From: Planctomycetales bacterium
GTDB taxonomy: Bacteria > Planctomycetota > Planctomycetia > Isosphaerales > Isosphaeraceae
DNA: 64,000 bases
Assembly (NCBI GenBank): GCA_027449865.1
Contig: DAIDKV010000231.1
Span: 1-64,000, forward strand
Direction: 5' to 3'
Shown: positions 1 to 64,000 of the stretch, piece after piece
Position numbering within the stretch: position 1 is the first letter of the stretch
How the letters are laid out: each line of letters starts with the position of its first letter
Translations under genes and position numbers: made by a program
The notes under the pieces: generated by a model
Seen by the model: only the letters and a program-made list of their open reading frames with translations
What the model was told of the DNA's origin: nothing
The model's database searches: none

Positions 1-3000
1 GGCGGAAGGCCGAGGAGCGTGTTGAGCTGCGTCGCAAGCGTCTGGAGGGTCGTGGAGGGATCGTTCTGCGCCTGCTGGACGTCCCCCGTCAGCGTCGCGC
101 CGTAGTTCACCAGCTCGACGAGACTCCGGTTGATCAGCGGAAGCTTGTCGTTCAGGAAACCGAGCGACTGGTACTGGCTCAGCGCGTTGACCGCGGTGGC
201 GATTGAGTTGATGACGTCGGCGATGGTGATGCTGCCGAGGTGGAAAAGCTGGTCGAAATTCTGGTAGGCGATTGTGACGAATCCGCCCACCGAGAACGAG
301 GTCCCCGAGGCGAGACCCGTCCCGGCGACGAAATCGATCTCGTTGGCGTTCTGCGCGTTCGGGACGGCGGTGATCTCGGCGCCGATGCCGGCGGTTGTCA
401 GCGCGTTGTTGATTTCCGTAAGGAGCTGAGCGATCGAGGTATTGCCCGAGGTTGTCGCCTGGGGAATGTGGATCGAGACGGGAGCGTTCTGGCCGATCGT
501 CACCTGAAAATAGAGGTCGCCGCCCGGTTGGCCATTCGAGCCCGAGGGGAGCGTGAGTGTATTGGCCTCGCCGAGCGGGTCGAGGGCGGTGATCGTCATC
601 GACGGAGCGGGGCTGGCGGAAAGATTCAGGAAGGTTGATGCAGTGACCTGAACGCCGCTAAGGGTCGCGGTCAGGGTCGCGGTCGGCGTGACGGTGATCA
701 GGCTCTCGAGCGCCGACGTGCTGGAGAGGTCCGCGAGCAGCGTCGAGAGCGGCACCGGCGAACCCTGGGCGGCCTGAATCTGGAGGTTGCCCGCCGCCGC
801 GATGGCCCCGTTGGTGATCGAGATGCCGACCGGTCCGAACGTCGCGGTCGCGAATGAGCTGCCGGAGGGCGTTGTCACGGCCACCGCGAGGCTGGCGTCG
901 GCCGAGAGGTTCTCGATGAAGAGACCACCCGCCGACGTGTGGACCACGTCGCCGTTGAAGAAGCCGAGGACCGTGGCCATCGGGTCGTTGGCGTTCGCGA
1001 ACGTGATCTGGAGCGTCTGGCCCAGGCTGAATTGCTCAAGCGTGAATGTGATATTTCCGTTCTGATATCCGGCGACAACGATACTTTGTGCGGGGTTTGC
1101 GGTCGAGTACAGTCCGACACCGGCCAGCGCGAGATTGAGCTGGCCGACCAGCGTCGAGGCATCGGTCGGATTCGCGGGATTGACGAGGCTGGTGTCTCCG
1201 CTCGTGGCCGACTGCGAGAGCGTGATGTTATAAGTATTCGAGCCGATCGTGAGCGTGAAGTTGGAAGCCGCGCCGAGCTGACCATTGCCCGGGAGCGGGC
1301 TCGTGACCGTTCCATTGGCCTTCTGCGTCTGGGCGGTCGCGCCGTCCTGGAACCCGAGGACGGTGGCCATTGGATTGGTCGACGCGTTCGGGATACCAAT
1401 GGAGAGGGTGCTGGTGCTGGTCGCCTGGATCAGTGTCAGCGTGACGTTGTTGTTCGCGTAACCGGCGAGCACCTGGCTGCCCAGCCCGGCGGTCTGAAGC
1501 GCCAGGTTGATCTGGCCGACGAGGGTGGTCGGATCATTGGGATCGCTCGCGTTGAAGACACTGGTGTCGCTCGAGGTTGCCGTCGCGGGAAGGCTGACCG
1601 TGACCGACGCACCGCCGTTGATCGAAAGCGTGAACGAGGCATCGGCACCAAGCTGTCCGTTGGTCGGGATGGATTGCTCGGGCGAGCCGGCGAGGATCGG
1701 CGGCAAGGGCGCTGAGCCGGAGAGCGTCGCCGGCTGCGGGGCCAGGTTCAGCCCGAATGTGAAGCCCAGGTTGATCGATGGGGTGACGAGCAGATCGGCA
1801 TTGCTCGCGACACCAGCAAGCGAGCCGAGGTTAAGCTGGAAGCTCATCGGCAAGGCGAGCTGGGCGAGGGTCTCACTCAGGTTGACACCGAACGTCAACT
1901 GATCGGTGGTCGGATTGTAGTTGGCGGCGTTCGAGCCGGTCACGGTGTTGATCAGGGTCGCGAGCGCCTGCGCCGTGTCGAAGAGTGGAGCCCGCTTGAT
2001 CCCCGAAGGGACCGAGGCCCCGGCGCCCTGCGCCTGGGAGAGATCGAGCGTCGTCGTCGTGACGCCGGACTGGTAGAGCGTGGCGGTGGACTGACCGGCG
2101 GAGGTCTCGGCGAGGTAGACGTTCATCGTGTCGCCGGCGGGAATCGTCGGGAAGCTGAGCTGCGGAATCTCGCCCGCGGTGATGGTGAACGACGAGGATT
2201 GCGGGCTGCCGGCGGATTCTCCCGAGGAATCCACATAAGTGTATTGCGCCACGTAGGTCCCGGCGGCGAGCAATCCGCCGGTCGTTCCGCCGCCGGAGGT
2301 GTTCGCCTGAGGGGCCAGGCTCGGCTCCTGAATGTTGACCAGGCCCGAGACCAGCCGGTCACCGAAGACAGCGCCCAGGTCGATCACCTGGCCGACTGTC
2401 GTGTTCGTGAATGGGATGGTCGCGCCGAAGACCGGCGAGTTCTGGACCTGCTGGAACCATCCGCCGAGCTGATCGAGGCTCCCGAGGACATTCGTCCCGG
2501 TGAGGTTGCCGAAGTCGGCGAGGTTGCCGAAATTTTGCGTCGAGACGTTCGGGCCCGCGCCGCTGAAGACGTCGGGCATGCTCAGGTCGATCTCGGGAGC
2601 GGGGGTTCCTGAGAGCGTATTGCCGCCGAACGTGAACGAGACAGGGAGGGCGGCCGACAGGCTGTTCGTCGGTTTCGTGAGCGTGACGAGGGTGCTCTGC
2701 TGATTTGTGGAGATGTCGGTGGCGTCGGTATTCAACTGGCTCGTGGTGACCGCGACGGAGGAGCCGCCGAACGAGACACTGATACCCGCCCCGAGGCTGA
2801 CGCTCCCGTTCTGGATCGAGCCGCCCAGGAACCCGAAATCCACGTTAAAATTGAGCGTGCTACCGGTCGAGACCGAGGCGGTCACCGTCATTGATGTGAC
2901 CGAAACCGAGAAGTTCCCCGAGGCGTCGACCGAGAAGCCCAGATCGGCCGAGAGGCTGGTGGTCACGTCGATCGTCGGGGCGGTTCCAGAGATCAGGATG

Positions 3001-3536
3001 TTTGACGACTGGGCCGCCGCGCCGAGATCCAGGCTGACGGAGGTCGACGCGCTCGCGGTGAAGTTCGGAATGCTGAACGTGAAGCCGTACGGGGCCCCGG
3101 TGCCGGTCACCACATCGGTGACGCTGCTATTGAGGCCGGTGATCGCGTTGAGCGCCGAGACGAGGCCCTGATCGGTTGGGCTGGCACCCGAGAGATACGT
3201 GTTGGCCGGGCTGGTGAGGTCGGTGTTCAGCGTCGACTGGAGATTGAAGAGCTGGCCGATCGGTTGATCGACGATCGGCAGGGGAACAGCGAAAAGGCCG
3301 TAGCCCTGGAGGGCCGAAGCGTAGGACGAGAGGGCCGAGAGGCCCGCATTGATCGCGCTGGCCTGACTCGCCGAGATCGGATCGGCGGAGAGGAGCGTCC
3401 GATCTTCCAGCGGCTCCAACCGAGGACGCGCGGGGAACCGACAGGAGGGCATGAGGGCCGGGCGCCGGCGACGTCGTCCGTCGCGTTTCCGATCTCCGGG
3501 ATGGAGACTCGCAGCGGCTCGATCACGTGGCGTCAT
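1..3536 (-). CDS. Large repeat-containing exported/surface protein with LEPLEDRTLLS signature (C-terminus outside window)
   Basis: The reading frame is open from an ATG at 3536 to the left edge of the window, giving at least 1178 codons with no stop. A GAGG ribosome site lies about 10 bases upstream. The N-terminus is very basic and residues 40-51 read LEPLEDRTLLSA, the signature found at the start of many giant extracellular planctomycete proteins. The rest is rich in Ser, Thr, Asn, Gly and Ala with beta-strand-like periodicity. It contains at least two clear tandem units of about 125 residues (beginning NGQLGA and ending MATVLGF) and a third, more diverged copy. No catalytic motif was recognised. 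It probably acts as an exported adhesin or structural protein. It lies 186 bases downstream of a second protein with the same signature, on the same strand, so they may be co-transcribed. Confidence 0.85.
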   Translation of the reverse strand, partial: MTPRDRAAASLHPGDRKRDGRRRRRPALMPSCRFPARPRLEPLEDRTLLSADPISASQASAINAGLSALSSYASALQGYGLFAVPLPIVDQPIGQLFNLQSTLNTDLTSPANTYLSGASPTDQGLVSALNAITGLNSSVTDVVTGTGAPYGFTFSIPNFTASASTSVSLDLGAAAQSSNILISGTAPTIDVTTSLSADLGFSVDASGNFSVSVTSMTVTASVSTGSTLNFNVDFGFLGGSIQNGSVSLGAGISVSFGGSSVAVTTSQLNTDATDISTNQQSTLVTLTKPTNSLSAALPVSFTFGGNTLSGTPAPEIDLSMPDVFSGAGPNVSTQNFGNLADFGNLTGTNVLGSLDQLGGWFQQVQNSPVFGATIPFTNTTVGQVIDLGAVFGDRLVSGLVNIQEPSLAPQANTSGGGTTGGLLAAGTYVAQYTYVDSSGESAGSPQSSSFTITAGEIPQLSFPTIPAGDTMNVYLAETSAGQSTATLYQSGVTTTTLDLSQAQGAGASVPSGIKRAPLFDTAQALATLINTVTGSNAANYNPTTDQLTFGVNLSETLAQLALPMSFQLNLGSLAGVASNADLLVTPSINLGFTFGLNLAPQPATLSGSAPLPPILAGSPEQSIPTNGQLGADASFTLSINGGASVTVSLPATATSSDTSVFNASDPNDPTTLVGQINLALQTAGLGSQVLAGYANNNVTLTLIQATSTSTLSIGIPNASTNPMATVLGFQDGATAQTQKANGTVTSPLPGNGQLGAASNFTLTIGSNTYNITLSQSATSGDTSLVNPANPTDASTLVGQLNLALAGVGLYSTANPAQSIVVAGYQNGNITFTLEQFSLGQTLQITFANANDPMATVLGFFNGDVVHTSAGGLFIENLSADASLAVAVTTPSGSSFATATFGPVGISITNGAIAAAGNLQIQAAQGSPVPLSTLLADLSSTSALESLITVTPTATLTATLSGVQVTASTFLNLSASPAPSMTITALDPLGEANTLTLPSGSNGQPGGDLYFQVTIGQNAPVSIHIPQATTSGNTSIAQLLTEINNALTTAGIGAEITAVPNAQNANEIDFVAGTGLASGTSFSVGGFVTIAYQNFDQLFHLGSITIADVINSIATAVNALSQYQSLGFLNDKLPLINRSLVELVNYGATLTGDVQQAQNDPSTTLQTLATQLNTLLGLP

Positions 3537-3722
3537 CAGTGTGTTCCTCGGTGTCAGCTCAGGGGGTGGAACGAACCGTGGAGCCATCGAGTGAATGGAC
3601 CCGTCACGGCATCGGAAGCTCAGGGCCCGCCCTGGGTCAGAGCGGGACCGGCCGATGGCTCGACCGGTCCCGCCCCGAACCTGGCGTCGGGCTTATCGAA
3701 GGCGAGGGGGAAGCACTCAGGC

Positions 3723-6700
3723 TCAGACCAGCGGCAACCGCCGATGCACAGGACCCGCCGCGATCGTCCCCATCGCAAGTTCGGTCAAACGGTGGGCCCG
3801 CATCTCTCGGTAGGCCAACGCGGGACCGGACGGATGTCCGTGAGCCGGCATCCCCATGCGATAGGCAACCGGGCGGGCCAGGCGGCGAGCGTTGCCGAGG
3901 AAGGAACCGACGAAGTTACTGCCGGATACCAACGAGCCCCCGCCGGACTTCTCGCCGAGCGGGTTCCCCGAGAGATCCTTGAGACCGCCGGAGTAAACGG
4001 TCAGGAAGTAGTAACCGCGGCGGATCGGTGCCCCGCCGAGCTGCAGCGTGACCGTCTCCTGGCCCGTCCCAGACGAGGGCGCGGCCACCGCGACCGATCG
4101 AACCAGATTCGGCCCACGCTCGGCGAAGCGCCGGCTGACCCGATAGTTCGCCGGATCGATCAGCGAGGATGGATCAATGGCCGCGTAGGGATCATTGACC
4201 GTGACATTCACGGTGTCGGTCGCACGATTGAAGGAATATCCGACGACCTGCGGACCTGCCACGGACGCCCTCGTGATGTCGAGAGTACCGGCGGCCGAGG
4301 CCGAGATGCTCCCGTCGGTTCCGGCGACCTGGAGGAGGAACGGCGATGTACCGGGAACCATCGGCGTCTGGATGAGGGTCAAGGCCGCCGTCGTCACAAC
4401 GAACCCCGATCCACTCGGGCTGACGGCAATCGGTGTCCTGCCGGCGGCTCCCGCGAAACTTACGAACGAGCCCGCGCCGCCGTAGTTCATAGCGGCCTGG
4501 GCGCCGCCGAGGTCGGTGAACGTTCCAACCACCGTCCCGGCCGGGATGGACGCCTGGCCCATCGCGTTGATCGAGGCGGCGGAGATCATGACAGCGGACG
4601 CCGAGACCTGAAGCGGGCTCCCGGTCACCGTGACCGTATTGGCGGTCGTCAGAGCGTCGGTGAACGGAGCAACTCCGTGGATGCTCACGGAGATCGGATA
4701 GCCGCCTGATGGGCTAGCGCCCAGATAGGTATGAGTCCCCACGACCTGGAACGCCCCGTCCCCGCCGACGATCACGCCGGGGCTGCTGGTCGCATCGCCC
4801 CAGTTAATGGTCGCCTCGAAATTCGAGGGCGTCGCCAGCAGATCGGCATTGTCGAAGGACGCGAGTGTCGCCGTGAAGGCCCCTCCGCGAACCTGGACCG
4901 GGATCATGGGTTGACCCAGAGCCGAGACGCCCAGGGCGGCTTCCACGACCCGTAGCGTTCCCGTGGCCGACTGGCTCACCGCACCATCGGAATTGGTGAT
5001 TTGCAGCGTGTAACTCGACATCCCCGGCGCGAGGGGCGACGTGAAAACCGTATCGGCGGAGGTGGTGACCTTGAACGTCGAGCAGCCCGGTACGACCGGT
5101 GAGACGACGACGGGTGTCTCGGCGGAGGAACCCGGGAAGCTGGCGAACGAGCCCAGCCCGTAGTAATCGACGGCCGGATCGTTGCCACCGGTGTCGGTGA
5201 ACGTCCCGACGACCGTCCCGGCCGGGATGTACGACTGACCCTGCGTATTGATCGAGGCGTCCGAGACAACCAGCGAAGGTGCCGGCAGGTCGAGGTTCGC
5301 CCCAACCACGGTCACCGGCGCGCCGCTCGTCAGTGCAATGGTCGAGGCCAGGCCCTTGACCTCGACCGTCACCGTGTAGGAGCCGGCCGACGTGTAGGTA
5401 TGCGTTCCCGCAATCAGGAAGGCCAGCACGTTGGGATTGGGCGAGCTGGTCTCGGTTACGGTGCCGAGGCTCGGCGTTGACCCGTCGCCCCAGTTGATCG
5501 TCGCGAGAAAGTCGCCGGGCGTGGCGAGCGTGTCGGGCTCGGTGAAGCTGGCGACGGTCGCCGTGAAGGCAGCCCCTCGGGTCTCCTGCGGGATGGTGGG
5601 TTGGGCGTTGATCGGCGGTCCGAGCGGCGCATCGGTGACCAGCAGACTGCCGTTCCCCTGGACGATCGACCCGTCGGCCGTGTTCTCGATCGTGATCCCG
5701 AATGGCACGGTCCCGGGCATCGGAGGCGTGGCGAAGACGGTCGCGGCGGCGGTCTCGATCGTGTAGGTCGAGCCGTTGGCGACGGTCGGAACAATGGTGA
5801 TCGGGGTATTCGTCACCGAGGCGCCTGGAAACTGCGCGTACGACGAGGCCGAGGTATAATGAGCGGTCGCACCTGGACCGCCGGTATCGGTGAACGTGCC
5901 GAGAACGGTCCCCGCGGGAAGAACAAGCTGGCCCGACTGGATCGACGAGTCGGAAAGGGTGACGGTCCCGGGCGCGAGAGTCAAGGCCGCCGGTGAGACG
6001 GTGACCGCGTTCGAGAGGGTCAGCGAGGCGTTCGCTCCCGTGGCACCTGGGTGCTCAATGGTGACCGAGAGCTGCCCCCCAGCCGGGACGCTCGTGTAAG
6101 TATGCGTCCCATCGACGTGGAAGGCTCCGCTCGCGTCCTGCACGATCGTTCCGGCGGAGATTGTTCCGTCGCCCCAACCGATCGAGGCGTTGAAGTCGCC
6201 AGGAAGGGCCATCGGGTTCGCGCTGGTGAAGCTGGCGACCTCGGCGCCGTTGAGCGCGGTCCCCACCACGGCCTGGAGAGTCGGCTGGATGGTCGCGGGG
6301 GACAGCGTCTGGGCGGCGACGACAACCTGCCCCTCGTTGGGCGTGGTGGATGCGTCGGTGGCGTCGACCGAGTCGTGGATCGAAATCGCGATTGTGTAGT
6401 CGCCCGCGTTGCGATAGGTGTGAGCCGAGTTGATATCGTAGACCAGGGGCGACGGAGGGGGCGAACTGCTGTCGATCGGATCCTCAACCACCAGGGCCGA
6501 GCTGGGAGCGGTGCCGTCTCCCCAGTTAATGGTCACGGCATATTGATTCGGCGTTCCGTTATCATTTGCCGTGAAGGTCGCGATCTCGGCCAGGCCCGAC
6601 GACGGCCATGCCGTCCCCTCCTGGAACGAGGGACTCTGAATCGTGATGGACGAGACCGAGAGCAAGACGCGGCTCTCGACCGGCTCGACACTCGGAGAGA

Positions 6701-6797
6701 TCCGCAAGGATTCCGATCGATTTCTGACTCCGCATCCCTGGGCGCGGAGGTGGCGTGACCTGAAGGCCCACTGGGCCCCACGGTTTCGCTTCCTCAT
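3723..6797 (-). CDS. Exported PKD/Ig-like repeat surface protein with VEPVESRVLLS signature
   Basis: A 1024-residue protein. The ATG at 6797 is preceded by GGGGGAG six bases upstream. Residues 37-47 read VEPVESRVLLS, a variant of the planctomycete extracellular signature seen in the gene downstream. Four PKD-like units follow, each with a (N/G)WGD(G/A) turn and, 25-40 residues later, a THTY or HTY strand. Between them are spacer units built on a recurring pattern (AGTVVGTFTD, then SFxxFPG). The last 130 residues (ending in a DLSGNPLGE-type strand) resemble a bacterial Ig-like cap domain. The family is typically secreted and adhesive; that role is inferred here from composition and repeats alone. 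No enzymatic motif is visible. It is probably the upstream partner of the other LLS-signature gene at 1-3536. Confidence 0.88.
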   Translation of the reverse strand: MRKRNRGAQWAFRSRHLRAQGCGVRNRSESLRISPSVEPVESRVLLSVSSITIQSPSFQEGTAWPSSGLAEIATFTANDNGTPNQYAVTINWGDGTAPSSALVVEDPIDSSSPPPSPLVYDINSAHTYRNAGDYTIAISIHDSVDATDASTTPNEGQVVVAAQTLSPATIQPTLQAVVGTALNGAEVASFTSANPMALPGDFNASIGWGDGTISAGTIVQDASGAFHVDGTHTYTSVPAGGQLSVTIEHPGATGANASLTLSNAVTVSPAALTLAPGTVTLSDSSIQSGQLVLPAGTVLGTFTDTGGPGATAHYTSASSYAQFPGASVTNTPITIVPTVANGSTYTIETAAATVFATPPMPGTVPFGITIENTADGSIVQGNGSLLVTDAPLGPPINAQPTIPQETRGAAFTATVASFTEPDTLATPGDFLATINWGDGSTPSLGTVTETSSPNPNVLAFLIAGTHTYTSAGSYTVTVEVKGLASTIALTSGAPVTVVGANLDLPAPSLVVSDASINTQGQSYIPAGTVVGTFTDTGGNDPAVDYYGLGSFASFPGSSAETPVVVSPVVPGCSTFKVTTSADTVFTSPLAPGMSSYTLQITNSDGAVSQSATGTLRVVEAALGVSALGQPMIPVQVRGGAFTATLASFDNADLLATPSNFEATINWGDATSSPGVIVGGDGAFQVVGTHTYLGASPSGGYPISVSIHGVAPFTDALTTANTVTVTGSPLQVSASAVMISAASINAMGQASIPAGTVVGTFTDLGGAQAAMNYGGAGSFVSFAGAAGRTPIAVSPSGSGFVVTTAALTLIQTPMVPGTSPFLLQVAGTDGSISASAAGTLDITRASVAGPQVVGYSFNRATDTVNVTVNDPYAAIDPSSLIDPANYRVSRRFAERGPNLVRSVAVAAPSSGTGQETVTLQLGGAPIRRGYYFLTVYSGGLKDLSGNPLGEKSGGGSLVSGSNFVGSFLGNARRLARPVAYRMGMPAHGHPSGPALAYREMRAHRLTELAMGTIAAGPVHRRLPLV

Positions 6798-7034
6798 CCC
6801 GAGCTCCCCCTTTGCGAAAGATGTTCTTCTGCCAGTATCCAGAAGGTGGGCTCACCGTCGCGGCTCCCCTGGCCGCCATGGCCAAGAGTTCTCTCTGGAT
6901 ATCAAGCAACATAGAACATCACACGGATCGAGCCGTACTTTTCGATGGTCTACAGAGTTTGGGGCCTCTCCTCCTCTCGACCGGACCTGGTAAAATGCGA
7001 TCCGCGTTTGGGGGTGAAGCAGGACCGCAAATCG

Positions 7035-9173
7035 ATGAGTGTCGAGATGCAACGAGGCCGCGAGCCTGTCGCTGAGCGGACGGTCGGGGCCGTCTGCCCG
7101 CTCGATTGTCCCGATACCTGCCGGATGCTCGTAACGGTGCGGGACGGCCAGGCGGTCGGACTGCGCGGGGATCCTCGGCATTCCTTCACGCGAGGTTTCC
7201 TCTGTCAGAAGATGGCCCGGTATCTGGAACGGGTCTACAGCCACGATCGACTTCTCCATCCGATGCGGCGGACCGGCCCGAAAGGGTCGGGCTCGTTTGA
7301 ACGGATCTCCTGGGACGAGGCCCTCGACGCCATCGCCGAACAGTTCCAGGCGATTGCCCGGTCGGAGGACGGTCCCGAGGCCATTCTCCCGTACAGCTAT
7401 TACGGGACGATGGGGAAGCTCCAGGCGAGCAGCCTCGACCGACGATTTTTCCACTGCATGGGCGCCTCGCGGCTCGATCGAACGATCTGTGCCTCGGCCG
7501 GAGGCGTCGGCTACGAGTACACGGTAGGTCGGGGCCGCCTGGGCGCGGATCCGATGGGCGTTCCCAAATGCCGGTTCGTCGTCAACTGGGGATCGAACAC
7601 CGCAAACACGAACAGCCACCTCTGGAGCCTGATGATCGAGGCCCGGAACCGGGGCGCCTCGATCGTCACGGTCGACCCGTACCGGAGCCCGACCGCCGTT
7701 CGCTCCGACTGGCACATCCAGCCCCGCCCCGGCACCGATGCCGCCCTGGCCCTCGGGCTCATGCACGTGATCTGGCGAGACGGACTTCAGGACGACGATT
7801 ACCTCGCCAGGGCCACCGTCGGCGCGGGGTTGCTCCGCGACCGGGTTCTCTCGGAATACTCGCCGGTGTCCGTCGCCGAGATCACCGGGGTGAATGTCGA
7901 CACGATCCAGCGGTTCGCCCATCGCCTCGCGAAGGAACAGCCCTCGCTGATCCGGCTGAACTACGGGATGCAGCGCCATCGGGGCGGCGGGATGGCGGTC
8001 CGAACCATCGCCTGCCTGCCGGCGATCGTCGGTTCGTGGCGACACCACGGCGGCGGTGCCCTGCTCTCCACCAGCGGCACCTACGACTTCGCGATGGACC
8101 GCCTGACCCGCCCGATGCTCGGCCCTCCCGCCCGGACGGTCAACATGAATCAGCTCGCCGAGGCCCTCGCCGGCGAGTTGCCGGGCCCTCCCGTTCGCGC
8201 CCTCTATGTCTACAACAGCAACCCGGCGGCCGTCGCCCCCGACCAGGCCCGCGTGCTGACCGGACTTCGGCGCGACGATCTCTTCGTGGTCGTTCACGAG
8301 TTGTTCGCAACCGATACCGTCGACTACGCCGACATCGTTCTGCCGGCGACCTCGCAGCTTGAGCACGTCGACCTGCACGGCTCATACGGCCATCACGACG
8401 TGATGTACAACCAGCCCGCAATCGCGCCGAGGGGCGAATGCCGATCGAATAACGACGTCTTCCGGGCTCTCGCCGATCGCCTGGGATTCGAGCCCGAACT
8501 CTTCCCCGACGACGAAGCCTTGATCCGCGAGGCCCTCGATGGCGGTCCGTCACTGGCGGGGATCACGCTCGAACGGCTCGAAGCCGAGGGCTCGATCCGG
8601 CTGGCCCTCGACGAGGAATACATCCCGTTCGTCGACGGTGTCTTCCCGACTCCCTCGGGCCGTTGCGAGCTGTATTCCGAGCGGATGAAGGCCGACGGCT
8701 TCGACCCGCTCCCCACCTACACCCCACCCGCCGAGGATCCCCAAACCCGCCCCGAACTCGCCGAACGTTACCCCTTGCAGCTTCTGAGCCCGCCCCGGCC
8801 GCAGTTCCTGAACTCGACCTTCGCCAACTCACCTCGCCACCGATCGGCGGCCGGCGACCCCACGGTCGAGCTCTCCGACGAGGACGCAACCCAGCGGGGC
8901 CTGCGCGAGGGCGAGTGGGCCGAGGTCTACAACGACCGAGGCCGGTTTCGCGCCCGGGTGGCGCTCAGGGGAAGCGTCCGGCCGGGCGTCGCGGTCGCCG
9001 CCGGGCTCTACTGGAACCGGCTCGTACCGGGCGGCTCGAACGCGAACAGCACCAGCTCGACGGTCCTCGCCGATATGGGCGGCGGCGCGACTTTCTTCGA
9101 CAACCTCGTCGAGGTCCGGGCGATCGACCCAACCCATCAGTACGATTCCCCGAGTTCCGCGCTCCACTCGTAG
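7035..9173 (+). CDS. Molybdopterin-dependent oxidoreductase (formate dehydrogenase/BisC superfamily), Fe4S4-binding
   Basis: About 712 residues from the ATG at 7035. Upstream in-frame codons exist from 6945 but look non-coding. The N-terminus has the Fe4S4 motif C21-x3-C25-x3-C29-x27-C57 (CPLDCPDTC ... GFLC) typical of the Mo/W-bis-MGD oxidoreductase superfamily. Further on are the conserved YLERVYS-type segment, an ISWDEAL helix, a CASAGGVGY loop near the molybdenum site, and a C-terminal molybdopterin-dinucleotide-binding domain (from about LLSPPRPQFLNSTF). The substrate cannot be told from sequence. The closest architecture is the cytosolic single-subunit family often annotated only as molybdopterin oxidoreductase. 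There is no twin-arginine signal and no adjacent electron-transfer subunit or chaperone, so it probably works in the cytoplasm with a diffusible partner. Confidence 0.93.
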   Translation: MSVEMQRGREPVAERTVGAVCPLDCPDTCRMLVTVRDGQAVGLRGDPRHSFTRGFLCQKMARYLERVYSHDRLLHPMRRTGPKGSGSFERISWDEALDAIAEQFQAIARSEDGPEAILPYSYYGTMGKLQASSLDRRFFHCMGASRLDRTICASAGGVGYEYTVGRGRLGADPMGVPKCRFVVNWGSNTANTNSHLWSLMIEARNRGASIVTVDPYRSPTAVRSDWHIQPRPGTDAALALGLMHVIWRDGLQDDDYLARATVGAGLLRDRVLSEYSPVSVAEITGVNVDTIQRFAHRLAKEQPSLIRLNYGMQRHRGGGMAVRTIACLPAIVGSWRHHGGGALLSTSGTYDFAMDRLTRPMLGPPARTVNMNQLAEALAGELPGPPVRALYVYNSNPAAVAPDQARVLTGLRRDDLFVVVHELFATDTVDYADIVLPATSQLEHVDLHGSYGHHDVMYNQPAIAPRGECRSNNDVFRALADRLGFEPELFPDDEALIREALDGGPSLAGITLERLEAEGSIRLALDEEYIPFVDGVFPTPSGRCELYSERMKADGFDPLPTYTPPAEDPQTRPELAERYPLQLLSPPRPQFLNSTFANSPRHRSAAGDPTVELSDEDATQRGLREGEWAEVYNDRGRFRARVALRGSVRPGVAVAAGLYWNRLVPGGSNANSTSSTVLADMGGGATFFDNLVEVRAIDPTHQYDSPSSALHS

Positions 9174-9288
9174 GGCCGATCGACGGAATCGATCGAAGTC
9201 CGCCTGGCACGTCCTCGATTCTCCAGGGAGCGAAGCTCGCCTCCTTCGACCGGTGCCTCGGCCGGATGGAGGAAGGTGAGGGGCTCTC

Positions 9289-9903
9289 TCAGGGGAGGAT
9301 GTCGCCCACGGCGATCCGCCCGACCTCGGTGCCCTCGATCACGACCGGGACGAGATGACCAGGCGCCAGAACCTCCAGAGACTCGTATCCCGATGGCCCG
9401 GGCCGCGAATAAACCTCGACCTGGCCGTCGACCACGTTGACGATCCAGTAGAACGGGATGCCAGCGCGACCGTAGAGGCCGGCGAGCTTGCGATCGACGG
9501 CCAGGGAGCTGTCGGATACCTCGACGACCAGGGCGATATCCTCGGGCCCGGGGCTCCGGCGAGCGTAACTGCGAATGGGACCTCGTACGAGGGCCCGGTC
9601 GGGTTCCGGCTTGCTGGTCCACTTCGGGATGCGGATCGGCTTCCCCGCCCGCAGATACCAGCCGCCCGGGATCACGCGAGAGATCGCCTCGCCGCAGAGA
9701 TCATCGGCCGTCGCGTGAGGATCGTTCTCGGTCATTTTCGCTACCAGCAGGCCGTCGATGAGATGGACGCGATTGCTCTTGCCGAGGATTCCCGCGTCAA
9801 CGATCGCCTCGTATTGCTCGAGCGTTAGACGGTAGAACGAGGTGGGCACCCAGGGCGGAATTCCGGAGATTGTTGCCGGCTCGGGCAGAGTAGCCGTTGC
9901 CAT
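9289..9903 (-). CDS. Uma2/DUF820 family putative restriction-like nuclease
   Basis: A 204-residue protein. The ATG at 9903 has a strong AAAGGAG ribosome site six bases upstream. It shows the Uma2 (DUF820) pattern: a LTLEQYEAI... LIDGLLV N-terminal part, then PDRALV, then a core strand ALVVEVSDSS followed by DRKLAGLYGRAGIPFYWIV. These match the PD-(D/E)xK-like fold of the family. Members are abundant and poorly characterised in cyanobacteria and planctomycetes. No toxin-antitoxin partner is adjacent, and ilvD on the other side is divergent. GGATCCGG (9935-9942) and its inverted copy (9976-9983) flank the likely promoter region. The biological substrate is unknown. Confidence 0.85.
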   Translation of the reverse strand: MATATLPEPATISGIPPWVPTSFYRLTLEQYEAIVDAGILGKSNRVHLIDGLLVAKMTENDPHATADDLCGEAISRVIPGGWYLRAGKPIRIPKWTSKPEPDRALVRGPIRSYARRSPGPEDIALVVEVSDSSLAVDRKLAGLYGRAGIPFYWIVNVVDGQVEVYSRPGPSGYESLEVLAPGHLVPVVIEGTEVGRIAVGDILP

Positions 9904-10088
9904 TGTGGACTCCTTTGTGGGGATCGCCCGACCTGGATCCGGTGCCAGGATGACCTTCCGAAAGAGATAGTATACCCGGATCCCCCCCGACCCGCGATGT
10001 CAGGCGGTCGCCTTGGCCCGGCCGGAGGCGTCTGATACGATGGACGCGAACGATCCACGGTCGTGCATCCTAATCCGAGAGTCGCACC

Positions 10089-12005
10089 ATGCGTTCCGAC
10101 ATGATCAAGCGCGGCGACGCCCGCGCCGCCCATCGTAGCCTGCTCCGCGCCACTGGCGTCAACGATCAGGACTGGGACAAGCCCTTCATCGCCATCTGCA
10201 ATAGCCACGTCGATATCATCCCAGGGCACGTCCACCTGCAGGCGGTCGGGAATTATGTGAAGGAATGCGTGCGAGCGGCCGGCGGCGTCCCGTTCCTGTT
10301 CAACACGATCGGCGTGGACGACGGGATCGCGATGGGCCACGCGGGGATGAAATACTCGCTCCCCTCGCGTGAGATCATTGCCGACAGCGTCGAGACGATG
10401 ATCCAGGCGCACTGCTTCGACGCGATGATCTGCATCCCGAACTGCGACAAGATCGTCCCCGGTATGTTCATGGGCGCGATGCGGGCAAACGTCCCCACGG
10501 TCTTCGTCTCGGGCGGTCCGATGGAGGCTGGTCGGACCGCCTCGGGCGAGGTGGTTGACCTCATCGACGCCTTCGTCGCCGGGGCCAAGAAGCAGAACGG
10601 CCAGCTCTCGGCCGAGGAACTCGAAGAGATCGAGAAGGCCGCCTGCCCGACCTGCGGAAGTTGCTCGGGGATGTTCACGGCCAATAGCATGAACTGCCTG
10701 GCCGAGGCGATCGGAATGGCGCTTCCAGGCAATGGAACGATCCTGGCGACATCAGCCGATCGCAAGGCCCTGTACGAACGAGCGGCGCAGCGGGTTGTGG
10801 CGATGGCCCGCGATTTCGCCAAACTCGGGCCCGGCCACGGGTTGTTGCCCCGCGAGATCGCGGGGGCCTCGGCGTTCGACAACGCGATGGTCCTCGACAT
10901 GGCGATGGGCGGTAGCACGAATACCGTCCTGCACATCCTCGCGATCGCTCATGAGGCCGGCGTTCCGTTCAGCCTGGAGCGGATCGACATCCTCAGCCGG
11001 AAGACCCCCAATATCTGCAAGGTCAGCCCGTCCAGCCGATACCACATTGAGGACGTCGCTCGGGCCGGCGGCATCCACACGATCCTCGGCGAGATCGTGC
11101 GCGGATGCCCCGGACTGCTCGACCTGACCTGCCCGACCGTCACGGGAAAGACGATTGGCGAGAACATCCAGGAGTACGACGTCCGGGGCGCCCAGGCCGT
11201 CTCGTCGGCCCGGCTGCTGACGATGGTTCGTCCTGGTGGTGAGCGGAGCAGCCAGGCCTGGACCGTCCCGAGTGTTGCCTCCGAGGCCCGATCGCAGGTT
11301 GGCGGCCTCGCCCTTCTGGAAGCCGAGGGCGAGACCGGCGACGAGGCGGTCTCCGCCCCGGGGAACGGGTCGGGCGGAAACGGTGAGGAGGGCGACGGCT
11401 TCGACCCGTACGACGTGATCCGGACGGTCGACCACGCCTACTCGAAGACGGGCGGCCTGACGATGCTCTCCGGCAACCTGGCCCCGAACGGAGCCGTGGT
11501 GAAGACGGCCGGGGTCAGCCCGAAGATGATGAAGCACTCAGGGCCGGCGGTGACCTTCGACAGCGAGGTCGACGCCTACAACGGAATCGTCTTCGGCAAG
11601 GTCAAGCCGGGCGACGTGGTGGTCGTCCGCTTCGAGGGACCCAAGGGCGGCCCCGGGATGCAGGAGATGCTCGCCCCGACCACCGCCATTAAGGGCGTCG
11701 GCCTCGATGACAAGTGCGCCCTGGTCACCGACGGGCGGTTCTCCGGCGGGAGCGCGGGCGCCTCGATCGGACACGTCAGCCCCGAGGCGGCCGTCGGCGG
11801 CCCGATCGGGCTGATCCAGGACGGCGATATCATCGAGATCGATATCCCCAACGGCGTTCTCTCCGTCCGGCTCTCCGACGAGGAGCTGGCCCGCCGCCGA
11901 TCGGAGTGGAAAGCCCCCGCGCCGAAGGTCGCGACGGGATACCTCGCCCGATACGCCCGGATGGCAACCAGCGCCGATACCGGAGCCATTTTGAAGTGGG
12001 ACTGA
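10089..12005 (+). CDS. ilvD: Dihydroxy-acid dehydratase IlvD with an internal insertion
   Basis: A 638-residue member of the IlvD/EDD family, predicted to dehydrate 2,3-dihydroxy-isovalerate or -methylvalerate in isoleucine/valine biosynthesis. Motifs in order: [33 protein letters not shown] (Cys119), [17 protein letters not shown] (Cys192), MGGSTNT, and [15 protein letters not shown] near the C-terminus. The [10 protein letters not shown] form favours dihydroxy-acid dehydratase over the sugar-acid dehydratases of the same family. It is longer than the usual 550-620 residues because of a Ser/Gly/Glu-rich stretch at about residues 384-438 between the two domains. An SDR gene follows after 37 bases on the same strand, so the two may be co-transcribed. 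Confidence 0.95.
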
Positions 12006-12030
12006 CGGCCAATCGCAGCGAAGCGACTCC

Positions 12031-12035
12031 AGGAG
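12031..12035 (+). promoter_or_regulatory. Ribosome binding site (AGGAG) supporting a GTG start for the SDR gene
   Basis: AGGAG ends seven bases before the GTG at 12043 but thirteen before the in-frame ATG at 12049. This favours GTG as the start codon. Confidence 0.5.
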
Positions 12036-12042
12036 CATCGAC

Positions 12043-12816
12043 GTGACGATGAAGTTGTTCGACCTGACCGGCAAGGTGGCGATCGTGACGGGGGGTAACG
12101 GCGGGATCGGTCTCGGGATCGCTCGCGGACTGGCGGAGGCGGGCGCGAACATCGCCGTCGTCGGCCGGAACGCCGAGAAATCCCAGGCTGCCGCCGAGCA
12201 GATCCGGAGGGATTTCGGCGTGCAGGTCGTCGATGTGCAGGTCGACGTCACCCAGCCCGACCAGATCGAGAAGGGCGCTGACGAGGTCCTCAAGGCGCTC
12301 GGCCGCATCGATATCCTGTTCAACAACGCCGGGATCAACATCCGGAAGCCGCCGCACGAGATGACGCTCGCCGAGTGGAACGAGGTGATGAGCGCCAACC
12401 TCACGAGCGCCTTCGTGTTCGCGAAGGCGGTCTACCCGGCCATGAAGCGGCAGGGCGGCGGGAAGGTGATCAACATCGGGAGCATGACGTCGATCTTCGG
12501 AGCCAGCTTCGCGCCGGCCTACACGGCGAGCAAGGGCGGAATCGTCTCGCTGACGAAGAGCCAGGCCCAGGCGTGGGCGAAGGACAACATCCAGGTCAAC
12601 GCGATCCTGCCGGGATGGTTCGACACCGAACTGACGATCAAGGGACGCGAGGAGATCCCCGGCCTGCACGAACGGGTCCTCGCCCGAATCCCGACCGGAC
12701 GCTGGGCGAAGCCGGCCGACATGGCCGGAACCGCCATCTGGCTGGCCAGCCCCGCGAGCGACTACATCACAGGAATCGCGGTCCCCGTCGATGGGGGCTA
12801 CACCTCGACCCTGTAA
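12043..12816 (+). CDS. Short-chain dehydrogenase/reductase (gluconate 5-dehydrogenase/KduD-like)
   Basis: A 257-residue classical SDR from the GTG at 12043 (ATG at 12049 is an alternative). The cofactor motif TGGNGGIG is at about residues 17-24, NNAGI follows the fourth strand, and the catalytic Ser and YTASK are in place. The C-terminus (SDYITGIAVPVDGGYTS) is that of sugar or sugar-acid dehydrogenases. The overall style resembles gluconate 5-dehydrogenase and 2-deoxy-D-gluconate 3-dehydrogenase, but substrate is not determined by these motifs. It follows ilvD by 37 bases. The IS element begins only 33 bases past its stop codon, so its natural 3' flank may have been replaced. Confidence 0.9.
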   Translation: MTMKLFDLTGKVAIVTGGNGGIGLGIARGLAEAGANIAVVGRNAEKSQAAAEQIRRDFGVQVVDVQVDVTQPDQIEKGADEVLKALGRIDILFNNAGINIRKPPHEMTLAEWNEVMSANLTSAFVFAKAVYPAMKRQGGGKVINIGSMTSIFGASFAPAYTASKGGIVSLTKSQAQAWAKDNIQVNAILPGWFDTELTIKGREEIPGLHERVLARIPTGRWAKPADMAGTAIWLASPASDYITGIAVPVDGGYTSTL

Positions 12817-12821
12817 GAGAA

Positions 12822-12837
12822 AAAGACAGGAACCACG
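12822..12837 (+). repeat. Partial copy of the palindromic repeat (AAAGACAGGAACCACG)
   Basis: Sixteen bases identical to 14714-14729, in the same orientation, on the other side of the IS element. Only the outer part of the 38-bp repeat arm is present here; the sequence diverges just before the left IS terminus. Confidence 0.6.
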
Positions 12838-12848
12838 TTTCTGTTAGA

Positions 12849-14704
12849 CCTGAAACAAGCGTGATACGCAGTCGCTGAGGATGGAATTCCGGAAAAAGAC
12901 TCGAAAACCCCCGAAGATCTTGGAATAATAGAGGTAGCTACACATCCTCAATACTCCAAGCAACGGGGGCTTTCGAGTGAATTCCAGCATGAGGCAAAAG
13001 CTGCGGCAACGCAAGATCCGGATCGCCCGGCGCCTGGCGAATCGCCAGGGACCGGAGCGGGAGCGTCCCATGCTCGACGCCGACACCATTCACTACGAAC
13101 TGGCCGACCGCGCCCGCGGGATCGCTGCCGGCGGCATCGGCGCCATGCTCCTGCTCGCCCGCCGCACCGGCCTGGTCGCCGATATCAACCGCCGCCTCCA
13201 CCTCCTGAAACGCCACCTCCCCTACCATGAGTCGGATCACGTCCTCAACATCGCCTTCAACATCCTGGCCGGCGGCCGGAGGCTCGAGCACCTCGAGATC
13301 CGCCGCAACGACGAGGTCTATCTCGACGCCATCGGCGCCGAGCGTATCCCCGACCCCACGACCGCTGGCGACTTCTGCCGCCGCTTCGGCGTCGGCGACG
13401 TGCTGGACCTGATGGACGCCATCAACGACGCCCGGACCCGGGTCTGGAAGGAGCAGCCCGAGGCGTTCTTCGATGAGGCCGTCATCGACGCCGACGGGAC
13501 GCTCGTCGCCACCGGCGGGGCGTGCAAGGGCGGCGTCGACATCGCCTATGACGGCACCTGGGGCTATCACCCGCTGGTCGTCTCGCTGGCCAACACCGCC
13601 GAGCCGTTGTTCCTGGTCAATCGCCCCGGCAACCGCCCCTCGCACGAGAAGGCCGCCAGCTTCCTCGATCGGGCGATCCGCCTGTGCCGCGAGGCCGGCT
13701 TCCGCTCGCTGCTGCTGCGAGGCGATACCGACTTCACCCAGACCACCCACCTCGACCGCTGGGACGACGCCGGCGATCTCCGCTTCCTCTTCGGCATCGA
13801 CGCGCGGCCCAACCTCATCACGCTGGCCGAGGGGCTGCCGGAGGCGGCGTTTGGCTACCTGGAGCGGCCGGTGCGGCCGATCAAGACCGTGCCGCGGGAA
13901 CGGCGCGAGCGACACAAGGCGGCGATCGTCCGGGAGCGGGGCTTCGAGGCGATCCACACGCTGGAGGAGATGGTCGCCGAGTTCCCCTACCGGCCGACGG
14001 CCTGCGACCGGGAATACCGGGTGATCGTGCTGCGGAAGCGGCTGGCGCACGAGAAAGGACAGTTGCGGCTGTTCGAGGAGTACCGCTACTTCTTCTTCAT
14101 CACCAACGACCGGACGCTGCCGGCCGATCAACTGGTCCTCGCGGCGAATGGTCGGTGCGACCAGGAGAACCTGTTGTCGCAGCTCAAGACCGGTGTGCAT
14201 GCCCTGACGGCGCCGGTGGACGACCTGGAGAGCAATTGGGCGTACATGGTGATGGCTGCCTTGGCCTGGAGCCTCAAGGCGTGGGCGGCGTTGCTGCTGC
14301 CCGAGTCGCCGCGGCACGCCGAGGCGCATCGGGCGGAGAAGCGGGAGTTGCTGCGGATGGAGTTCCGGACGTTCTGCGCGGCGATGATCGAGCGGCCGTG
14401 CCAGATCGTGCGGGGGAGCCGGCGGTTGATCTACCGGCTGCTGTCGTGGAAACGGTGGAACGGGACGTTTCTGAGGCTGGTGGAGCGGTTGCACGGCGGC
14501 TGGCTGTGCTGAGGCCGGCGACATCGAAGCCGGGGTCCGGATGCCCCGGTCCGTGTGGTCCTTCTGACCGTGAGAGGGGTGAGCCGTGAAGCGAAGAGCA
14601 GAGCGGGCGGTGGACCGGGGATGAGCCCCCGGCACGGAGACACTCCGTACTCGCTTCGCCCACGGTACATGAGAAATACAGCCCTATATCACGCTTGTTT
14701 TAGG
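12849..14704 (+). mobile_element. IS1380-family insertion sequence, complete (1856 bp)
   Basis: The ends are 18-bp imperfect inverted repeats: CCTGAAACAAGCGTGATA at 12849-12866, and its reverse complement with one mismatch at 14687-14704. One full-length transposase gene lies between them. Both tips begin CCT, as in IS1380-type elements. No four-base target duplication is visible (TAGA on the left, GATA on the right). Instead a 16-bp piece of a chromosomal repeat occurs just outside both ends. The transposase is intact, so the element may be active. Confidence 0.85.
12977..14512 (+). CDS. IS1380-family DDE transposase
   Basis: A 511-residue transposase inside the IS. It starts at GTG 12977 (GGGGG seven bases upstream) or the ATG at 12989. 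Features of the family: DADGT carrying the first Asp of the catalytic triad, followed by a GYHPLVVSLANT...NRPGN block; LLRGDTDF carrying the second Asp; and CDQENLLSQLKTG carrying the Glu. The C-terminal region is rich in Arg and Trp. Length and order match IS1380/IS942-like transposases. No frameshift or internal stop is present. GC-rich codon use resembles the host chromosome, so this is not an obviously foreign recent arrival. Confidence 0.92.
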   Translation: MNSSMRQKLRQRKIRIARRLANRQGPERERPMLDADTIHYELADRARGIAAGGIGAMLLLARRTGLVADINRRLHLLKRHLPYHESDHVLNIAFNILAGGRRLEHLEIRRNDEVYLDAIGAERIPDPTTAGDFCRRFGVGDVLDLMDAINDARTRVWKEQPEAFFDEAVIDADGTLVATGGACKGGVDIAYDGTWGYHPLVVSLANTAEPLFLVNRPGNRPSHEKAASFLDRAIRLCREAGFRSLLLRGDTDFTQTTHLDRWDDAGDLRFLFGIDARPNLITLAEGLPEAAFGYLERPVRPIKTVPRERRERHKAAIVRERGFEAIHTLEEMVAEFPYRPTACDREYRVIVLRKRLAHEKGQLRLFEEYRYFFFITNDRTLPADQLVLAANGRCDQENLLSQLKTGVHALTAPVDDLESNWAYMVMAALAWSLKAWAALLLPESPRHAEAHRAEKRELLRMEFRTFCAAMIERPCQIVRGSRRLIYRLLSWKRWNGTFLRLVERLHGGWLC

Positions 14705-14712
14705 GATAGATC

Positions 14713-14889
14713 GAAAGACAGGAACCACGAAAAACACGAAGGACACGAAAGAAGACAAGGGCTGGAATTCCGGGTGGGGCCAATGGGTCGAATGGCCCCT
14801 GCCCCTTCGTCGGTGAGATCTCCGATCCCTGCTCGATGATCCTGGGGCTTTTTTCGTGTCCTTCGTGTTTTTCGTGGTTCCTGCCTTTC
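14713..14889. repeat. Long-armed inverted repeat (REP-like palindromic element)
   Basis: Two 38-bp arms (14713-14750 and 14852-14889) are reverse complements with one mismatch. The arm reads GAAAG, then CAGGAACCACG, then AAAAACACGAAGGACACG. The spacer is about 101 bases and is itself GC-rich. The arm word (ACCACGAAAAACACGAAGGACACGAA) is of the kind widely dispersed in some bacterial genomes and often mis-annotated as small proteins with NHEKHEGHE-type translations. It lies between the IS and the 3' end of the gene at 14903, where it could also fold as a terminator. Confidence 0.75.
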
Positions 14890-14902
14890 TCGGCACTCCG
14901 CG

Positions 14903-16369
14903 TTACTTCGTGGTGGTGGTCGAGCCCTTCACTATCTGGGGCGGGGCCGGCTGGCTGGGCGTTGTCTCGGCTCGGACGATTCGCCCGTAGATCTCGATCT
15001 CCATCCGCCGGTTGAACGGCAACCGGATCGCGATCGGCTGGATCGGGACCAGGAACTGCAAGCCGACCGTCGGCACTGGCTGGAAGAGCGTGGGGATAAT
15101 CGGGAAACTCGACGGCGCGACGTACTGCGCCTTCTTCATCGCCGGGTCGGGCTCCCGCTTCATCGGGGCGGATTCGTTGGTCGTCCGAGGCTTCCGCACC
15201 TGCGGGGTGGGACGTGTCTCGGCCGAATTGTCATCGTCATCGGCGGCGGGATCGGCGGCGTCCTCGGGGAGGGCCGGCAGTTCGGCCGGCTTGCCGTCCT
15301 GATGATAGCCCTGAGGGATCGATCGCGAGGGCATCGGCGGCATCTCGGCGACCTTCGCGGGTGCAGGCATCGGCGCCGGTGCGGCGAAACGCGGGGCGAT
15401 GGGCGCTGAGGCCGGCAAGGCCGGAACGCTCATCGACGGGGTCGACCTGGACGATCGAACCGGAGCGGGGGTCGGCGGCGGGATGGGCGTCGCGGCCTCG
15501 CTCGCCTCGACAATCGCCAGCCGCTCATGGATCACCGCCTTGCCGTCGCGATCGGCGATCGTGTGGGGCCCGAAGCTCACGAGCAAAACCCCATCCTTCG
15601 GGATCAGCCACTCGCCGGCCACCTCCTGATCGCCGATTTCGGGGACCTCGACCAGAAACGGAACGTCAGCCACCATCGGCTTCCGCTCGGAGATCCCACC
15701 GGTCGTCGAGAACTTGCCCGCCGGGGCGATCGGCATCGGGAGTTTCGGGGCCGCCTCGGCCTTCTTCTCTTCTCCCGTGCCAGCGCAACAGGCTTCCTTG
15801 TTCTCGCAGGGGAGCGGCGGCGGCTGGAAGGACGTTCGGCTCGTGGCCGAATCCTTCGGAGCCTGCCGATCGCCGGTCAACTTCATCAGGTGGACATTGA
15901 GCACCTGAGTATCTTGCAAGACCATCTTCACAAGAATACCCTGGTCCATTTTGCGTCCGGCGATGGTCGCGACGGTCCCCGTGCGGACGGTCTCGTTCCT
16001 AGATACGGATGAGGCGACGTCGCCGGGCTCCCAGGAGACGTGCGTGATGAATTGGCGATCGGTGCGAGTGGAGACGTGCGCGGGGGTACCGGCCCAGGCC
16101 GTGACCTTCGGCGCCCGGATCATCCGCACCACGGCATTCCTCACCCGGTCGCCAGCCAGACGCTTCGCCACCGAGGTGGGTGCGGTCCAGATGGTCGCCG
16201 AGCCCTGGCGCGAGACGGGGGTGAGCCGGGGGAAAGCGGCGTCGCGCCAGCTCAGGTCCTCGACATCCACAATGCTCACCCGGTACTCGATCGGGACGCC
16301 GCCCTGTCGGCCTTCGGCTTGACCCAATACCGCGATCGCGAGAACCATCCATCCTGGAGCCATGCCCAT
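14903..16369 (-). CDS. Exported proline/alanine-rich protein, function unknown
   Basis: About 488 residues from the ATG at 16369, chosen because GGGAGG lies seven bases upstream and a signal peptide follows (GWMVLAIAVLGQAEG). The first 280 residues look globular and contain EYRVSIVDVEDLSWRD, VTAWAGTPAHV and MDQGILVKMVLQDTQVLNVHLMKL. This pattern resembles planctomycete secretin-associated or type II secretion-related proteins, but that is only an impression. A Cys-rich spot (PCENKEACCAGTG) lies mid-protein. A Pro/Ala/Arg-rich linker with four acidic residues in a row follows. The C-terminus (RLPFNRRMEIEIYGRIV...) is basic. I do not recognise a named family. It stands alone, divergent from the esterase gene at 16623. 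Confidence 0.75.
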   Translation of the reverse strand: MGMAPGWMVLAIAVLGQAEGRQGGVPIEYRVSIVDVEDLSWRDAAFPRLTPVSRQGSATIWTAPTSVAKRLAGDRVRNAVVRMIRAPKVTAWAGTPAHVSTRTDRQFITHVSWEPGDVASSVSRNETVRTGTVATIAGRKMDQGILVKMVLQDTQVLNVHLMKLTGDRQAPKDSATSRTSFQPPPLPCENKEACCAGTGEEKKAEAAPKLPMPIAPAGKFSTTGGISERKPMVADVPFLVEVPEIGDQEVAGEWLIPKDGVLLVSFGPHTIADRDGKAVIHERLAIVEASEAATPIPPPTPAPVRSSRSTPSMSVPALPASAPIAPRFAAPAPMPAPAKVAEMPPMPSRSIPQGYHQDGKPAELPALPEDAADPAADDDDNSAETRPTPQVRKPRTTNESAPMKREPDPAMKKAQYVAPSSFPIIPTLFQPVPTVGLQFLVPIQPIAIRLPFNRRMEIEIYGRIVRAETTPSQPAPPQIVKGSTTTTK

Positions 16370-16622
16370 GCGACGACCTCCCTTGTCTCGTATGCTCGTC
16401 GAGTCCATCCGAGGCCCGATCGATTTCGAAGGACCGAGACCGAGCCGCGCGGGATGATACGACCGATCGCCGGGAAGGTCAATCGCGTCCGTCGGCCCGG
16501 ATCGGAGAAAACTTGAGTCCATTTGGAGACCCGCTGGAGCATGGCTCCGGGACTTCCGACTCGCTAGATTGTGGAGAAATCGCAACCGATGGACGCCTCC
16601 CTCGATCCTGGAGTCCCACCCG

Positions 16623-18665
16623 ATGACGGCCCGCCTCGCCGCCTCGTTCCTGATCCTGGTCTCCCTTGCCGCCCGCGCTGACGGGCCGCGCGACAACCTC
16701 CCCGACAACGTCCGACCGGTCCCGCCGAAGGGGATCGCCGTCCCCGATGCCGATCGATTGGAGATCAAGGCCGGAATCGACGAGCTTGGTCGGCAGATCG
16801 AGGCGCTCCGCCAGACGCTGAAGGGCAAGCCCACCCTTCTGGCGCTCCTCCCCGACGTGCAGGTCTATCACAAGGCCGTCCAGGACGCCCTCGAATACGG
16901 CGAGTTCTTCAAGCCGGGCGAGATCCGGACGGCGAAGGACCTGCTCCGCCACGGGATGGAGCGAGCCCGACAGTTGCGCGACGGGCACGCCCCCTGGGAT
17001 TCGGCCACCGGGCTGGTCGTCCGCGGCTACGTCTCGAAGATCGACGGCTCCGTCCAGCCGTACGGGCTGGTCGTCCCGAAATCGTACGATCCCGAGAGCC
17101 CCCATCGATATCGGCTCGACGTCTGGTGCCACGGCCGGGGCGAAACCCTGAGCGAGGTCAATTTTCTCGCCCAGCGCGAGAAGTCGCCGGGCGAGTTCAC
17201 GCCTCGCGATGCGATCGTCGTCCATCCCTACGGTCGGTACTGCAACGCCAACAAATTCGCTGGCGAGGTTGACCTCTTCGAGACCATCGACAGCATCAAG
17301 TCTCATTATCAAATCAATGAGTACCAGATTGTGATGCGGGGCTTCTCGATGGGAGGCGCCGCGTGCTGGCAGTTCGCCGTGCATTACCCGGATCGATGGG
17401 TCGCCGCCGCCCCGGGCGCCGGTTTCTCCGAAACGGCCGACTTCCTCAAGGTCTTCCAGAAAGAGGCGGTCAAGCCGACCTGGTACGAGCAAAAGCTCTG
17501 GCATCTTTACGACAGCACCGACTACGCGCTGAATCTCGCCAACCTGCCGACCGTCGCCTACAGCGGCGAGGACGACCACCAGAAGCAGGCCGCCGACATG
17601 ATGGCGAAGGCTCTCAAGGCCGAGGGGATCGAGCTGACGCACGTCATCGGCAAGAAGGCGAAGCACCATTACACACCGGAGGCGAAGGCCGAGATTAATC
17701 GACGGATCGACGCGATCGCCGAGCAAGAGCGTTACCCTCTGCCGATGACGGTCCGGTTCACCACCTGGACGCTCCGGTACAACCAGTCTTTCTGGGTCCA
17801 GATTGACGGGCTTGAGCACCACTGGGAGCGGGCAAAGGTTGAGGCAAGCCTGAGGGCCGCCCCGGATCAACTCGTCTCCCTCTCGACCGTCAACGTCTCG
17901 GCACTGACACTGCAATTCCCGGCCGGAGTGCTGCCGACGGACGTTCTCGCGAAACTCGGGGGCCAGTCGGTAACGATCGACGGGACTCCGGTGGAAGCCC
18001 CCGGCCCGCGCTCCGACCGCTCGTGGACGGCCCATTTCCGGAAGGTCGACGGCCGCTGGACCTCGGTCTCCTCGGACGACGATGGCTCCCTCCGGAAGCG
18101 TCACGGCCTGCAAGGGCCGATCGACGACGCCTTCATGGATCGCTTCCTCATGGTCCGCCCGACCGGCTCGGCGATGAATGAGAAGGTCGCGAAGTGGGTC
18201 GATGGCGAGATGAAACACACCGCCGACCACTGGCGCAGGCAATTCCGGGGCGTCGCCCGAATCAAGGACGACAGGGAGATCGACGATGCCGAGATCGCCG
18301 GAAACAACCTCGTCCTCTGGGGCGACCCGAGCAGCAACGCCGTCCTAGGCAGGATCGCGGATAAGCTCCCGATCCGATGGAGCCGGGACGGCGTCCGGCT
18401 TGGTGAGACAACGTACGACGCCGGGCATCACCTCCCGGTGCTCATCTATCCGAACCCGCTCAACCCGAAGCGTTACGTCGTGATCAACAGCGGGTTCACC
18501 TTCCGCGAGTACGACTACCTGAGCAACGCCCGGCAGGTGCCCAGGCTCCCCGACTACGCGGTTGTCGACATCGACCAGCCCGTAACTTCCCGGGCGCCGG
18601 GAAAGATCGTCGCGGCTGGCTTCTTCGGGGAGCGATGGGAGCTGACGAAGGACGGTCGCCCCTGA
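16623..18665 (+). CDS. Exported alpha/beta hydrolase (esterase/PHB-depolymerase-like) with C-terminal extension
   Basis: 680 residues from the ATG at 16623, which begins a plausible signal peptide (MTARLAASFLILVSLAARADG). The in-frame upstream codons from 16569 look non-coding. The hydrolase core starts near residue 145 (QPYGLVVPKSYDP), followed by a DVWCHGRGE oxyanion-type loop and the nucleophile elbow G240-F-S242-M-G244-G. A candidate acid is in the GEDDHQKQA segment. The His-containing stretch KAKHHYTPEA follows. After about residue 370 there is an immunoglobulin-like part and then a second mixed domain with GDPSSN and GFTFREYDYLSNARQVPRLPDYAV. That part resembles the C-terminal extension of many planctomycete prolyl-oligopeptidase-like proteins. 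The substrate is unknown. The gene is convergent with the lipase gene one base away. Confidence 0.85.
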   Translation: MTARLAASFLILVSLAARADGPRDNLPDNVRPVPPKGIAVPDADRLEIKAGIDELGRQIEALRQTLKGKPTLLALLPDVQVYHKAVQDALEYGEFFKPGEIRTAKDLLRHGMERARQLRDGHAPWDSATGLVVRGYVSKIDGSVQPYGLVVPKSYDPESPHRYRLDVWCHGRGETLSEVNFLAQREKSPGEFTPRDAIVVHPYGRYCNANKFAGEVDLFETIDSIKSHYQINEYQIVMRGFSMGGAACWQFAVHYPDRWVAAAPGAGFSETADFLKVFQKEAVKPTWYEQKLWHLYDSTDYALNLANLPTVAYSGEDDHQKQAADMMAKALKAEGIELTHVIGKKAKHHYTPEAKAEINRRIDAIAEQERYPLPMTVRFTTWTLRYNQSFWVQIDGLEHHWERAKVEASLRAAPDQLVSLSTVNVSALTLQFPAGVLPTDVLAKLGGQSVTIDGTPVEAPGPRSDRSWTAHFRKVDGRWTSVSSDDDGSLRKRHGLQGPIDDAFMDRFLMVRPTGSAMNEKVAKWVDGEMKHTADHWRRQFRGVARIKDDREIDDAEIAGNNLVLWGDPSSNAVLGRIADKLPIRWSRDGVRLGETTYDAGHHLPVLIYPNPLNPKRYVVINSGFTFREYDYLSNARQVPRLPDYAVVDIDQPVTSRAPGKIVAAGFFGERWELTKDGRP

Positions 18666-18666
18666 C

Positions 18667-19761
18667 TCACACCGGCTCACAGTCCGGCGCAACGATCGCC
18701 GCCGCCGCCGCGACGGCGGCGACCGCCGGGATCGACCCGCCCGTCAGCAGCAGGTAATACATCGCGGCATGGTGCTGCCAGAAGAAATCGTGCGGGTTGT
18801 TGGGATTCATCCCCGGCCTCCCTATCAGCGTGAACGGCGATCCGCATGATTCAAAGTCGAGCGAAGGGAGGATCTGCGGCAGGTCCGTCGGTAGGCCCAT
18901 CGCCGAGGCCGTCGCCAGCGGGACACCGTTGAGCTTCTGCGAGAGGTGGTCGAGCTGCGGCTTGTGCCGGGTGACCTGGGCGAGGTGGATAGCGTCCCTC
19001 AGCGCCGAGATCGCGAGGTGGACCGGCTCCAGGAATAACCGGGCCGTAAACCAGACACTGATCGGGTTCGGCGTGTTGACGTCGGTGAACGATTCGAGCG
19101 TCAAGGGAGACTGCGGCACCCAGTCGAGCGAGTTGGTAACGCGGTAGGCCATGCCCGGATTGACGAATTCGGCGTTGAACTCGTCGGCATATCGGGCATT
19201 GCCGGGTTTTGGCAGGGCAAAGGTATAGGTTTTGTACGTGCAGTCCGGAACCGGCGGCGCTGTCGTGTGCGCGAGGTACGATCGAATGAGAGTGGCGATC
19301 GCGGCGCCCTGGCTATGCCCGGCGATGTAGACCTCACTGCCGGGCGGGACCAGGCTCGGCAGCCGCTTGAGGACGCCATCGGTGAGATCCCACAGAATCA
19401 CCAGCGAGGCCAGAGCGAAGCCGAGATGGACCCCGGCCGCGGTGTCGACCGCGAATCGGTAATCCCACCCCATGATCTTGCCAGTGGCCGGGATCATCAC
19501 CGAGAGCAGGTCGTCGATGATGCTGCCCGCCTTTGGCACGGTCCCACGGACCAGCAAGGCGAAGCGGCCCGACCCCGGCGCTGGGTCGTGCCAGAGCTCC
19601 CACTTGTTGTCGAAAACTCCAAGGGAATGCGAATCGAGGCTTTTGACCCAGCCCAGAGGAAGAGGCGGCGACGGAAGCGGAGGAGCCAGGCCCTCCATCG
19701 GGGCCAGCATCGCGAGCAGGGCCTCGGCCTCGGGTTGTTCAAATCCCGGCTGGAACGGCAT
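18667..19761 (-). CDS. Class 3 lipase family protein
   Basis: 364 residues; GGGAGG lies upstream of the ATG at 19761. The nucleophile elbow is G148-H-S150-Q-G152 (YIAGHSQGAA), preceded by an RGT oxyanion strand (LLVRGTVP, about residue 72). ALPKPGNARYADEFN and RVTNSLDWVPQSP follow, matching the Asp-bearing strand of fungal-type class 3 lipases. A His near the end (HHAAMYYLLL) could complete the triad. No signal peptide is obvious, and the C-terminus is an Ala/Val-rich hydrophobic stretch. It lies at the end of a minus-strand run (tsaB, methyltransferase, lipase). Its stop is one base from that of the convergent esterase gene, so it has no separate intergenic terminator. Confidence 0.88.
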   Translation of the reverse strand: MPFQPGFEQPEAEALLAMLAPMEGLAPPLPSPPLPLGWVKSLDSHSLGVFDNKWELWHDPAPGSGRFALLVRGTVPKAGSIIDDLLSVMIPATGKIMGWDYRFAVDTAAGVHLGFALASLVILWDLTDGVLKRLPSLVPPGSEVYIAGHSQGAAIATLIRSYLAHTTAPPVPDCTYKTYTFALPKPGNARYADEFNAEFVNPGMAYRVTNSLDWVPQSPLTLESFTDVNTPNPISVWFTARLFLEPVHLAISALRDAIHLAQVTRHKPQLDHLSQKLNGVPLATASAMGLPTDLPQILPSLDFESCGSPFTLIGRPGMNPNNPHDFFWQHHAAMYYLLLTGGSIPAVAAVAAAAAIVAPDCEPV

Positions 19762-19851
19762 TTGGGGGAATCCTCCCTCGCGGAGCGGTTCGCGACAACG
19801 ACGCGAGCCGAAGCATAACGCGAGGGTCGGCTTCCGTCATCCCCGTACCGC

Positions 19852-20691
19852 TTATTCTGGCCGCCTACCCGAGAGATTCACGCCGTTGCCCTGCCCCTCG
19901 TGGAAGAATCGCTGATCGCTAGCGAGATCGACGACGTCGACGAGTCCGGCCTCGGCGAACCAGCCAGCGACTTCCTGGGCCGTGTGGCGGAAAAGGTAGC
20001 GCGGAGCATACCAGTCGAGGGTGTCGCAGACGCGGACCTCGGGATCGGGGTGCATCGAGACGCCGATTGTCGCCAGATGAAGCGCCACCCCGACCCGCTG
20101 CACGATCCAGGTCCGGCTCGAGAGCCACCGGCGTTTCAGTCCACCAATCGGTGCCACAATCCGGCAGAGCCGCTCCAGAACGTGAACGGGGAGCCTCGAC
20201 GAGACGGCGCGCTGGGCGTCCATGATTGCCTCGACGACCGGCCGCTCGCGTGGGTAGACCCAGACCGCGATCCGGCCGCCGGGACGGAGTAGCCGGGCGA
20301 TCGAGAGGAACGCCGACCGGGGGTCGGGGGTGTGATCGAGGACGCCCAGCGAATAGATTCGGTCGAAGCTCCCGGGCGTGAACGGCGGGCGGAGCAGATC
20401 GCCCCGGACGACCGAGACGTTCGGCAGGTCGGCCGTCAGCTCTCGGGCCGCCAGGACCGCCAGGCTCAGATCCACCCCGACCACTCGGCGCGCCCCCGAC
20501 TCGGCCGCGATCCGAAGGTAACGCCCCATCCCGCAGCCTGCATCAAGAACCGTCTGGCCCCTCAGGTCTTCCGGCGAGAACCCGGTCCGGTTGCGGAACG
20601 TGGCGCGATCCTCCTCCGGACGAAGGATCCGGTATCGATTCCACTGGAGGCCATAGGCCGTCTGGGTCCGTTCCTGGTTCGCGGTGGTCAT
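19852..20691 (-). CDS. Class I SAM-dependent methyltransferase
   Basis: 279 residues. Motif I is VLDAGCGMGRY (about residues 48-58), the acidic end of strand 2 is VVGVDLS, motif II is VVRGDLLRPPF, and SFDRIYSLGVLDHTPDP with LLRPGGRIAVWVYP gives motifs III-IV. The core is the UbiE/Methyltransf_11 type. A C-terminal extension (about residues 170-279) is rich in Trp and Arg. The arrangement resembles methyltransferases of unknown small-molecule or surface-polysaccharide substrates. It is 51 bases downstream of tsaB on the same strand, which need not mean a shared pathway. Confidence 0.87.
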   Translation of the reverse strand: MTTANQERTQTAYGLQWNRYRILRPEEDRATFRNRTGFSPEDLRGQTVLDAGCGMGRYLRIAAESGARRVVGVDLSLAVLAARELTADLPNVSVVRGDLLRPPFTPGSFDRIYSLGVLDHTPDPRSAFLSIARLLRPGGRIAVWVYPRERPVVEAIMDAQRAVSSRLPVHVLERLCRIVAPIGGLKRRWLSSRTWIVQRVGVALHLATIGVSMHPDPEVRVCDTLDWYAPRYLFRHTAQEVAGWFAEAGLVDVVDLASDQRFFHEGQGNGVNLSGRRPE

Positions 20692-20742
20692 AAAAGATGC
20701 TTCAACTTGGCGATCGGAGGTGATCCAACGTGCTGGCCCCGC

Positions 20743-21438
20743 CTATCGAGCGAGACGGGCGTCCCACTGGTCCTCGGCGGCACTTCGGCGCAGGTACAAC
20801 GGTTCGAGCAGCCAGGGATTTTCCACCCGGCCCGACGCGATCGCCTCGTCGGCCATCGCGATCAGATCTTCCCCGGCCGGCGAGCCCGGATGATCGACGG
20901 CCGCCATCGCCTCGGGCGGCACGGCGGAGCGGATCCGTGGCAAATCAAGCGCAGGCCCCATCACAACCGTACCGGTCTCCAGCCTTCCGAGCCAGGATGC
21001 GAGCCCCTCAATCCGGGTTTCCCCACGAGGAACCGGCACCATTCCCGGCTTCGGACGGACAAGTTCCACCACGTAAACCTCGCCCCGCTGAGCATCCGCG
21101 ATCACCGAGATCGAGCGGGCGTCCGCAGGTGCCTTCCGGGCAATGGCTTGCAGGGTGTCGAGACCGACCAACTGGGCGCCCGTCGCGTAGGCCAGGGTTT
21201 TCGCGGCCGTGACCCCCACGCGAGTCCCCGTGTAAGAACCGGGGCCCAGTCCGACCGCGATCCCTTCGAGGTCGTCCACCGAGAGACCCGCCGTCCCAAG
21301 AAGGTCCCTCAGCCAGGGGATCAGGTCGCGTCCGTGCCGCCGTCCGGCCTCGAAGGTCTCGGCCTGGATCGCACCCGATCGATCCCTGACCGCAAGGACG
21401 GCTCGATCCGTGGAAGTATCCATTGCCAGCCAGATCAT
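20743..21438 (-). CDS. tsaB: tRNA threonylcarbamoyladenosine biosynthesis protein TsaB
   Basis: 231 residues from the ATG at 21438 (MIWLAMDTST...). Longer in-frame starts up to 21546 lack protein-like sequence. The N-terminus carries the ASKHA phosphate-1 pattern (AMDTSTDRAVLAV). GIAVGLGPGSYTGTRVGV is the TsaB hallmark, followed by AKTLAYATG. The length is typical of TsaB. The protein partners TsaD and TsaE to form the t6A modification of tRNAs reading ANN codons. TsaB is an inactive paralogue of TsaD acting as a scaffold. Neither tsaD nor tsaE is in the window. It is divergent from the metallophosphoesterase gene at 21708. Confidence 0.94.
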   Translation of the reverse strand: MIWLAMDTSTDRAVLAVRDRSGAIQAETFEAGRRHGRDLIPWLRDLLGTAGLSVDDLEGIAVGLGPGSYTGTRVGVTAAKTLAYATGAQLVGLDTLQAIARKAPADARSISVIADAQRGEVYVVELVRPKPGMVPVPRGETRIEGLASWLGRLETGTVVMGPALDLPRIRSAVPPEAMAAVDHPGSPAGEDLIAMADEAIASGRVENPWLLEPLYLRRSAAEDQWDARLAR

Positions 21439-21558
21439 GATGTGTCGTCGATCCTCTCCCACCAGGTTTTCGGACGGTCGAGACTCCCTGGAATCTCGGA
21501 TTGTAACGGTCGCGCGCCTCGGTTCCGCATTTCTGTTCGGGATCATGACGGCGTGAAC

Positions 21559-21588
21559 TTGACCCCCGACTCGGATTTTCTCTATGCT
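21559..21588 (+). promoter_or_regulatory. Candidate sigma-70-type promoter for the metallophosphoesterase gene
   Basis: TTGACC (21559-21564) and TATGCT (21583-21588) are separated by 18 bases, in the divergent intergenic region about 120 bases before the proposed start. It is placed by consensus match only. Confidence 0.35.
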
Positions 21589-21707
21589 TGAAGAGCCGTC
21601 TACACTAAACTAAGGAATGAAATGAGGTGCGGTCGAGATCCCAGTGCATGTCAAGGCAGACTGGGTATCGCTCCGCCGGGCCCCTCGGTTTCGGAGGTCT
21701 CCCTTCG

Positions 21708-22514
21708 GTGCGCCGCGCATTGATCAGCGATATTCATGGGAACCTCGAAGCCCTGGAGGTGGTGCTCGACGACATCAAGGCCCAGGGGATCACTGAGGTC
21801 TTTTGTCTGGGCGACATCATCGGGTACGGGCCCAATCCTCGCGAGTGCATCGACCTCGTGATGGAAAACAGCCGGGTGACCTTGCTGGGGAATCACGACC
21901 AGGGGGCGATGTTTGACCCCGAGGGATTTAACATCGGGGCCGAGCGGGCGATCTTCTGGACGCGAGAGCAGCTAGAAAGTTCCGGCGACAAGGAAAACAA
22001 CGAGCGGCGATGGGAGTTCCTGGGCGAACTGCCCAGAACCTATCGCTACGGGCCGTATCTATTCGTCCACGGATCGCCGCGTAACCCGCTGAGCGAGTAT
22101 ATCTTCCCCGAGGACATCTACAATCACCGGAAGATGGAGCGTCTGTTCCAGCTCGTCGGTCATTACTGCTTCCAGGGGCATACTCACGTCCCCGGTGTCT
22201 TCACGGAAAGCTTCCAGTTCTTCTCTCCCGAGGAGATCGACCAGGAATATACCCTGGGCGAGGGGAAGGTGATGGTGAACGTGGGATCGGTCGGACAGCC
22301 GCGCGACGGCGACAACCGGGCCTGCTACATCCTTCTCGACGACGGCCTGGCCGATGGTCTGACTCCCGAGGAGGCCGCGACCGCCACCCCGGTCCGGTCT
22401 CCGAAGATCACCTACCGCCGCTTGCCTTACGATTTTGAGACGACGATCCGGAAAATCTACTCAATACCCGAACTGGAGCCGTTCCTTGGGGATCGGCTTC
22501 GGCAGGGACGATAG
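21708..22514 (+). CDS. Calcineurin-like metallophosphoesterase (YfcE/MPE family)
   Basis: About 268 residues from the GTG at 21708 (GGAGG ten bases upstream), or up to 295 from the ATG at 21627. The later start is preferred because the first conserved strand, [11 protein letters not shown], immediately follows. All metal-binding blocks are present: [23 protein letters not shown], a HGSPRNP loop and [23 protein letters not shown] is typical of the bacterial subfamily. The family hydrolyses phosphodiesters with two divalent metals; the substrate here is unknown. The protein lacks a signal peptide and is probably cytosolic. Confidence 0.9.
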
Positions 22515-22880
22515 GCCCTGAAATCCCGATCGTCGCAAGTCATCCTGGACGCCCGGGTCGTCGCCGTGCGGACGTCCGGCGCCACCCGCCTGATCGACCT
22601 GCCCACCAGAGGGGCCCTCGCGGCGACTACCGTGAGGCCCCCGACATTCACCGGCCCGACGCGGGCCTGCAAGTTCTACCGGGAAGATTGGGATTGAGAC
22701 CGAATCCGGATGCGTAACGGCCAGGACTCGCGGAGAAGGCGGGGTGGGGAAGAGACCGCTCCCGCATGCGTCTCTCCTGGCTAACGATTCCACGAGATCC
22801 CCGTGTCCGGCTGTCCGGTATCGTGAGGATCGGGAGCCGGCCCCGATCCTTAGCGATGCCGGTGCAAGGGTTGCTCCAAC
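22515..22880. other. Intergenic region upstream of yidC
   Basis: 366 bases without a convincing gene. It is GC-rich and short reading frames in it show no protein-like composition. No terminator hairpin with a T-run or clear promoter was recognised. It presumably holds the 3' end of the metallophosphoesterase transcript and the yidC-mnmE promoter. Confidence 0.5.
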
Positions 22881-25163
22881 ATGAATAATGAGAAGCGTTT
22901 CATCCTGTTCATTGTCCTGATGATCGCCTGGCTGTGGGGTCTTCCTCACATCATGCGACTGCTTGGTCTGGCACCGCCGCCGAATAAGCCCGCACAAAAT
23001 CAGCCCGTCGCCGCCTGGAGCGAAAAGAAAGACCGCCCCGCTGAGGCCGCTCGCAAGCCCGGCAAGGACGGGCTGGCCAAGGATGAGGGCAAGGCCAAGG
23101 ACGAGGCCAAGGCCAAGGCCAAGAATGCCCCGTCGTCGAAGTCCGAAACGACGGCTGCCATCGAGAAGAAAACCGAGGTCGCGGTTGTAAAGCCCTCGGA
23201 GTTGATCCTTGGCTCGGAGACTGACAGAACTCCGGGCGGCTACCGACTTGAGGCCCGGCTCTCGCAGAAGGGCGCCGGGATCTCCTCGTTGACCTCATCG
23301 CGATGGGATGCGGAATACGACAATAACAAGGCCATCAAGCATCCGCTCCAGCTTGTGAACGGCGAAAACTGGCCAGACTCGCTCACGTTGAACCTGGGGC
23401 TGGGATCCGAGGGTGCTCCGCCGGTCGTGCCCGAGGGCGAGGAATCCCCGATCAACGCCCGAGGTGCTGAGGACTGGCTTGATTCAACCCTCTGGGAGGT
23501 CGTTCCCGGTGAGAGCGGAAAGCTCCGGCGTCCGGCCTCGGTGATCGACCCGGCCTCGGGCGCGAAGGTCGAGGGGGAGGAGATCGTCTTTCGAACCACG
23601 AGCCCGTCGGGCGTGGTCGTCACCAAGACCTTCCGCCTCGGCAAGGGAATCGACGGCCTGGAGATGGAACTGAAGTTCGAGAGTCCGGGCCGTGATCGCA
23701 AGGTCGTCTACAACCTGATGGGGCCGCACGGTATCCCGATTGAGGGTGAGTGGTACACCGGTACGTTCCTCGACCTGGTCTTCGGCCCGATCTCACCGAG
23801 CGGGACCGTGGACGTGGTGACGACCTCGGCCTACGACATCGCCAACGCCGGCGAGAAGCCGCCCGAGAATACTGCTCTTCCGCTCCGATTCGCGGGTGTC
23901 GAGGACCAGTATTTCGCCACATTGATCGCGCCTGTGCCCCCGCCCACAGGGCCGGAAAACCGCTGGGATGACCGTACCGTCGCGCTAGCCCACAAGCAGA
24001 AAGACTCGCTCCAGAAATCCGACATCACTTTCCGGCTGACCTCGAAGCCGATCAAAATTGCCGCCGGAGAGTCGGTTTCCCACACTTACCGGCTCTTCGC
24101 TGGACCCAAGACGAGCGAAGCTTTGCGTCCTTATGGGGCGGAAACGCTGGCCACCTACCGCAAGACCTGGGTTCCGCTGGCGCCCTGGCTGGCCCATTCC
24201 GTCATCACGCCGACCCTCGCGATGATGTATCGCCTGACGCAGTCCGTCGCTCGCGTCTTCGGCTGGGAGAACGGCAATTACGGAATCGCGATCATTCTTC
24301 TGACCATGCTCGTCCGGGCGATGATGTTCCCGCTCGGCCGCAAGCAGGCGATGACCGCTCAGAAGATGCAGGCCCTCCAGCCGCACCTCAAGGCGATCCA
24401 GGAGAAGTACAAGGACGACAAGGAACAGCTCACCCGGGAGACCTTCGCCCTTTACAAGAAATACGGCGCCAACCCGATGAGCGGTTGCATCCCGGCACTG
24501 GTGCAGATCCCGATCTTCATGGGACTCTGGCAGGCGCTCAACACGAGCGTCCCGCTCCGCCACGCGACATTCCTCTGGATCAACGACCTCGCCGCGCCGG
24601 ACATGATGTTCAAGTTCCCCGGGAACATCGAAATCCCGTTCCTGGGAGAATGGTTCAACCTGCTGCCATTCCTGGTCATCGCCTTGATGATCATCCAGAC
24701 GCAACTCTTCGCGCCGCCGGCGACGACGCCCGAGGCCGAGCAGTCGCAGAAGATGATGAAATACATGATGGTGTTCATGGGAGTGATGTTCTACAAGGTT
24801 CCCTCGGGACTGGGCATTTACTTCATCACGAGCAGCCTCTGGGCGCTCGGCGAGCGGTTACTTCTGCCGAAGCTGACGCACGCCGAGTTGAAGCCGGTTG
24901 ATGGTTCGGACGCCGAGGAAGACAACCGTTCCCGGCCCCGCGGCGGACCGAGGAGCGGAAGCCCGTCGCCTCGGGGCGGCAAGAATCCTCCTGCCGCACC
25001 CAATGTTGACGGGAAGCGATCGGGCAAGTTCGCGCAGTTTTGGGAGCGTGTTCTCGAAGAGGCACGGAAGGACACGACGTACCGCAAGGGAGTCGAGGAG
25101 CGGGAGCCGCGTGACCGCGACAAGGAAAAGGGTGATCCTCGGCCCCGGCCGCGTCGACGTTGA
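22881..25163 (+). CDS. yidC: Membrane protein insertase YidC
   Basis: 760 residues, longer than usual YidC. Residues 1-33 form the N-terminal membrane helix (FILFIVLMIAWLWGLPHIM). A long Lys/Ala/Glu linker (about 45-110) and the periplasmic beta-sandwich (about 115-430) follow. The conserved insertase core has FPLGRKQAMTAQKMQALQPHLKAIQEKYKDD, the NPMSGCIPALVQIPIFMGLWQAL block, and later helices through IYFITSSLWALGERLLLPK. The last 90 residues are a basic, Arg/Pro-rich tail, as in planctomycete and other YidC proteins that bind ribosomes. mnmE follows three bases after the stop, the common yidC-mnmE pairing. Confidence 0.96.
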   Translation: MNNEKRFILFIVLMIAWLWGLPHIMRLLGLAPPPNKPAQNQPVAAWSEKKDRPAEAARKPGKDGLAKDEGKAKDEAKAKAKNAPSSKSETTAAIEKKTEVAVVKPSELILGSETDRTPGGYRLEARLSQKGAGISSLTSSRWDAEYDNNKAIKHPLQLVNGENWPDSLTLNLGLGSEGAPPVVPEGEESPINARGAEDWLDSTLWEVVPGESGKLRRPASVIDPASGAKVEGEEIVFRTTSPSGVVVTKTFRLGKGIDGLEMELKFESPGRDRKVVYNLMGPHGIPIEGEWYTGTFLDLVFGPISPSGTVDVVTTSAYDIANAGEKPPENTALPLRFAGVEDQYFATLIAPVPPPTGPENRWDDRTVALAHKQKDSLQKSDITFRLTSKPIKIAAGESVSHTYRLFAGPKTSEALRPYGAETLATYRKTWVPLAPWLAHSVITPTLAMMYRLTQSVARVFGWENGNYGIAIILLTMLVRAMMFPLGRKQAMTAQKMQALQPHLKAIQEKYKDDKEQLTRETFALYKKYGANPMSGCIPALVQIPIFMGLWQALNTSVPLRHATFLWINDLAAPDMMFKFPGNIEIPFLGEWFNLLPFLVIALMIIQTQLFAPPATTPEAEQSQKMMKYMMVFMGVMFYKVPSGLGIYFITSSLWALGERLLLPKLTHAELKPVDGSDAEEDNRSRPRGGPRSGSPSPRGGKNPPAAPNVDGKRSGKFAQFWERVLEEARKDTTYRKGVEEREPRDRDKEKGDPRPRPRRR

Positions 25164-25166
25164 AAC

Positions 25167-26501
25167 ATGGACATCCTTGAGACGATCGCGGCCATCGCCA
25201 CCCCGCCTGGTCCCTCGGCGCGGGGGATCGTCCGACTCTCGGGTTCTCGGGCCTGGCCGATCGCGATCGAGACCTTCCATCCCGATCGGCCCTGGCCCGC
25301 GCCCCGATACCCTGAGATTGGCTCCGGTAAACTGGCCATCGACGGCCTGACGCCTCGCCTTCCGGCGATGGTCGCACTCTGGCCGGCGCCGCGAACCTAC
25401 ACCGGCCAGGCGATCGCCGAGATTCACGTGGTCGGCTCGCCCCCGATTCTTGACCTCCTTCTGACGCATTGCCTGACGCGGGGTGCCCGTCCGGCCGAGC
25501 CGGGAGAGTTCACGCTCCGCGGATTTCTCTCGGGACGGATCGACCTAACGAGGGCCGAGGCCGTTCTCGGCGTGATCGAGGCAACAAACGCCTCGCAACT
25601 GGATGCCGCCCTTCAGCAACTTGCCGGAGGGCTCTCCGGCCCGATCCTCGCTCTGCGAGACCGGATTCTGGATGTCGTCGCCGGCCTGGAAGCGAGCCTC
25701 GACTTCGTCGATGAACCCGATGTCGACCCGGTCGAGCGATCGATCCTCTCCGCGGGGCTGGACGAGGCGGCCGACCATTTGACCGACCTGGCCCGCCGGC
25801 TCGACGACCGAAATCGGCCGGAGGGATATCCCCGGGTGGTCCTGGTCGGGCCCCCCAACGCCGGCAAAAGCCGGCTCTTCAATGCCCTGTTAGGTCGAGA
25901 CCGAGCGATCGTCTCTCCGATGGCCGGAACGACCCGCGATTACCTGACCGCCCTCGTCGCCTGCGACGGTCTGACGGTCGAACTGGTGGACACGGCCGGC
26001 ATCGAGGAAGCCGCGGACGCCTTGGAATCACGGGCCCAAGAGCACCGCGCCCGGCAATCCGACCGCGCTGACCTGCTGCTCGACTGCTGGCCGGCACCCT
26101 GGGGACCCCGGCCCGTATCGAACCGGGACGGTCGGCCTCGGCTGCACGTCGAAACCCGGATCGACGAGGCCGATCGACGCGTCGCTTCCGGCCCGATCGC
26201 CACCAGCTCGAAAACCGGCGAGGGCCTCGCCGTGCTCGAAACCGCAATCGCCGAGGCCCTCCGAAACGGCGATTCGGGAGCGAACCTCCCCATCGGGACA
26301 GCCGGACGATGCCGAGGAAGCCTTCTCGCCGCCATCGAAGCCCTTCGCTCCGGCTCGGAATCGATCCAGATCGGCGCCGGCGACGAGCTAATCGCCTTCG
26401 ACCTTCGTCTGGCCGTCGAGGAACTGGGCAAGGTCGTTGGCGCTGTCGTCACCGACGACATCCTCGATCGCATCTTCCGCCGATTCTGCATCGGCAAATG
26501 A
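25167..26501 (+). CDS. mnmE: tRNA modification GTPase MnmE (TrmE)
   Basis: 444 residues. The N-terminal tetrahydrofolate-binding domain has TIAAIATPPGPSARGIVRLSG and, later, the GEFTLRGFLSGRIDLTRAEAV block. The G domain is inserted in the helical domain: G1 GPPNAGKS (residues 228-235), GTTRDYL (254-260), G3 DTAG (275-278), and SSKTG as G5. Where G4 should be NKxD, the sequence reads TRID (330-333). The C-terminus FRRFCIGK keeps the Cys required for 5-carboxymethylaminomethyl-U34 formation with MnmG. It directly follows yidC and is probably co-transcribed. The unusual G4 may lower guanine specificity, but the protein is otherwise intact. Confidence 0.94.
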   Translation: MDILETIAAIATPPGPSARGIVRLSGSRAWPIAIETFHPDRPWPAPRYPEIGSGKLAIDGLTPRLPAMVALWPAPRTYTGQAIAEIHVVGSPPILDLLLTHCLTRGARPAEPGEFTLRGFLSGRIDLTRAEAVLGVIEATNASQLDAALQQLAGGLSGPILALRDRILDVVAGLEASLDFVDEPDVDPVERSILSAGLDEAADHLTDLARRLDDRNRPEGYPRVVLVGPPNAGKSRLFNALLGRDRAIVSPMAGTTRDYLTALVACDGLTVELVDTAGIEEAADALESRAQEHRARQSDRADLLLDCWPAPWGPRPVSNRDGRPRLHVETRIDEADRRVASGPIATSSKTGEGLAVLETAIAEALRNGDSGANLPIGTAGRCRGSLLAAIEALRSGSESIQIGAGDELIAFDLRLAVEELGKVVGAVVTDDILDRIFRRFCIGK

Positions 26502-26604
26502 ACTCGGTCCTTTGTACCTTGGCTGTAGTCAGCGAGGCCCCGGTCGGTTATTCGTAGGCAAAGGTGTTTTCGGGGCAACGGACTACTGACCACGGATAAC
26601 GAAC

Positions 26605-28014
26605 ATGGCCATCGAATATCGAATCGAGAAGGACACCATGGGGGAGATGCAAGTCCCGGCCGATCGGCTCTGGGGCGCGCAAACGCAGCGGTCTCTGGAG
26701 AATTTCCGGATCGGCGGAAGCGGCGACCGGATGCCGATCGAGCTGATCCATGCGCTGGCGAAGGTCAAGCGATCGTCGGCACAGGTGAATGGAGACCTCG
26801 GAAAGTTCAAGGATCCGGCGATCGGCAAGGCGATCATCGAGGCGGCCGACGAGGTGATCGCTGGCCGGCACGACGGCGAGTTTCCCCTGGTCGTCTGGCA
26901 GACCGGCAGCGGCACCCAGACGAACATGAACGTCAATGAGGTGATTGCCAACCGAGCCAGTGAGATCCTCGGCGGCGAGCGAGGTGAGAAGCGAAAGGTC
27001 CACCCCAACGACGACGTCAACATGGGCCAGTCGTCCAATGACGTCTTCCCGACGGCCATGCACATCGCGGCCGTCGAAATCCTCAGGGCGCGACTGATCC
27101 CATCCGTTCAGAGGCTCCGAGAGACGCTCGCCCTGAAGGCCGAGGAGTACGCCCATCTCGTCAAGATCGGCCGGACCCACCTGATGGACGCCACACCGGT
27201 GACGCTCGGCCAGGAGATTTCCGGCTGGGTCCAACTGCTCGACAATGGCCTCAAGCACGTCGAGGAGTCGGTCCCGCACCTCTGCGAACTGGCGCTCGGC
27301 GGAACAGCGGTAGGAACCGGGTTGAACACTCATCCCGAGTACGCTGTCCGGGTCGCCGCCGAACTCGCCCGAATCACCGGGTATCCGTTTGTGACGGCGC
27401 CGAACAAGTTCGAGGCGCTCTCAGGCCACGATGCGTTGCTCTTCGCCCACGGATCCCTCAAGACGCTCGCGGCCTCGCTGATGAAGATCGCCAACGACGT
27501 CCGCTGGATGGCCTCGGGCCCACGAAGCGGTCTGGGCGAGATTTCCATTCCCGAGAACGAGCCGGGAAGCTCGATCATGCCGGGCAAGGTCAACCCAACG
27601 CAGAGCGAGGCGATGACCATGGTGGCCTCGCAGGTGATGGGCAACGATGTCGCGATCAACTTCGGCGGAGCGCTCGGCAACTTCGAGCTCAACGTGATGA
27701 AGCCGCTCATCATCCAGAACTTCCTCCACAGCGCCCGCCTGATCGCCGATGCCTGCCTGGGGTTCGAGGAACATTGCGCCCGCGGAATCGAGCCGAACCG
27801 CGAGAAGATCAACGAACTGCTGAAGCAGTCGCTCATGCTCGTCACCGCGCTGAACCCGCGCATCGGGTACGACAACGCCGCGAAGATCGCCAAGAACGCC
27901 CACGAGAAGGGAGTCACCTTGCGTGATTCGGCCATCGAGCTAGGCTCGGTCTCGGGCGAGGAGTTCGATCAGTGGGTCCGCCCCGAGGAGATGGTTGGAC
28001 GCTCCCGGGCTTGA
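26605..28014 (+). CDS. fumC: Class II fumarate hydratase FumC
   Basis: 469 residues, a typical length for FumC. It shows the superfamily signature [11 protein letters not shown] (near residue 327) and the [14 protein letters not shown] substrate loop. [21 protein letters not shown] and [16 protein letters not shown] provide further active-site residues. It hydrates fumarate to malate in the TCA cycle without an iron-sulfur cluster. The start ATG ([10 protein letters not shown]) lies 103 bases after mnmE. No other TCA gene is adjacent. Confidence 0.96.
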
Positions 28015-28016
28015 CC

Positions 28017-28358
28017 CCATCCTATACCAAAACCCTACGAGGTCACGACGAAGGATCTCCTTCGGCGCGATCCACGATCCTGGCTAACCTCTCCTGGGCT
28101 GGGCGTCGAGGAACCGGGCGAGGTCGCCGACACCGATCTCTCGACGGTCCCGGCCAAGGGTTGATCGGATCTACCGGATCCGGGGCAGGTCGGCTTCCCA
28201 GGGCCACCCGCGCTCGGATCTAGGCGATGGACGATCTCGAACGACTGAAGACCCTCAGCGAGCGCGTTCTCACCGCGACGAGTTGGGACGGCTTTCTCGC
28301 CGCGGGGAATTCGTGAGCTGGCTCAATCGTCTCGCTCGTTCGATCGTTGCGGCCGAGT
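28017..28358. other. Intergenic region between fumC and the TPR gene
   Basis: About 340 bases. It holds one short reading frame (28227-28316, 29 codons) with GC-rich codon choice but no good ribosome site. No terminator was recognised for the convergent genes. Confidence 0.4.
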
Positions 28359-29273
28359 CTACCCAATCGGGTTGTTCGACTCGGGCGCGGGCAGGCCGGC
28401 GGTGTCTGGCACGCCGTTGGATTCGGGCGACGGTGAGGAGATCGGCAGCCCGGCCGCGATCCGTTCAATCTCCACCAGGTGCGCCTTGGCCGGCTCCGCG
28501 AAATCGGAGTGATTGGTCAACTTCAGCACTCGGTGGAAATCGGCCGTGGCGTCGATCAATTGCCCCTGCTTGAGAAAGCAGGCCCCGCGATGGAGATAAA
28601 GCTCGGGGTCGCTCGGATGGATCTCCATCACCCGATTCAGGTCCTCGAGCGCTCCGTCGAGGTTTCCGGATTCCGTCCGAAGCCGGGCCCGCTGGATCAG
28701 GGCCGGGATCAGTCGAGGATCCAGCTCGATGGCCCGTTCGTAGTCGGCCAGCGCTCGCTCGACATCGCCCAGGCCGGAATACGCCATCCCGCGTCCACTG
28801 TAAGCCTCGGCGAGGTACGGTGAAATCCGAATCGCTCGCGCGAATTCCGCGACCGCAGCCTCGTATTCCTTGAGGAACAGGTGCATCCGACCGGCCTTCA
28901 GTATTCCCGGAACGCTCTTCCGGAGCCGTCGACGCGCCGCGATCCATCCGATCGTCAGCACGGCGATGGCGGCCATCGGCAGGGTGAGCCTCGACCAACT
29001 CGCCATCGACCGGACCCGCTCGCGATATCGCGGCCGGATCACCGTCACGCTGGCGCTGTCGCGGTGGGTCACCGTTTGCTGGTCCACGATTGTCAGCACG
29101 ACGAGCGAGGCAAGCAGGCCAACCACCCCCAACGTCGCCCCAATCCACCGCCGCTTCGCGAGCATTAACATCAGGCCGATCAGGAGCAGCCCGGCCGAGA
29201 CCGCCAGCGCGATCACCAACTCCGTCCCGGTCGGCCGATTGATCAGGTCCTGGAAAGTCCGGGCGAAGTCCAT
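28359..29273 (-). CDS. Membrane-anchored tetratricopeptide repeat protein
   Basis: About 304 residues from the ATG at 29273 (GGGAGAAG upstream); the ATG at 29309 is an alternative. Three hydrophobic helices (near LVIALAVSAGLLLIGLMLML, GATLGVVGLLASLVVLTIV and LPMAAIAVLTIGWIA) precede four to five TPR units. The TPRs carry the usual AYSGRGMAYSGLGDVERALADYERAIELDP-type pattern and similar copies (positions about 120-270). A short Pro/Ser-rich tail ends the protein. The TPR part probably faces the cytoplasm as a protein-docking surface. The gene is isolated, with no neighbour to suggest a partner. Confidence 0.82.
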   Translation of the reverse strand: MDFARTFQDLINRPTGTELVIALAVSAGLLLIGLMLMLAKRRWIGATLGVVGLLASLVVLTIVDQQTVTHRDSASVTVIRPRYRERVRSMASWSRLTLPMAAIAVLTIGWIAARRRLRKSVPGILKAGRMHLFLKEYEAAVAEFARAIRISPYLAEAYSGRGMAYSGLGDVERALADYERAIELDPRLIPALIQRARLRTESGNLDGALEDLNRVMEIHPSDPELYLHRGACFLKQGQLIDATADFHRVLKLTNHSDFAEPAKAHLVEIERIAAGLPISSPSPESNGVPDTAGLPAPESNNPIG

Positions 29274-29790
29274 CACGTTCCGCTTCTCCCGCTCGACTCC
29301 CGCCGCCATCCCCGCCGATCGAGCCGCTTCGCTCCATCCCGCACGGGTCGCCGCGATCACGACCGGCGCAAACCCGAGGCCGCCTCGCCCCGACTGCTTT
29401 CAGTAGGTTACCGAGCGTGGGCAGGAGCGTCGCTCGGGCGAGAAGGTCGGTTCGGGAACCGATAATCTACGCCGGGTTCCGGGGGATGTCAATCAACCAT
29501 CAAGGAACACCATCGCTTTTTCATCGCTTCTAGGTACACTTGAATATAGAGCGCATTCTTCGAGATGTCCCCTCCCGGCTCGCGGTACCAGGGCCGACCC
29601 GCCGGGTTGAGAACCCGAAGATCCGCGTCGTGCCGGCAGATCCGGCGCGCCTGGAGCCCCCCAGGACCGGAAACGCGGGCGTCTGTCGGATGATCGAAGT
29701 CGCCGCCTCTGCCGCTCGAGAACGGTTGGCCTCGGCGAACGTGCTCGCGCAAGCGCGTTTCGTCCCCAGCTTCCAGGAGAATCCCTCTCG
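29274..29790. other. Intergenic region upstream of the SolA-like gene
   Basis: About 500 bases between two divergent genes. No protein-like frame, RNA gene or repeat was recognised. Locally AT-rich sequence near 29515-29560 may hold a promoter, but no clear hexamer pair stood out. Confidence 0.4.
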
Positions 29791-30936
29791 ATGGACACAC
29801 TGAAGATCAAGCACGCCATCATCGGCGCAGGGGCCATGGGCGCGGCCGCCGCGTACCATCTCGCGCGTCGGGGCGAGCCGTTGGCGATCATCGAGCGCTT
29901 CGAGCTGGGTCATGCACGTGGAAGCTCGCACGGCGCCGCCCGGATCACCCGGCACTCGTACGCCGATCCGAGATACGCCCGGCTAATGCCCTCGGCGTTC
30001 CAGGCATGGCGCGAGCTCGAGGCGGAGGCCGGCACGTCGCTCTACCTGAGAACCGGAGGTGTCTCGTTCTCGCCGCCGGGTGTCGACTATGTAGAGAAGG
30101 TGGCGGCCAGCCTGGAGGAACTGGGCGTACCCTCCTGGCGCGGATCGGGACGAGACTTTAGCGTCCTTCATCCGGCGTTTGCAATCCCCGATCGCTACGA
30201 CGTCGTCTTCGAGCCCGATGCCGGGATTCTCGCCACCGCTCGAGCGGTGGCGATTCAGATCGAGATGGCGCGTCGAGTCGGAGGTGATCGAACGCTCGTC
30301 CTCGACCGAACGCCCGTCCGCGCGATCGATCTTGGCGGCGACCGCCCGGTCATCGTAACCGACTCCATCCGGATCGTGGCCGACCGCCTGATCGTCGCGG
30401 CCGGCGCCTGGGTCGGGCGGCTCTTGCCCGATTGGCCGGTCCCGGTCCGAGTGACCCGGCAGCAGGTTCTTTACTTCCGCCCGGCCAATCCCGCTCCGTT
30501 TCAGATCGGGCAGTTCCCGGTCTTCATCTACAAGGGGGCCGATGAGGACGATGCCTTCTACGGGATGCCCGATTTTCCTGGCCTCGGTGTGAAGGCGGCT
30601 CGACACGCCGGTCCGGAGGTCGATCCGGACGCTCATTCGCCGACCGTGGAAGAGTCGTATCGATCAATCGTTCGCGACTTTCTCCGCGTACACATCCCTG
30701 CGCTGGCCGACGCCGCCATTGGAATGACAGAAGTCTGCCTGTACACGGTCGCACCCAACGACGATTTCGCCATCGACTTCCTGCCTGCCCGGCCCGATGT
30801 GATGGTCGCCAGCCCTTGCAGCGGACACGGCTTCAAGTTCTCGTGCCTGATCGGCCGAATCCTCGCCGACCTGGCGACTCTCGGCACCACCGATCTCCCG
30901 ATCGATCACTGGAGGTACCGTCCGCCCGCGACGTAA
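29791..30936 (+). CDS. solA: Monomeric sarcosine oxidase / N-methyl-tryptophan oxidase family (SolA-like)
   Basis: 381 residues, a normal length for the family. The dinucleotide motif GAGAMG is at residues 12-17, followed by ARGSSHGAARITR, the flavin-contacting segment of MSOX/MTOX. The covalent FAD cysteine is likely Cys316 in EVCLYTVAPNDDFAIDFLP, which aligns with the known CMYTMTPD-type block. The C-terminus SGHGFKFSCLIGRIL is characteristic. The enzyme oxidatively demethylates an N-methyl amino acid, giving formaldehyde and H2O2; the preferred substrate is not clear. No signal peptide is present, so it is cytosolic. It stands alone, with non-coding DNA on both sides. Confidence 0.92.
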   Translation: MDTLKIKHAIIGAGAMGAAAAYHLARRGEPLAIIERFELGHARGSSHGAARITRHSYADPRYARLMPSAFQAWRELEAEAGTSLYLRTGGVSFSPPGVDYVEKVAASLEELGVPSWRGSGRDFSVLHPAFAIPDRYDVVFEPDAGILATARAVAIQIEMARRVGGDRTLVLDRTPVRAIDLGGDRPVIVTDSIRIVADRLIVAAGAWVGRLLPDWPVPVRVTRQQVLYFRPANPAPFQIGQFPVFIYKGADEDDAFYGMPDFPGLGVKAARHAGPEVDPDAHSPTVEESYRSIVRDFLRVHIPALADAAIGMTEVCLYTVAPNDDFAIDFLPARPDVMVASPCSGHGFKFSCLIGRILADLATLGTTDLPIDHWRYRPPAT

Positions 30937-31049
30937 ATCGACCCGGCCCGAGCGACAAGAGGGGTTGACGGCCTCGCACATTCTCGCAAAATCTCCAATC
31001 GAGACGTCCGAGACGACACCTCAGGGAGGCAGCGACGAGGCTGGCACGG

Positions 31050-32969
31050 ATGGTCTGGACTATCAAGCAACGGACGCGATCCCCCCGACTTCGGCGCCCC
31101 GATCCGGCGCCACTCGCTCGCCGACGCTCCTGGAGGGGGCGTTTGCTCCGGCTGGCGGTGATCGCCGCGATCCCACCGATTTGCTGGTGGGCGATCGCCT
31201 CGTTCCAGCAACTTCCGCGGGTCGAACCCCCCTTCGAGCGACTCGTCGGTTCGGGCGCGGGACCAATCAAGGAGCTAAACCTTCCCGATACCTCGGGCCG
31301 CATCCATACGACTGCCGAATGGGCCGGCAAATCCGCGGTGGTCCTCGCGTTCCTTGCCCCCGACGGCCCGGATTTCCGGGAGGTCGAGGCCGAATGGAAT
31401 CGGATCGTCGGTCGATTCGCGCCAAAAAGTGTCACCTTCCTCGGCGTCGATCCAACGCCCGCGATCGCCTCCGACGGGTTGGATCGTCGATGGTCCCAAC
31501 GATCGCTCCCGTTCCCGATCCTGCTCGACACCCGCCAACGGGTCGCGCGCCAGGCCGGTATCGCGAGCACATCAACCGCCGTGGTGGTTCTGCCGGACGG
31601 ACAGGTCGTCTATCGGGGCCCGATCCATCCTCGGTCAAGGGGCCTGGATAATGCACTATTGGCTCTCGCGAGCGGCGTGCTCCCCACGATCGCCGAGGAG
31701 CCGAGACGGGGCCAACCGATCCCTCCGATGGAGTCCAGCCCCGGCCTCGACGAGCCGATCACGTTCAACAAGCACGTCGCCCCGATTCTGTGGAACAATT
31801 GCGCCCGATGCCACCGACCGGGCGAGGTCGGCCCGTTCTCACTCCTCACCTACCGAGACGCGGCCAAGCGAGCCTCGTTCCTTCTGGAAGTGATCGAATC
31901 GGGGCAGATGCCGCCCTGGAAAGCACATCCGGGAGCCGGGGTCTTCCTCGACGCGGCCCGGCTCTCGATCCTGGAGAAGGAGACGCTGGCCCGGTGGGTC
32001 GCATCGGGATGCGCCGAGGGCGATCCAGCCGACCTTCCGCCAAGGCCAGACTTTCCCGAGGGCTGGGCGCTCGGACCGCCCGACCTCATCCTCACCATGC
32101 CCAGGCCATGGGAGCAGCATCCTGGAAAGTTCGACACGTACCGCGCCTTCGCGCTACCGATGCCAGCGGATCGCGACGTCGCGATCACGGCCGTCGAGTT
32201 CCACCCGGGCAACCGCAAGATCGTCCATCACAGCCGACTCCACGTCGACGAGACCGGCGACGCCCGGCGTCGCGAGGAAAGCGACCCCGCGCCGGGATTC
32301 GCGGGCTGGCGAGGCCGGAACATCATGGAGCTCCCCTATCCCGGCATCGGCGGATGGACGCCCGGTCTCACCCCCCGACACTCGCCTGAAGGATCGGGAC
32401 GGGTCATCCGCCGCGGGAGCGACATCGTGCTCCAGGTCCACTATCACCCGAGTGGAAAGGTGGAGACCGATCAATCCCGCGTTGGACTCTACTTCGCCAG
32501 GAGCCCGCTCTCCAGGCCGATGGCTGGGCTCTCGATCTCGACCGATCGGATCAACATCCCCGCCGGTGTCAAACGACAACCGCTGATCCAGGCCGCCCGG
32601 GTCAAGGCCGACATCCGGCTCTATACCGTCGTGCCCCACGCGCATTATCTCTGCCGGGAGTTTCGCCTCTCGGCCACGCTTCCCGATGGCACCGTTCAGC
32701 CGCTCCTCTGGATCACCGACTGGGACTTCGACTGGCAGGACCAGTATCGTTTCGCCCGACCTGTCCGGCTTCCGAAGGACACCATCCTCACCTTCGCCGC
32801 CTACTTCGATAACTCCGAGGAGAACCCGCGCAACCCAAACCACCCGCCGCGCCCTGTACGTTACGGGATTCAGAGTCAGGACGAGATGTGCGCCTGCCAC
32901 CTCGAATTTCTGCCCGAAGAGAGTTCGGGCTATGCCGAGTATCCCAACAAGTCGCCGTTCGGGATGTGA
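31050..32969 (+). CDS. Membrane-anchored redoxin / cytochrome c / copper type II monooxygenase-like fusion
   Basis: 639 residues. A membrane anchor (about residues 31-50, LLRLAVIAAIPPICWWAIA) follows a basic N-terminus. Then comes a thioredoxin-fold peroxiredoxin-like domain (70-210). It lacks the peroxidatic or resolving Cys: the expected CP site reads FLAPDGPDF. A c-type haem motif C251-A-R-C254-H255 (NNCARCHRPGEVGPFSL) follows. The rest resembles copper type II ascorbate-dependent monooxygenases, with VHHSRLHVD (393-400), HYHPSGK and a PHAHYLCRE block as Cu-ligand candidates. This layout is recurrent in planctomycetes, where its substrate is unknown. It is probably periplasmic, with a haem-to-copper electron path. 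Confidence 0.87.
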   Translation: MVWTIKQRTRSPRLRRPDPAPLARRRSWRGRLLRLAVIAAIPPICWWAIASFQQLPRVEPPFERLVGSGAGPIKELNLPDTSGRIHTTAEWAGKSAVVLAFLAPDGPDFREVEAEWNRIVGRFAPKSVTFLGVDPTPAIASDGLDRRWSQRSLPFPILLDTRQRVARQAGIASTSTAVVVLPDGQVVYRGPIHPRSRGLDNALLALASGVLPTIAEEPRRGQPIPPMESSPGLDEPITFNKHVAPILWNNCARCHRPGEVGPFSLLTYRDAAKRASFLLEVIESGQMPPWKAHPGAGVFLDAARLSILEKETLARWVASGCAEGDPADLPPRPDFPEGWALGPPDLILTMPRPWEQHPGKFDTYRAFALPMPADRDVAITAVEFHPGNRKIVHHSRLHVDETGDARRREESDPAPGFAGWRGRNIMELPYPGIGGWTPGLTPRHSPEGSGRVIRRGSDIVLQVHYHPSGKVETDQSRVGLYFARSPLSRPMAGLSISTDRINIPAGVKRQPLIQAARVKADIRLYTVVPHAHYLCREFRLSATLPDGTVQPLLWITDWDFDWQDQYRFARPVRLPKDTILTFAAYFDNSEENPRNPNHPPRPVRYGIQSQDEMCACHLEFLPEESSGYAEYPNKSPFGM

Positions 32970-33100
32970 GGTGGATACTGTTCTCAGGCTGGACGAGACG
33001 GACCTGCTTCCTCGGTCGGGGCCCGGATGGACCCGGTTCGGACCGTCGGCATAAAGAATTGCTTGACGCGACGACGAGACCACTCGCATCATGACGAGGT

Positions 33101-33155
33101 CTCCTCGACGAGGAGGTTAGACACCAGGAAGGTGGCGACCCGTTCCTCGACGAGG
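33101..33155. promoter_or_regulatory. Pair of palindromes (TCCTCGACGAGG) 42 bp apart, candidate operator
   Basis: Two copies of the 12-base palindrome-centred word start at 33102 and 33144. The first extends to CTCCTCGACGAGGAG. They lie about 75-130 bases upstream of the gene at 33232, and their spacing equals four helical turns. The word also occurs in coding DNA in this GC-rich genome, which lowers the confidence. Confidence 0.35.
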
Positions 33156-33231
33156 TTGGTACCAGCGAAAGGGGCAAGTCATCCTGCCCGGTCGGCCTGG
33201 GCTCTCTCCCTCGTCAACAGGTGGAACGATC

Positions 33232-34200
33232 ATGAAGCGGATCGTCTCGTCGCTCCTCGTCTTCGCCGCGGCGGCCGGTAGTTTGTGCGGAGCAAGCGGG
33301 CCGCAAGAGGCCCCTCGCCTCGGAGTTGATGCCAGATCGGGAGGCGAGCCGAGGTCCGTCGGCCGAGCCGAGGACGAACACGCGATCCGCGAGGTCATCG
33401 GCACCTTTACGCAGGCTTTCCAGAAGGGAGACGCGGCCGCCCTCGCCCGGCTCTTCACCGAGGAGGGCGAGGCCATTGACACGGAAGGCGGAACGCTCAA
33501 GGGCCGCGCCGCGATCGAGGAACATTATCGCGGCAGGCTTGCCGAATCGTCGGGAGACCGGCTCGATCTGACCGTTGAGTCGGTTTCCTTCCTCTCGCCC
33601 GATCTCGCGAGGGCTACCGGCCTGACGCAGCTCCGGCCTTCAACCGGTACGGTCCCGCAGCCCGGCCGATTCACCTCGATCTTCACCCGGCGCGATGGTC
33701 GATGGCTGATCGCCGTCGCGCACGAGACCGCCGAGAGGGACCTCACACCCCATGACCACCTCTCGGAGCTGGGGTGGTTGGTCGGCGACTGGGTTGAGGA
33801 GACCGAAGAGGCGGTCGTCCAGACAACGGTTTCCTGGGTGGACGACGGCAACTTTCTGCTCCGGACGTTCGACGTTCGCGTCAAGGGAAAGCCCGCTCTG
33901 AGCGGGAATCAGCGAATCGGCTGGGACCCGCTGACCCGCCAGATCAAGTCGTGGGTCTTCGACGCGAGCGGAGGCTACGGCGAGGGGCTCTGGATGCGCG
34001 AGGGCGACCAGTGGGTCATCAAGGCGACCGGCGTTCGCCCCGACGGCCGCGTCGCGACCGCCACCCAGGTGCTGACCTACGTGAACAGCGACAGCCTGCG
34101 CTGGAAATCGATGGACCGGACCCTCGGCGGCGGCATCTCGCAGGATATTGACGAGATTCTCATGGTCCGCAAGCCGCCACGTCCCACAACCACGAAGTGA
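33232..34200 (+). CDS. Exported SnoaL-like/DUF4440 (SgcJ/EcaC-type) protein
   Basis: 322 residues with a signal peptide (MKRIVSSLLVFAAAAGSLCGA). Residues about 45-165 form an NTF2-like cone (EDEHAIREVIGTFTQAFQKGDAAALARLFTEEGEAID ... GRFTSIFTRRDGRWLIA). The second half (from about LGWLVGDWVEE) is a beta-rich lipocalin-like part of the DUF1579 sort, seen in secreted planctomycete proteins. No catalytic residue is evident, and the function is unknown. The start is preceded by AGGTGG. The next gene (34256) follows 55 bases after the stop, so the two may be co-transcribed. Confidence 0.85.
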   Translation: MKRIVSSLLVFAAAAGSLCGASGPQEAPRLGVDARSGGEPRSVGRAEDEHAIREVIGTFTQAFQKGDAAALARLFTEEGEAIDTEGGTLKGRAAIEEHYRGRLAESSGDRLDLTVESVSFLSPDLARATGLTQLRPSTGTVPQPGRFTSIFTRRDGRWLIAVAHETAERDLTPHDHLSELGWLVGDWVEETEEAVVQTTVSWVDDGNFLLRTFDVRVKGKPALSGNQRIGWDPLTRQIKSWVFDASGGYGEGLWMREGDQWVIKATGVRPDGRVATATQVLTYVNSDSLRWKSMDRTLGGGISQDIDEILMVRKPPRPTTTK

Positions 34201-34255
34201 CCGCCGGGTCCGAAATCCCCACATCCCGAGGACGCCCCTCGTCGAGGAGACCACG

Positions 34256-36202
34256 ATGGCGCAGATTTCGAGGCTCGCGATCGTCGTTCTGATGGTTGTG
34301 GCCACCACGCAGAGCGAGGCCCAGGCCCAGGGCCGCCGTGGCGGGATGGTCGGCAACCGAGGCGGTGGAAACCCGGGTTTCCGCGGTTCGCCGTCGTTCA
34401 GCGGCGCGGCGGGCCGCCCCGCGATGGGGATGCCTGGCCGTCCAGCGAACGTCAACCCCGGGAACCTCAGCCGTCCGGCCAGCGGCGTACAGAACCGACC
34501 CGGCAGCGGCGGGATTCCCACCAATCGACCGAGCCCCGGCGGCATCCCGGGCAATCGGCCAGGCGGAGGAATCGGAACCAATCGCCCGGCGGATCGGCCA
34601 GGTCCCAACCCCGGCACACGGCCAGGCGGCGGAGGAATCGGGGATCGTCCGCCCTTCGGCGGGATCGGCAACAATCAGCCGGGCCTCGGTGGTGGAACGG
34701 GTAATCGACCCAACCCGGATCGGCCCCCTCTGCCCGGACTCGGTGCCAATCGTCCAGGCGGTAACGGGCCGAGTGGCGGCCTGATCGGCTCTCGCCCAGG
34801 CGGCGGCGGTCCCAATCGGCCCGGGCTTGGCGACAACCTCGGCGTCGTGAACCGGCCCAACATCGGCAACAACGTCAACCGGCCAATCAATAGCGGCAAC
34901 ACGAACATCAACCGGCCAATCAATAATGTCGGGAATAACAACATCCTCAATCGGCCGACGAACGTCACGAATATAACGAACAACTCTTTCACGAATGTCA
35001 ATCGCGGCGGCTACGGCGGCTGGGGCTACGGCGGAAACCGAGCGGGCTGGGGCCAGGGTCCGTACGGCTACGGCGGATATCGACCGAATCCTTATGCGGC
35101 CTACCATGCCGGCTGGGTCAATGGCTTCTGGAACGGCAACTACGCTCGGGGGTGGGGTGGGAGCAACTGGGGGTGGAACGCTCTCGGGCTGGGAGCCGGG
35201 ATCGGTATCGCCTCCTGGGGCCTCGGATCGCTCTGGAGTTCCTGGGGCTATTCGAGCTTCGTAAATCCGTACTTCATGCCCTCCACCACGATCGTCCAAC
35301 CGACGACGACCATCGTTCAGCCGGTCGTCTACGACTACTCCCAACCTCTCAACCTGTCGAGTGAGCCGCCCTCGCAATCGGTGATGGATCAGGCGGTCGC
35401 AAGCCTCGACTCCGCCCGGGCAGCCTTCCAGGCGGGCGACTATCCGCTGGCTCTGAAGCGAGCCGACCAGGCCATCCAGCAGTCTCCGAACGACCCGACG
35501 CTGCACGAATTCCGCGCGATCTGCCTGTTCGCGATGGGACGATACGACGAGGCGGCCGTCCCGATGTACACGGTGCTCTCAGCCGGACCAGGCTGGGACT
35601 GGACAACCCTCGCCGGGCTCTATCCCAGCACCGATATTTACACGCAGCAACTTCGTGCGCTCGAAGCCTACTGCACGTCTCATGCGCAGGCGGCATCGGC
35701 GCGATTCCTGCTCGCCTCGCTCTACATGACCCAGGGAGACCACGACGCCGCGGCGGGGATCTTCAAGCAGGTGGTCGCGCTCCAGCCTCGCGATCAACTC
35801 TCGGCCCAGCTCCTGGCCGCGCTGACCCCTTCAACGACCCCCGCCTCAAACCCACCCGCCGCGGTCGTGACGCAGCCGGAGAACCCGGCCAACCCGGAAC
35901 CTTCGCTGCCCGCAGGTCCGGTCCTCGCTCGGCTGGTCGGAGCCTGGACGGCCGCGCCGGCAAGAGACGTCGCGATCACCCTGACGCTCGATGCTCCCAA
36001 GGGCTTCCAGTGGAAAGTGACCGATCGAGGGCAGTCTCGGCAGTTTCAGGGCGTGGCAACCTTCGACAACGAGATCCTCGCCCTCACTCCGCCCGACCAG
36101 CCGCCGATGGTCGGAACGGTCACCTGGAAGGATGACGCCCACTTCCAGTTCAAGGCCGTCGGTGCTCCGCCCGACGACCCGGGGTTGACGTTCCAGAGGT
36201 GA
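34256..36202 (+). CDS. Exported low-complexity (Asn/Gly/Pro/Arg) protein with TPR-like C-terminal half
   Basis: 648 residues from the ATG at 34256, which has GAGGAGA six bases upstream and opens a signal peptide (AIVVLMVVATTQSEAQAQG). Residues about 27-235 are a disordered NRPG/GIGNRP tract, then a Tyr/Trp/Gly-rich stretch (GYGGWGYGG, NGFWNGNYARGWGG). A hydrophobic linker follows (GLGAGIGIASWGLGSLWSSWGYS). After it, residues about 375-525 carry two or three TPR-like helix pairs (AFQAGDYPLALKRADQAI ... YMTQGDHDAAAGIFKQVVAL). The C-terminal 90 residues are a beta-type domain (LVGAWTAAP ... PMVGTVTWKDDAHFQFK). No enzyme motif is seen. Surface-associated, role unknown. Confidence 0.8.
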   Translation: MAQISRLAIVVLMVVATTQSEAQAQGRRGGMVGNRGGGNPGFRGSPSFSGAAGRPAMGMPGRPANVNPGNLSRPASGVQNRPGSGGIPTNRPSPGGIPGNRPGGGIGTNRPADRPGPNPGTRPGGGGIGDRPPFGGIGNNQPGLGGGTGNRPNPDRPPLPGLGANRPGGNGPSGGLIGSRPGGGGPNRPGLGDNLGVVNRPNIGNNVNRPINSGNTNINRPINNVGNNNILNRPTNVTNITNNSFTNVNRGGYGGWGYGGNRAGWGQGPYGYGGYRPNPYAAYHAGWVNGFWNGNYARGWGGSNWGWNALGLGAGIGIASWGLGSLWSSWGYSSFVNPYFMPSTTIVQPTTTIVQPVVYDYSQPLNLSSEPPSQSVMDQAVASLDSARAAFQAGDYPLALKRADQAIQQSPNDPTLHEFRAICLFAMGRYDEAAVPMYTVLSAGPGWDWTTLAGLYPSTDIYTQQLRALEAYCTSHAQAASARFLLASLYMTQGDHDAAAGIFKQVVALQPRDQLSAQLLAALTPSTTPASNPPAAVVTQPENPANPEPSLPAGPVLARLVGAWTAAPARDVAITLTLDAPKGFQWKVTDRGQSRQFQGVATFDNEILALTPPDQPPMVGTVTWKDDAHFQFKAVGAPPDDPGLTFQR

Positions 36203-36269
36203 GGTGGGAGCCCCAACCGCCGCCGATACGGGCCCATTTGTCCCCTTCGATGGCTTCTGTCAGAGGCTC

Positions 36270-38363
36270 TCAGGCAGACGGATCGCCCAGGGCCCGTTCG
36301 ACCCCTTCGACACCGAGGACCGGTTCCTGGCAGGCAAAATTCTCGCAGATGTAGATGGTGGTCCGTCCGTCGAGGGGCCGGCGGTCGGCCAGTAGTGGAA
36401 CCTTGCTCTCCAGGATGCCGGCCTGTTCGTAGGTCGCGGGCGCGACGACCTTGTGCGGCAGGAATCGCGAGGCGACTGCCTCCAGCACAGCGTGAGGCTC
36501 GGCTGGGTCGTTGCCCGAGATCACCGCGAACTCACGTACAGGGGCGAGCAGAAAATCCAGGGCGATCAGGCTCTGACCGGCCGCCGCCGGCTCGCGGTCG
36601 AGCAAGAGGTGGACCGATTCCAGAGCCGATCGGCCCGCGTCGGTAAGATCGTTCCGGCCGGTCAGTGCGCCGAGGCGAAGAAGAGCGGTGGCCGCCATCC
36701 CGTTGCCCGAGGGCGTCGCGTTGTCGGAGTAATCCTTCTGGCGGGTGATCAGAGCCTCGTGATGGTGGCCGGTATAGAAGAATCCGCCGTCGGTCGGGTC
36801 GAGGAACTCCTCGATCATGACCCGCGCCAGCTCCATTGACGACTCGATCCATCGGGGCTCGCCGGTCGCCTCGTACAGTCGGGTCAGGCCGTCGATGAGG
36901 TCGGCGTAGTCGTCGAGGTAGGCGTCGAGCCGGGCTCGGCCGTCCTTGTAGGTGTGGAGCAGGCGGCCGTCGTCCTGGCGCATCCGGTCGAGAATGAAGC
37001 CGGCGGCTCTGGAAGCGGCGTCGAGGTAGCGGGACTCTTTCAGGATTCGTCCGCCCTCGGCCATTGAGGCGATCATCAGGCCGTTCCAGGCGACCAGCAC
37101 CTTGGTATCCTTCCCGGGCGGGACTCGTCGGTCTCGGACCGCCAGCAACTCCGCTCGTGATCGATCCAGCTCGTCGCGGAGGTTGGCCTCGTCCCGGCCA
37201 AGGAGTTTCGCCGCCTGCGCGATCGTCTTCGGCAGGTTGAGGATATTTTGATGTTCCCAGTTTCCCGATGGCGTGACGTCATAAACCTGGGCAAACGTCC
37301 TCGCTCGATCCGCGCCAAGGATTTGCTCGAACTCGCCGAGCGTCCAGACGTAGTACTTCCCTTCCTTGCCCTCGCTGTCGGCGTCCTCGGTCGAGAAGAA
37401 CGCCCCCTCGGGAGCGGTCATCCGGCCTAGAACGTACTCCATCGTCTCGCGCGCCACGCGTGCGAAGTCGGGCTCTCGGGTCGCCTGATACGCTTCCAGA
37501 TACGCCGATGCCAGCAGTGCGTTATCGTAGAGCATCTTCTCGAAGTGGGGGACCAGCCATCGCTCGTCGGTCGAATACCGGGCGAAGCCGCCGCCCAGGT
37601 GGTCGTAGATCCCGCCCCGGGCCATCTTGTCGAGAGTGTGCCGAACGGCGTGCAGGGCGTAGTCGTCGCGGGTCCGGGCGTGATGCCGGAGCAAGACCTT
37701 CAGGTCCATGGGATGGGGGAACTTGGGCGCCCGCCCGAACCCTCCGTCCTTTGGATCGAAGTTTCGGAGGATCACCCGGGCCGCGTTGTCCAGCAGCGAG
37801 ACCTCCAGCTTGCCCTGGCTCCTCGGCAGTGCGGCGAAAGCCTGAAGCTGTTCGGTCATCTCGGCGGCCGATTCTCGGATCTCGTTGCGACGCTCTTCCC
37901 AGGCCCGATGCACACCCAGCAAAACGCGAGGAAAACCGGCCATTCCGCGTGCATCGGAGGGCGGGAAGTACGTCCCGCCGAAGAACGGTTTCAGGTCGGG
38001 AGTTAGGAAGACCGACATCGGCCATCCGCCGTGGCCGGTCATCGCCTGGACGGCCGACATGTAGATCTGATCGAGGTCGGGCCGCTCCTCGCGGTCGACC
38101 TTGATGTTGACGAACCGATCGTTCATCAAGGTGGCGATCTCGGGATTCTCGAAGCTCTCGTGCTCCATCACGTGGCACCAGTGGCAGGCCGAATATCCGA
38201 TGGAGAGAAAGATCGGCTTATCCTCGGTCCTTGCCTTCTGGATGGCCTCCTCGCCCCAGGGATACCAGTCCACGGGGTTGTGGGCGTGCTGGAGCAGATA
38301 GGGGCTGGTCTCGCCGGCGAGGCGGTTGGCCTTCCGGACCGGTTCGCTCGAAGGGGTGGTCAT
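36270..38363 (-). CDS. Thioredoxin-domain/DUF255 protein (YyaL/spermatogenesis-associated 20-like)
   Basis: 697 residues from the ATG at 38363 ([15 protein letters not shown]). The N-terminus has the [18 protein letters not shown] block and the thioredoxin-like site A59-C60-H-W-C63-H ([16 protein letters not shown]), both hallmarks of this family. [26 protein letters not shown] follows. The C-terminal part is an alpha/alpha-barrel glycoside-hydrolase-like fold ([35 protein letters not shown]). The family's enzymatic role is not settled; some members act on N-acyl sugars. The 67-base gap to the gene at 36202 separates convergent genes. Confidence 0.92.
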
Positions 38364-38484
38364 CGGTGGGATCTTCCGCGGGCCGGGGCGGGGTTTCTCC
38401 GTACGCAGGACGACTTGCCATCGTACCCGCGAGCGAATGACGTGCCTACCGGCCGCCGAGTCGAGGCCGACGATCCCCCCTGCC

Positions 38485-40179
38485 CTATCGACTCGATCGC
38501 CGGACGCTTTCTCCGAAGAGCGCCTCGCGCATCCCGGGCTTCGGACGGCCGGTCGGCTCGTTCCAGTAGCGGAATCCGGCCTTCCAGTCCCAGAGGCACC
38601 AGCCAATCCCAGCTTTCTCGGCCGCCTCTCGGAAGGTCCGGTAGTAGTTTTCCCTCGATTCGCGATCGGCGGTCGTCAGGCAGCCGAACTCACCGAAGTG
38701 GATCGGACGGCCGTAATACTCCGACCAACGACGCGCCGTCTCGATCATCTCCTGAACGATGTGAGGCGCACAGGGGTTGGTCGCGGTGGGCTCGGTGTTG
38801 TACCGTTTGATCCAGTCGGCAACCCGCGTGCTAACCACGATCGACGAAGCGGGCACGAGCGGCTGACGCGGCGGGCCGGGGAAAACTATCCCGGTCACCT
38901 TGGTGTCCGGCCCCGACCAGGTCGAACCCTGGTGGGTAAAAAAGAACGGGTCGTAATTGTGAACGGTGACGATCAGGTTTTCGTCGTCGGGGAGTGATAG
39001 CGACTTCAGCTCGCCGACGCCATTCCACCTCCCTGGCCCAAGGAAGATCGTCCGGTCCGGGTCGAATTTGCGGATTCGCCGGATGGCCTCCGCATAGATC
39101 GGATTCATGATCTCGGTCGTGGCGGCGTCCTTCGGCTCGTTGAGCAGCTCGAATGCAAGTCCCCTCGGCTCCCGGGCATAGTGGGCGGCGATCTGGTCTC
39201 AGATCGTGAGGAACTTGGGCGTGTACTCTTTCGGGTCGGTCGTGAATTCGTTGAAGTGGTGGATGTTGATGATGACGGAGAGGCCGTCCCCGATCCCGGC
39301 GTGGACCAACTCATCGACTCGCCTGAAGAACTCCGGCCGGATTCGGAATTCCGGAGCCGGACCGGTGTAATGATGCCACCCGATTGGGATGCGGATGTGG
39401 TCGAAGCCCTCCGCCTTGATCCGGGCCAGGTCGGTCGTCGTGTGGTGGACCGACCAGGTCTCTCCCAGTGGTACTTCCAGGTCGTTGCCGAGGTTGGCGC
39501 CTCGGAGGAAGTGCCGGGCGGCCAGGTGGGCGCGCGTCGCCTTCCCAGAGATTCGCTTCATCTCGACAAGGCCGGCTGGACGAACCGCGCGGGCACTGAG
39601 CCGGATGACAATCGGGCGGCCGCCCTGGACAGAGATCGTCTGCGAGAGCGGCCGATTGTGCCAGGTTCGGGCGTAATGGGTCCCCTGCACCGCCGGAACG
39701 TCGGGCGTTTGCAAGATCCGCTCGCCGGAGCCGCTCCATTCGCGAGGCGAGGCGTGGTTTCCTCGGGGCGGCTCGAAACCACCGTTGGCGATCTCGGCGC
39801 CCTCGACCTGAAGTTCATCCCAGAGCACCTCCTCCCGATAGAGAACACCCGGGTGCGACTGCTCCCAGGGGCCCATCAGTCTGAGAACGATCTCGCCGGA
39901 ATGCTCGGGTACAAATGCGACCGCCGCCCGATGCCAGCCTCGATGATCGATGGGAAACTCCACGGTGAAGCCGCCTGGACGTTCCGACTCGGGCAACCAG
40001 TGCATCCTCGCGATCTTCGGCGAACCTTCGACCGGGCGCTCACGCGTCAGCGCCTTTACCGAGGCGGATGCGCTGATATCGAACCGTGCGGAACGTGCCA
40101 GGCGGGTTGGCTCGTCGGCGGACGCCGGACTCGGGAGCAGCGTCAGCGCCACGAAAAGCAGCGAGAGGCGGGAGTTCAT
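38485..40179 (-). pseudogene. Exported glycoside hydrolase family 5 (cellulase-like) interrupted by an in-frame TGA
   Basis: The frame runs from a signal peptide at the ATG 40179 (MNSRLSLLFVALTLLPSPASA) to a stop at 38485, 564 codons, with one TGA at 39197-39199 (codon 327). The frame is unbroken on both sides. Residues 40-200 resemble a carbohydrate-binding or jelly-roll domain. The GH5 barrel starts near 222 (FLRGANLGNDLEVP, then GFDHIRIPIGWHHY, then INIHHF). The TGA stands where GH5 enzymes usually have Trp (FLTI-*-DQIAAHY). Both catalytic glutamates, Glu348 in FELLNEP and Glu497 in HFGEFGC, lie after it. A product ending at 326 residues would be inactive. The cause could be a TGG-to-TGA mutation, a sequencing error or UGA readthrough. 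The gene lies 13 bases downstream of the lipoprotein gene, on the same strand. Confidence 0.85.
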
Positions 40180-40192
40180 GGCGGGAGAGTCC

Positions 40193-42319
40193 TCAAGGAT
40201 GTTCGCAACGCGCGGTGAGTCGGTATCGGGTACCGCGAACGGAGATGACGATCTCCACCGCGAACGGCTGGCCTGGGTTCGGTTCACCCTGGGGCTCGAC
40301 GTACAGGTCGAGATTCCATCGGCCGGAGTACGGGCCCAGCCGGTACATCTGGCGATGATTCTTGAGCACCTCATTCACGACGACCGCCAGCGGCCAGGAC
40401 CGCGGGAGTGGCCGGGTCGTCCACCGAACCTCGCCGCCGAGGATCGCGACCTCCTCGATCACTGCGGCGGCGGGAAGGTCCAGCTCAAGCCGGAAATGAT
40501 CGTCCCTGGCTCCGCCGGGCCCAACTCTCGGCGCATCGGATCCCACATAATCATCATCCCGACCGACCCAGGCGAACGACCGGATCGTGGCGCCCCCTCC
40601 GCTCGGAGTGATCGAAGCGGGGAGTTCGGCGGCCCGGTCGCCAGGGAGCGGGCGCGGGACCGATGGAGCGGGCGCCTGGCGCCCTGGCCGAGGATCCACC
40701 TTCTCCCGGAGCGGCGCCTTCGGCTCGATCGGGATGACTTGCGGCGAGGACGGAACCTCGTCGGCCTTCTTCGGAGGCGCGGCCTCGGCGATCGGTCCAA
40801 CAACCGCCCGCGCCGGTCGATCACAACGTCCGGAGAGCGTCACCTGCCGGTCGCCGAGTCCGACCGCCACTTCGATCTCGAAGGTCGCCGGCTTGCCGCC
40901 GTCGGCACCGCCCTCGACGTACAGCTCAAACGGATCGCGGCCGGAGAAAACGCCGAGTTGCTCGACGTAGGCCCGCGCCACGGGAAGGCCGCCGCGCTCA
41001 ATGGCAATCGGTCCGCCCGCATCGCCAGGCCGGGTCGACCATCGATGCGAGTCGCCCCCGGTGATCGTCATCGAAAGGACGAGGGCCGCTTCGGGGAGTG
41101 CCAGTTCGAGCTGGAAATGCTGATCCTTCGCACCTCCCGGACCGGGCTCCGAACCGCCGATCCGATCCGAATCCTCATCCAGCCATCGGAACGAACGTAG
41201 CACCGCCCCACCCGCGCCGCTCTCGCCGAGACGGTCGGCTCCCTCAACCTCGATCTCCGCTGTCGCGGGTTCGGGGATGGTGTAGAGAGCCAGTAATCCT
41301 CGCCTCGGACGCTCGGGCGCGGTCTCGGCCGGCGGAGCTTGCACGGGAAGCGGCTGGGGAACGGGCGTCGGCGTGGGCTGGACGTTCGGACTCGGTGCGG
41401 GCGTCTGAGGTGGAAACGGCGAGGGCGATGGACCGTACGGGTTTACCTGCCCGGGCATCGACGGACCCATCGGGGCACCGGGAGGACCGGGATTTCCAGG
41501 GAAACCACGAGGGCCGCCCGGTATTCGCCGGAAGTTCGGTCCCCTCGGGCCGCCCGGCAGGTTTGGGAAGTTTGGCCCCATCCCGCGGGGTCCTCGCAGG
41601 TGCGGCGGACGGGGAATATTCAGGCGAGGTGGACCCATCGGACCTGGCATCATCCCAGGCATCGCGGGCGATGGGAGCACGTTCCGACCTGGCAGGATCG
41701 GCGTGGGAATCCCCTGGGGATTGACGGGCGGCTGAATCAGGCCCGCGGATGTGTCGGCCAGAGCGGAGGGCTCACCCCAGCCGTAACCTTCACTCAGTAG
41801 CTCGAAGGAATTCAGAAACCCATCGATCTCCTCGGCGGACAATCGACCTGGCGCACCAATCGCGTAAATAATGTAAAGACGATTCTCCGTCATGAAAAAT
41901 CGTCCGCGACCGGAGAGCTGGCCCTGGGCATGTCCGGGCCGGCTCTTGAATGTCAGTTCGCGGCCGGGATGCCGATTGTAGGGCCTCGAGACGCGGCCTG
42001 TCACCTCAAGCTTGTTGTCGAGGGCCCATGCGTCGCAGAGCGCGTCAATTTTCTGTTCAATCACCGCGGGACCAATCACGCCCCGGAGGAAATCGAGGGT
42101 GGCGACGCCCTTCTCAGTTCGGGAAAAGGACTTGTAAGCGACAATCCGGGTCGGCACCGCGCCCAGCGGAGAGACCTTCGTCTCATCCTTCTCGACCGGC
42201 TTGCCTGGAAATGTGACCCGGAACTGGCCGTCGGACGACCGATACTCCCGGGGCGTGGAGGGAAAGCAACCCGCTGAAACGATCGCCAGCACGATTGGGA
42301 CCACGATCCGCCTTCGCAT
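40193..42319 (-). CDS. Lipoprotein with Pro/Gly-rich linker and tandem duplicated C-terminal domain
   Basis: About 708 residues from the ATG at 42319 (GAGGG upstream), which starts a lipoprotein signal (VPIVLAIVSAGC; lipobox Cys at about residue 18). An N-terminal domain (EYRSSDGQFRVTFPGKPVEKDE...) resembles those of secreted planctomycete proteins. A Pro/Gly/Asn-rich linker follows (about 220-380). Two copies of a domain of roughly 130 residues come next, each with an opening IRSFAWVGRD or LRSFRWLDED, then GGAKDQHFQLEL or GGARDDHFRLEL, and a RWSTRP or RWTTRP strand. The copies are diverged, so the duplication is old. The function is not recognised. It lies directly upstream of the cellulase gene on the same strand. 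Confidence 0.82.
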   Translation of the reverse strand: MRRRIVVPIVLAIVSAGCFPSTPREYRSSDGQFRVTFPGKPVEKDETKVSPLGAVPTRIVAYKSFSRTEKGVATLDFLRGVIGPAVIEQKIDALCDAWALDNKLEVTGRVSRPYNRHPGRELTFKSRPGHAQGQLSGRGRFFMTENRLYIIYAIGAPGRLSAEEIDGFLNSFELLSEGYGWGEPSALADTSAGLIQPPVNPQGIPTPILPGRNVLPSPAMPGMMPGPMGPPRLNIPRPPHLRGPRGMGPNFPNLPGGPRGPNFRRIPGGPRGFPGNPGPPGAPMGPSMPGQVNPYGPSPSPFPPQTPAPSPNVQPTPTPVPQPLPVQAPPAETAPERPRRGLLALYTIPEPATAEIEVEGADRLGESGAGGAVLRSFRWLDEDSDRIGGSEPGPGGAKDQHFQLELALPEAALVLSMTITGGDSHRWSTRPGDAGGPIAIERGGLPVARAYVEQLGVFSGRDPFELYVEGGADGGKPATFEIEVAVGLGDRQVTLSGRCDRPARAVVGPIAEAAPPKKADEVPSSPQVIPIEPKAPLREKVDPRPGRQAPAPSVPRPLPGDRAAELPASITPSGGGATIRSFAWVGRDDDYVGSDAPRVGPGGARDDHFRLELDLPAAAVIEEVAILGGEVRWTTRPLPRSWPLAVVVNEVLKNHRQMYRLGPYSGRWNLDLYVEPQGEPNPGQPFAVEIVISVRGTRYRLTARCEHP

Positions 42320-42542
42320 CGCCTGGACCCTCGCCACGGATGGGCTAATTTCGGGACGAGCTTCCATCCCGACCTGGACCTGCCTCTCCAGTTTGTCCGC
42401 ATCGGACGACCGAAGCAAGCCATCACGATCGCACAATCGCGGCCCGCTGGGTTCTGGACGTCGCTCTCAGAATGGATTATCGATAAAGCGGTATCGCCGA
42501 AAAAGCGATCCGAAAAATTCCAAGAGAAAGGACCGCAAGCGA

Positions 42543-43679
42543 ATGAGACCCGCCAGGTCGACCCGTCGCCGGTTTCTAAGCCGGGGGACTCAGGGACTTG
42601 GAGTGCTCGCCGCGATCTCGGCGAGTCCCGGCGTGCTGCTGGCCGCCGACAGTCCCACGCTGGAAGCCGAGCCGCTAATCGCCCGCGGCGTGGCGTTCCT
42701 TCGCCCTCGTCAGGACGAGAAGGGAGGCTGGTCGACCCGCCGAGAGCCCGGAATCACCGCGCTAGTCGTCACCGGCCTGCTCCGATCCGGCCAGGTCGCG
42801 CCCGGCGACCCTGCCGTCACGAAGGCACTGGCCTATCTTGAAGGCTCCATCGGCCCAAACGGCGGCGTCTCGGAAGACGCCCACGCCAATTATACCACCT
42901 CGATCGCCCTGCTGGCCTTCCAGGAGGCGAACCGCAAGGGCAGGTACGACCGGATCATCAAGTCGGGCCAGGACTTCCTCAAGGGGAAGCAGTGGGATGA
43001 GTCGGAGGGTAAGAACCGCGACGATCCGTTTTATGGGGGTGCTGGCTACGGCGGCAAGAACAGCCGGCCGGATCTCTCCAACACCACCTTCCTGATCGAT
43101 GCCCTGCGCGAGACGGGCCTGCCGCCCGACGACCCGAGCATCAAGAAGGCGATGATCTTCGTCTCGCGATGCCAGAATCTCAAGGGCGAGTTCAACGACC
43201 AGGAATGGGCCGGGAAGGTGAACGACGGCGGGTTTGTCTACAGCACGGCTCACGGCGGCGAGACCTTCGCCGGAAAGGCACCCGACGGCGGCCTCCGTTC
43301 CTATGCCAGCATGACCTATGCGGGCCTCAAGAGCATGATCTACGCCGGACTCGACCGCGATGATCCCCGCGTAAAGGCGGCGATGACCTATATCAAGGAT
43401 CACTACACTCTGGATGAGAACCCCGGCCTCGGCCAGCAGGGGCTTTATTACTATTACCACACCTTCGCCAAGACGATGAAGGTGCTCGGCGAGTCGAAGG
43501 TGGTTGACAGCAAGGGAAGCTCGCACGACTGGCGTGCCGAGTTAATCGCGGCTTTGAAGAAGCGACAGCAGCCCGATGGCGGCTGGGTCAATCCTTCGGA
43601 CCGCTTCCTCGAAGGCGACCCCAACCTCGTCACGGCTTACGCCCTGCTCGCGCTGGCTTACACCCGGCAGAAATCCTGA
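42543..43679 (+). CDS. Exported prenyltransferase/squalene-cyclase-fold protein with twin-arginine signal
   Basis: 378 residues. The N-terminus STRRRFLSRGTQGLGVLAAISASPG is a twin-arginine signal. The mature part is an alpha/alpha toroid with repeated QW-like motifs (RQDEKGGWST, GSIGPNGGVS, QQPDGGWVNPSD) and AITALVVTGLLRSG-type helices, matching the terpene cyclase/prenyltransferase fold. The catalytic DxDDTA of squalene-hopene cyclases was not found. The protein is far shorter (cyclases exceed 600 residues), so a structural or binding role is more likely. An AGAAAGGA ribosome site precedes the ATG. The gene is convergent with the MMPL transporter, and a hairpin lies between the stops. Confidence 0.85.
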   Translation: MRPARSTRRRFLSRGTQGLGVLAAISASPGVLLAADSPTLEAEPLIARGVAFLRPRQDEKGGWSTRREPGITALVVTGLLRSGQVAPGDPAVTKALAYLEGSIGPNGGVSEDAHANYTTSIALLAFQEANRKGRYDRIIKSGQDFLKGKQWDESEGKNRDDPFYGGAGYGGKNSRPDLSNTTFLIDALRETGLPPDDPSIKKAMIFVSRCQNLKGEFNDQEWAGKVNDGGFVYSTAHGGETFAGKAPDGGLRSYASMTYAGLKSMIYAGLDRDDPRVKAAMTYIKDHYTLDENPGLGQQGLYYYYHTFAKTMKVLGESKVVDSKGSSHDWRAELIAALKKRQQPDGGWVNPSDRFLEGDPNLVTAYALLALAYTRQKS

Positions 43680-43690
43680 TCTTGAACCCG

Positions 43691-43748
43691 GTTCCAGCCA
43701 GCGATCCTCGGGGCTTCTTCGGGTCGCGACCGGGTTGGTGGCTGGAAC
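43691..43748. terminator. Candidate bidirectional hairpin between convergent genes
   Basis: GTTCCAGCCA (43691-43700) pairs with TGGCTGGAAC (43739-43748), a perfect 10-bp stem with a 38-base GC-rich loop in which further pairing is possible. It lies between the two convergent stop codons. No T-run follows, so this would be a weak or Rho-assisted terminator. Confidence 0.35.
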
Positions 43749-43862
43749 GCTTCTCCGATCTCCGATCCTCTTGACAAACCTCTCTGAACTCGGCGTCTCC
43801 GCGGTTCCGCTTTGAGCTCTGTCTCAGTGGTTCCGCCTCGATCTTCGTCCGATCGCTGGCCG

Positions 43863-46718
43863 TCAATCGGCGACGACGACATACTCGCGGCGTCCTTTTC
43901 GGACGATGTGTCTGGGAGCGAACACCTCACGAGTGCGTCGGAGGAGCCAGTGTCCGCAGGGGACAAGCAGTGGACGCACGAGTGTGGCGTCGATCAGAAT
44001 TCCGACGACCAGCGCGAAGCCGAGTTGCCGAAGTGAGGCGAGCGGACTGAAGAGAAACGAGGCGAAGCTCGTCGCGGTGATCGCCGCGGCCGAGCTGATG
44101 AGCCCGCCGGTGTGGCCGATCGCCCGGACGATCCCGCGGCGGAGTCCTCGCTTCTGCGACTCCTCATTCAGCCGGCTCATCAGGAAGACGTTGTAATCGA
44201 CCCCAACGGCCACCAGCAGAACAAACAGGAAGTACGGGACCTTCCAGTCGAGTCCCTGCTCGCCGAGGAAGGTGACGAAGACCAGGTGTGTCGCGCCGAG
44301 TGCGAAGGCGTAGGTCAAAAGCATGGTCACGACCAGGTTCACGCACGCCAACGGGTCGCGGAGCGCCAGCAACAGGACGAGAAACACGCCAATCGGGACG
44401 ACAAACCAGCTCTGAACCTGATCGGCGTGGGTAATCTCGCGGATATCGGCCGACTCGGCATTCGCGCCGGCGATCCGGGCGCTGATGTGGAAGTCCTCGT
44501 ATTCGGCGAGGAAGTCGTGGAGTCGTCGCCTCATGGTCAGGACGAAGTTCATCGCGTCGTTCGAGAAGATCGGATCGGCCTGGGTGACGTCGATTCGGGC
44601 GTGTCGACCATCGGGCGTGATGTAGGCGGCGAAGCTTCGGATCAGCTCGGGATGATCGTGGATCGTCCCCTCATCAATGAGGAGGCGATCAAGGGCCCGG
44701 CGTCCGACCGGGTCATTGAGGATTCCGGTAACCTCGCGATGGGCTCGCGAGGCACCATTGGCGATCTGCGAAGCGCCTTCCGCGGCACGGGAGAGCTCGC
44801 GAAGTAAAACCTCCTGCGGCTTCTCGATCTTCGGCGGTTCGGACCCGGGCTTCTCGACCGGTTTCCGAGGCTCGACGGGCCGGGGCTTCGGCTCAGAAGG
44901 CGACGGGGCGGATCCCGAACGCGAGGACGGTTCACGGCCAATCGCCTCGAAGGCACCCTGCAACGCGGCGAGGTTCCAGGTCGCCGGCACGCCGTGGCTC
45001 CACTGGAGCGCCACGGAGGCTTGCTTCAACCCACTCGCCAGGGCTCCGGCACCAGCAGAAATCGGAGCGCCTGCCCGATCGAGCGCTCGATCCGTCCTGG
45101 GAGTGGAGAGCTCGGCCGGCTTGCCGCCGGCCAGTGGTAGCCCGGTTGCCTCTTCCAGCCAGATCGCCGCCCGAAGTCTGGCGGCGCCCTCGGTCAGCCC
45201 CTTGCTCAGCTCCCTGGCCCCCTCGGAAAGTTCGTGGAATCCAGCGTTCACCTCGCCCAGTCGCGAGGAAATCCGGGCGCGCGAGAGCAGCTCGGGATTT
45301 CCGAGCGGCTGGGTCGCCGACCGGACCTCGTCGATCCGTCGATGATGCGCCAGGAGCCGACTCACGTCGTCGATCAGTGCCAAGCCCTCCGACCGCCGGA
45401 AGTCGGCGTCCGACTCCAGCACAACGGTCATCGGCGCCAGGATGCCCGGGTCGAACTTCGAGGCCAGGAACCGGTAATCGTCGACGGATCGCGTCTGATC
45501 GGGCAACTCGGTCAAAAGGTCCTGAATAAAATCGGTTCGCAGCCCGAGAACCGCAAGCGGGGCCATCGCCAGGAGCGTGAACGCCCAGCTCCGGACCGGC
45601 CGGGCCATCGCCCGTTCTCCGAGCCGATCCCAGTAGTCCGTCGATCGCCGGGAGAGCCCGTCAAACGCCCCAGGCCGTACCCTCGCCAGCAGGATCAGGA
45701 GCGCGGGTGTCAGGCTGAGGGTCGCTACCAGCGCAATCAGCAGACCTATGGCCACGCTCGGCCCCGTGCTCGAGAACAACTTGAACCGCGTCGTCCCCAT
45801 CAGGAGCAATCCGACGATGATCGTCCCCGCACTGGTCGCCAGGGCGTGCAGCGACCGGCCGAGCGTCACCTGCATCGAGGTCGCCGGGTTGTTCCGGTTG
45901 AAGTGCTCGGCGAATCGCCAGGAGAGGAAGAGGCAGAAGTCGGTCCCGGTTCCGAACAGGATCGCGATCAGGAAGAGCTCGACCAGCGACGAAACTTCCC
46001 AGCCGGCCAGAACCATCCAACCGAGCAGTCCTCGGGCGAGGATCGTGCTGACGCCGATCGTGATTAGGGGGACCATTGCCAGCCAGAACGACCGATAGAC
46101 AAGCAGCAGTACGATCAGGAGGAGAACGACCGTCGCGACCGCGGCTCGATCGAGGGAGCTCTTGACGGCGGCCATGTAGTCGCGGCCGATCACCGCGTCG
46201 CCGGTCCACCGGATCTCCAGCCCGGGCGGTCGGGCTCCCGCCTCGGTATCGACCTTTCGGATCGCCCACTCCACCGCCCGATGCGAGCTCGGCGCGATGT
46301 ACGACGACGAAAGCGGAATCCCAACCATCTCGACGCTGCCATCCCCGCTGATCAGTCGGCGCGCGACCTCGGGCGACGAGCTGGGTCCGAGCACCCGAAG
46401 CACCTCGCCCGGCCGGCCCTCCTCGCCGAATCCCCCTGCCACGATCGCGGCGAACTTCCGGTCAACATCGGTCAGACCGCTCTCTCGGTGCAGCACAAGC
46501 ACGATCATCGACTCAAACGACTGATCGGGCCAGCACCGGCGGACGAGCTCGGCGGCTTGCCGGCTCCCCCCGTTGTCGAGCAGCTTCGCCTGTCCCTCGG
46601 CCGCCAGCCGGGTCAGGTCGGGCGAGACCACCCCCGCGATCACCGCCGCCAGCAGCCAGGCCAGAACCACCCAGACCGGCCGACGGATCGCCAGGATCCG
46701 CATCCCTTCCATCCTCAT
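43863..46718 (-). CDS. MMPL/RND-family transporter
   Basis: About 951 residues from the ATG at 46718 (GGGAG ten bases upstream; further ATGs at 46712 and 46703). The layout is the MmpL one: an N-terminal helix, a periplasmic loop, a first bundle of helices with ILFGTGTDFCLF (near 260), a second large loop (about 370-740) with a Pro/Lys/Glu-rich low-complexity insert, and a second bundle with LLVAVGVDYNVFLMSRL. The two GxDxxxF-type motifs carry the proton-relay Asp residues. Substrates of this family are usually lipids or hydrophobic metabolites; here it is not known. A sigma-70-like promoter lies at 46859-46886. Confidence 0.9.
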   Translation of the reverse strand: MRMEGMRILAIRRPVWVVLAWLLAAVIAGVVSPDLTRLAAEGQAKLLDNGGSRQAAELVRRCWPDQSFESMIVLVLHRESGLTDVDRKFAAIVAGGFGEEGRPGEVLRVLGPSSSPEVARRLISGDGSVEMVGIPLSSSYIAPSSHRAVEWAIRKVDTEAGARPPGLEIRWTGDAVIGRDYMAAVKSSLDRAAVATVVLLLIVLLLVYRSFWLAMVPLITIGVSTILARGLLGWMVLAGWEVSSLVELFLIAILFGTGTDFCLFLSWRFAEHFNRNNPATSMQVTLGRSLHALATSAGTIIVGLLLMGTTRFKLFSSTGPSVAIGLLIALVATLSLTPALLILLARVRPGAFDGLSRRSTDYWDRLGERAMARPVRSWAFTLLAMAPLAVLGLRTDFIQDLLTELPDQTRSVDDYRFLASKFDPGILAPMTVVLESDADFRRSEGLALIDDVSRLLAHHRRIDEVRSATQPLGNPELLSRARISSRLGEVNAGFHELSEGARELSKGLTEGAARLRAAIWLEEATGLPLAGGKPAELSTPRTDRALDRAGAPISAGAGALASGLKQASVALQWSHGVPATWNLAALQGAFEAIGREPSSRSGSAPSPSEPKPRPVEPRKPVEKPGSEPPKIEKPQEVLLRELSRAAEGASQIANGASRAHREVTGILNDPVGRRALDRLLIDEGTIHDHPELIRSFAAYITPDGRHARIDVTQADPIFSNDAMNFVLTMRRRLHDFLAEYEDFHISARIAGANAESADIREITHADQVQSWFVVPIGVFLVLLLALRDPLACVNLVVTMLLTYAFALGATHLVFVTFLGEQGLDWKVPYFLFVLLVAVGVDYNVFLMSRLNEESQKRGLRRGIVRAIGHTGGLISSAAAITATSFASFLFSPLASLRQLGFALVVGILIDATLVRPLLVPCGHWLLRRTREVFAPRHIVRKGRREYVVVAD

Positions 46719-46858
46719 CGCGAGAAGACTCCCGGACCACCCGCGGTTCGACGCCCGAAGATCCGTCTCCTCGAGTCGCCGATCGGCCTCGCCCCCTTCT
46801 TCCGTGCCCAGGGGAAAACCGGCCATCCAGCCAGGATGATCCACGAAGGTTCATCCCC

Positions 46859-46886
46859 AATATAAACAATACGGCGGCCTGTTCAA
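46859..46886 (-). promoter_or_regulatory. Candidate sigma-70-type promoter for the MMPL gene
   Basis: On the minus strand TTGAAC (46886-46881) and TATATT (46864-46859) are 16 bases apart. They lie about 141 bases upstream of the start at 46718, within locally AT-rich DNA. Consensus match only. Confidence 0.4.
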
Positions 46887-46974
46887 GCACGCAGCCGACT
46901 GCAACCAGGATTCCCATGTACAGATTCCGCCGTCGAAGGCGTTCCGTTCGCTGATCGGAGAACAGGCGGGATGG

Positions 46975-48360
46975 TCATCGAGCGGGCGCGTTCGGGTCCA
47001 TCAATTGAGGCCGGTAGGTGTTGCAAAAGTCGATCCGCTCGCCAGGGCTCGGATGACTGGCGCGGAAGACCCAGTAAAACAGGTCGGGACGTGGAACACC
47101 CAGGTTCTCGGCCTGGAACTTGACGAAGGCCGAGGCGGCCGGGCGATTCGCACCGGTGAGGTCGAGTGCGAACCGGTCAGCCTCATGCTCCTGGTATCGA
47201 CTGTAAGCCAGCACAACCGGGCCCAGGAACAGCGACGAGAGATGCATCAGCATCAGAATCAGAGGGACCGAGGCGATGTCGGCAAGCCGGTCAAAACCCA
47301 ACCTCGACGAGAATCGAGCGATCAGCGATCGCCCAGCACGGTCGACGAAGAAGAGCCCGGCCAGGATCACCAGCGAGCCGAGCAGAATCGACCGAACAAC
47401 ATGCCCCAGCACATAATGCCCCATCTCATGGCCCATCACCGCGAGCACCTCGGGCGGGTCGAGCTTCGCCAGAAGGGTATCCCAGAGAACGATCCGCTTC
47501 GTCCAGAGGAAGCCGGTGACGTAGGCGTTCATCGCCTTCGTATCCACGCTCTTCTCAACCTCGAAAACATGGCTGCCGTCGATCCCAGCGCGGGCGGCCA
47601 GCTCGAGGATCTGGCGTTCGAGATCCGGGTTCTTCATCGGCCCAAACCGGTTCAAAAGCGGATCGATCCAGACCGGCTCGACGAGCATCGTCACGAAGAG
47701 GAACGGCACTGAGAGCAGCCCCAGGTAAAGCCACCACCGCTTCGGGCTCCAGACCATCAACGCGAACGGGACCCAGGCCAGCGCGAAGCCAACCGCCATC
47801 GAAACTCCCAACCGGGTGACCACATCGTGCAGCCACTTCCCGAAAGTTTGGTTCGAGAGACCGAAAGCGTGCAGCCGGACGAATCCCTCGTAATAGTGCA
47901 GGGGCAGGTCGATCACGAAGACAATCGTAAGATAGAGAACGATGTAAATCCCGACCGTCAGGAACCAGACCGCCCGCGACGGCCCCGTTCCCTCCCCCTT
48001 CCATCCACGCGGACTCCCGATCCTTCCGAGGAATTCGGACAGCCGACGGGCCAGATTCCGAACCCTCGCCGAGAGTCCCGAAAACGCCAGCCCGCCCGTC
48101 AGCAGGAGGGCCCAGGCCCGATTGAACGCCCAGATCGCGTTGTTGCCCCGATGGAACCGGAGCGCTTCCGGAGTCGGCTCCGGGACCGCGACCGGTCCAC
48201 TCGCGACCGCCTCCGATTCGACAGCGGCTCTCCGATCATCGGCGTAAGCAACCGCCCCGCATCCGAACACGACCGCCAGAACAAAGATCCGAACAAGCCC
48301 AACAGACCGGCGACTCCACCCCAATCCGCCTTCCCGAGGCGAATCCAAACAATTACACAC
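46975..48360 (-). CDS. M48-family membrane metallopeptidase (STE24/CAAX prenyl protease 1-like)
   Basis: About 461 residues from the GTG at 48360; the ATG at 48381 is possible. GTG is preferred because a TATACT hexamer (48383-48388) touches the ATG, and GAGGTGGGAT lies just before the GTG. The zinc site is H311-EMG-H315 (MGHEMGHYVLGH), with the third ligand likely the Glu of EHEADRFAL. Five or more hydrophobic helices surround it (VWFLTVGIYIVLYLTIVFVI, VSMAVGFALAWVPFALMV). This fits the STE24-type enzyme that cleaves membrane proteins within or next to the bilayer. It lies downstream of the JAB gene on the same strand, but an AT-rich leader suggests its own promoter. Confidence 0.88.
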   Translation of the reverse strand: MCNCLDSPREGGLGWSRRSVGLVRIFVLAVVFGCGAVAYADDRRAAVESEAVASGPVAVPEPTPEALRFHRGNNAIWAFNRAWALLLTGGLAFSGLSARVRNLARRLSEFLGRIGSPRGWKGEGTGPSRAVWFLTVGIYIVLYLTIVFVIDLPLHYYEGFVRLHAFGLSNQTFGKWLHDVVTRLGVSMAVGFALAWVPFALMVWSPKRWWLYLGLLSVPFLFVTMLVEPVWIDPLLNRFGPMKNPDLERQILELAARAGIDGSHVFEVEKSVDTKAMNAYVTGFLWTKRIVLWDTLLAKLDPPEVLAVMGHEMGHYVLGHVVRSILLGSLVILAGLFFVDRAGRSLIARFSSRLGFDRLADIASVPLILMLMHLSSLFLGPVVLAYSRYQEHEADRFALDLTGANRPAASAFVKFQAENLGVPRPDLFYWVFRASHPSPGERIDFCNTYRPQLMDPNAPAR

Positions 48361-48382
48361 ATCCCACCTCAAGTATCCCATA

Positions 48383-48388
48383 GTATAT
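48383..48388 (-). promoter_or_regulatory. Candidate -10 element (TATACT) for the M48 peptidase gene
   Basis: It lies in an unusually AT-rich stretch (48360-48420) for this genome. It is so close to the ATG at 48381 that a transcript starting here would lack that codon, which favours the GTG at 48360. No convincing -35 was found. Confidence 0.35.
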
Positions 48389-48429
48389 TTTATTAATAAT
48401 AGACAATGATGTAATCCAAATCGAGCGTT

Positions 48430-49848
48430 TCAGACAATCCGATGGGATGGCCGATCGCCCTCGCCGTGCGGGTTACGTCCCGGCTCGGGAGCGGACCTGG
48501 TTTCCTGGGGCGCCGGCCGGTAGAAGAAGAACATCGCGGCCAGGCCGACGGCCATGAGCGTGCCGAAGGCCCAGCCCGCGTAACCGACGAGCCTTGTCCG
48601 GGAAAGCTCGGAGATCAGGTCGCGAACCGCCTTGTCGCCTTCCTTGTAGTTGAGGATCGGCCCGGCGGCGTCGAGGATGCGCTGGCGGCTGTCGACCCGG
48701 TCTTCCAGGTCGACCACCTGCTGGCGGAGCTTTTCGATCTCGTCGCCCGCGGTTTTGAGCTTTGCGAGTTTCTTCTCATCGGCGTCGTACTTGCGGTTTA
48801 GCTCGTCGAGTCGGACGCCGAGTTCCTCGTTGATCGACCGCTGAGCGGCGAGAAGCTGGCGGTTGTCGTCCCGCTCCTTGAGGGTCGCGGCGTATTGCGC
48901 CAGGAACTCCTGAGGCTTTTCCGTTTCGACCTTGCGGAGAATCATCTCGTTGGCGAGTCGCTGGCCATCGCCCACCTGCTCAACGGCGCGGGCGAGTTCC
49001 CTGATGGCATCTCCCTGGTCCTGCATTCGCGTCTGGATCTGATAGAGCCAGAGAACCAGGGCCACGCCGAGGATGCCGAGGAATGTCCCGATCATCCCGG
49101 AGAGGGTGGCGATCTGCATCCGCTCGACGGGTGACGCCGTGTGAGCCTGCGCGGGTCGGGTGAGCATGTTGATCAGCTCCGCCTCGAGGCGGGGGGAGAG
49201 GGTTGCACCGCCGCCCCCCTCGGGATTGGGGAGTTTCTCCAGGTCGTTCGCCAGCCTCGCCAGCGCCACGCGGTCGCCCCGATCGGACGACAGGTAGTAT
49301 CCGCCTACCTGGGCCAGCCCGCCGTCGCGCCACTGGAAGAAGCCACGGGTCTGGTTGATCGGGTCCACCACGTAGGCAACCTGGAGCGGTTGCGAAAAAA
49401 AATTTCGATGAATAAAAAGATCGTGGTGCGACAGAAATATACCAAAACTCGGATGAGTATGGTACCATCCAACGATATCACGATCGGGATGGAGCCGGTC
49501 TCGCTCTCGGGTGATTTCCTCCCACGAGTCGTGGGTATAGGTGAAGCTCGCCTGGGTGTTGGCGTAGTGCCGGGCCTCGAGGGCCTCGGTCACCCAGACA
49601 AAGGGCTGACCGGTCGCCGGGTCGACGCACTCCTTTCCCAGCAGGATTCCGCCGAGTTCGACCGAGGTATCGCTCAGGGCGTGGCGCTCGATCGCGTCGG
49701 CGGTGCGGCGGTCGATGAAGATGGGGAGGTCGATCGGCTCGGGGACCTCGTACGCCAGGCAGGCGTACCGGCGGTCGCGATCGGGCCGGGTGAGCCGCTC
49801 GGGCTCACGGACCTTCATCTCGCCGAAGACGATCTCGTCGCCGCTCAA
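48430..49848 (-). CDS. JAB/JAMM deubiquitinase-like peptidase with two membrane helices and a coiled coil
   Basis: About 472 residues from the TTG at 49848 (GAGGGGGG about ten bases upstream); the ATG at 49818 would give 462. The JAB (MPN) domain spans about 45-185. Its JAMM zinc motif is complete: Glu64 (VELGG), His130 and His132 (WYHTHP), Ser140 and Asp143 (IFLSHHD). A hydrophobic helix follows (about 248-270, MIGTFLGILGVALVLWLY), then a Lys/Glu/Leu coiled coil (about 300-395) and a second helix (about 420-443). The protease is therefore likely anchored in the inner membrane. Its start lies just past the stop of the E1 gene. It is predicted to release the ubiquitin-like protein or mature it. 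An AT-rich patch lies over the JAMM motif. Confidence 0.92.
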   Translation of the reverse strand: MSGDEIVFGEMKVREPERLTRPDRDRRYACLAYEVPEPIDLPIFIDRRTADAIERHALSDTSVELGGILLGKECVDPATGQPFVWVTEALEARHYANTQASFTYTHDSWEEITRERDRLHPDRDIVGWYHTHPSFGIFLSHHDLFIHRNFFSQPLQVAYVVDPINQTRGFFQWRDGGLAQVGGYYLSSDRGDRVALARLANDLEKLPNPEGGGGATLSPRLEAELINMLTRPAQAHTASPVERMQIATLSGMIGTFLGILGVALVLWLYQIQTRMQDQGDAIRELARAVEQVGDGQRLANEMILRKVETEKPQEFLAQYAATLKERDDNRQLLAAQRSINEELGVRLDELNRKYDADEKKLAKLKTAGDEIEKLRQQVVDLEDRVDSRQRILDAAGPILNYKEGDKAVRDLISELSRTRLVGYAGWAFGTLMAVGLAAMFFFYRPAPQETRSAPEPGRNPHGEGDRPSHRIV

Positions 49849-49852
49849 GAGC

Positions 49853-51064
49853 TTAGTCCCCCCTCGCCTCGCGGTCGCCGTCCAGCAGGAAGAAGCCCGA
49901 TCCCGATGGTCCCTCGACCCGAACGATATCGTAAGGCGGGATCCCGATGCTTCCCAGCGGCTGGTCGACCAGGTCCGAGGATTCCCCGATCGCGCTTGCG
50001 AATTCCGGTCGCGCCGGCTCGCGGCAATCGGGGCAGATTGCCTCGCCAACCCGGACCTTCACCCTCGGCCGAAGGATCGGATCGCGACGACCGCATCTCG
50101 GGCATTCGATCGCGACGACCAGCTCGCGGTCGAGAACAAGCTCCATCGGCCCCTCGACCATTCCCCGCACAGCTTCAAACAGTTCCGCGACCGTCGATCT
50201 GTTGGTCAATGAAAGGCCCGTGGGGTCCGGGTAGGTCTCGTGACTCAGGCAATCGTCGCGGCGGGGGAGACGGGTGGCGTAGAACTGGTTGGCCACGCCA
50301 TTGAAGACGAGGGCACTGCCGGCCGCGACGGGGAGGTCGTGAAGCAGTTTGAGGGCTTCCTGAACCTGGAGCGCGGCCATCATCGAGGCGATCGTCGGCG
50401 CGGTGGGAACCTTCCCCGCGACGATCTGGTCACGGGTCAGTAGCGGACAGCTATACCGGAGGTTGAGCAGTTGGTAGTCGCGCTCGGTCATCGTGCATTC
50501 GTAGCAGGCCGAGTCGGGAGGGACGAAGACCTTGACCACGCCCTGGATCTCCTGGATGCCCGCGTCGATCCAGGGCGTCCCGACCTTCCAGCATTGTCGG
50601 TTGACCCAGAGCCGGGCCTCTCGGTTGTCGAGACAGCCGATCACGAGATCCACATCGGCGAAGGCGCCCAGACCGAGGTCGGTGATGACGTCGCCCACTC
50701 GGGCGATCACCCGGATTTCCGGGTTCAGTTCCCGGGCCCGGAGCGCGGCGACCTCCGCCTTGGGTCGCCCTCCGTCCTCGCCGCGGAAAAGAACCGACCG
50801 CGAGAGGTTCGACGGCTCGACCCGGTCGAAATCGATGACCTCGATCGTCCCCAGGCCGACCAGTGCCAGGTTTTTCAACACCTCGTTCCCCAGTGCCCCT
50901 GCGCCGACGACCAGCACTCGGGCCGAGGCGAGCCGCTCCTGTCGCCACCAGGAGATCAGCCGGAGCCGGCCGTATCGGTCGTCGTCGTCGATGATCAGGC
51001 GGTCGGCATCGCTGCCATCCGGAGAGACGGGCTCGGGCCTCATCGATCTGCTTTCCGTTCCCAT
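49853..51064 (-). CDS. E1-like ThiF/MoeB-family adenylyltransferase of the ubiquitin-like operon
   Basis: 403 residues. The ATP site G54-AGAL-G59 (VVGAGALGNEVLKNLALVGLG) is followed by IDFDRVEPSNLSR, the standard E1 nucleotide-binding block, and by GCLDNREARLWVN and WIDAGIQEIQG. A CxxC pair is at 187-190 (SACYECTM) and Cys206 (RYSCPLL) is a candidate thioester Cys; PTAPTIASMMAALQVQEALK follows. The C-terminal part has a separate zinc-ribbon pattern: Cys321, Cys324, Cys344 and Cys347 (CPRC, CPDC). It is predicted to adenylate the C-terminus of the 99-aa protein and pass it to the E2. The stop lies five bases from the JAB gene's TTG start, and the E2 gene ends 44 bases upstream. Confidence 0.93.
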   Translation of the reverse strand: MGTESRSMRPEPVSPDGSDADRLIIDDDDRYGRLRLISWWRQERLASARVLVVGAGALGNEVLKNLALVGLGTIEVIDFDRVEPSNLSRSVLFRGEDGGRPKAEVAALRARELNPEIRVIARVGDVITDLGLGAFADVDLVIGCLDNREARLWVNRQCWKVGTPWIDAGIQEIQGVVKVFVPPDSACYECTMTERDYQLLNLRYSCPLLTRDQIVAGKVPTAPTIASMMAALQVQEALKLLHDLPVAAGSALVFNGVANQFYATRLPRRDDCLSHETYPDPTGLSLTNRSTVAELFEAVRGMVEGPMELVLDRELVVAIECPRCGRRDPILRPRVKVRVGEAICPDCREPARPEFASAIGESSDLVDQPLGSIGIPPYDIVRVEGPSGSGFFLLDGDREARGD

Positions 51065-51108
51065 CGGCGCGGGGATTCCTCGGGGACGCGGCCGGCTTGT
51101 GGACGACC

Positions 51109-51936
51109 CTACTCGATGAAGACGATCTCGTCTTCGGCGCGAGAGGTCGGCCGCACTGTGCCGATCGCCCGATGCCTCTCCTCTTCACGAGCGACCGAGG
51201 CGGGCTCGTGCGATTCCGGCTCGATGATGAAGAGAGGCTCATCCACCGGCGCGAGAGGCCGTTCCGCCGCCGATTGCGCGGCCACCAGCTCCTGTAGCTC
51301 AGGATGAGACGGGAGGCGTCGCTCGCCCTCTTCGCCACGAGAGCCGAAGACTCTTCCATAACGCTCGGCGAACCGGCGGACGCGGCCCGGACCCTTCGCC
51401 GATTCCTTTGACGCCGCTGAAGCCGGAGGCGTGGCGACTGGGACCCTCCCAAGGGCCGCCCGAAGATCGCGGAGCGAGCGATCGTCGGTCGGGAACCGAA
51501 AGGTCTGCTGCTGCGCCACCCAGAGCGCGGCGTCGCGGTTGTACGGGCTTCGAATGTCGTAGTTGTGATAGCGGAGCATGTCCCAGAGCATCGTGCAGAG
51601 CTCATCAAGCTGGACGCTGGGAACCCAGTGCGTCCCGTACCCGCCGAGGCAGACCATTCCGATCTCGGAGATATTCGGATGATAGATGGGCGTCAGCCAT
51701 CGGATCTCGGGGATCCCCCGCGGATACGACGAGCCGAGCTTGATCTCGACATGGTGCTTCTCCAGGATTCGGACCTTGCCGTGATCGCGCCAGAGTCCTC
51801 GACCGAGGAACTGGATACGATAGTGGGCGGGCGGGAGGCCCTGGCTGGTGAAGCGGAAGACCGAGCTCTCGGACCGAAGCCGTTCGAGGGCCGCCAGGTC
51901 GTTGTGAAGCCGACGCTCTCTTGGGGACTGGTACAT
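51109..51936 (-). CDS. E2-like ubiquitin-conjugating enzyme fold protein with a long C-terminal tail
   Basis: 275 residues from the ATG at 51936 (AGGCAGGG eight bases upstream); an in-frame GTG at 51990 is possible. The N-terminal helix SPRERRLHNDLAAL fits an E2 start. The active-site block is HPNISEIGMVCLGG with Cys96 as the likely thioester residue. It is preceded by YPRGIPEIRWLTP and followed by the HWVPSVQLDELCTMLWDMLRYHNYD helix. After the UBC core (about 150) there is a tail of about 120 residues, basic then acidic and ending DEIVFIE. That ending resembles the N-terminus of the JAB protein. The gene sits between the Ubl and the E1 in a single minus-strand unit. Confidence 0.92.
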   Translation of the reverse strand: MYQSPRERRLHNDLAALERLRSESSVFRFTSQGLPPAHYRIQFLGRGLWRDHGKVRILEKHHVEIKLGSSYPRGIPEIRWLTPIYHPNISEIGMVCLGGYGTHWVPSVQLDELCTMLWDMLRYHNYDIRSPYNRDAALWVAQQQTFRFPTDDRSLRDLRAALGRVPVATPPASAASKESAKGPGRVRRFAERYGRVFGSRGEEGERRLPSHPELQELVAAQSAAERPLAPVDEPLFIIEPESHEPASVAREEERHRAIGTVRPTSRAEDEIVFIE

Positions 51937-52008
51937 GGATCGTTGGCCCTGCCTGGGGACCATCTGCCCGGATGGGACGAGACGCCGCACCGGCTCGATC
52001 GCCGCGAA

Positions 52009-52308
52009 TCAGCGACGACCGGCGACGACCTCGGGATAAACGATCAGATGATCGCCATTCTGGACCCCTCCCTCGACCAGTGTCCAGTTCTCCAGTAGGC
52101 GACGGCCGCCTTCCTTGTGGTCGAGGGCGTAGCTCATCGGCTGCCCGTCCGGACTGGTCGCCGGCAGGCTCATCTTGGTGATGATATTCGGGATGATCCG
52201 GCTCACGGGGACGGTGAACGCGATGACCGCCTTCACCGACTTCGCGCCGGTCTGGTCCAGGAAGGTCACCTGGACACCGCTGGGATCGGCATTGCCGCCG
52301 TATGACAT
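52009..52308 (-). CDS. Ubiquitin-like beta-grasp protein (YukD/EsaB-type), likely conjugated modifier
   Basis: 99 residues with AGGAGG ten bases upstream of the ATG at 52308. The pattern MSYGGNADPSGVQVTFLD, then ...SRIIPNIITKM, then YALDHKEGGRRLLENWTLVEGGVQNGDHLIVYP fits the ubiquitin/YukD beta-grasp core. The C-terminus is VVAGRR (Gly97-Arg-Arg), rather than a free GlyGly. If the JAB enzyme trims two Arg, Gly97 would become the reactive end; this is inference. It is first in a unit with an E2, an E1 and the JAB peptidase. YukD-like proteins are otherwise linked to ESX secretion, but no secretion ATPase is present. Confidence 0.85.
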   Translation of the reverse strand: MSYGGNADPSGVQVTFLDQTGAKSVKAVIAFTVPVSRIIPNIITKMSLPATSPDGQPMSYALDHKEGGRRLLENWTLVEGGVQNGDHLIVYPEVVAGRR

Positions 52309-52318
52309 GATCAGGATA

Positions 52319-52324
52319 CCTCCT
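52319..52324 (-). promoter_or_regulatory. Strong ribosome binding site of the ubiquitin-like gene
   Basis: AGGAGG on the minus strand, about ten bases before the ATG at 52308. It fixes the start of the 99-residue protein. Confidence 0.5.
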
Positions 52325-52344
52325 CAGTACCCCATTCGGAGAGC

Positions 52345-52363
52345 CTCCCCAATTATTGGAGAG
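52345..52363. promoter_or_regulatory. Inverted repeat upstream of the ubiquitin-like operon, candidate operator
   Basis: CTCCCCAAT-T-ATTGGAGAG: arms of nine bases with one mismatch around a single base, AT-rich at the core. It lies 37 bases upstream of the Ubl start codon, in a 275-base gap with no other gene. No promoter hexamers were confidently assigned. Confidence 0.35.
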
Positions 52364-52583
52364 AGTCCCGCGCTTTTCGGACCTGCGCCCGTCGAGGGGC
52401 GTCGTGCCCCCGACGTTCGTCCTTATCAGGATAACGCCCGCGACGGGGCCTGGAACAGTCTTTTCGGACGATTCCGGCGCAGGCTGGTCTGAGGAGGTCA
52501 ATCCCCGGATCGCCGCACCCGAAAACGACGACGCCCGGCAGGGGCCGGGCGTCCACGGGCACGACGATGGTCGACGGGTGCCG

Positions 52584-52763
52584 TCAGGTGACGGTCCGGA
52601 AGACCGTGACGCCGAGGATCCCGATCACCGCAAAGACGACCAGGAAGACGAAGAACAGCACCTTGGCGATGTCAGCGGAGCCCTGCGCGATCCCGCCGAA
52701 TCCGAAGAGCGCCGCGATCGCCGCGATCACGAGGAAGAAAACCGCCCACTTGAGCAGACCCAT
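52584..52763 (-). CDS. DUF1328 (YtjA-type) small membrane protein
   Basis: 59 residues, too short for many gene callers. The start ATG at 52763 has GGAGGAGG seven bases upstream. Sequence: [19 protein letters not shown], then [19 protein letters not shown], then [13 protein letters not shown]. Two hydrophobic helices flank the [14 protein letters not shown] centre of the DUF1328 family (E. coli YtjA is a member). The family is tiny, widespread and often stress-induced, and its function is unknown. It lies 275 bases before the ubiquitin-like gene on the same strand, but that gap makes co-transcription uncertain. Confidence 0.9.
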
Positions 52764-52769
52764 ATTGGA

Positions 52770-52775
52770 CCTCCT
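52770..52775 (-). promoter_or_regulatory. Ribosome binding site of the DUF1328 gene
   Basis: AGGAGG seven bases before the ATG at 52763. It supports this short gene as real. Confidence 0.5.
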
Positions 52776-52919
52776 CCCCGACCCAGAAGCCAGGGGTTCA
52801 CTCGTTGGTTTGACAACTCCGGCCGGCTACCTCACGACGCATAACGGATCGGCCAGACCACATGAGTTGCTTCCTGTGCAAACCGGATGCCAACGAGGTG
52901 GAGACGGAAATCGATCGGC

Positions 52920-54515
52920 CTAATCGATCGGCGTGATGTAGCCTTCAGCGAGTAGTCGGAACCGGGCGATCTGATCGTCACGCCAGGCCGGGTCGTGACC
53001 GAGGGCGGTCGCCAGGAGTGCAGCCACCTCGGGCGCGGCCTCAATGCTGGCGCGAGCGTCGAGGAAGAGCGCCCGAGTTCGGCGTGCCAGGACATCCTCG
53101 ACAGTCCGGGCCGCCTCGTGCCGGGCCGACCAGACCACCTCGGCCGCGATGTAGGGAAGTTCATAGTGGAGCGGGCGATTCCAGGCCGGGTCTTCCGCCG
53201 CGATCGCCCGAATCGCGTCCGCGTCGGAACCGTAGACCGAAAGCGATCCGCCAGCCCCTTCTCTCCAGCCGTGGAGCTTCAGGGATTCGGTCCGAGAAAG
53301 ACGCGCTGGCAGGCCGCCGACCGCGACGGTTCGGTCGATCGCGTCGGCGGCCATTCGTCGGTAGGTCGTCCATTTCCCCCCTGTCACCGTGATCAACCCC
53401 GTCCTCGACGTGAACACCGCGTGCTCGCGCGAAAGCTTCGCGGTCGGCGAGCCCATGTCTCCCTCCCGGACATCGTGGCCCCGAAGCAACGGCCGGAGCC
53501 CAGCGAACATGCTGCGAACGTCGCCGATCGATGGCCGTCGCGTCAGATACCGCCCGACGTGATCCAGCAGATACGCAACCTCCTCGTGATGGGGCCTCGG
53601 CTCGACGACCGCCTCGGGGACAACCGTATCGGTCGTCCCGACGAGCAACCGATCGTGCCAGGGGATCGCGAAGAGGACACGACCATCATCCGTGTGCGGG
53701 ACCAGCAGCGCACTGGCGCCGGGGAGGAACGACGGACTCAGGACGATGTGCGTCCCCTGGCTGGGGGTCAGAAGGGGTGATCCGGCCGAGCCGGGCTCGT
53801 CGAGGCGTCGGATCGCGTCGACGTGGACGCCCGTGGCATTCACGAACGCCTTCGCCTCGATGGCCAGTTCCTCGCCGGTCTCGTCGTCCCGGGCGAGCAA
53901 GGAGGCGATCCGCCCGCCTCGATGTCCGAACCCGACGACCGGCGCGTGGTTCAGCGCCGTCCCGCCGAAGTCGACAAAGGTTCGGGCCAGTGTGATGGCG
54001 AGCCTCGAATCGTCGAACTGGCCGTCGGTGTAGACGATACCACCCCGAAGGCCGTGGGGCTCGAGCGTTGGAATCCGTCGGAGGACCTCGCCTGGCCCGA
54101 TCCACTGCGAGCCCGCGAGCCCGGATCGCCCGGCGAGGAGGTCGTAGGCCTTCAGGCCGATCCCGTAGAACGGGAGGTCAAGCCATCGATACGCGGGGAC
54201 CACGAAATCGCGCCCGTGAACCAGGTGCGGTGCGTTACGAAAGAGGACGCCGCGCTCGTGGAGCGCCTCGCGAACGAGCGGGAGATCTCCCTGCGCCAGG
54301 TAGCGAACCCCTCCGTGGATGAGCTTGGTGCTCCGGCTAGATGTTCCCTGCGCAAAGTCGCGGGCTTCTAAAAGGACGGTCCGAAACCCGCGTGAGGCGG
54401 CATCCACGGCCGCACCGAGTCCGGTGGCTCCGCCGCCAATGATGGCGACATCCCACGGCACTCCGTGGCGAATCCGCCCCAGATTTTCGCCTCGATCCAT
54501 CGTGCTCATGTTCAA
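52920..54515 (-). CDS. glpD: Glycerol-3-phosphate dehydrogenase GlpD (FAD-dependent)
   Basis: 531 residues, a typical length. [51 protein letters not shown] is the FAD-binding start with the GGGATG fingerprint and the [11 protein letters not shown] signature of the GlpD family. Further on are an [12 protein letters not shown] strand and [17 protein letters not shown], characteristic of the C-terminal part of the oxidase fold. It oxidises glycerol-3-phosphate to dihydroxyacetone phosphate and delivers electrons to quinone at the inner membrane. ATGs at 54515, 54509 and 54500 are possible starts. It is divergent from tdh and no glpF or glpK is adjacent. Confidence 0.95.
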
Positions 54516-54663
54516 ATTCTACGCCACTGGACAATCGCCACCGACCACACGCCCGCGGATTTGGGCGCCCACGTTTGCTTTCCTCGCTAGAATGATTCCC
54601 GAGTGTATGAGAAGAATACGCCCTGGGCGTCCCCCGTTGAGGTTTCAGGAGGTTATTTCCACG

Positions 54664-55704
54664 ATGGAGACGATGCTGGCCCTGGTCAAGAAGGAGGCCA
54701 AGCCGGGCCTTTGGCTGGATGAAGTTCCGGTTCCCCGGATCGGGATCAACGACGTCCTGATCAAGATTCTCCGAACCGGGATCTGCGGGACAGACGTCCA
54801 CATCGAGACGTGGGACGCCTGGGCTCAAAAGACAATCCCGGTTCCCATGGTCGTCGGCCACGAGTTCGTCGGCGAGATTGTCGAGGTCGGCTCGAATGTC
54901 ACGGACTTCCACGTCGGCGAGATCGTCAGCGGCGAGGGGCACGTCGTCTGCGGCCGGTGCCGGAACTGCCTGGCCGGGCGCCGACACCTCTGCAAGGACA
55001 CCAGGGGAATTGGCGTCAACCGCCCGGGGGCCTTCGCAGAATACCTCGCCCTGCCGATGACCAATGTCTGGGTTCACGATCCGAGCATCCCCCGCGACGT
55101 CCAGGCCATATTCGACCCGTTCGGCAACGCCGTCCATACGGCCCTCCAGTTCGACGCGCTCGGCGAGGACGTTCTCATCACCGGCGCGGGACCGATCGGG
55201 CTGATGGCTGTCAAGGTCGCCCGCCACGCCGGTGCTCGCCACGTCATCATCACCGACGTCAATCCCTACCGACTCGACCTCGCCCGCCAGATGGGCGCCA
55301 CTCTCGCCGTTGACGTCCGCGAGCGCACCATTGCCGACGTCCAGAAGGATCTCGGGATGCGGGAAGGCTTTGACATCGGACTGGAGATGTCGGGCAACCC
55401 GGACGCCTTCCGTGAGATGGTCGCCAACATGTGCCACGGCGGCAAGATCGCGATGCTTGGCATCCCGACCCGAGAGATGGCGATCGACTGGAATGCCGTG
55501 GTCTTCAACATGATCACCATCAAGGGGATCTACGGTCGAGAGATGTACGAGACCTGGTACAAGATGACCGTGATGCTCCAGTCGGGCCTGGACATCTCCC
55601 CGGTGATTACCCACCGCTATCACTTCCGCGACTTCCAGAAGGGCTTCGACGCGATGAAGTCGGGCGAGTCTGGCAAGGTCATCCTGACCTGGAACGAGGG
55701 CTGA
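54664..55704 (+). CDS. tdh: L-threonine 3-dehydrogenase Tdh
   Basis: 346 residues from the ATG at 54664 (AGGAGG eleven bases upstream); the ATG at 54673 is a close alternative. A zinc-dependent medium-chain dehydrogenase. [17 protein letters not shown] and [12 protein letters not shown] supply the catalytic zinc site, and [15 protein letters not shown] the structural zinc. The cofactor motif [18 protein letters not shown] and the closing segment (GKVILTW) are typical for Tdh. It oxidises threonine to 2-amino-3-oxobutyrate, which Kbl cleaves. kbl starts 16 bases after the stop, so the pair is an operon. Confidence 0.96.
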
Positions 55705-55720
55705 CGAGAAGGAACCCAAC

Positions 55721-56905
55721 ATGTACGGAGCGATTCAGCAGCATCTGGCCAGCCAGCTCGACGACATTCGAAAGGCCGGCACGTTCAAGGGCGAGCGTGT
55801 CCTGAGCACGCCCCAGCGCGCGCATGTCGGTGTCCGGGGACGGCCCGACGTCCTGAACATGTGCGCGAACAATTACCTCGGTCTTGCCGACCATCCCGAA
55901 GTGATCCGCGCCGCGCACGAGGCGCTCGACCACTGGGGCAACGGAATGGCCTCGGTCCGCTTCATCTGCGGGACCCAGGAGCCGCACAAGGCTCTGGAGA
56001 AGGCTATCACGGAGTTCCTCGGCACCGAGGACACCATCCTCTACTCGTCGTGCTGGGACGCCAACGGCGGGCTCTTCGAGACGATCCTCGGCGCCGAGGA
56101 CGCGGTGATCTCCGACGAGCTGAATCACGCCTCGATCATCGACGGCATCCGGCTCTGCAAGGCGAAGCGGCTTCGCTACAGGAACAACGACATGGCCGAC
56201 CTGGAAGCGAAGCTCCAGGAAGCACGCGACGCCCGCTTCCGCCTGATCGCCACGGACGGCGTCTTCTCGATGGACGGGATCATCGCCGATCTGAAGTCGA
56301 TCTGCGACCTGGCCGATCGGTACGATGCCATGGTGATGGTCGACGACTCGCATGCCGTCGGCTTCCTGGGGAAACATGGCCGGGGGACACACGAGCACCG
56401 AGACGTGATCGGTCGGATCGACATTCTAACCGGGACGCTCGGCAAGGCTCTTGGCGGATCCAGCGGCGGATACACGAGCGCCCGATCGGAGATCGTGGCG
56501 ATCTTCCGACAGCGGTCTCGACCCTACCTGTTCTCAAACTCGGTCGCGCCGGCGATCCTGGGTGCCTCGCTGAAGGCAATCGAGATTTGCCGACGCTCGA
56601 CCGAGCTGCGCGACCGGCTCGAGGAGAACACCAGATTCTTCCGCCGGGCCATGACGGATCGGAATTTCCAGATCATTCCGGGCGAGCATCCGATCGTTCC
56701 GATCATGATCGGGGACGCGGCGATGGCGGGACGGATGGCTGACCGGCTGCTGGAGAAGGGCGTCTACGCCATCGGATTCTCGCATCCGGTGGTACCGAAC
56801 GGGAAGGCGCGCGTTCGCGTACAGATCTCGGCGGCCCACACCCGAGAGGACCTGGATCTCGCCATCGACGCCTTCACGGCCGTCCGTGACGAGCTGGGTT
56901 TGTGA
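55721..56905 (+). CDS. kbl: Glycine C-acetyltransferase Kbl (2-amino-3-ketobutyrate CoA ligase)
   Basis: 394 residues, a type I PLP-dependent alpha-oxoamine synthase. [15 protein letters not shown] and [13 protein letters not shown] in the N-terminal part, [12 protein letters not shown]-type strand ([18 protein letters not shown]) for the PLP-contacting Asp-Ser-His, and [15 protein letters not shown] with the Schiff-base Lys. With Tdh immediately upstream it completes the conversion of threonine to glycine and acetyl-CoA. The ribosome site GAAGGAA precedes the ATG. A nested hairpin (56913-56966) follows the stop. Confidence 0.97.
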
Positions 56906-56912
56906 AACCGGT

Positions 56913-56966
56913 CGGAGATCGAGGCCGGGCCCTCGCCGAGGCGAGGAGTCCCGGCCCGCATCTCCG
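56913..56966. terminator. Nested hairpin between convergent kbl and the dockerin gene
   Basis: Three nested pairs: CGGAGAT/ATCTCCG on the outside, GGCCGGG/CCCGGCC in the middle, CCTCGCC/GGCGAGG at the tip. The structure fills the whole gap between the two convergent stop codons. This position and symmetry fit a bidirectional terminator, though there is no strong T-run on either side. Confidence 0.6.
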
Positions 56967-56967
56967 A

Positions 56968-58056
56968 TTAACTGCCGTTCGTGGACGGGCTCTGGCCGGG
57001 CGAGGTACCCGTCGTCACCCCTCCCTGAGAATGGGCACCCGTGATCAGTCCGCCCCCGGGACTATTCTTCGTCGGCTTGAAGACGTACGGTGAGTTCGGC
57101 TTGGCGTAGGTCGTCCAGAAGACCGGGAATGAGCGGATGTACTGGTGACCGAACGGATCCAGAACCTTGAAATCGTAGATATTCACGCCCAGCGTGTTGA
57201 TCGGCTTGACGGTGAAGAATCCCTGGGCCGTCGTGGAAAGCGCCAGGCTCCCGAACTTGTAATTTCCGAGGGTCGAATCGGCGAGAATGATGCTGCCCGG
57301 AGTGGTGTAGCCGTTGATGGTTACGACCTTGAAGGGAGTCGCGGCACCCGAGTTGGTGGACTGCGCGTGGCGGATCAGGTCGTTGGGCGCCAGATTGATC
57401 GCCATCCAGCCGCCGCCAGGCTTGCGAAGCGGGGTCATGTTCCGCTCGAGTGCCATGGCGTCGTACTGATTGATGATCCCATTCTGATTGGAATCCGCCG
57501 AGGAGAGGTATCCCGGCTGGTTCATTTTCTCCACATAGGTCGGAGCGAAGGCCTGCGCATCGGCCAGGTTGACTACCCCATCACCGTTGACGTCGCCGAT
57601 AAGGGTCGTCTCCACGGTGTAAGTGCCGAAGCTTTGCCGGTTCCCGCGGACCTCGATGGTCACGGTTCCGGGATGCTTGGCCTCGAAGAAGGCGACCGAC
57701 ATGTTGGTGGGCTGCCCGGCCTGCAACGGGTTGTAGGTCCGCTTCAGTTGAAGCGGAAGGGCCTTGCCGTCTTCCTTGACCGCCAGGATCCTCGGAACGA
57801 TCCGACTGTTGCTGGTCGGCTGGACGAAGACGCCAAACTCGGTCGAGGACTTCCCAACGGTGATGTTCTTCGACACGATTGTGGCGGTGGTGGACGAGAC
57901 GGCATGGGGCTGGGTCGTCTGTCCGAGGCTCAAGGCGATGGTATTGGCCGGCGGTTTGAGGCCGTAGGTGGGGGCGCCGGGCGGAAGGCTCAGGGCAAGC
58001 CGGACCTCGAGAGTCTCGTGGACCGGCCGGTATTGTCTCGGCGTTTTGGACGCCAT
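56968..58056 (-). CDS. Exported dockerin-like (EF-hand pair) protein with LEVRLALS signature
   Basis: 362 residues. Residues 15-23 (TLEVRLALS) are a reduced form of the planctomycete extracellular signature also present at 1-6797. A beta-rich part (about 40-150) is followed by a dockerin-like pair of calcium loops: GDVNGDGVVNLADA (154-167) and ADSNQNGIINQYDA (187-200). The remaining 160 residues form a beta-type domain (FKVVTINGYTTPGSI...) and a Ser/Gly/Thr-rich tail. The dockerin pair suggests docking to a cohesin-like surface partner or calcium-dependent stability. No enzyme motif is present. Confidence 0.87.
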   Translation of the reverse strand: MASKTPRQYRPVHETLEVRLALSLPPGAPTYGLKPPANTIALSLGQTTQPHAVSSTTATIVSKNITVGKSSTEFGVFVQPTSNSRIVPRILAVKEDGKALPLQLKRTYNPLQAGQPTNMSVAFFEAKHPGTVTIEVRGNRQSFGTYTVETTLIGDVNGDGVVNLADAQAFAPTYVEKMNQPGYLSSADSNQNGIINQYDAMALERNMTPLRKPGGGWMAINLAPNDLIRHAQSTNSGAATPFKVVTINGYTTPGSIILADSTLGNYKFGSLALSTTAQGFFTVKPINTLGVNIYDFKVLDPFGHQYIRSFPVFWTTYAKPNSPYVFKPTKNSPGGGLITGAHSQGGVTTGTSPGQSPSTNGS

Positions 58057-58183
58057 CAGTGACCCTCCCTGATCACGGATGCTGGGGCGGAGCGGATCGG
58101 ACGCGAATCCGACTGTTATGCCTTGATTCGGCAGTCAGCCGGTCCGCACTCGATCCGAGCCGCCCCCCGTCGCGACCGGGAGG

Positions 58184-59713
58184 TTACGAATGCGATGGTT
58201 CGTCCTTCTTGGGGGCCTCGGCCACCTGGTTCGAACCGGCCTGGACCGGCGTGCCGTCGGCCATGGTCGAATCGGGCTGGACCAGGACGTCCGAATCGGC
58301 CTGGAGTCCGCTGAGGATCTCGGTGGTCGTCCCTGTGTCGCGGCCGATCTGGACAGTCTGGTGGTAGACCTTGCCGCCGCGGACCACCTGCACGGTCCCC
58401 TTGCCATTGTCATCGCGATCAATGATCGACGAAGACGGCACGGTCAGGTGGGTGGTCGCCTTCTCGAGGATGATCTGGGCCCGGCCGAACATGCCATCAC
58501 GGAGGAGATGTTTGGGATTGGGGAGGTCGACCTCCACCCGCATCGTCCGGTCGTTGATATCCTCCGAGTCAGCGATTCGGCTGACTTCCCCCTTAAACTC
58601 GCGACCATTGAGCGCGTCCACACGAACGATCGCGGGGTCACCGAGGTTGACAAAGGCGACGTCGCGGTCGGGGACCGGAACGATGGTCCGCATCAGGTCA
58701 TCCCGCGCGACGGTGAGGATTTGCTCGGTCGCTCCCTGGTCGGCCGATCGGATGAAGGCTCCCACGTGAACGGCCTCGCCGCGGAAGGTCACCACTCCGT
58801 TATACGGGGAGCGGATGTGGGTATACAGCTCCAGCGCGGTCTCTCGGTCGAGGTTGGCCTGGCTGACTTCCACCTCGGCCTTCGCGCCCACCAGGTCGGC
58901 CTGGGCCTGCGCCAGCTCGGCCCTGGCCTCGGCGACCTCGGCCTTGGCGGTCATCTTGCCGGCCTCGGCCGCGTAAACGTCGGCGTTGGCTTTTTCCGAC
59001 TCGTCCTTGGCCTCATCCTTCAGCCGCTCCTCGACGGCGTTCCGCGCCACGAGTTCGGAGATCCGGTTGTACTGCTTCTCGCGGTATTCACTCCAGGCCT
59101 TGGCCGCCCGCCACTTGGCCTCGGCTTCCTTCTCGAACGCGAGCTTGGCGTTGATCTTCTCCCGGGCCGTTGTGACCTGGGCCTCGGCCTGCACGACACC
59201 TGCTTTCGAGCGATCGAGCTGGGCCTCGGCCTGCTTCACCGCCGCCACCAGTTCGGGCACGTACAGTTCAATGAGGAGATCCCCCTCCTTGACGCGGCTT
59301 CCTCGGTCGACCTTCAGCTCCTTGACATAACCGGAAACCTTGGCGAACAGATCGGCGAAATCGAAGGCGCGAACAGTCCCGGGCTGGTCGGTCGTCCGCT
59401 CCATCCCCCCGTGGGACGGACGGGTGATCAGCACCCGCGCCGAGGCGCTGGCTGCTCCACCTTCACCATGAGTGGCTCCGCCTTCACCATGAGTGGCCGG
59501 AGTGGCATGTCCGCCACCGGTCGGGTGCTCGGCCGCTTTCTCACGATCCTTGCCAACCAGGAGGTAACCTCCGGCCCCGAGACCTGCGATTGCCAGTAGG
59601 ACCAGGGGCCACATCCCCATGCCGCGGCCCCGATGGGCGGCCGGAGCCGGACTGCGGACCGTTGCCGGCGTCGTGACCGGCTGAGTCTCGACCACGATGT
59701 GATCCGATGCCAT
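58184..59713 (-). CDS. RND/HlyD-family periplasmic adaptor (membrane fusion protein)
   Basis: 509 residues from the ATG at 59713 (GGGGAG seven bases upstream). One membrane helix near residues 33-50 (MWPLVLLAIAGLGAGGYLLVG) is followed by a short His/Gly repeat region, in which a 21-base DNA repeat (59461-59475 and 59482-59496) encodes THGEGGA twice. After it are the lipoyl half-motif (FAKVSGYVKELKVDRGSRVKEGDLLIELYVPE), a long alpha-hairpin with Lys/Glu/Ala heptads (about 125-265), and the second half-motif (IRSPYNGVVTFRGEAVHVGAFI). The C-terminal beta-barrel ends PTVQ...-like. No pump or outer-membrane channel gene adjoins it, so its partner must be elsewhere. Confidence 0.9.
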   Translation of the reverse strand: MASDHIVVETQPVTTPATVRSPAPAAHRGRGMGMWPLVLLAIAGLGAGGYLLVGKDREKAAEHPTGGGHATPATHGEGGATHGEGGAASASARVLITRPSHGGMERTTDQPGTVRAFDFADLFAKVSGYVKELKVDRGSRVKEGDLLIELYVPELVAAVKQAEAQLDRSKAGVVQAEAQVTTAREKINAKLAFEKEAEAKWRAAKAWSEYREKQYNRISELVARNAVEERLKDEAKDESEKANADVYAAEAGKMTAKAEVAEARAELAQAQADLVGAKAEVEVSQANLDRETALELYTHIRSPYNGVVTFRGEAVHVGAFIRSADQGATEQILTVARDDLMRTIVPVPDRDVAFVNLGDPAIVRVDALNGREFKGEVSRIADSEDINDRTMRVEVDLPNPKHLLRDGMFGRAQIILEKATTHLTVPSSSIIDRDDNGKGTVQVVRGGKVYHQTVQIGRDTGTTTEILSGLQADSDVLVQPDSTMADGTPVQAGSNQVAEAPKKDEPSHS

Positions 59714-60763
59714 GACTGTCTCCCCAATCCCGATCCTAAGGGCCCCGGCCCGGCACAATCGAGCCGTCACTCTCGATCAGGTATTGTCCGCTGCAAATCG
59801 GGCCGATCGCAAGACAGTTTACCTCACGCGACGGCGACCCGAACCCGTCACGCGACTCGCCAGCACTCCTCGGTTCGCCCCAGGCGGAGTCACGGCTTTC
59901 TAGGACCCGAGCATCGAGCAATCGGCCGGAACCCGTCGTGTGTTCCACAAACCCCTGGGTGAAACTTGGTTCCCTGGGCAGAGGCTCCACGCCAGCCCCC
60001 CTCGATCGGGACTGGCGGGATCGGCATTCGTCCAATGCACCAACCCCTTCGCGAAATCCTCGCCGGAGCCGGCCCTCCCCGGTTTACCCTCTTTCGTCTT
60101 CATCGCGACCAAGGAGAGCACGGTCAATCGACGCGCGATCGCTCGGTCCCATCGCCTGGATTTGCACGTTGTTCGCAAAACCTCGATGCGATCGACGACT
60201 CGGGCAGGATGAAGTCGATCGCCTGGAACAGACAGGCAAGAGACCAGGGGGAACAGGAGAATCCCCGCGATGAGACAGACGAGGGTGATTCGTCGAATGA
60301 TCGGCGGCATCGGGCATCCACGTGCTGGATGACTCTCTCAATTCCTCTAGGATAAAAGACCCTCTCCGCCGCGTCAATCGAACAAGCGGGGGATTCTCAC
60401 CGGCCTGGAGGGTCGGGTAAGCCTCGCAGGCCGGACGGCGGATCGAGCCGAAAGATCGGAGAGCGGCTCCACTGGAAGCCATGCGGGGCCTGTCCCTTCC
60501 TGTAGCCGAATCACGGAGGCGATGAACCGCCACCGTGACCCGGCGAAGGACAACGGCTCGGACTCGGGATCGAGAAGGCGTGCAGCGGGAACGAAGTCCC
60601 ATATCACGATCCCGGGTCGAGATGAGGTCAGGGGTCAGGCTTGTCGATCGTGAGGTCGTGTGGTGAGTCGAGGGTAGGCAGGTCAGTTGGAGAGGTCTCA
60701 AGGCAGGTTCGTTCAGGCAAGCGTTCGCGACGTCCGATCACACAGAGACCGTGGCCGCCGGGA
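59714..60763. other. Long mostly non-coding region between the adaptor and TPR genes
   Basis: About 1 kb. It holds only one weak candidate gene (59900-60310, minus strand). Elsewhere the reading frames are short and do not look like protein. No RNA gene, repeat array or strong promoter was recognised. Confidence 0.45.
59900..60310 (-). CDS. Possible small lipoprotein, uncertain
   Basis: 136 residues if real. The first 25 residues (MPPIIRRITLVCLIAGILLFPLVSC) look like a lipoprotein signal with the lipobox LVSC. GC-rich third positions extend through the frame, but the mature part (KTKEGKPGRAGSGEDF..., then ...SLCPGNQ) has no recognisable domain, and the ribosome site is weak. It could be a genuine short lipoprotein, a decayed gene, or chance. 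Confidence 0.3.
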   Translation of the reverse strand: MPPIIRRITLVCLIAGILLFPLVSCLSVPGDRLHPARVVDRIEVLRTTCKSRRWDRAIARRLTVLSLVAMKTKEGKPGRAGSGEDFAKGLVHWTNADPASPDRGGLAWSLCPGNQVSPRGLWNTRRVPADCSMLGS

Positions 60764-62161
60764 TCACTGGTGGTTGAAGGAAGCCTGTTCCGCCGATGGT
60801 CCCCTCGCGGCCGTCATCAATTCGATGGCCTTGGAGTGCCACTTCAGGGCCGCGGCGACATTTCCCGTCTCGGCGTAGACCGCGGCGAGACCTCCAATAT
60901 CGTGGGCCGCGTGCCAGTGCGTCAGTTCGCAGGCGCGGGTAGCCGACTCCACCGCCTTCTTCGGGTCGCGAAGCTGGGCGTTCGGGCAGCTCGCGAGGAT
61001 CCAGGCGCGGCTCAGGTAAACCTCGTCGAACCCAGGATCGATCCGGATCGCTCGCTCGTAATCGGCGAGGGCCTTGTCGAATTCCTTGTTCTCGAGCCGT
61101 GCCAGACCCCGCCAGTAGAGAACCCGGGCATTGGTGGGATCCAACCGCAGGGCTCGATCGAAGTCTCGAATCGCTCCGGGGTAATCCTTGCTGGCCGCGC
61201 GCTCACGACCTCGATCGACGTAGACGAAGGCCATCGTCCCTCCCAGTTTCAGGGCCTTCGTGAAGTCTTCGATCGCCCGAACATGCTCTTCCTTCGCGCC
61301 CCAGGCCAATCCCCGATGGTAATAGGTCAGGGGATCGGTCGCGTCGAGGCGAACCACCATGTCGAAATCGGCGATCGCCCGGTCGTATTCCTTCTTGTCG
61401 GCCCAGGCCAGGCCGCGATTGAAGTAGGCATATTCGTAGTTTGGGTTGAGTCGGATGGCCTCGTTGAAATCGGCAATCGCCAGATCGTAAAGCTTGGTGG
61501 CACGCCTCACACTTCCACGGTTGTTGTAAACGTTGGAATTCGTCGGCTCCAGACGAAGGGCGGCGTCGAAATCGGCGAGGGCTTTATCGTAGTCGTTGCG
61601 CTCGAAATGCAGGATGCCTCGGTCATTGTAGACCCAGCCCTCATTGGGATCGATCCGGAGGGCCGCGTCAAAGTCCGCGAGTGCCCGATCGATCTCTCGG
61701 CGATCCTGCCAGAGCACCGCGCGCATCATGTGCGAGAAGACGTCGCGGGGATTGACCTCAATCTGATTGCTGAAAAAAGCAATCCCATCCTCGACCGGGA
61801 CAACACGGTCGGCCAGGGCCCAGCCACGAAACCCATTGGATTCCGACCGGATCCAGAGCCAGGGGCCCTTCACCTGCTCGACCCGGTAGATGTGGATCAC
61901 CCGGCCACGATCCACCACCCGGTCCTCAATGTGGAGCGTGAAGTTGTTTTCTTTTTGCACGACCCGCCGGTTCAGCAGGGAAGAGGGGCCCGCTTCGGGC
62001 TCCGCTCCGGCCGCCGGGCCGACGGGCCCAAATCCAATGACCAGTACGACGACGGCGATTGTGACGAGAGAAGCCCCCGCAAGCCGGCAGATCGAACCGA
62101 TCCCACCAGGCCCCTGAAAGCGTCTCCTTCGGAAATCCTGCTCGCAGTCGAGAAGGTCCAT
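60764..62161 (-). CDS. Exported SH3-like/tetratricopeptide repeat protein
   Basis: 465 residues from the ATG at 62161 (GGAGGATC about 11 bases upstream). Upstream in-frame codons extend to 62770 but look non-coding. A signal/anchor helix is at about 25-50 (LAGASLVTIAVVVLVIGFGPVGPAAGA). An SH3-like strand set follows (about 65-125, IHIYRVEQVKGPWLWIRSESNGFRGWALADRVV). Then eight or so TPR units run to the end, each close to the AIADFDEAIRLNPNYEYAYFNRGLA pattern (DYDKALADFDAALRLEPTN, EYDRAIADFDMVVRLD and others). It is predicted to act as an envelope-side scaffold. The neighbouring porin gene is divergent. Confidence 0.87.
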   Translation of the reverse strand: MDLLDCEQDFRRRRFQGPGGIGSICRLAGASLVTIAVVVLVIGFGPVGPAAGAEPEAGPSSLLNRRVVQKENNFTLHIEDRVVDRGRVIHIYRVEQVKGPWLWIRSESNGFRGWALADRVVPVEDGIAFFSNQIEVNPRDVFSHMMRAVLWQDRREIDRALADFDAALRIDPNEGWVYNDRGILHFERNDYDKALADFDAALRLEPTNSNVYNNRGSVRRATKLYDLAIADFNEAIRLNPNYEYAYFNRGLAWADKKEYDRAIADFDMVVRLDATDPLTYYHRGLAWGAKEEHVRAIEDFTKALKLGGTMAFVYVDRGRERAASKDYPGAIRDFDRALRLDPTNARVLYWRGLARLENKEFDKALADYERAIRIDPGFDEVYLSRAWILASCPNAQLRDPKKAVESATRACELTHWHAAHDIGGLAAVYAETGNVAAALKWHSKAIELMTAARGPSAEQASFNHQ

Positions 62162-62755
62162 GTCGACGAGATCCTCCACCTCTTTTCCGACGGGGATTCC
62201 GGCTTCTTGCGGGCCGAACAGGGGCCGGAGCGCAGAACGAAATCCACTTCGGATACTACGATTATACCAGGTTCGGGGATCGGAAAAAACGCCTTTCACG
62301 GACCGACTTGCCGATCGTGGCTCCGAACTCCTTGAAAATTCGTTCGCGGCCAACGCTTTACGGGCATCAGGCCAAGCCATCGCGAGCGCCATCCGTTCTT
62401 CTCCACCCTGGAAGGTCTCTGCCTCGAATGTCGCCGTTTGACCTTTTTTCAGGCACCGTCGCTCATTCATTGGGCCAAGTACGCGGAAAATCCGGATAAA
62501 GACCACGAATTTATCCCCTGAGCAACCCGTATGCCAGACCACGAGACATTCGAGAGGGGGCGTCCGCGCGCCTCTCCTGTCGACAAAACCGTTCAAGTCG
62601 CCCGCCCTTCTCGCCGATCCCAGTCCTGTGCGCCCATCCCCGTTCCCTTGCGCACCGTGACCGGCAAGTTGGGAAGGGGTGGCGTGAGATTCCGTGATGG
62701 ATTGACGCAAATTCCTGGTGTCAATCGCGTTACGACTCTGGAAGGGGCCAGCTGG
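62162..62755. other. Divergent intergenic region upstream of the porin gene
   Basis: About 590 bases. The minus-strand frame continues open here (to 62770) but has no protein-like composition. No promoter hexamers, repeats or RNA genes were recognised with confidence. Confidence 0.4.
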
Positions 62756-64000
62756 ATGCGGAGAATGCAAACGGTCGGATCGCCTGGCTCCTGGTGGCTT
62801 GCGGTCTCGGCTGGCCTTCTGGCGATCGAGATCGCCTCCGCACGGGGTGCTTTGGCCGAGGAGATTCCGGCAAACGCGCCGGCCTCATCGGTGGAGCCCG
62901 AGAAATCAGCACAGCCGCCGCTACCCATACCGCCGGCTCCGCCGCCAGATACCGCGAAAGCTCCCAGTGCGGCCAGTTCAGCCATGGATGAGCGACTCCG
63001 TCGTATGGAGGAAGCTTACCTCCGTATGGAGGAGAACAATCGTCGGATTCAGTCGCAGTACGCTAACTTGTTAAAAAAATACGACGACCTCTCGCGAAAA
63101 TTGACGACTGAGGAGTCTGAGAAGCCGGTCCCGCGGTCGATCCTCCGGGGTGGTGCCATCTCAAGGAGTGGACCGCAGGCCGGCTCGACGCCAGGTCGCC
63201 AGCTTGCCGATATGCTCGGCGTGGAAGAAACTCCACCCGAACCACTTCCCGTCTCGCTCTCCTCAATGCCGCCGGCCCTCGATCCGCTGCAGGAACCCGG
63301 CGGCTCTTCGGGGACGGCCGGCCGAGGGCGAGGTACCCCCATGCAGCCGGCTCGGCCCCGGCTCTCAGAGATGGTGGAAGGGGGAGACGCCGGGCGTGGA
63401 CTTGTCACCGAGGAGGCGCCAGCGATCGCACCGCTCCCCTCACGAACCCAGCCGTTCCGGTCGCGGATGGACCGCATCGGTGCCGGCGCCGAGGGTACGG
63501 GCGGCCGAACCAGCCCATCGCAGCAGCCTGCGGCGAGGGATAGAGAAGAAGGCGAGGCCGGGGAAGGCGAGGGTGCCGAGGGGAAGAGCATTCGCGACCA
63601 GAAACCCAAGCGGCACAAGGGTGAGTTCGAGTTTGCCGAGGGTCTTGAGTTCAACTCGCTCGACGGCGAGTTCAAGCTCCAGTTCCACGACCTGACCCAG
63701 GCCGAGCTCAGGGCCTTCCCCGTCAGTCAGACCGGCATCGTCAATACGCAGTTCTTCATCCCTCGCCAACGTTGGTACTTCGTCGGCGACCTGACGAAGA
63801 ATGTGGGGTTCTACACCGCGATCAACCGAGGTTACGGCACGCTCGATCAACTCGATGCGTTCCTCACCCTTCGCTTCAGCAACCAGGTTCGTTTCCGCTT
63901 CGGTCGCATGAAAACCCCTTATCTTTACGAATACTTCTCGATCGCCGAGGGTGACCTGATCGCCCCCGAGCGTTCGCTCTTCGCGACCAATCTGGCTCTC
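62756..64000 (+). CDS. Phosphate-selective porin OprO/OprP-type protein (3' end outside window)
   Basis: At least 415 codons open to the window edge, starting at the ATG 62756 (GGAAGGGG upstream). The signal peptide (SWWLAVSAGLLAIEIASARGALA) is followed by a Pro/Ala stretch. A coiled-coil region (about 80-125, MDERLRRMEEAYLRMEE ... LLKKYDDLSRKL) comes next, then a long Pro/Gly/Arg linker. From about residue 285 the OprP-type barrel begins: FEFAEGLEFNSLDGEFKLQFHDLTQ, then FFIPRQRWYFVGDLTKNVGFYTAIN, then FRFGRMKTPYLYEYFSIAEGDLIAPERSLFATNL. The last is characteristic of the family. The coiled coil before the barrel resembles planctomycete porins that trimerise or anchor through it. Confidence 0.9.
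   Translation, partial: MRRMQTVGSPGSWWLAVSAGLLAIEIASARGALAEEIPANAPASSVEPEKSAQPPLPIPPAPPPDTAKAPSAASSAMDERLRRMEEAYLRMEENNRRIQSQYANLLKKYDDLSRKLTTEESEKPVPRSILRGGAISRSGPQAGSTPGRQLADMLGVEETPPEPLPVSLSSMPPALDPLQEPGGSSGTAGRGRGTPMQPARPRLSEMVEGGDAGRGLVTEEAPAIAPLPSRTQPFRSRMDRIGAGAEGTGGRTSPSQQPAARDREEGEAGEGEGAEGKSIRDQKPKRHKGEFEFAEGLEFNSLDGEFKLQFHDLTQAELRAFPVSQTGIVNTQFFIPRQRWYFVGDLTKNVGFYTAINRGYGTLDQLDAFLTLRFSNQVRFRFGRMKTPYLYEYFSIAEGDLIAPERSLFATNLAL

Follow-up and report, generated by a model that had tools for sequence, protein, structure and literature searches.

Ubiquitin-like systems that are best studied in bacteria are sporadic defence modules. Operons combining a ubiquitin-like protein (Ubl) with E1, E2, JAB and RING components were reportedly predicted in planctomycetes by Burroughs, Iyer and Aravind in 2011, who are said also to have raised the possibility of conjugation for YukD-like Ubls; the Pfam family Prok-RING_1 reportedly stems from the same work. 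According to published reviews, planctomycetes carry ubiquitin-type operons (PMC4197634). In Caldiarchaeum, pro-ubiquitin has a nine-residue tail that is cleaved by an Rpn11/JAMM peptidase, and the protein is inactive with E1 until it has been cleaved (PMC5654768).

The operon and its catalytic residues

The window, which is the whole 64,000-nucleotide stretch of Isosphaeraceae DNA that was analysed, contains four genes on the minus strand from 52308 to 48430. These are transcribed in the order Ubl-E2-E1-JAB, with gaps of 72 nt (Ubl/E2), 44 nt (E2/E1) and about 4 nt (E1/JAB). A first-pass annotation had proposed a complete four-gene conjugation operon on one strand with short gaps, and both the coordinates and the Pfam matches, each of which is above the family cut-off, bear this out. 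All four genes are real, but the word "complete" overlooked a RING gene that most relatives carry beside the operon and that has been relocated in this genome.

The Ubl gene (52009-52308, minus strand) encodes a YukD-type precursor of 99 amino acids that matches PF08817 (4e-13). An AlphaFold model calculated with a 53-row alignment has a pLDDT of 88.6, a pTM of 0.78 and the layout beta-beta-alpha-beta-beta-beta, and it supersedes a useless single-sequence run (pLDDT 40). Its best fold matches in the PDB are SUMO1, Caldiarchaeum ubiquitin (CsUb) and the Ubl domain of EccD. The model and these matches give the beta-grasp expected of a ubiquitin-like modifier, and structure prediction, set beforehand as a possible refutation of the annotation, came out in its favour.

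The last residues of the Ubl, which are modelled with low confidence, are VVAG followed by RR. The Ala-Gly dipeptide is conserved in 59 of 60 loci, in the context P-E-x-x-Ala-Gly. Its Gly is the last residue in 17 loci, and elsewhere it is followed by a tail of 2 to 68 residues that has no common sequence; a conserved Gly would be available at the C-terminus directly or after the predicted processing, and Gly-Gly itself is absent. Because Ala-Gly is near-invariant and the tail after it variable and unconserved, as is typical of Ubl precursors that undergo processing, the window's Ubl is probably a precursor that is trimmed by the JAB before activation. The predicted mature form comprises residues 1-97 and ends in Ala96-Gly97, with Arg98-Arg99 as the tail. 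This two-residue tail was missed by the first-pass annotation, as was a second, parallel system that is not visible within the window. It counts against a conjugation reading that the Ubl ends in Ala-Gly rather than Gly-Gly, and that YukD of B. subtilis, the namesake of the family, is reported as not conjugated (PMC1779556).

The E2 gene (51109-51936, minus strand) encodes a conjugating enzyme of 275 amino acids that matches PF00179 (UQ_con, 3e-13). The reading frame begins with ATG; an alternative GTG at 51990 is possible, and relatives align with the ATG form from its first residue onwards. Its UBC domain has an HPN motif at residues 86-88, which is invariant across 62 aligned rows, and a catalytic Cys96 that is conserved in 94% of these E2s; the rows that lack it are second or degenerate copies. 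The E1-like activating enzyme (49853-51064, minus strand; 403 amino acids; PF00899, ThiF, 3e-58) consists of one ThiF domain with the GxGxxG motif, here GAGALG, and a catalytic Cys206 in the crossover region, then a Zn-ribbon (C321/C324/C344/C347) and a conserved C-terminal tail. Cys206 is conserved in all 48 aligned rows, and C187, C190 and C272 are likewise invariant. The nearest solved structures by sequence are eukaryotic UBA7/UBA1 for the E1 and Ubc13 for the E2. Neither enzyme has an obvious membrane segment, nor does the Ubl.

The JAB gene (48430-49848, minus strand) encodes a membrane-anchored JAB/JAMM peptidase, of 472 amino acids when read from a TTG, that matches PF01398 (JAB, 2e-7) and PF14464 (Prok-JAB, 3e-7). 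The TTG at 49848 fits the numbering Glu64/His130/His132/Ser140/Asp143. These residues supply the E...HxH...S..D metal site of JAMM peptidases, and the set is invariant in 46 of 46 aligned JAB rows. All of the catalytic residues that had been named for the E2 (Cys96), the E1 (GAGALG and Cys206) and the JAB are therefore present where they had been placed, and conserved loss of such residues in close homologues, which had been named as evidence that would speak against the operon, was not seen; instead, they are strongly constrained.

The JAMM domain is followed by a predicted transmembrane (TM) segment at about 249-267, a coil, and a second predicted TM segment at about 425-443. Hydropathy alone calls the first segment, after the JAMM domain, in all 25 of the Isosphaeraceae JABs and the second, close to the C-terminus, in 23 of these 25. 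At some loci outside the family, the JAB is a soluble protein of about 190 aa, often encoded beside the membrane form. The closest solved structure to the JAB by sequence is Caldiarchaeum Rpn11 (CsRpn11), and because CsRpn11 also trims pro-ubiquitin, the JAB is the obvious candidate for the Ubl-processing enzyme and, by analogy, would cleave the Ubl tail.

Distribution, neighbours and related gene sets

An orthologue of the E2 is present in 30 of the 37 Isosphaeraceae genomes sampled, the window's included. The named relatives in the family are Singulisphaera acidiphila DSM 18658, Singulisphaera sp. GP187, Aquisphaera insulae, Paludisphaera soli and Tautonia sociabilis, and S. acidiphila has the E2 orthologue. 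As far as each was searched for, Ubl, E2, E1, JAB and RING are all absent from one genus (g209; genomes G300, G316 and G325). Most of 29 family loci, some of them truncated at contig ends, retain the order Ubl-E2-E1-JAB; in a few, such as L058 and L067, the JAB, or the E1 and JAB together, is located elsewhere. The search for conserved gene order in planctomycete genomes that had been suggested earlier thus reveals conservation across Isosphaeraceae, and the operon occurs also beyond the family. Because the order is conserved in the family loci, a chance arrangement is excluded. In a tree of E1 proteins, the sequences from Isosphaeraceae cluster together (79/99) within a clade of type A (100/100). 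The operon is a near-fixed and apparently vertically inherited part of Isosphaeraceae genomes.

Pirellulaceae and related MAGs have a larger set, comprising Ubl, E2, soluble JAB, E1, membrane JAB, a second E2 that lacks the catalytic Cys, and RING. The operon of Isosphaeraceae appears to be a reduced version of this set. The second E2 (loci L150, L152, L154-L157, L159, L160, L162 and L164-L166, which include one Abditibacteriota MAG) retains HPN in most cases. Its lack of Cys recalls UEV-type E2 variants and might indicate an arrangement analogous to the eukaryotic Ubc13-UEV pairing. Stand-alone E2-like proteins at L076, L077 and L078 (f2, another family of the class) have also kept HPN and lost the catalytic Cys, and no E1, Ubl or JAB gene is nearby. 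At 12 Pirellulaceae-type loci (L153, L154, L155, L160, L162, L165, L167, L168, L171 and L173-L175), the opposite strand upstream of the operon carries a conserved gene for an uncharacterised protein of about 255 aa.

In 16 of the 29 family loci, the gene immediately upstream of the Ubl encodes a protein (about 280-300 aa) that combines an N-terminal TM segment with a C-terminal zinc finger and corresponds to the RING-type partner of the predicted prokaryotic Ubl/E1/E2/JAB/RING operons. In the window's genus, GlpD occupies this position. The copy in the window's genome lies elsewhere, at G000:C40:13801-14634, and matches Prok-RING_1 (PF14446, 4.7e-8) above the Pfam cut-off; that it is unlinked to the operon counts against the RING protein as a partner. 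The RING gene is present in 31 of 33 genomes that have operon genes and absent from 24 of 26 that do not, which corresponds to Fisher p = 4e-12 over these 59 genomes and p = 0.005 within the family, in both cases not corrected for shared ancestry. That one genome (G301) encodes the RING protein but lacks the operon also counts against a partnership. The transmembrane Prok-RING_1 protein is likely the E3, and the predicted TM segments of the JAB and RING proteins point to a membrane setting.

The neighbours of the operon are housekeeping genes. A Ste24-like M48 membrane protease gene (46975-48381, minus strand; PF01435 3e-36, PF16491 4e-18) is located 48 nt downstream of the JAB and is present in 19 of the 29 Isosphaeraceae loci, and it is not among the conserved neighbours of Pirellulaceae loci. 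Downstream on the operon strand, an MMPL transporter gene (43863-46844) is often retained alongside in Isosphaeraceae. Both genes were considered as operon members and rejected, as they are not conserved in Pirellulaceae loci and synteny is the simpler reading. The M48 protease is a possible partner of the system, linked only within Isosphaeraceae.

The window's genome also contains a second, deeply diverged Ubl/E1/JAB/RING/E2 set. Its E1 (C109:18624-19745), JAB (C109:17885-18478) and E2 (C109:7820-8197) are on one contig of the genome (G000; loci L115 and L074), and a second YukD-like Ubl is on another (C266:22929-23183). Between the E1/JAB pair and the E2 are genes for a Prok-RING_1 trypsin-like protease and for two membrane proteins, one of RING/zinc-ribbon and one of FHA type. 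Sets of type B (Ubl-E1-JAB-RING-E2) occur in planctomycetes, Riflebacteria, Acidobacteriota and others, and their E1s are separated from those of type A with full support.

Proposed function and alternatives

We consider it probable that the operon encodes a reversible Ubl conjugation system that works at the membrane. Conjugation is strongly supported by the anatomy of the genes and proteins, because the operon is conserved, the catalytic residues are constrained, the Ala-Gly end is followed by variable tails, the Ubl model is a beta-grasp, and the RING is linked. We infer every catalytic step as follows. The Ubl would be made as a 99-residue precursor, and the JAB domain would expose Gly97 by cutting off the Arg-Arg tail. 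The E1 would adenylate Gly97 and then hold the Ubl as a thioester on Cys206, after which the Ubl would be handed to Cys96 of the E2 and attached to lysines of target proteins. The membrane Prok-RING_1 protein, which is encoded away from the operon on contig C40, would probably direct this attachment, and the membrane JAB would later take the Ubl off its targets.

The role that fits best is control or quality control of membrane proteins, a guess that we hold with modest confidence because the JAB and RING are predicted membrane proteins and, in Isosphaeraceae only, a Ste24-like protease adjoins the operon, which may be mere synteny. A 20S proteasome was not found in the genome, so degradation is not an obvious outcome of tagging. 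The sole PF00227 match is HslV, beside HslU, and a proteasome partner was rejected because only HslUV is present. A broader and more speculative picture, which we regard as possible but tentative, is one of planctomycete membrane-protein control in which a membrane RING E3 and the E2, the latter with its Cys-less partner in Pirellulaceae, would attach a tag that the JAB both matures and removes, and in which a second, separate Ubl pathway with the RING-trypsin and FHA membrane proteins would give two parallel systems per cell.

Conjugation might also be real and the membrane segments of the JAB and RING serve merely to localise the machinery, with cytosolic regulators or stress proteins as targets. 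The soluble JABs found outside the family, and the membrane-free E1, E2 and Ubl, are consistent with this. However, a two-TM JAB and a one-TM RING are retained across Isosphaeraceae and at many Pirellulaceae loci, and of the two forms of JAB it is the membrane one that persists in Isosphaeraceae; we consider cytosolic targets possible but less likely. Anti-phage defence, in which a module akin to Bil, Bub or CBASS would tag phage proteins, is unlikely. Bil and the CBASS Cap2/Cap3 systems employ the same kinds of enzyme, and the E1 matches the E1-E2 models of PADLOC (best 1e-16) and, weakly, BilD (9e-9), as any ThiF protein would, but no BilA, BilB or BilC model of PADLOC is matched. Defence systems are usually patchy in distribution, whereas this operon is near-fixed and syntenic within one bacterial family, its E1s group by family, and its surroundings are housekeeping genes. 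When the E2 was used as query, no phage match and a single distant plasmid match were obtained, and carriage of the operon by mobile elements was rejected on the same result.

Two readings in which the Ubl is not attached to proteins are very improbable. The PF08817 match of the Ubl, the EccD domains among its fold matches, and one WXG100 protein elsewhere in the genome would suit a non-conjugated assembly factor of the YukD/EccD type, accessory to type VII secretion. At the locus, however, there is no WXG100 match and no EccD-type membrane fusion, and across the sampled phyla the Ubl is linked instead to E1, E2, JAB and RING, with a conserved Ala-Gly end and a variable tail. Similarly, the single-domain ThiF/MoeB build of the E1 would be expected of a ThiS/MoaD-like sulfur carrier system, in which the E1 and Ubl serve cofactor synthesis or tRNA thiolation. 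Yet the genome has two other, separate E1s of ThiF/MoeB type (on C206 and C184), an E2, a RING and a membrane JAB would have no function in sulfur transfer, and the Ubl ends in Ala-Gly, not Gly-Gly, so that we give a sulfur carrier hardly any credence. Reversible conjugation at the membrane remains the reading that we prefer.

Comparison with described systems

A YukD-like modifier and a membrane-anchored JAB, with no defence gene alongside, had been pointed out in the first-pass annotation, and this description holds. Its comparison with Bil and Bub does not identify the closest relatives, given that the neighbours among solved structures by sequence are UBA7/UBA1, Ubc13 and Caldiarchaeum Rpn11. 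Like Bil (BilABCD), the locus has Ubl, E2, E1 and JAB in one operon. In contrast to Bil, it lacks matches to the BilA, BilB and BilC models in PADLOC, its only BilD match being the weak one of the E1; it is also not patchy, has no defence context, and has a RING. The Ubl belongs to PF08817, as do those of type VII secretion (YukD/EccD), but it has a C-terminus of the processed type and E1, E2, JAB and RING partners. No secretion genes were found at the locus, where no WXG100 or EccC/EssC gene was recognised, and the WXG100 matches are on other contigs.

The operon of Caldiarchaeum subterraneum is similar in that its Ubl precursor carries a C-terminal tail and is accompanied by E1, E2, RING and an Rpn11-type JAMM peptidase (PMC5654768, PMC6043591). 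CsUb differs in its Gly-Gly end and is outside the YukD family, although it is still among the closest folds, and CsRpn11 is soluble, whereas the JAB and RING here are predicted membrane proteins. The predicted planctomycete Ubl/E1/E2/JAB/RING operons have the same components and are in the same phylum, and the linked RING matches Prok-RING_1. The system is a variant of this kind already predicted from genomics, with conjugation putative, and may be set apart by an Ala-Gly end with a presumably processed tail, a RING gene away from the operon, an E2 without Cys in Pirellulaceae, membrane anchoring of the JAB, and the presence of two systems per genome. In contrast to defence modules, it is near-fixed in a whole bacterial family; it also combines a membrane JAB with a RING-type partner, and one of its hosts is in culture. 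Whether bacteria use E1-E2-RING tagging for housekeeping is thereby made directly testable, with cleavage between Ala-Gly and Arg-Arg as a sharp first test.
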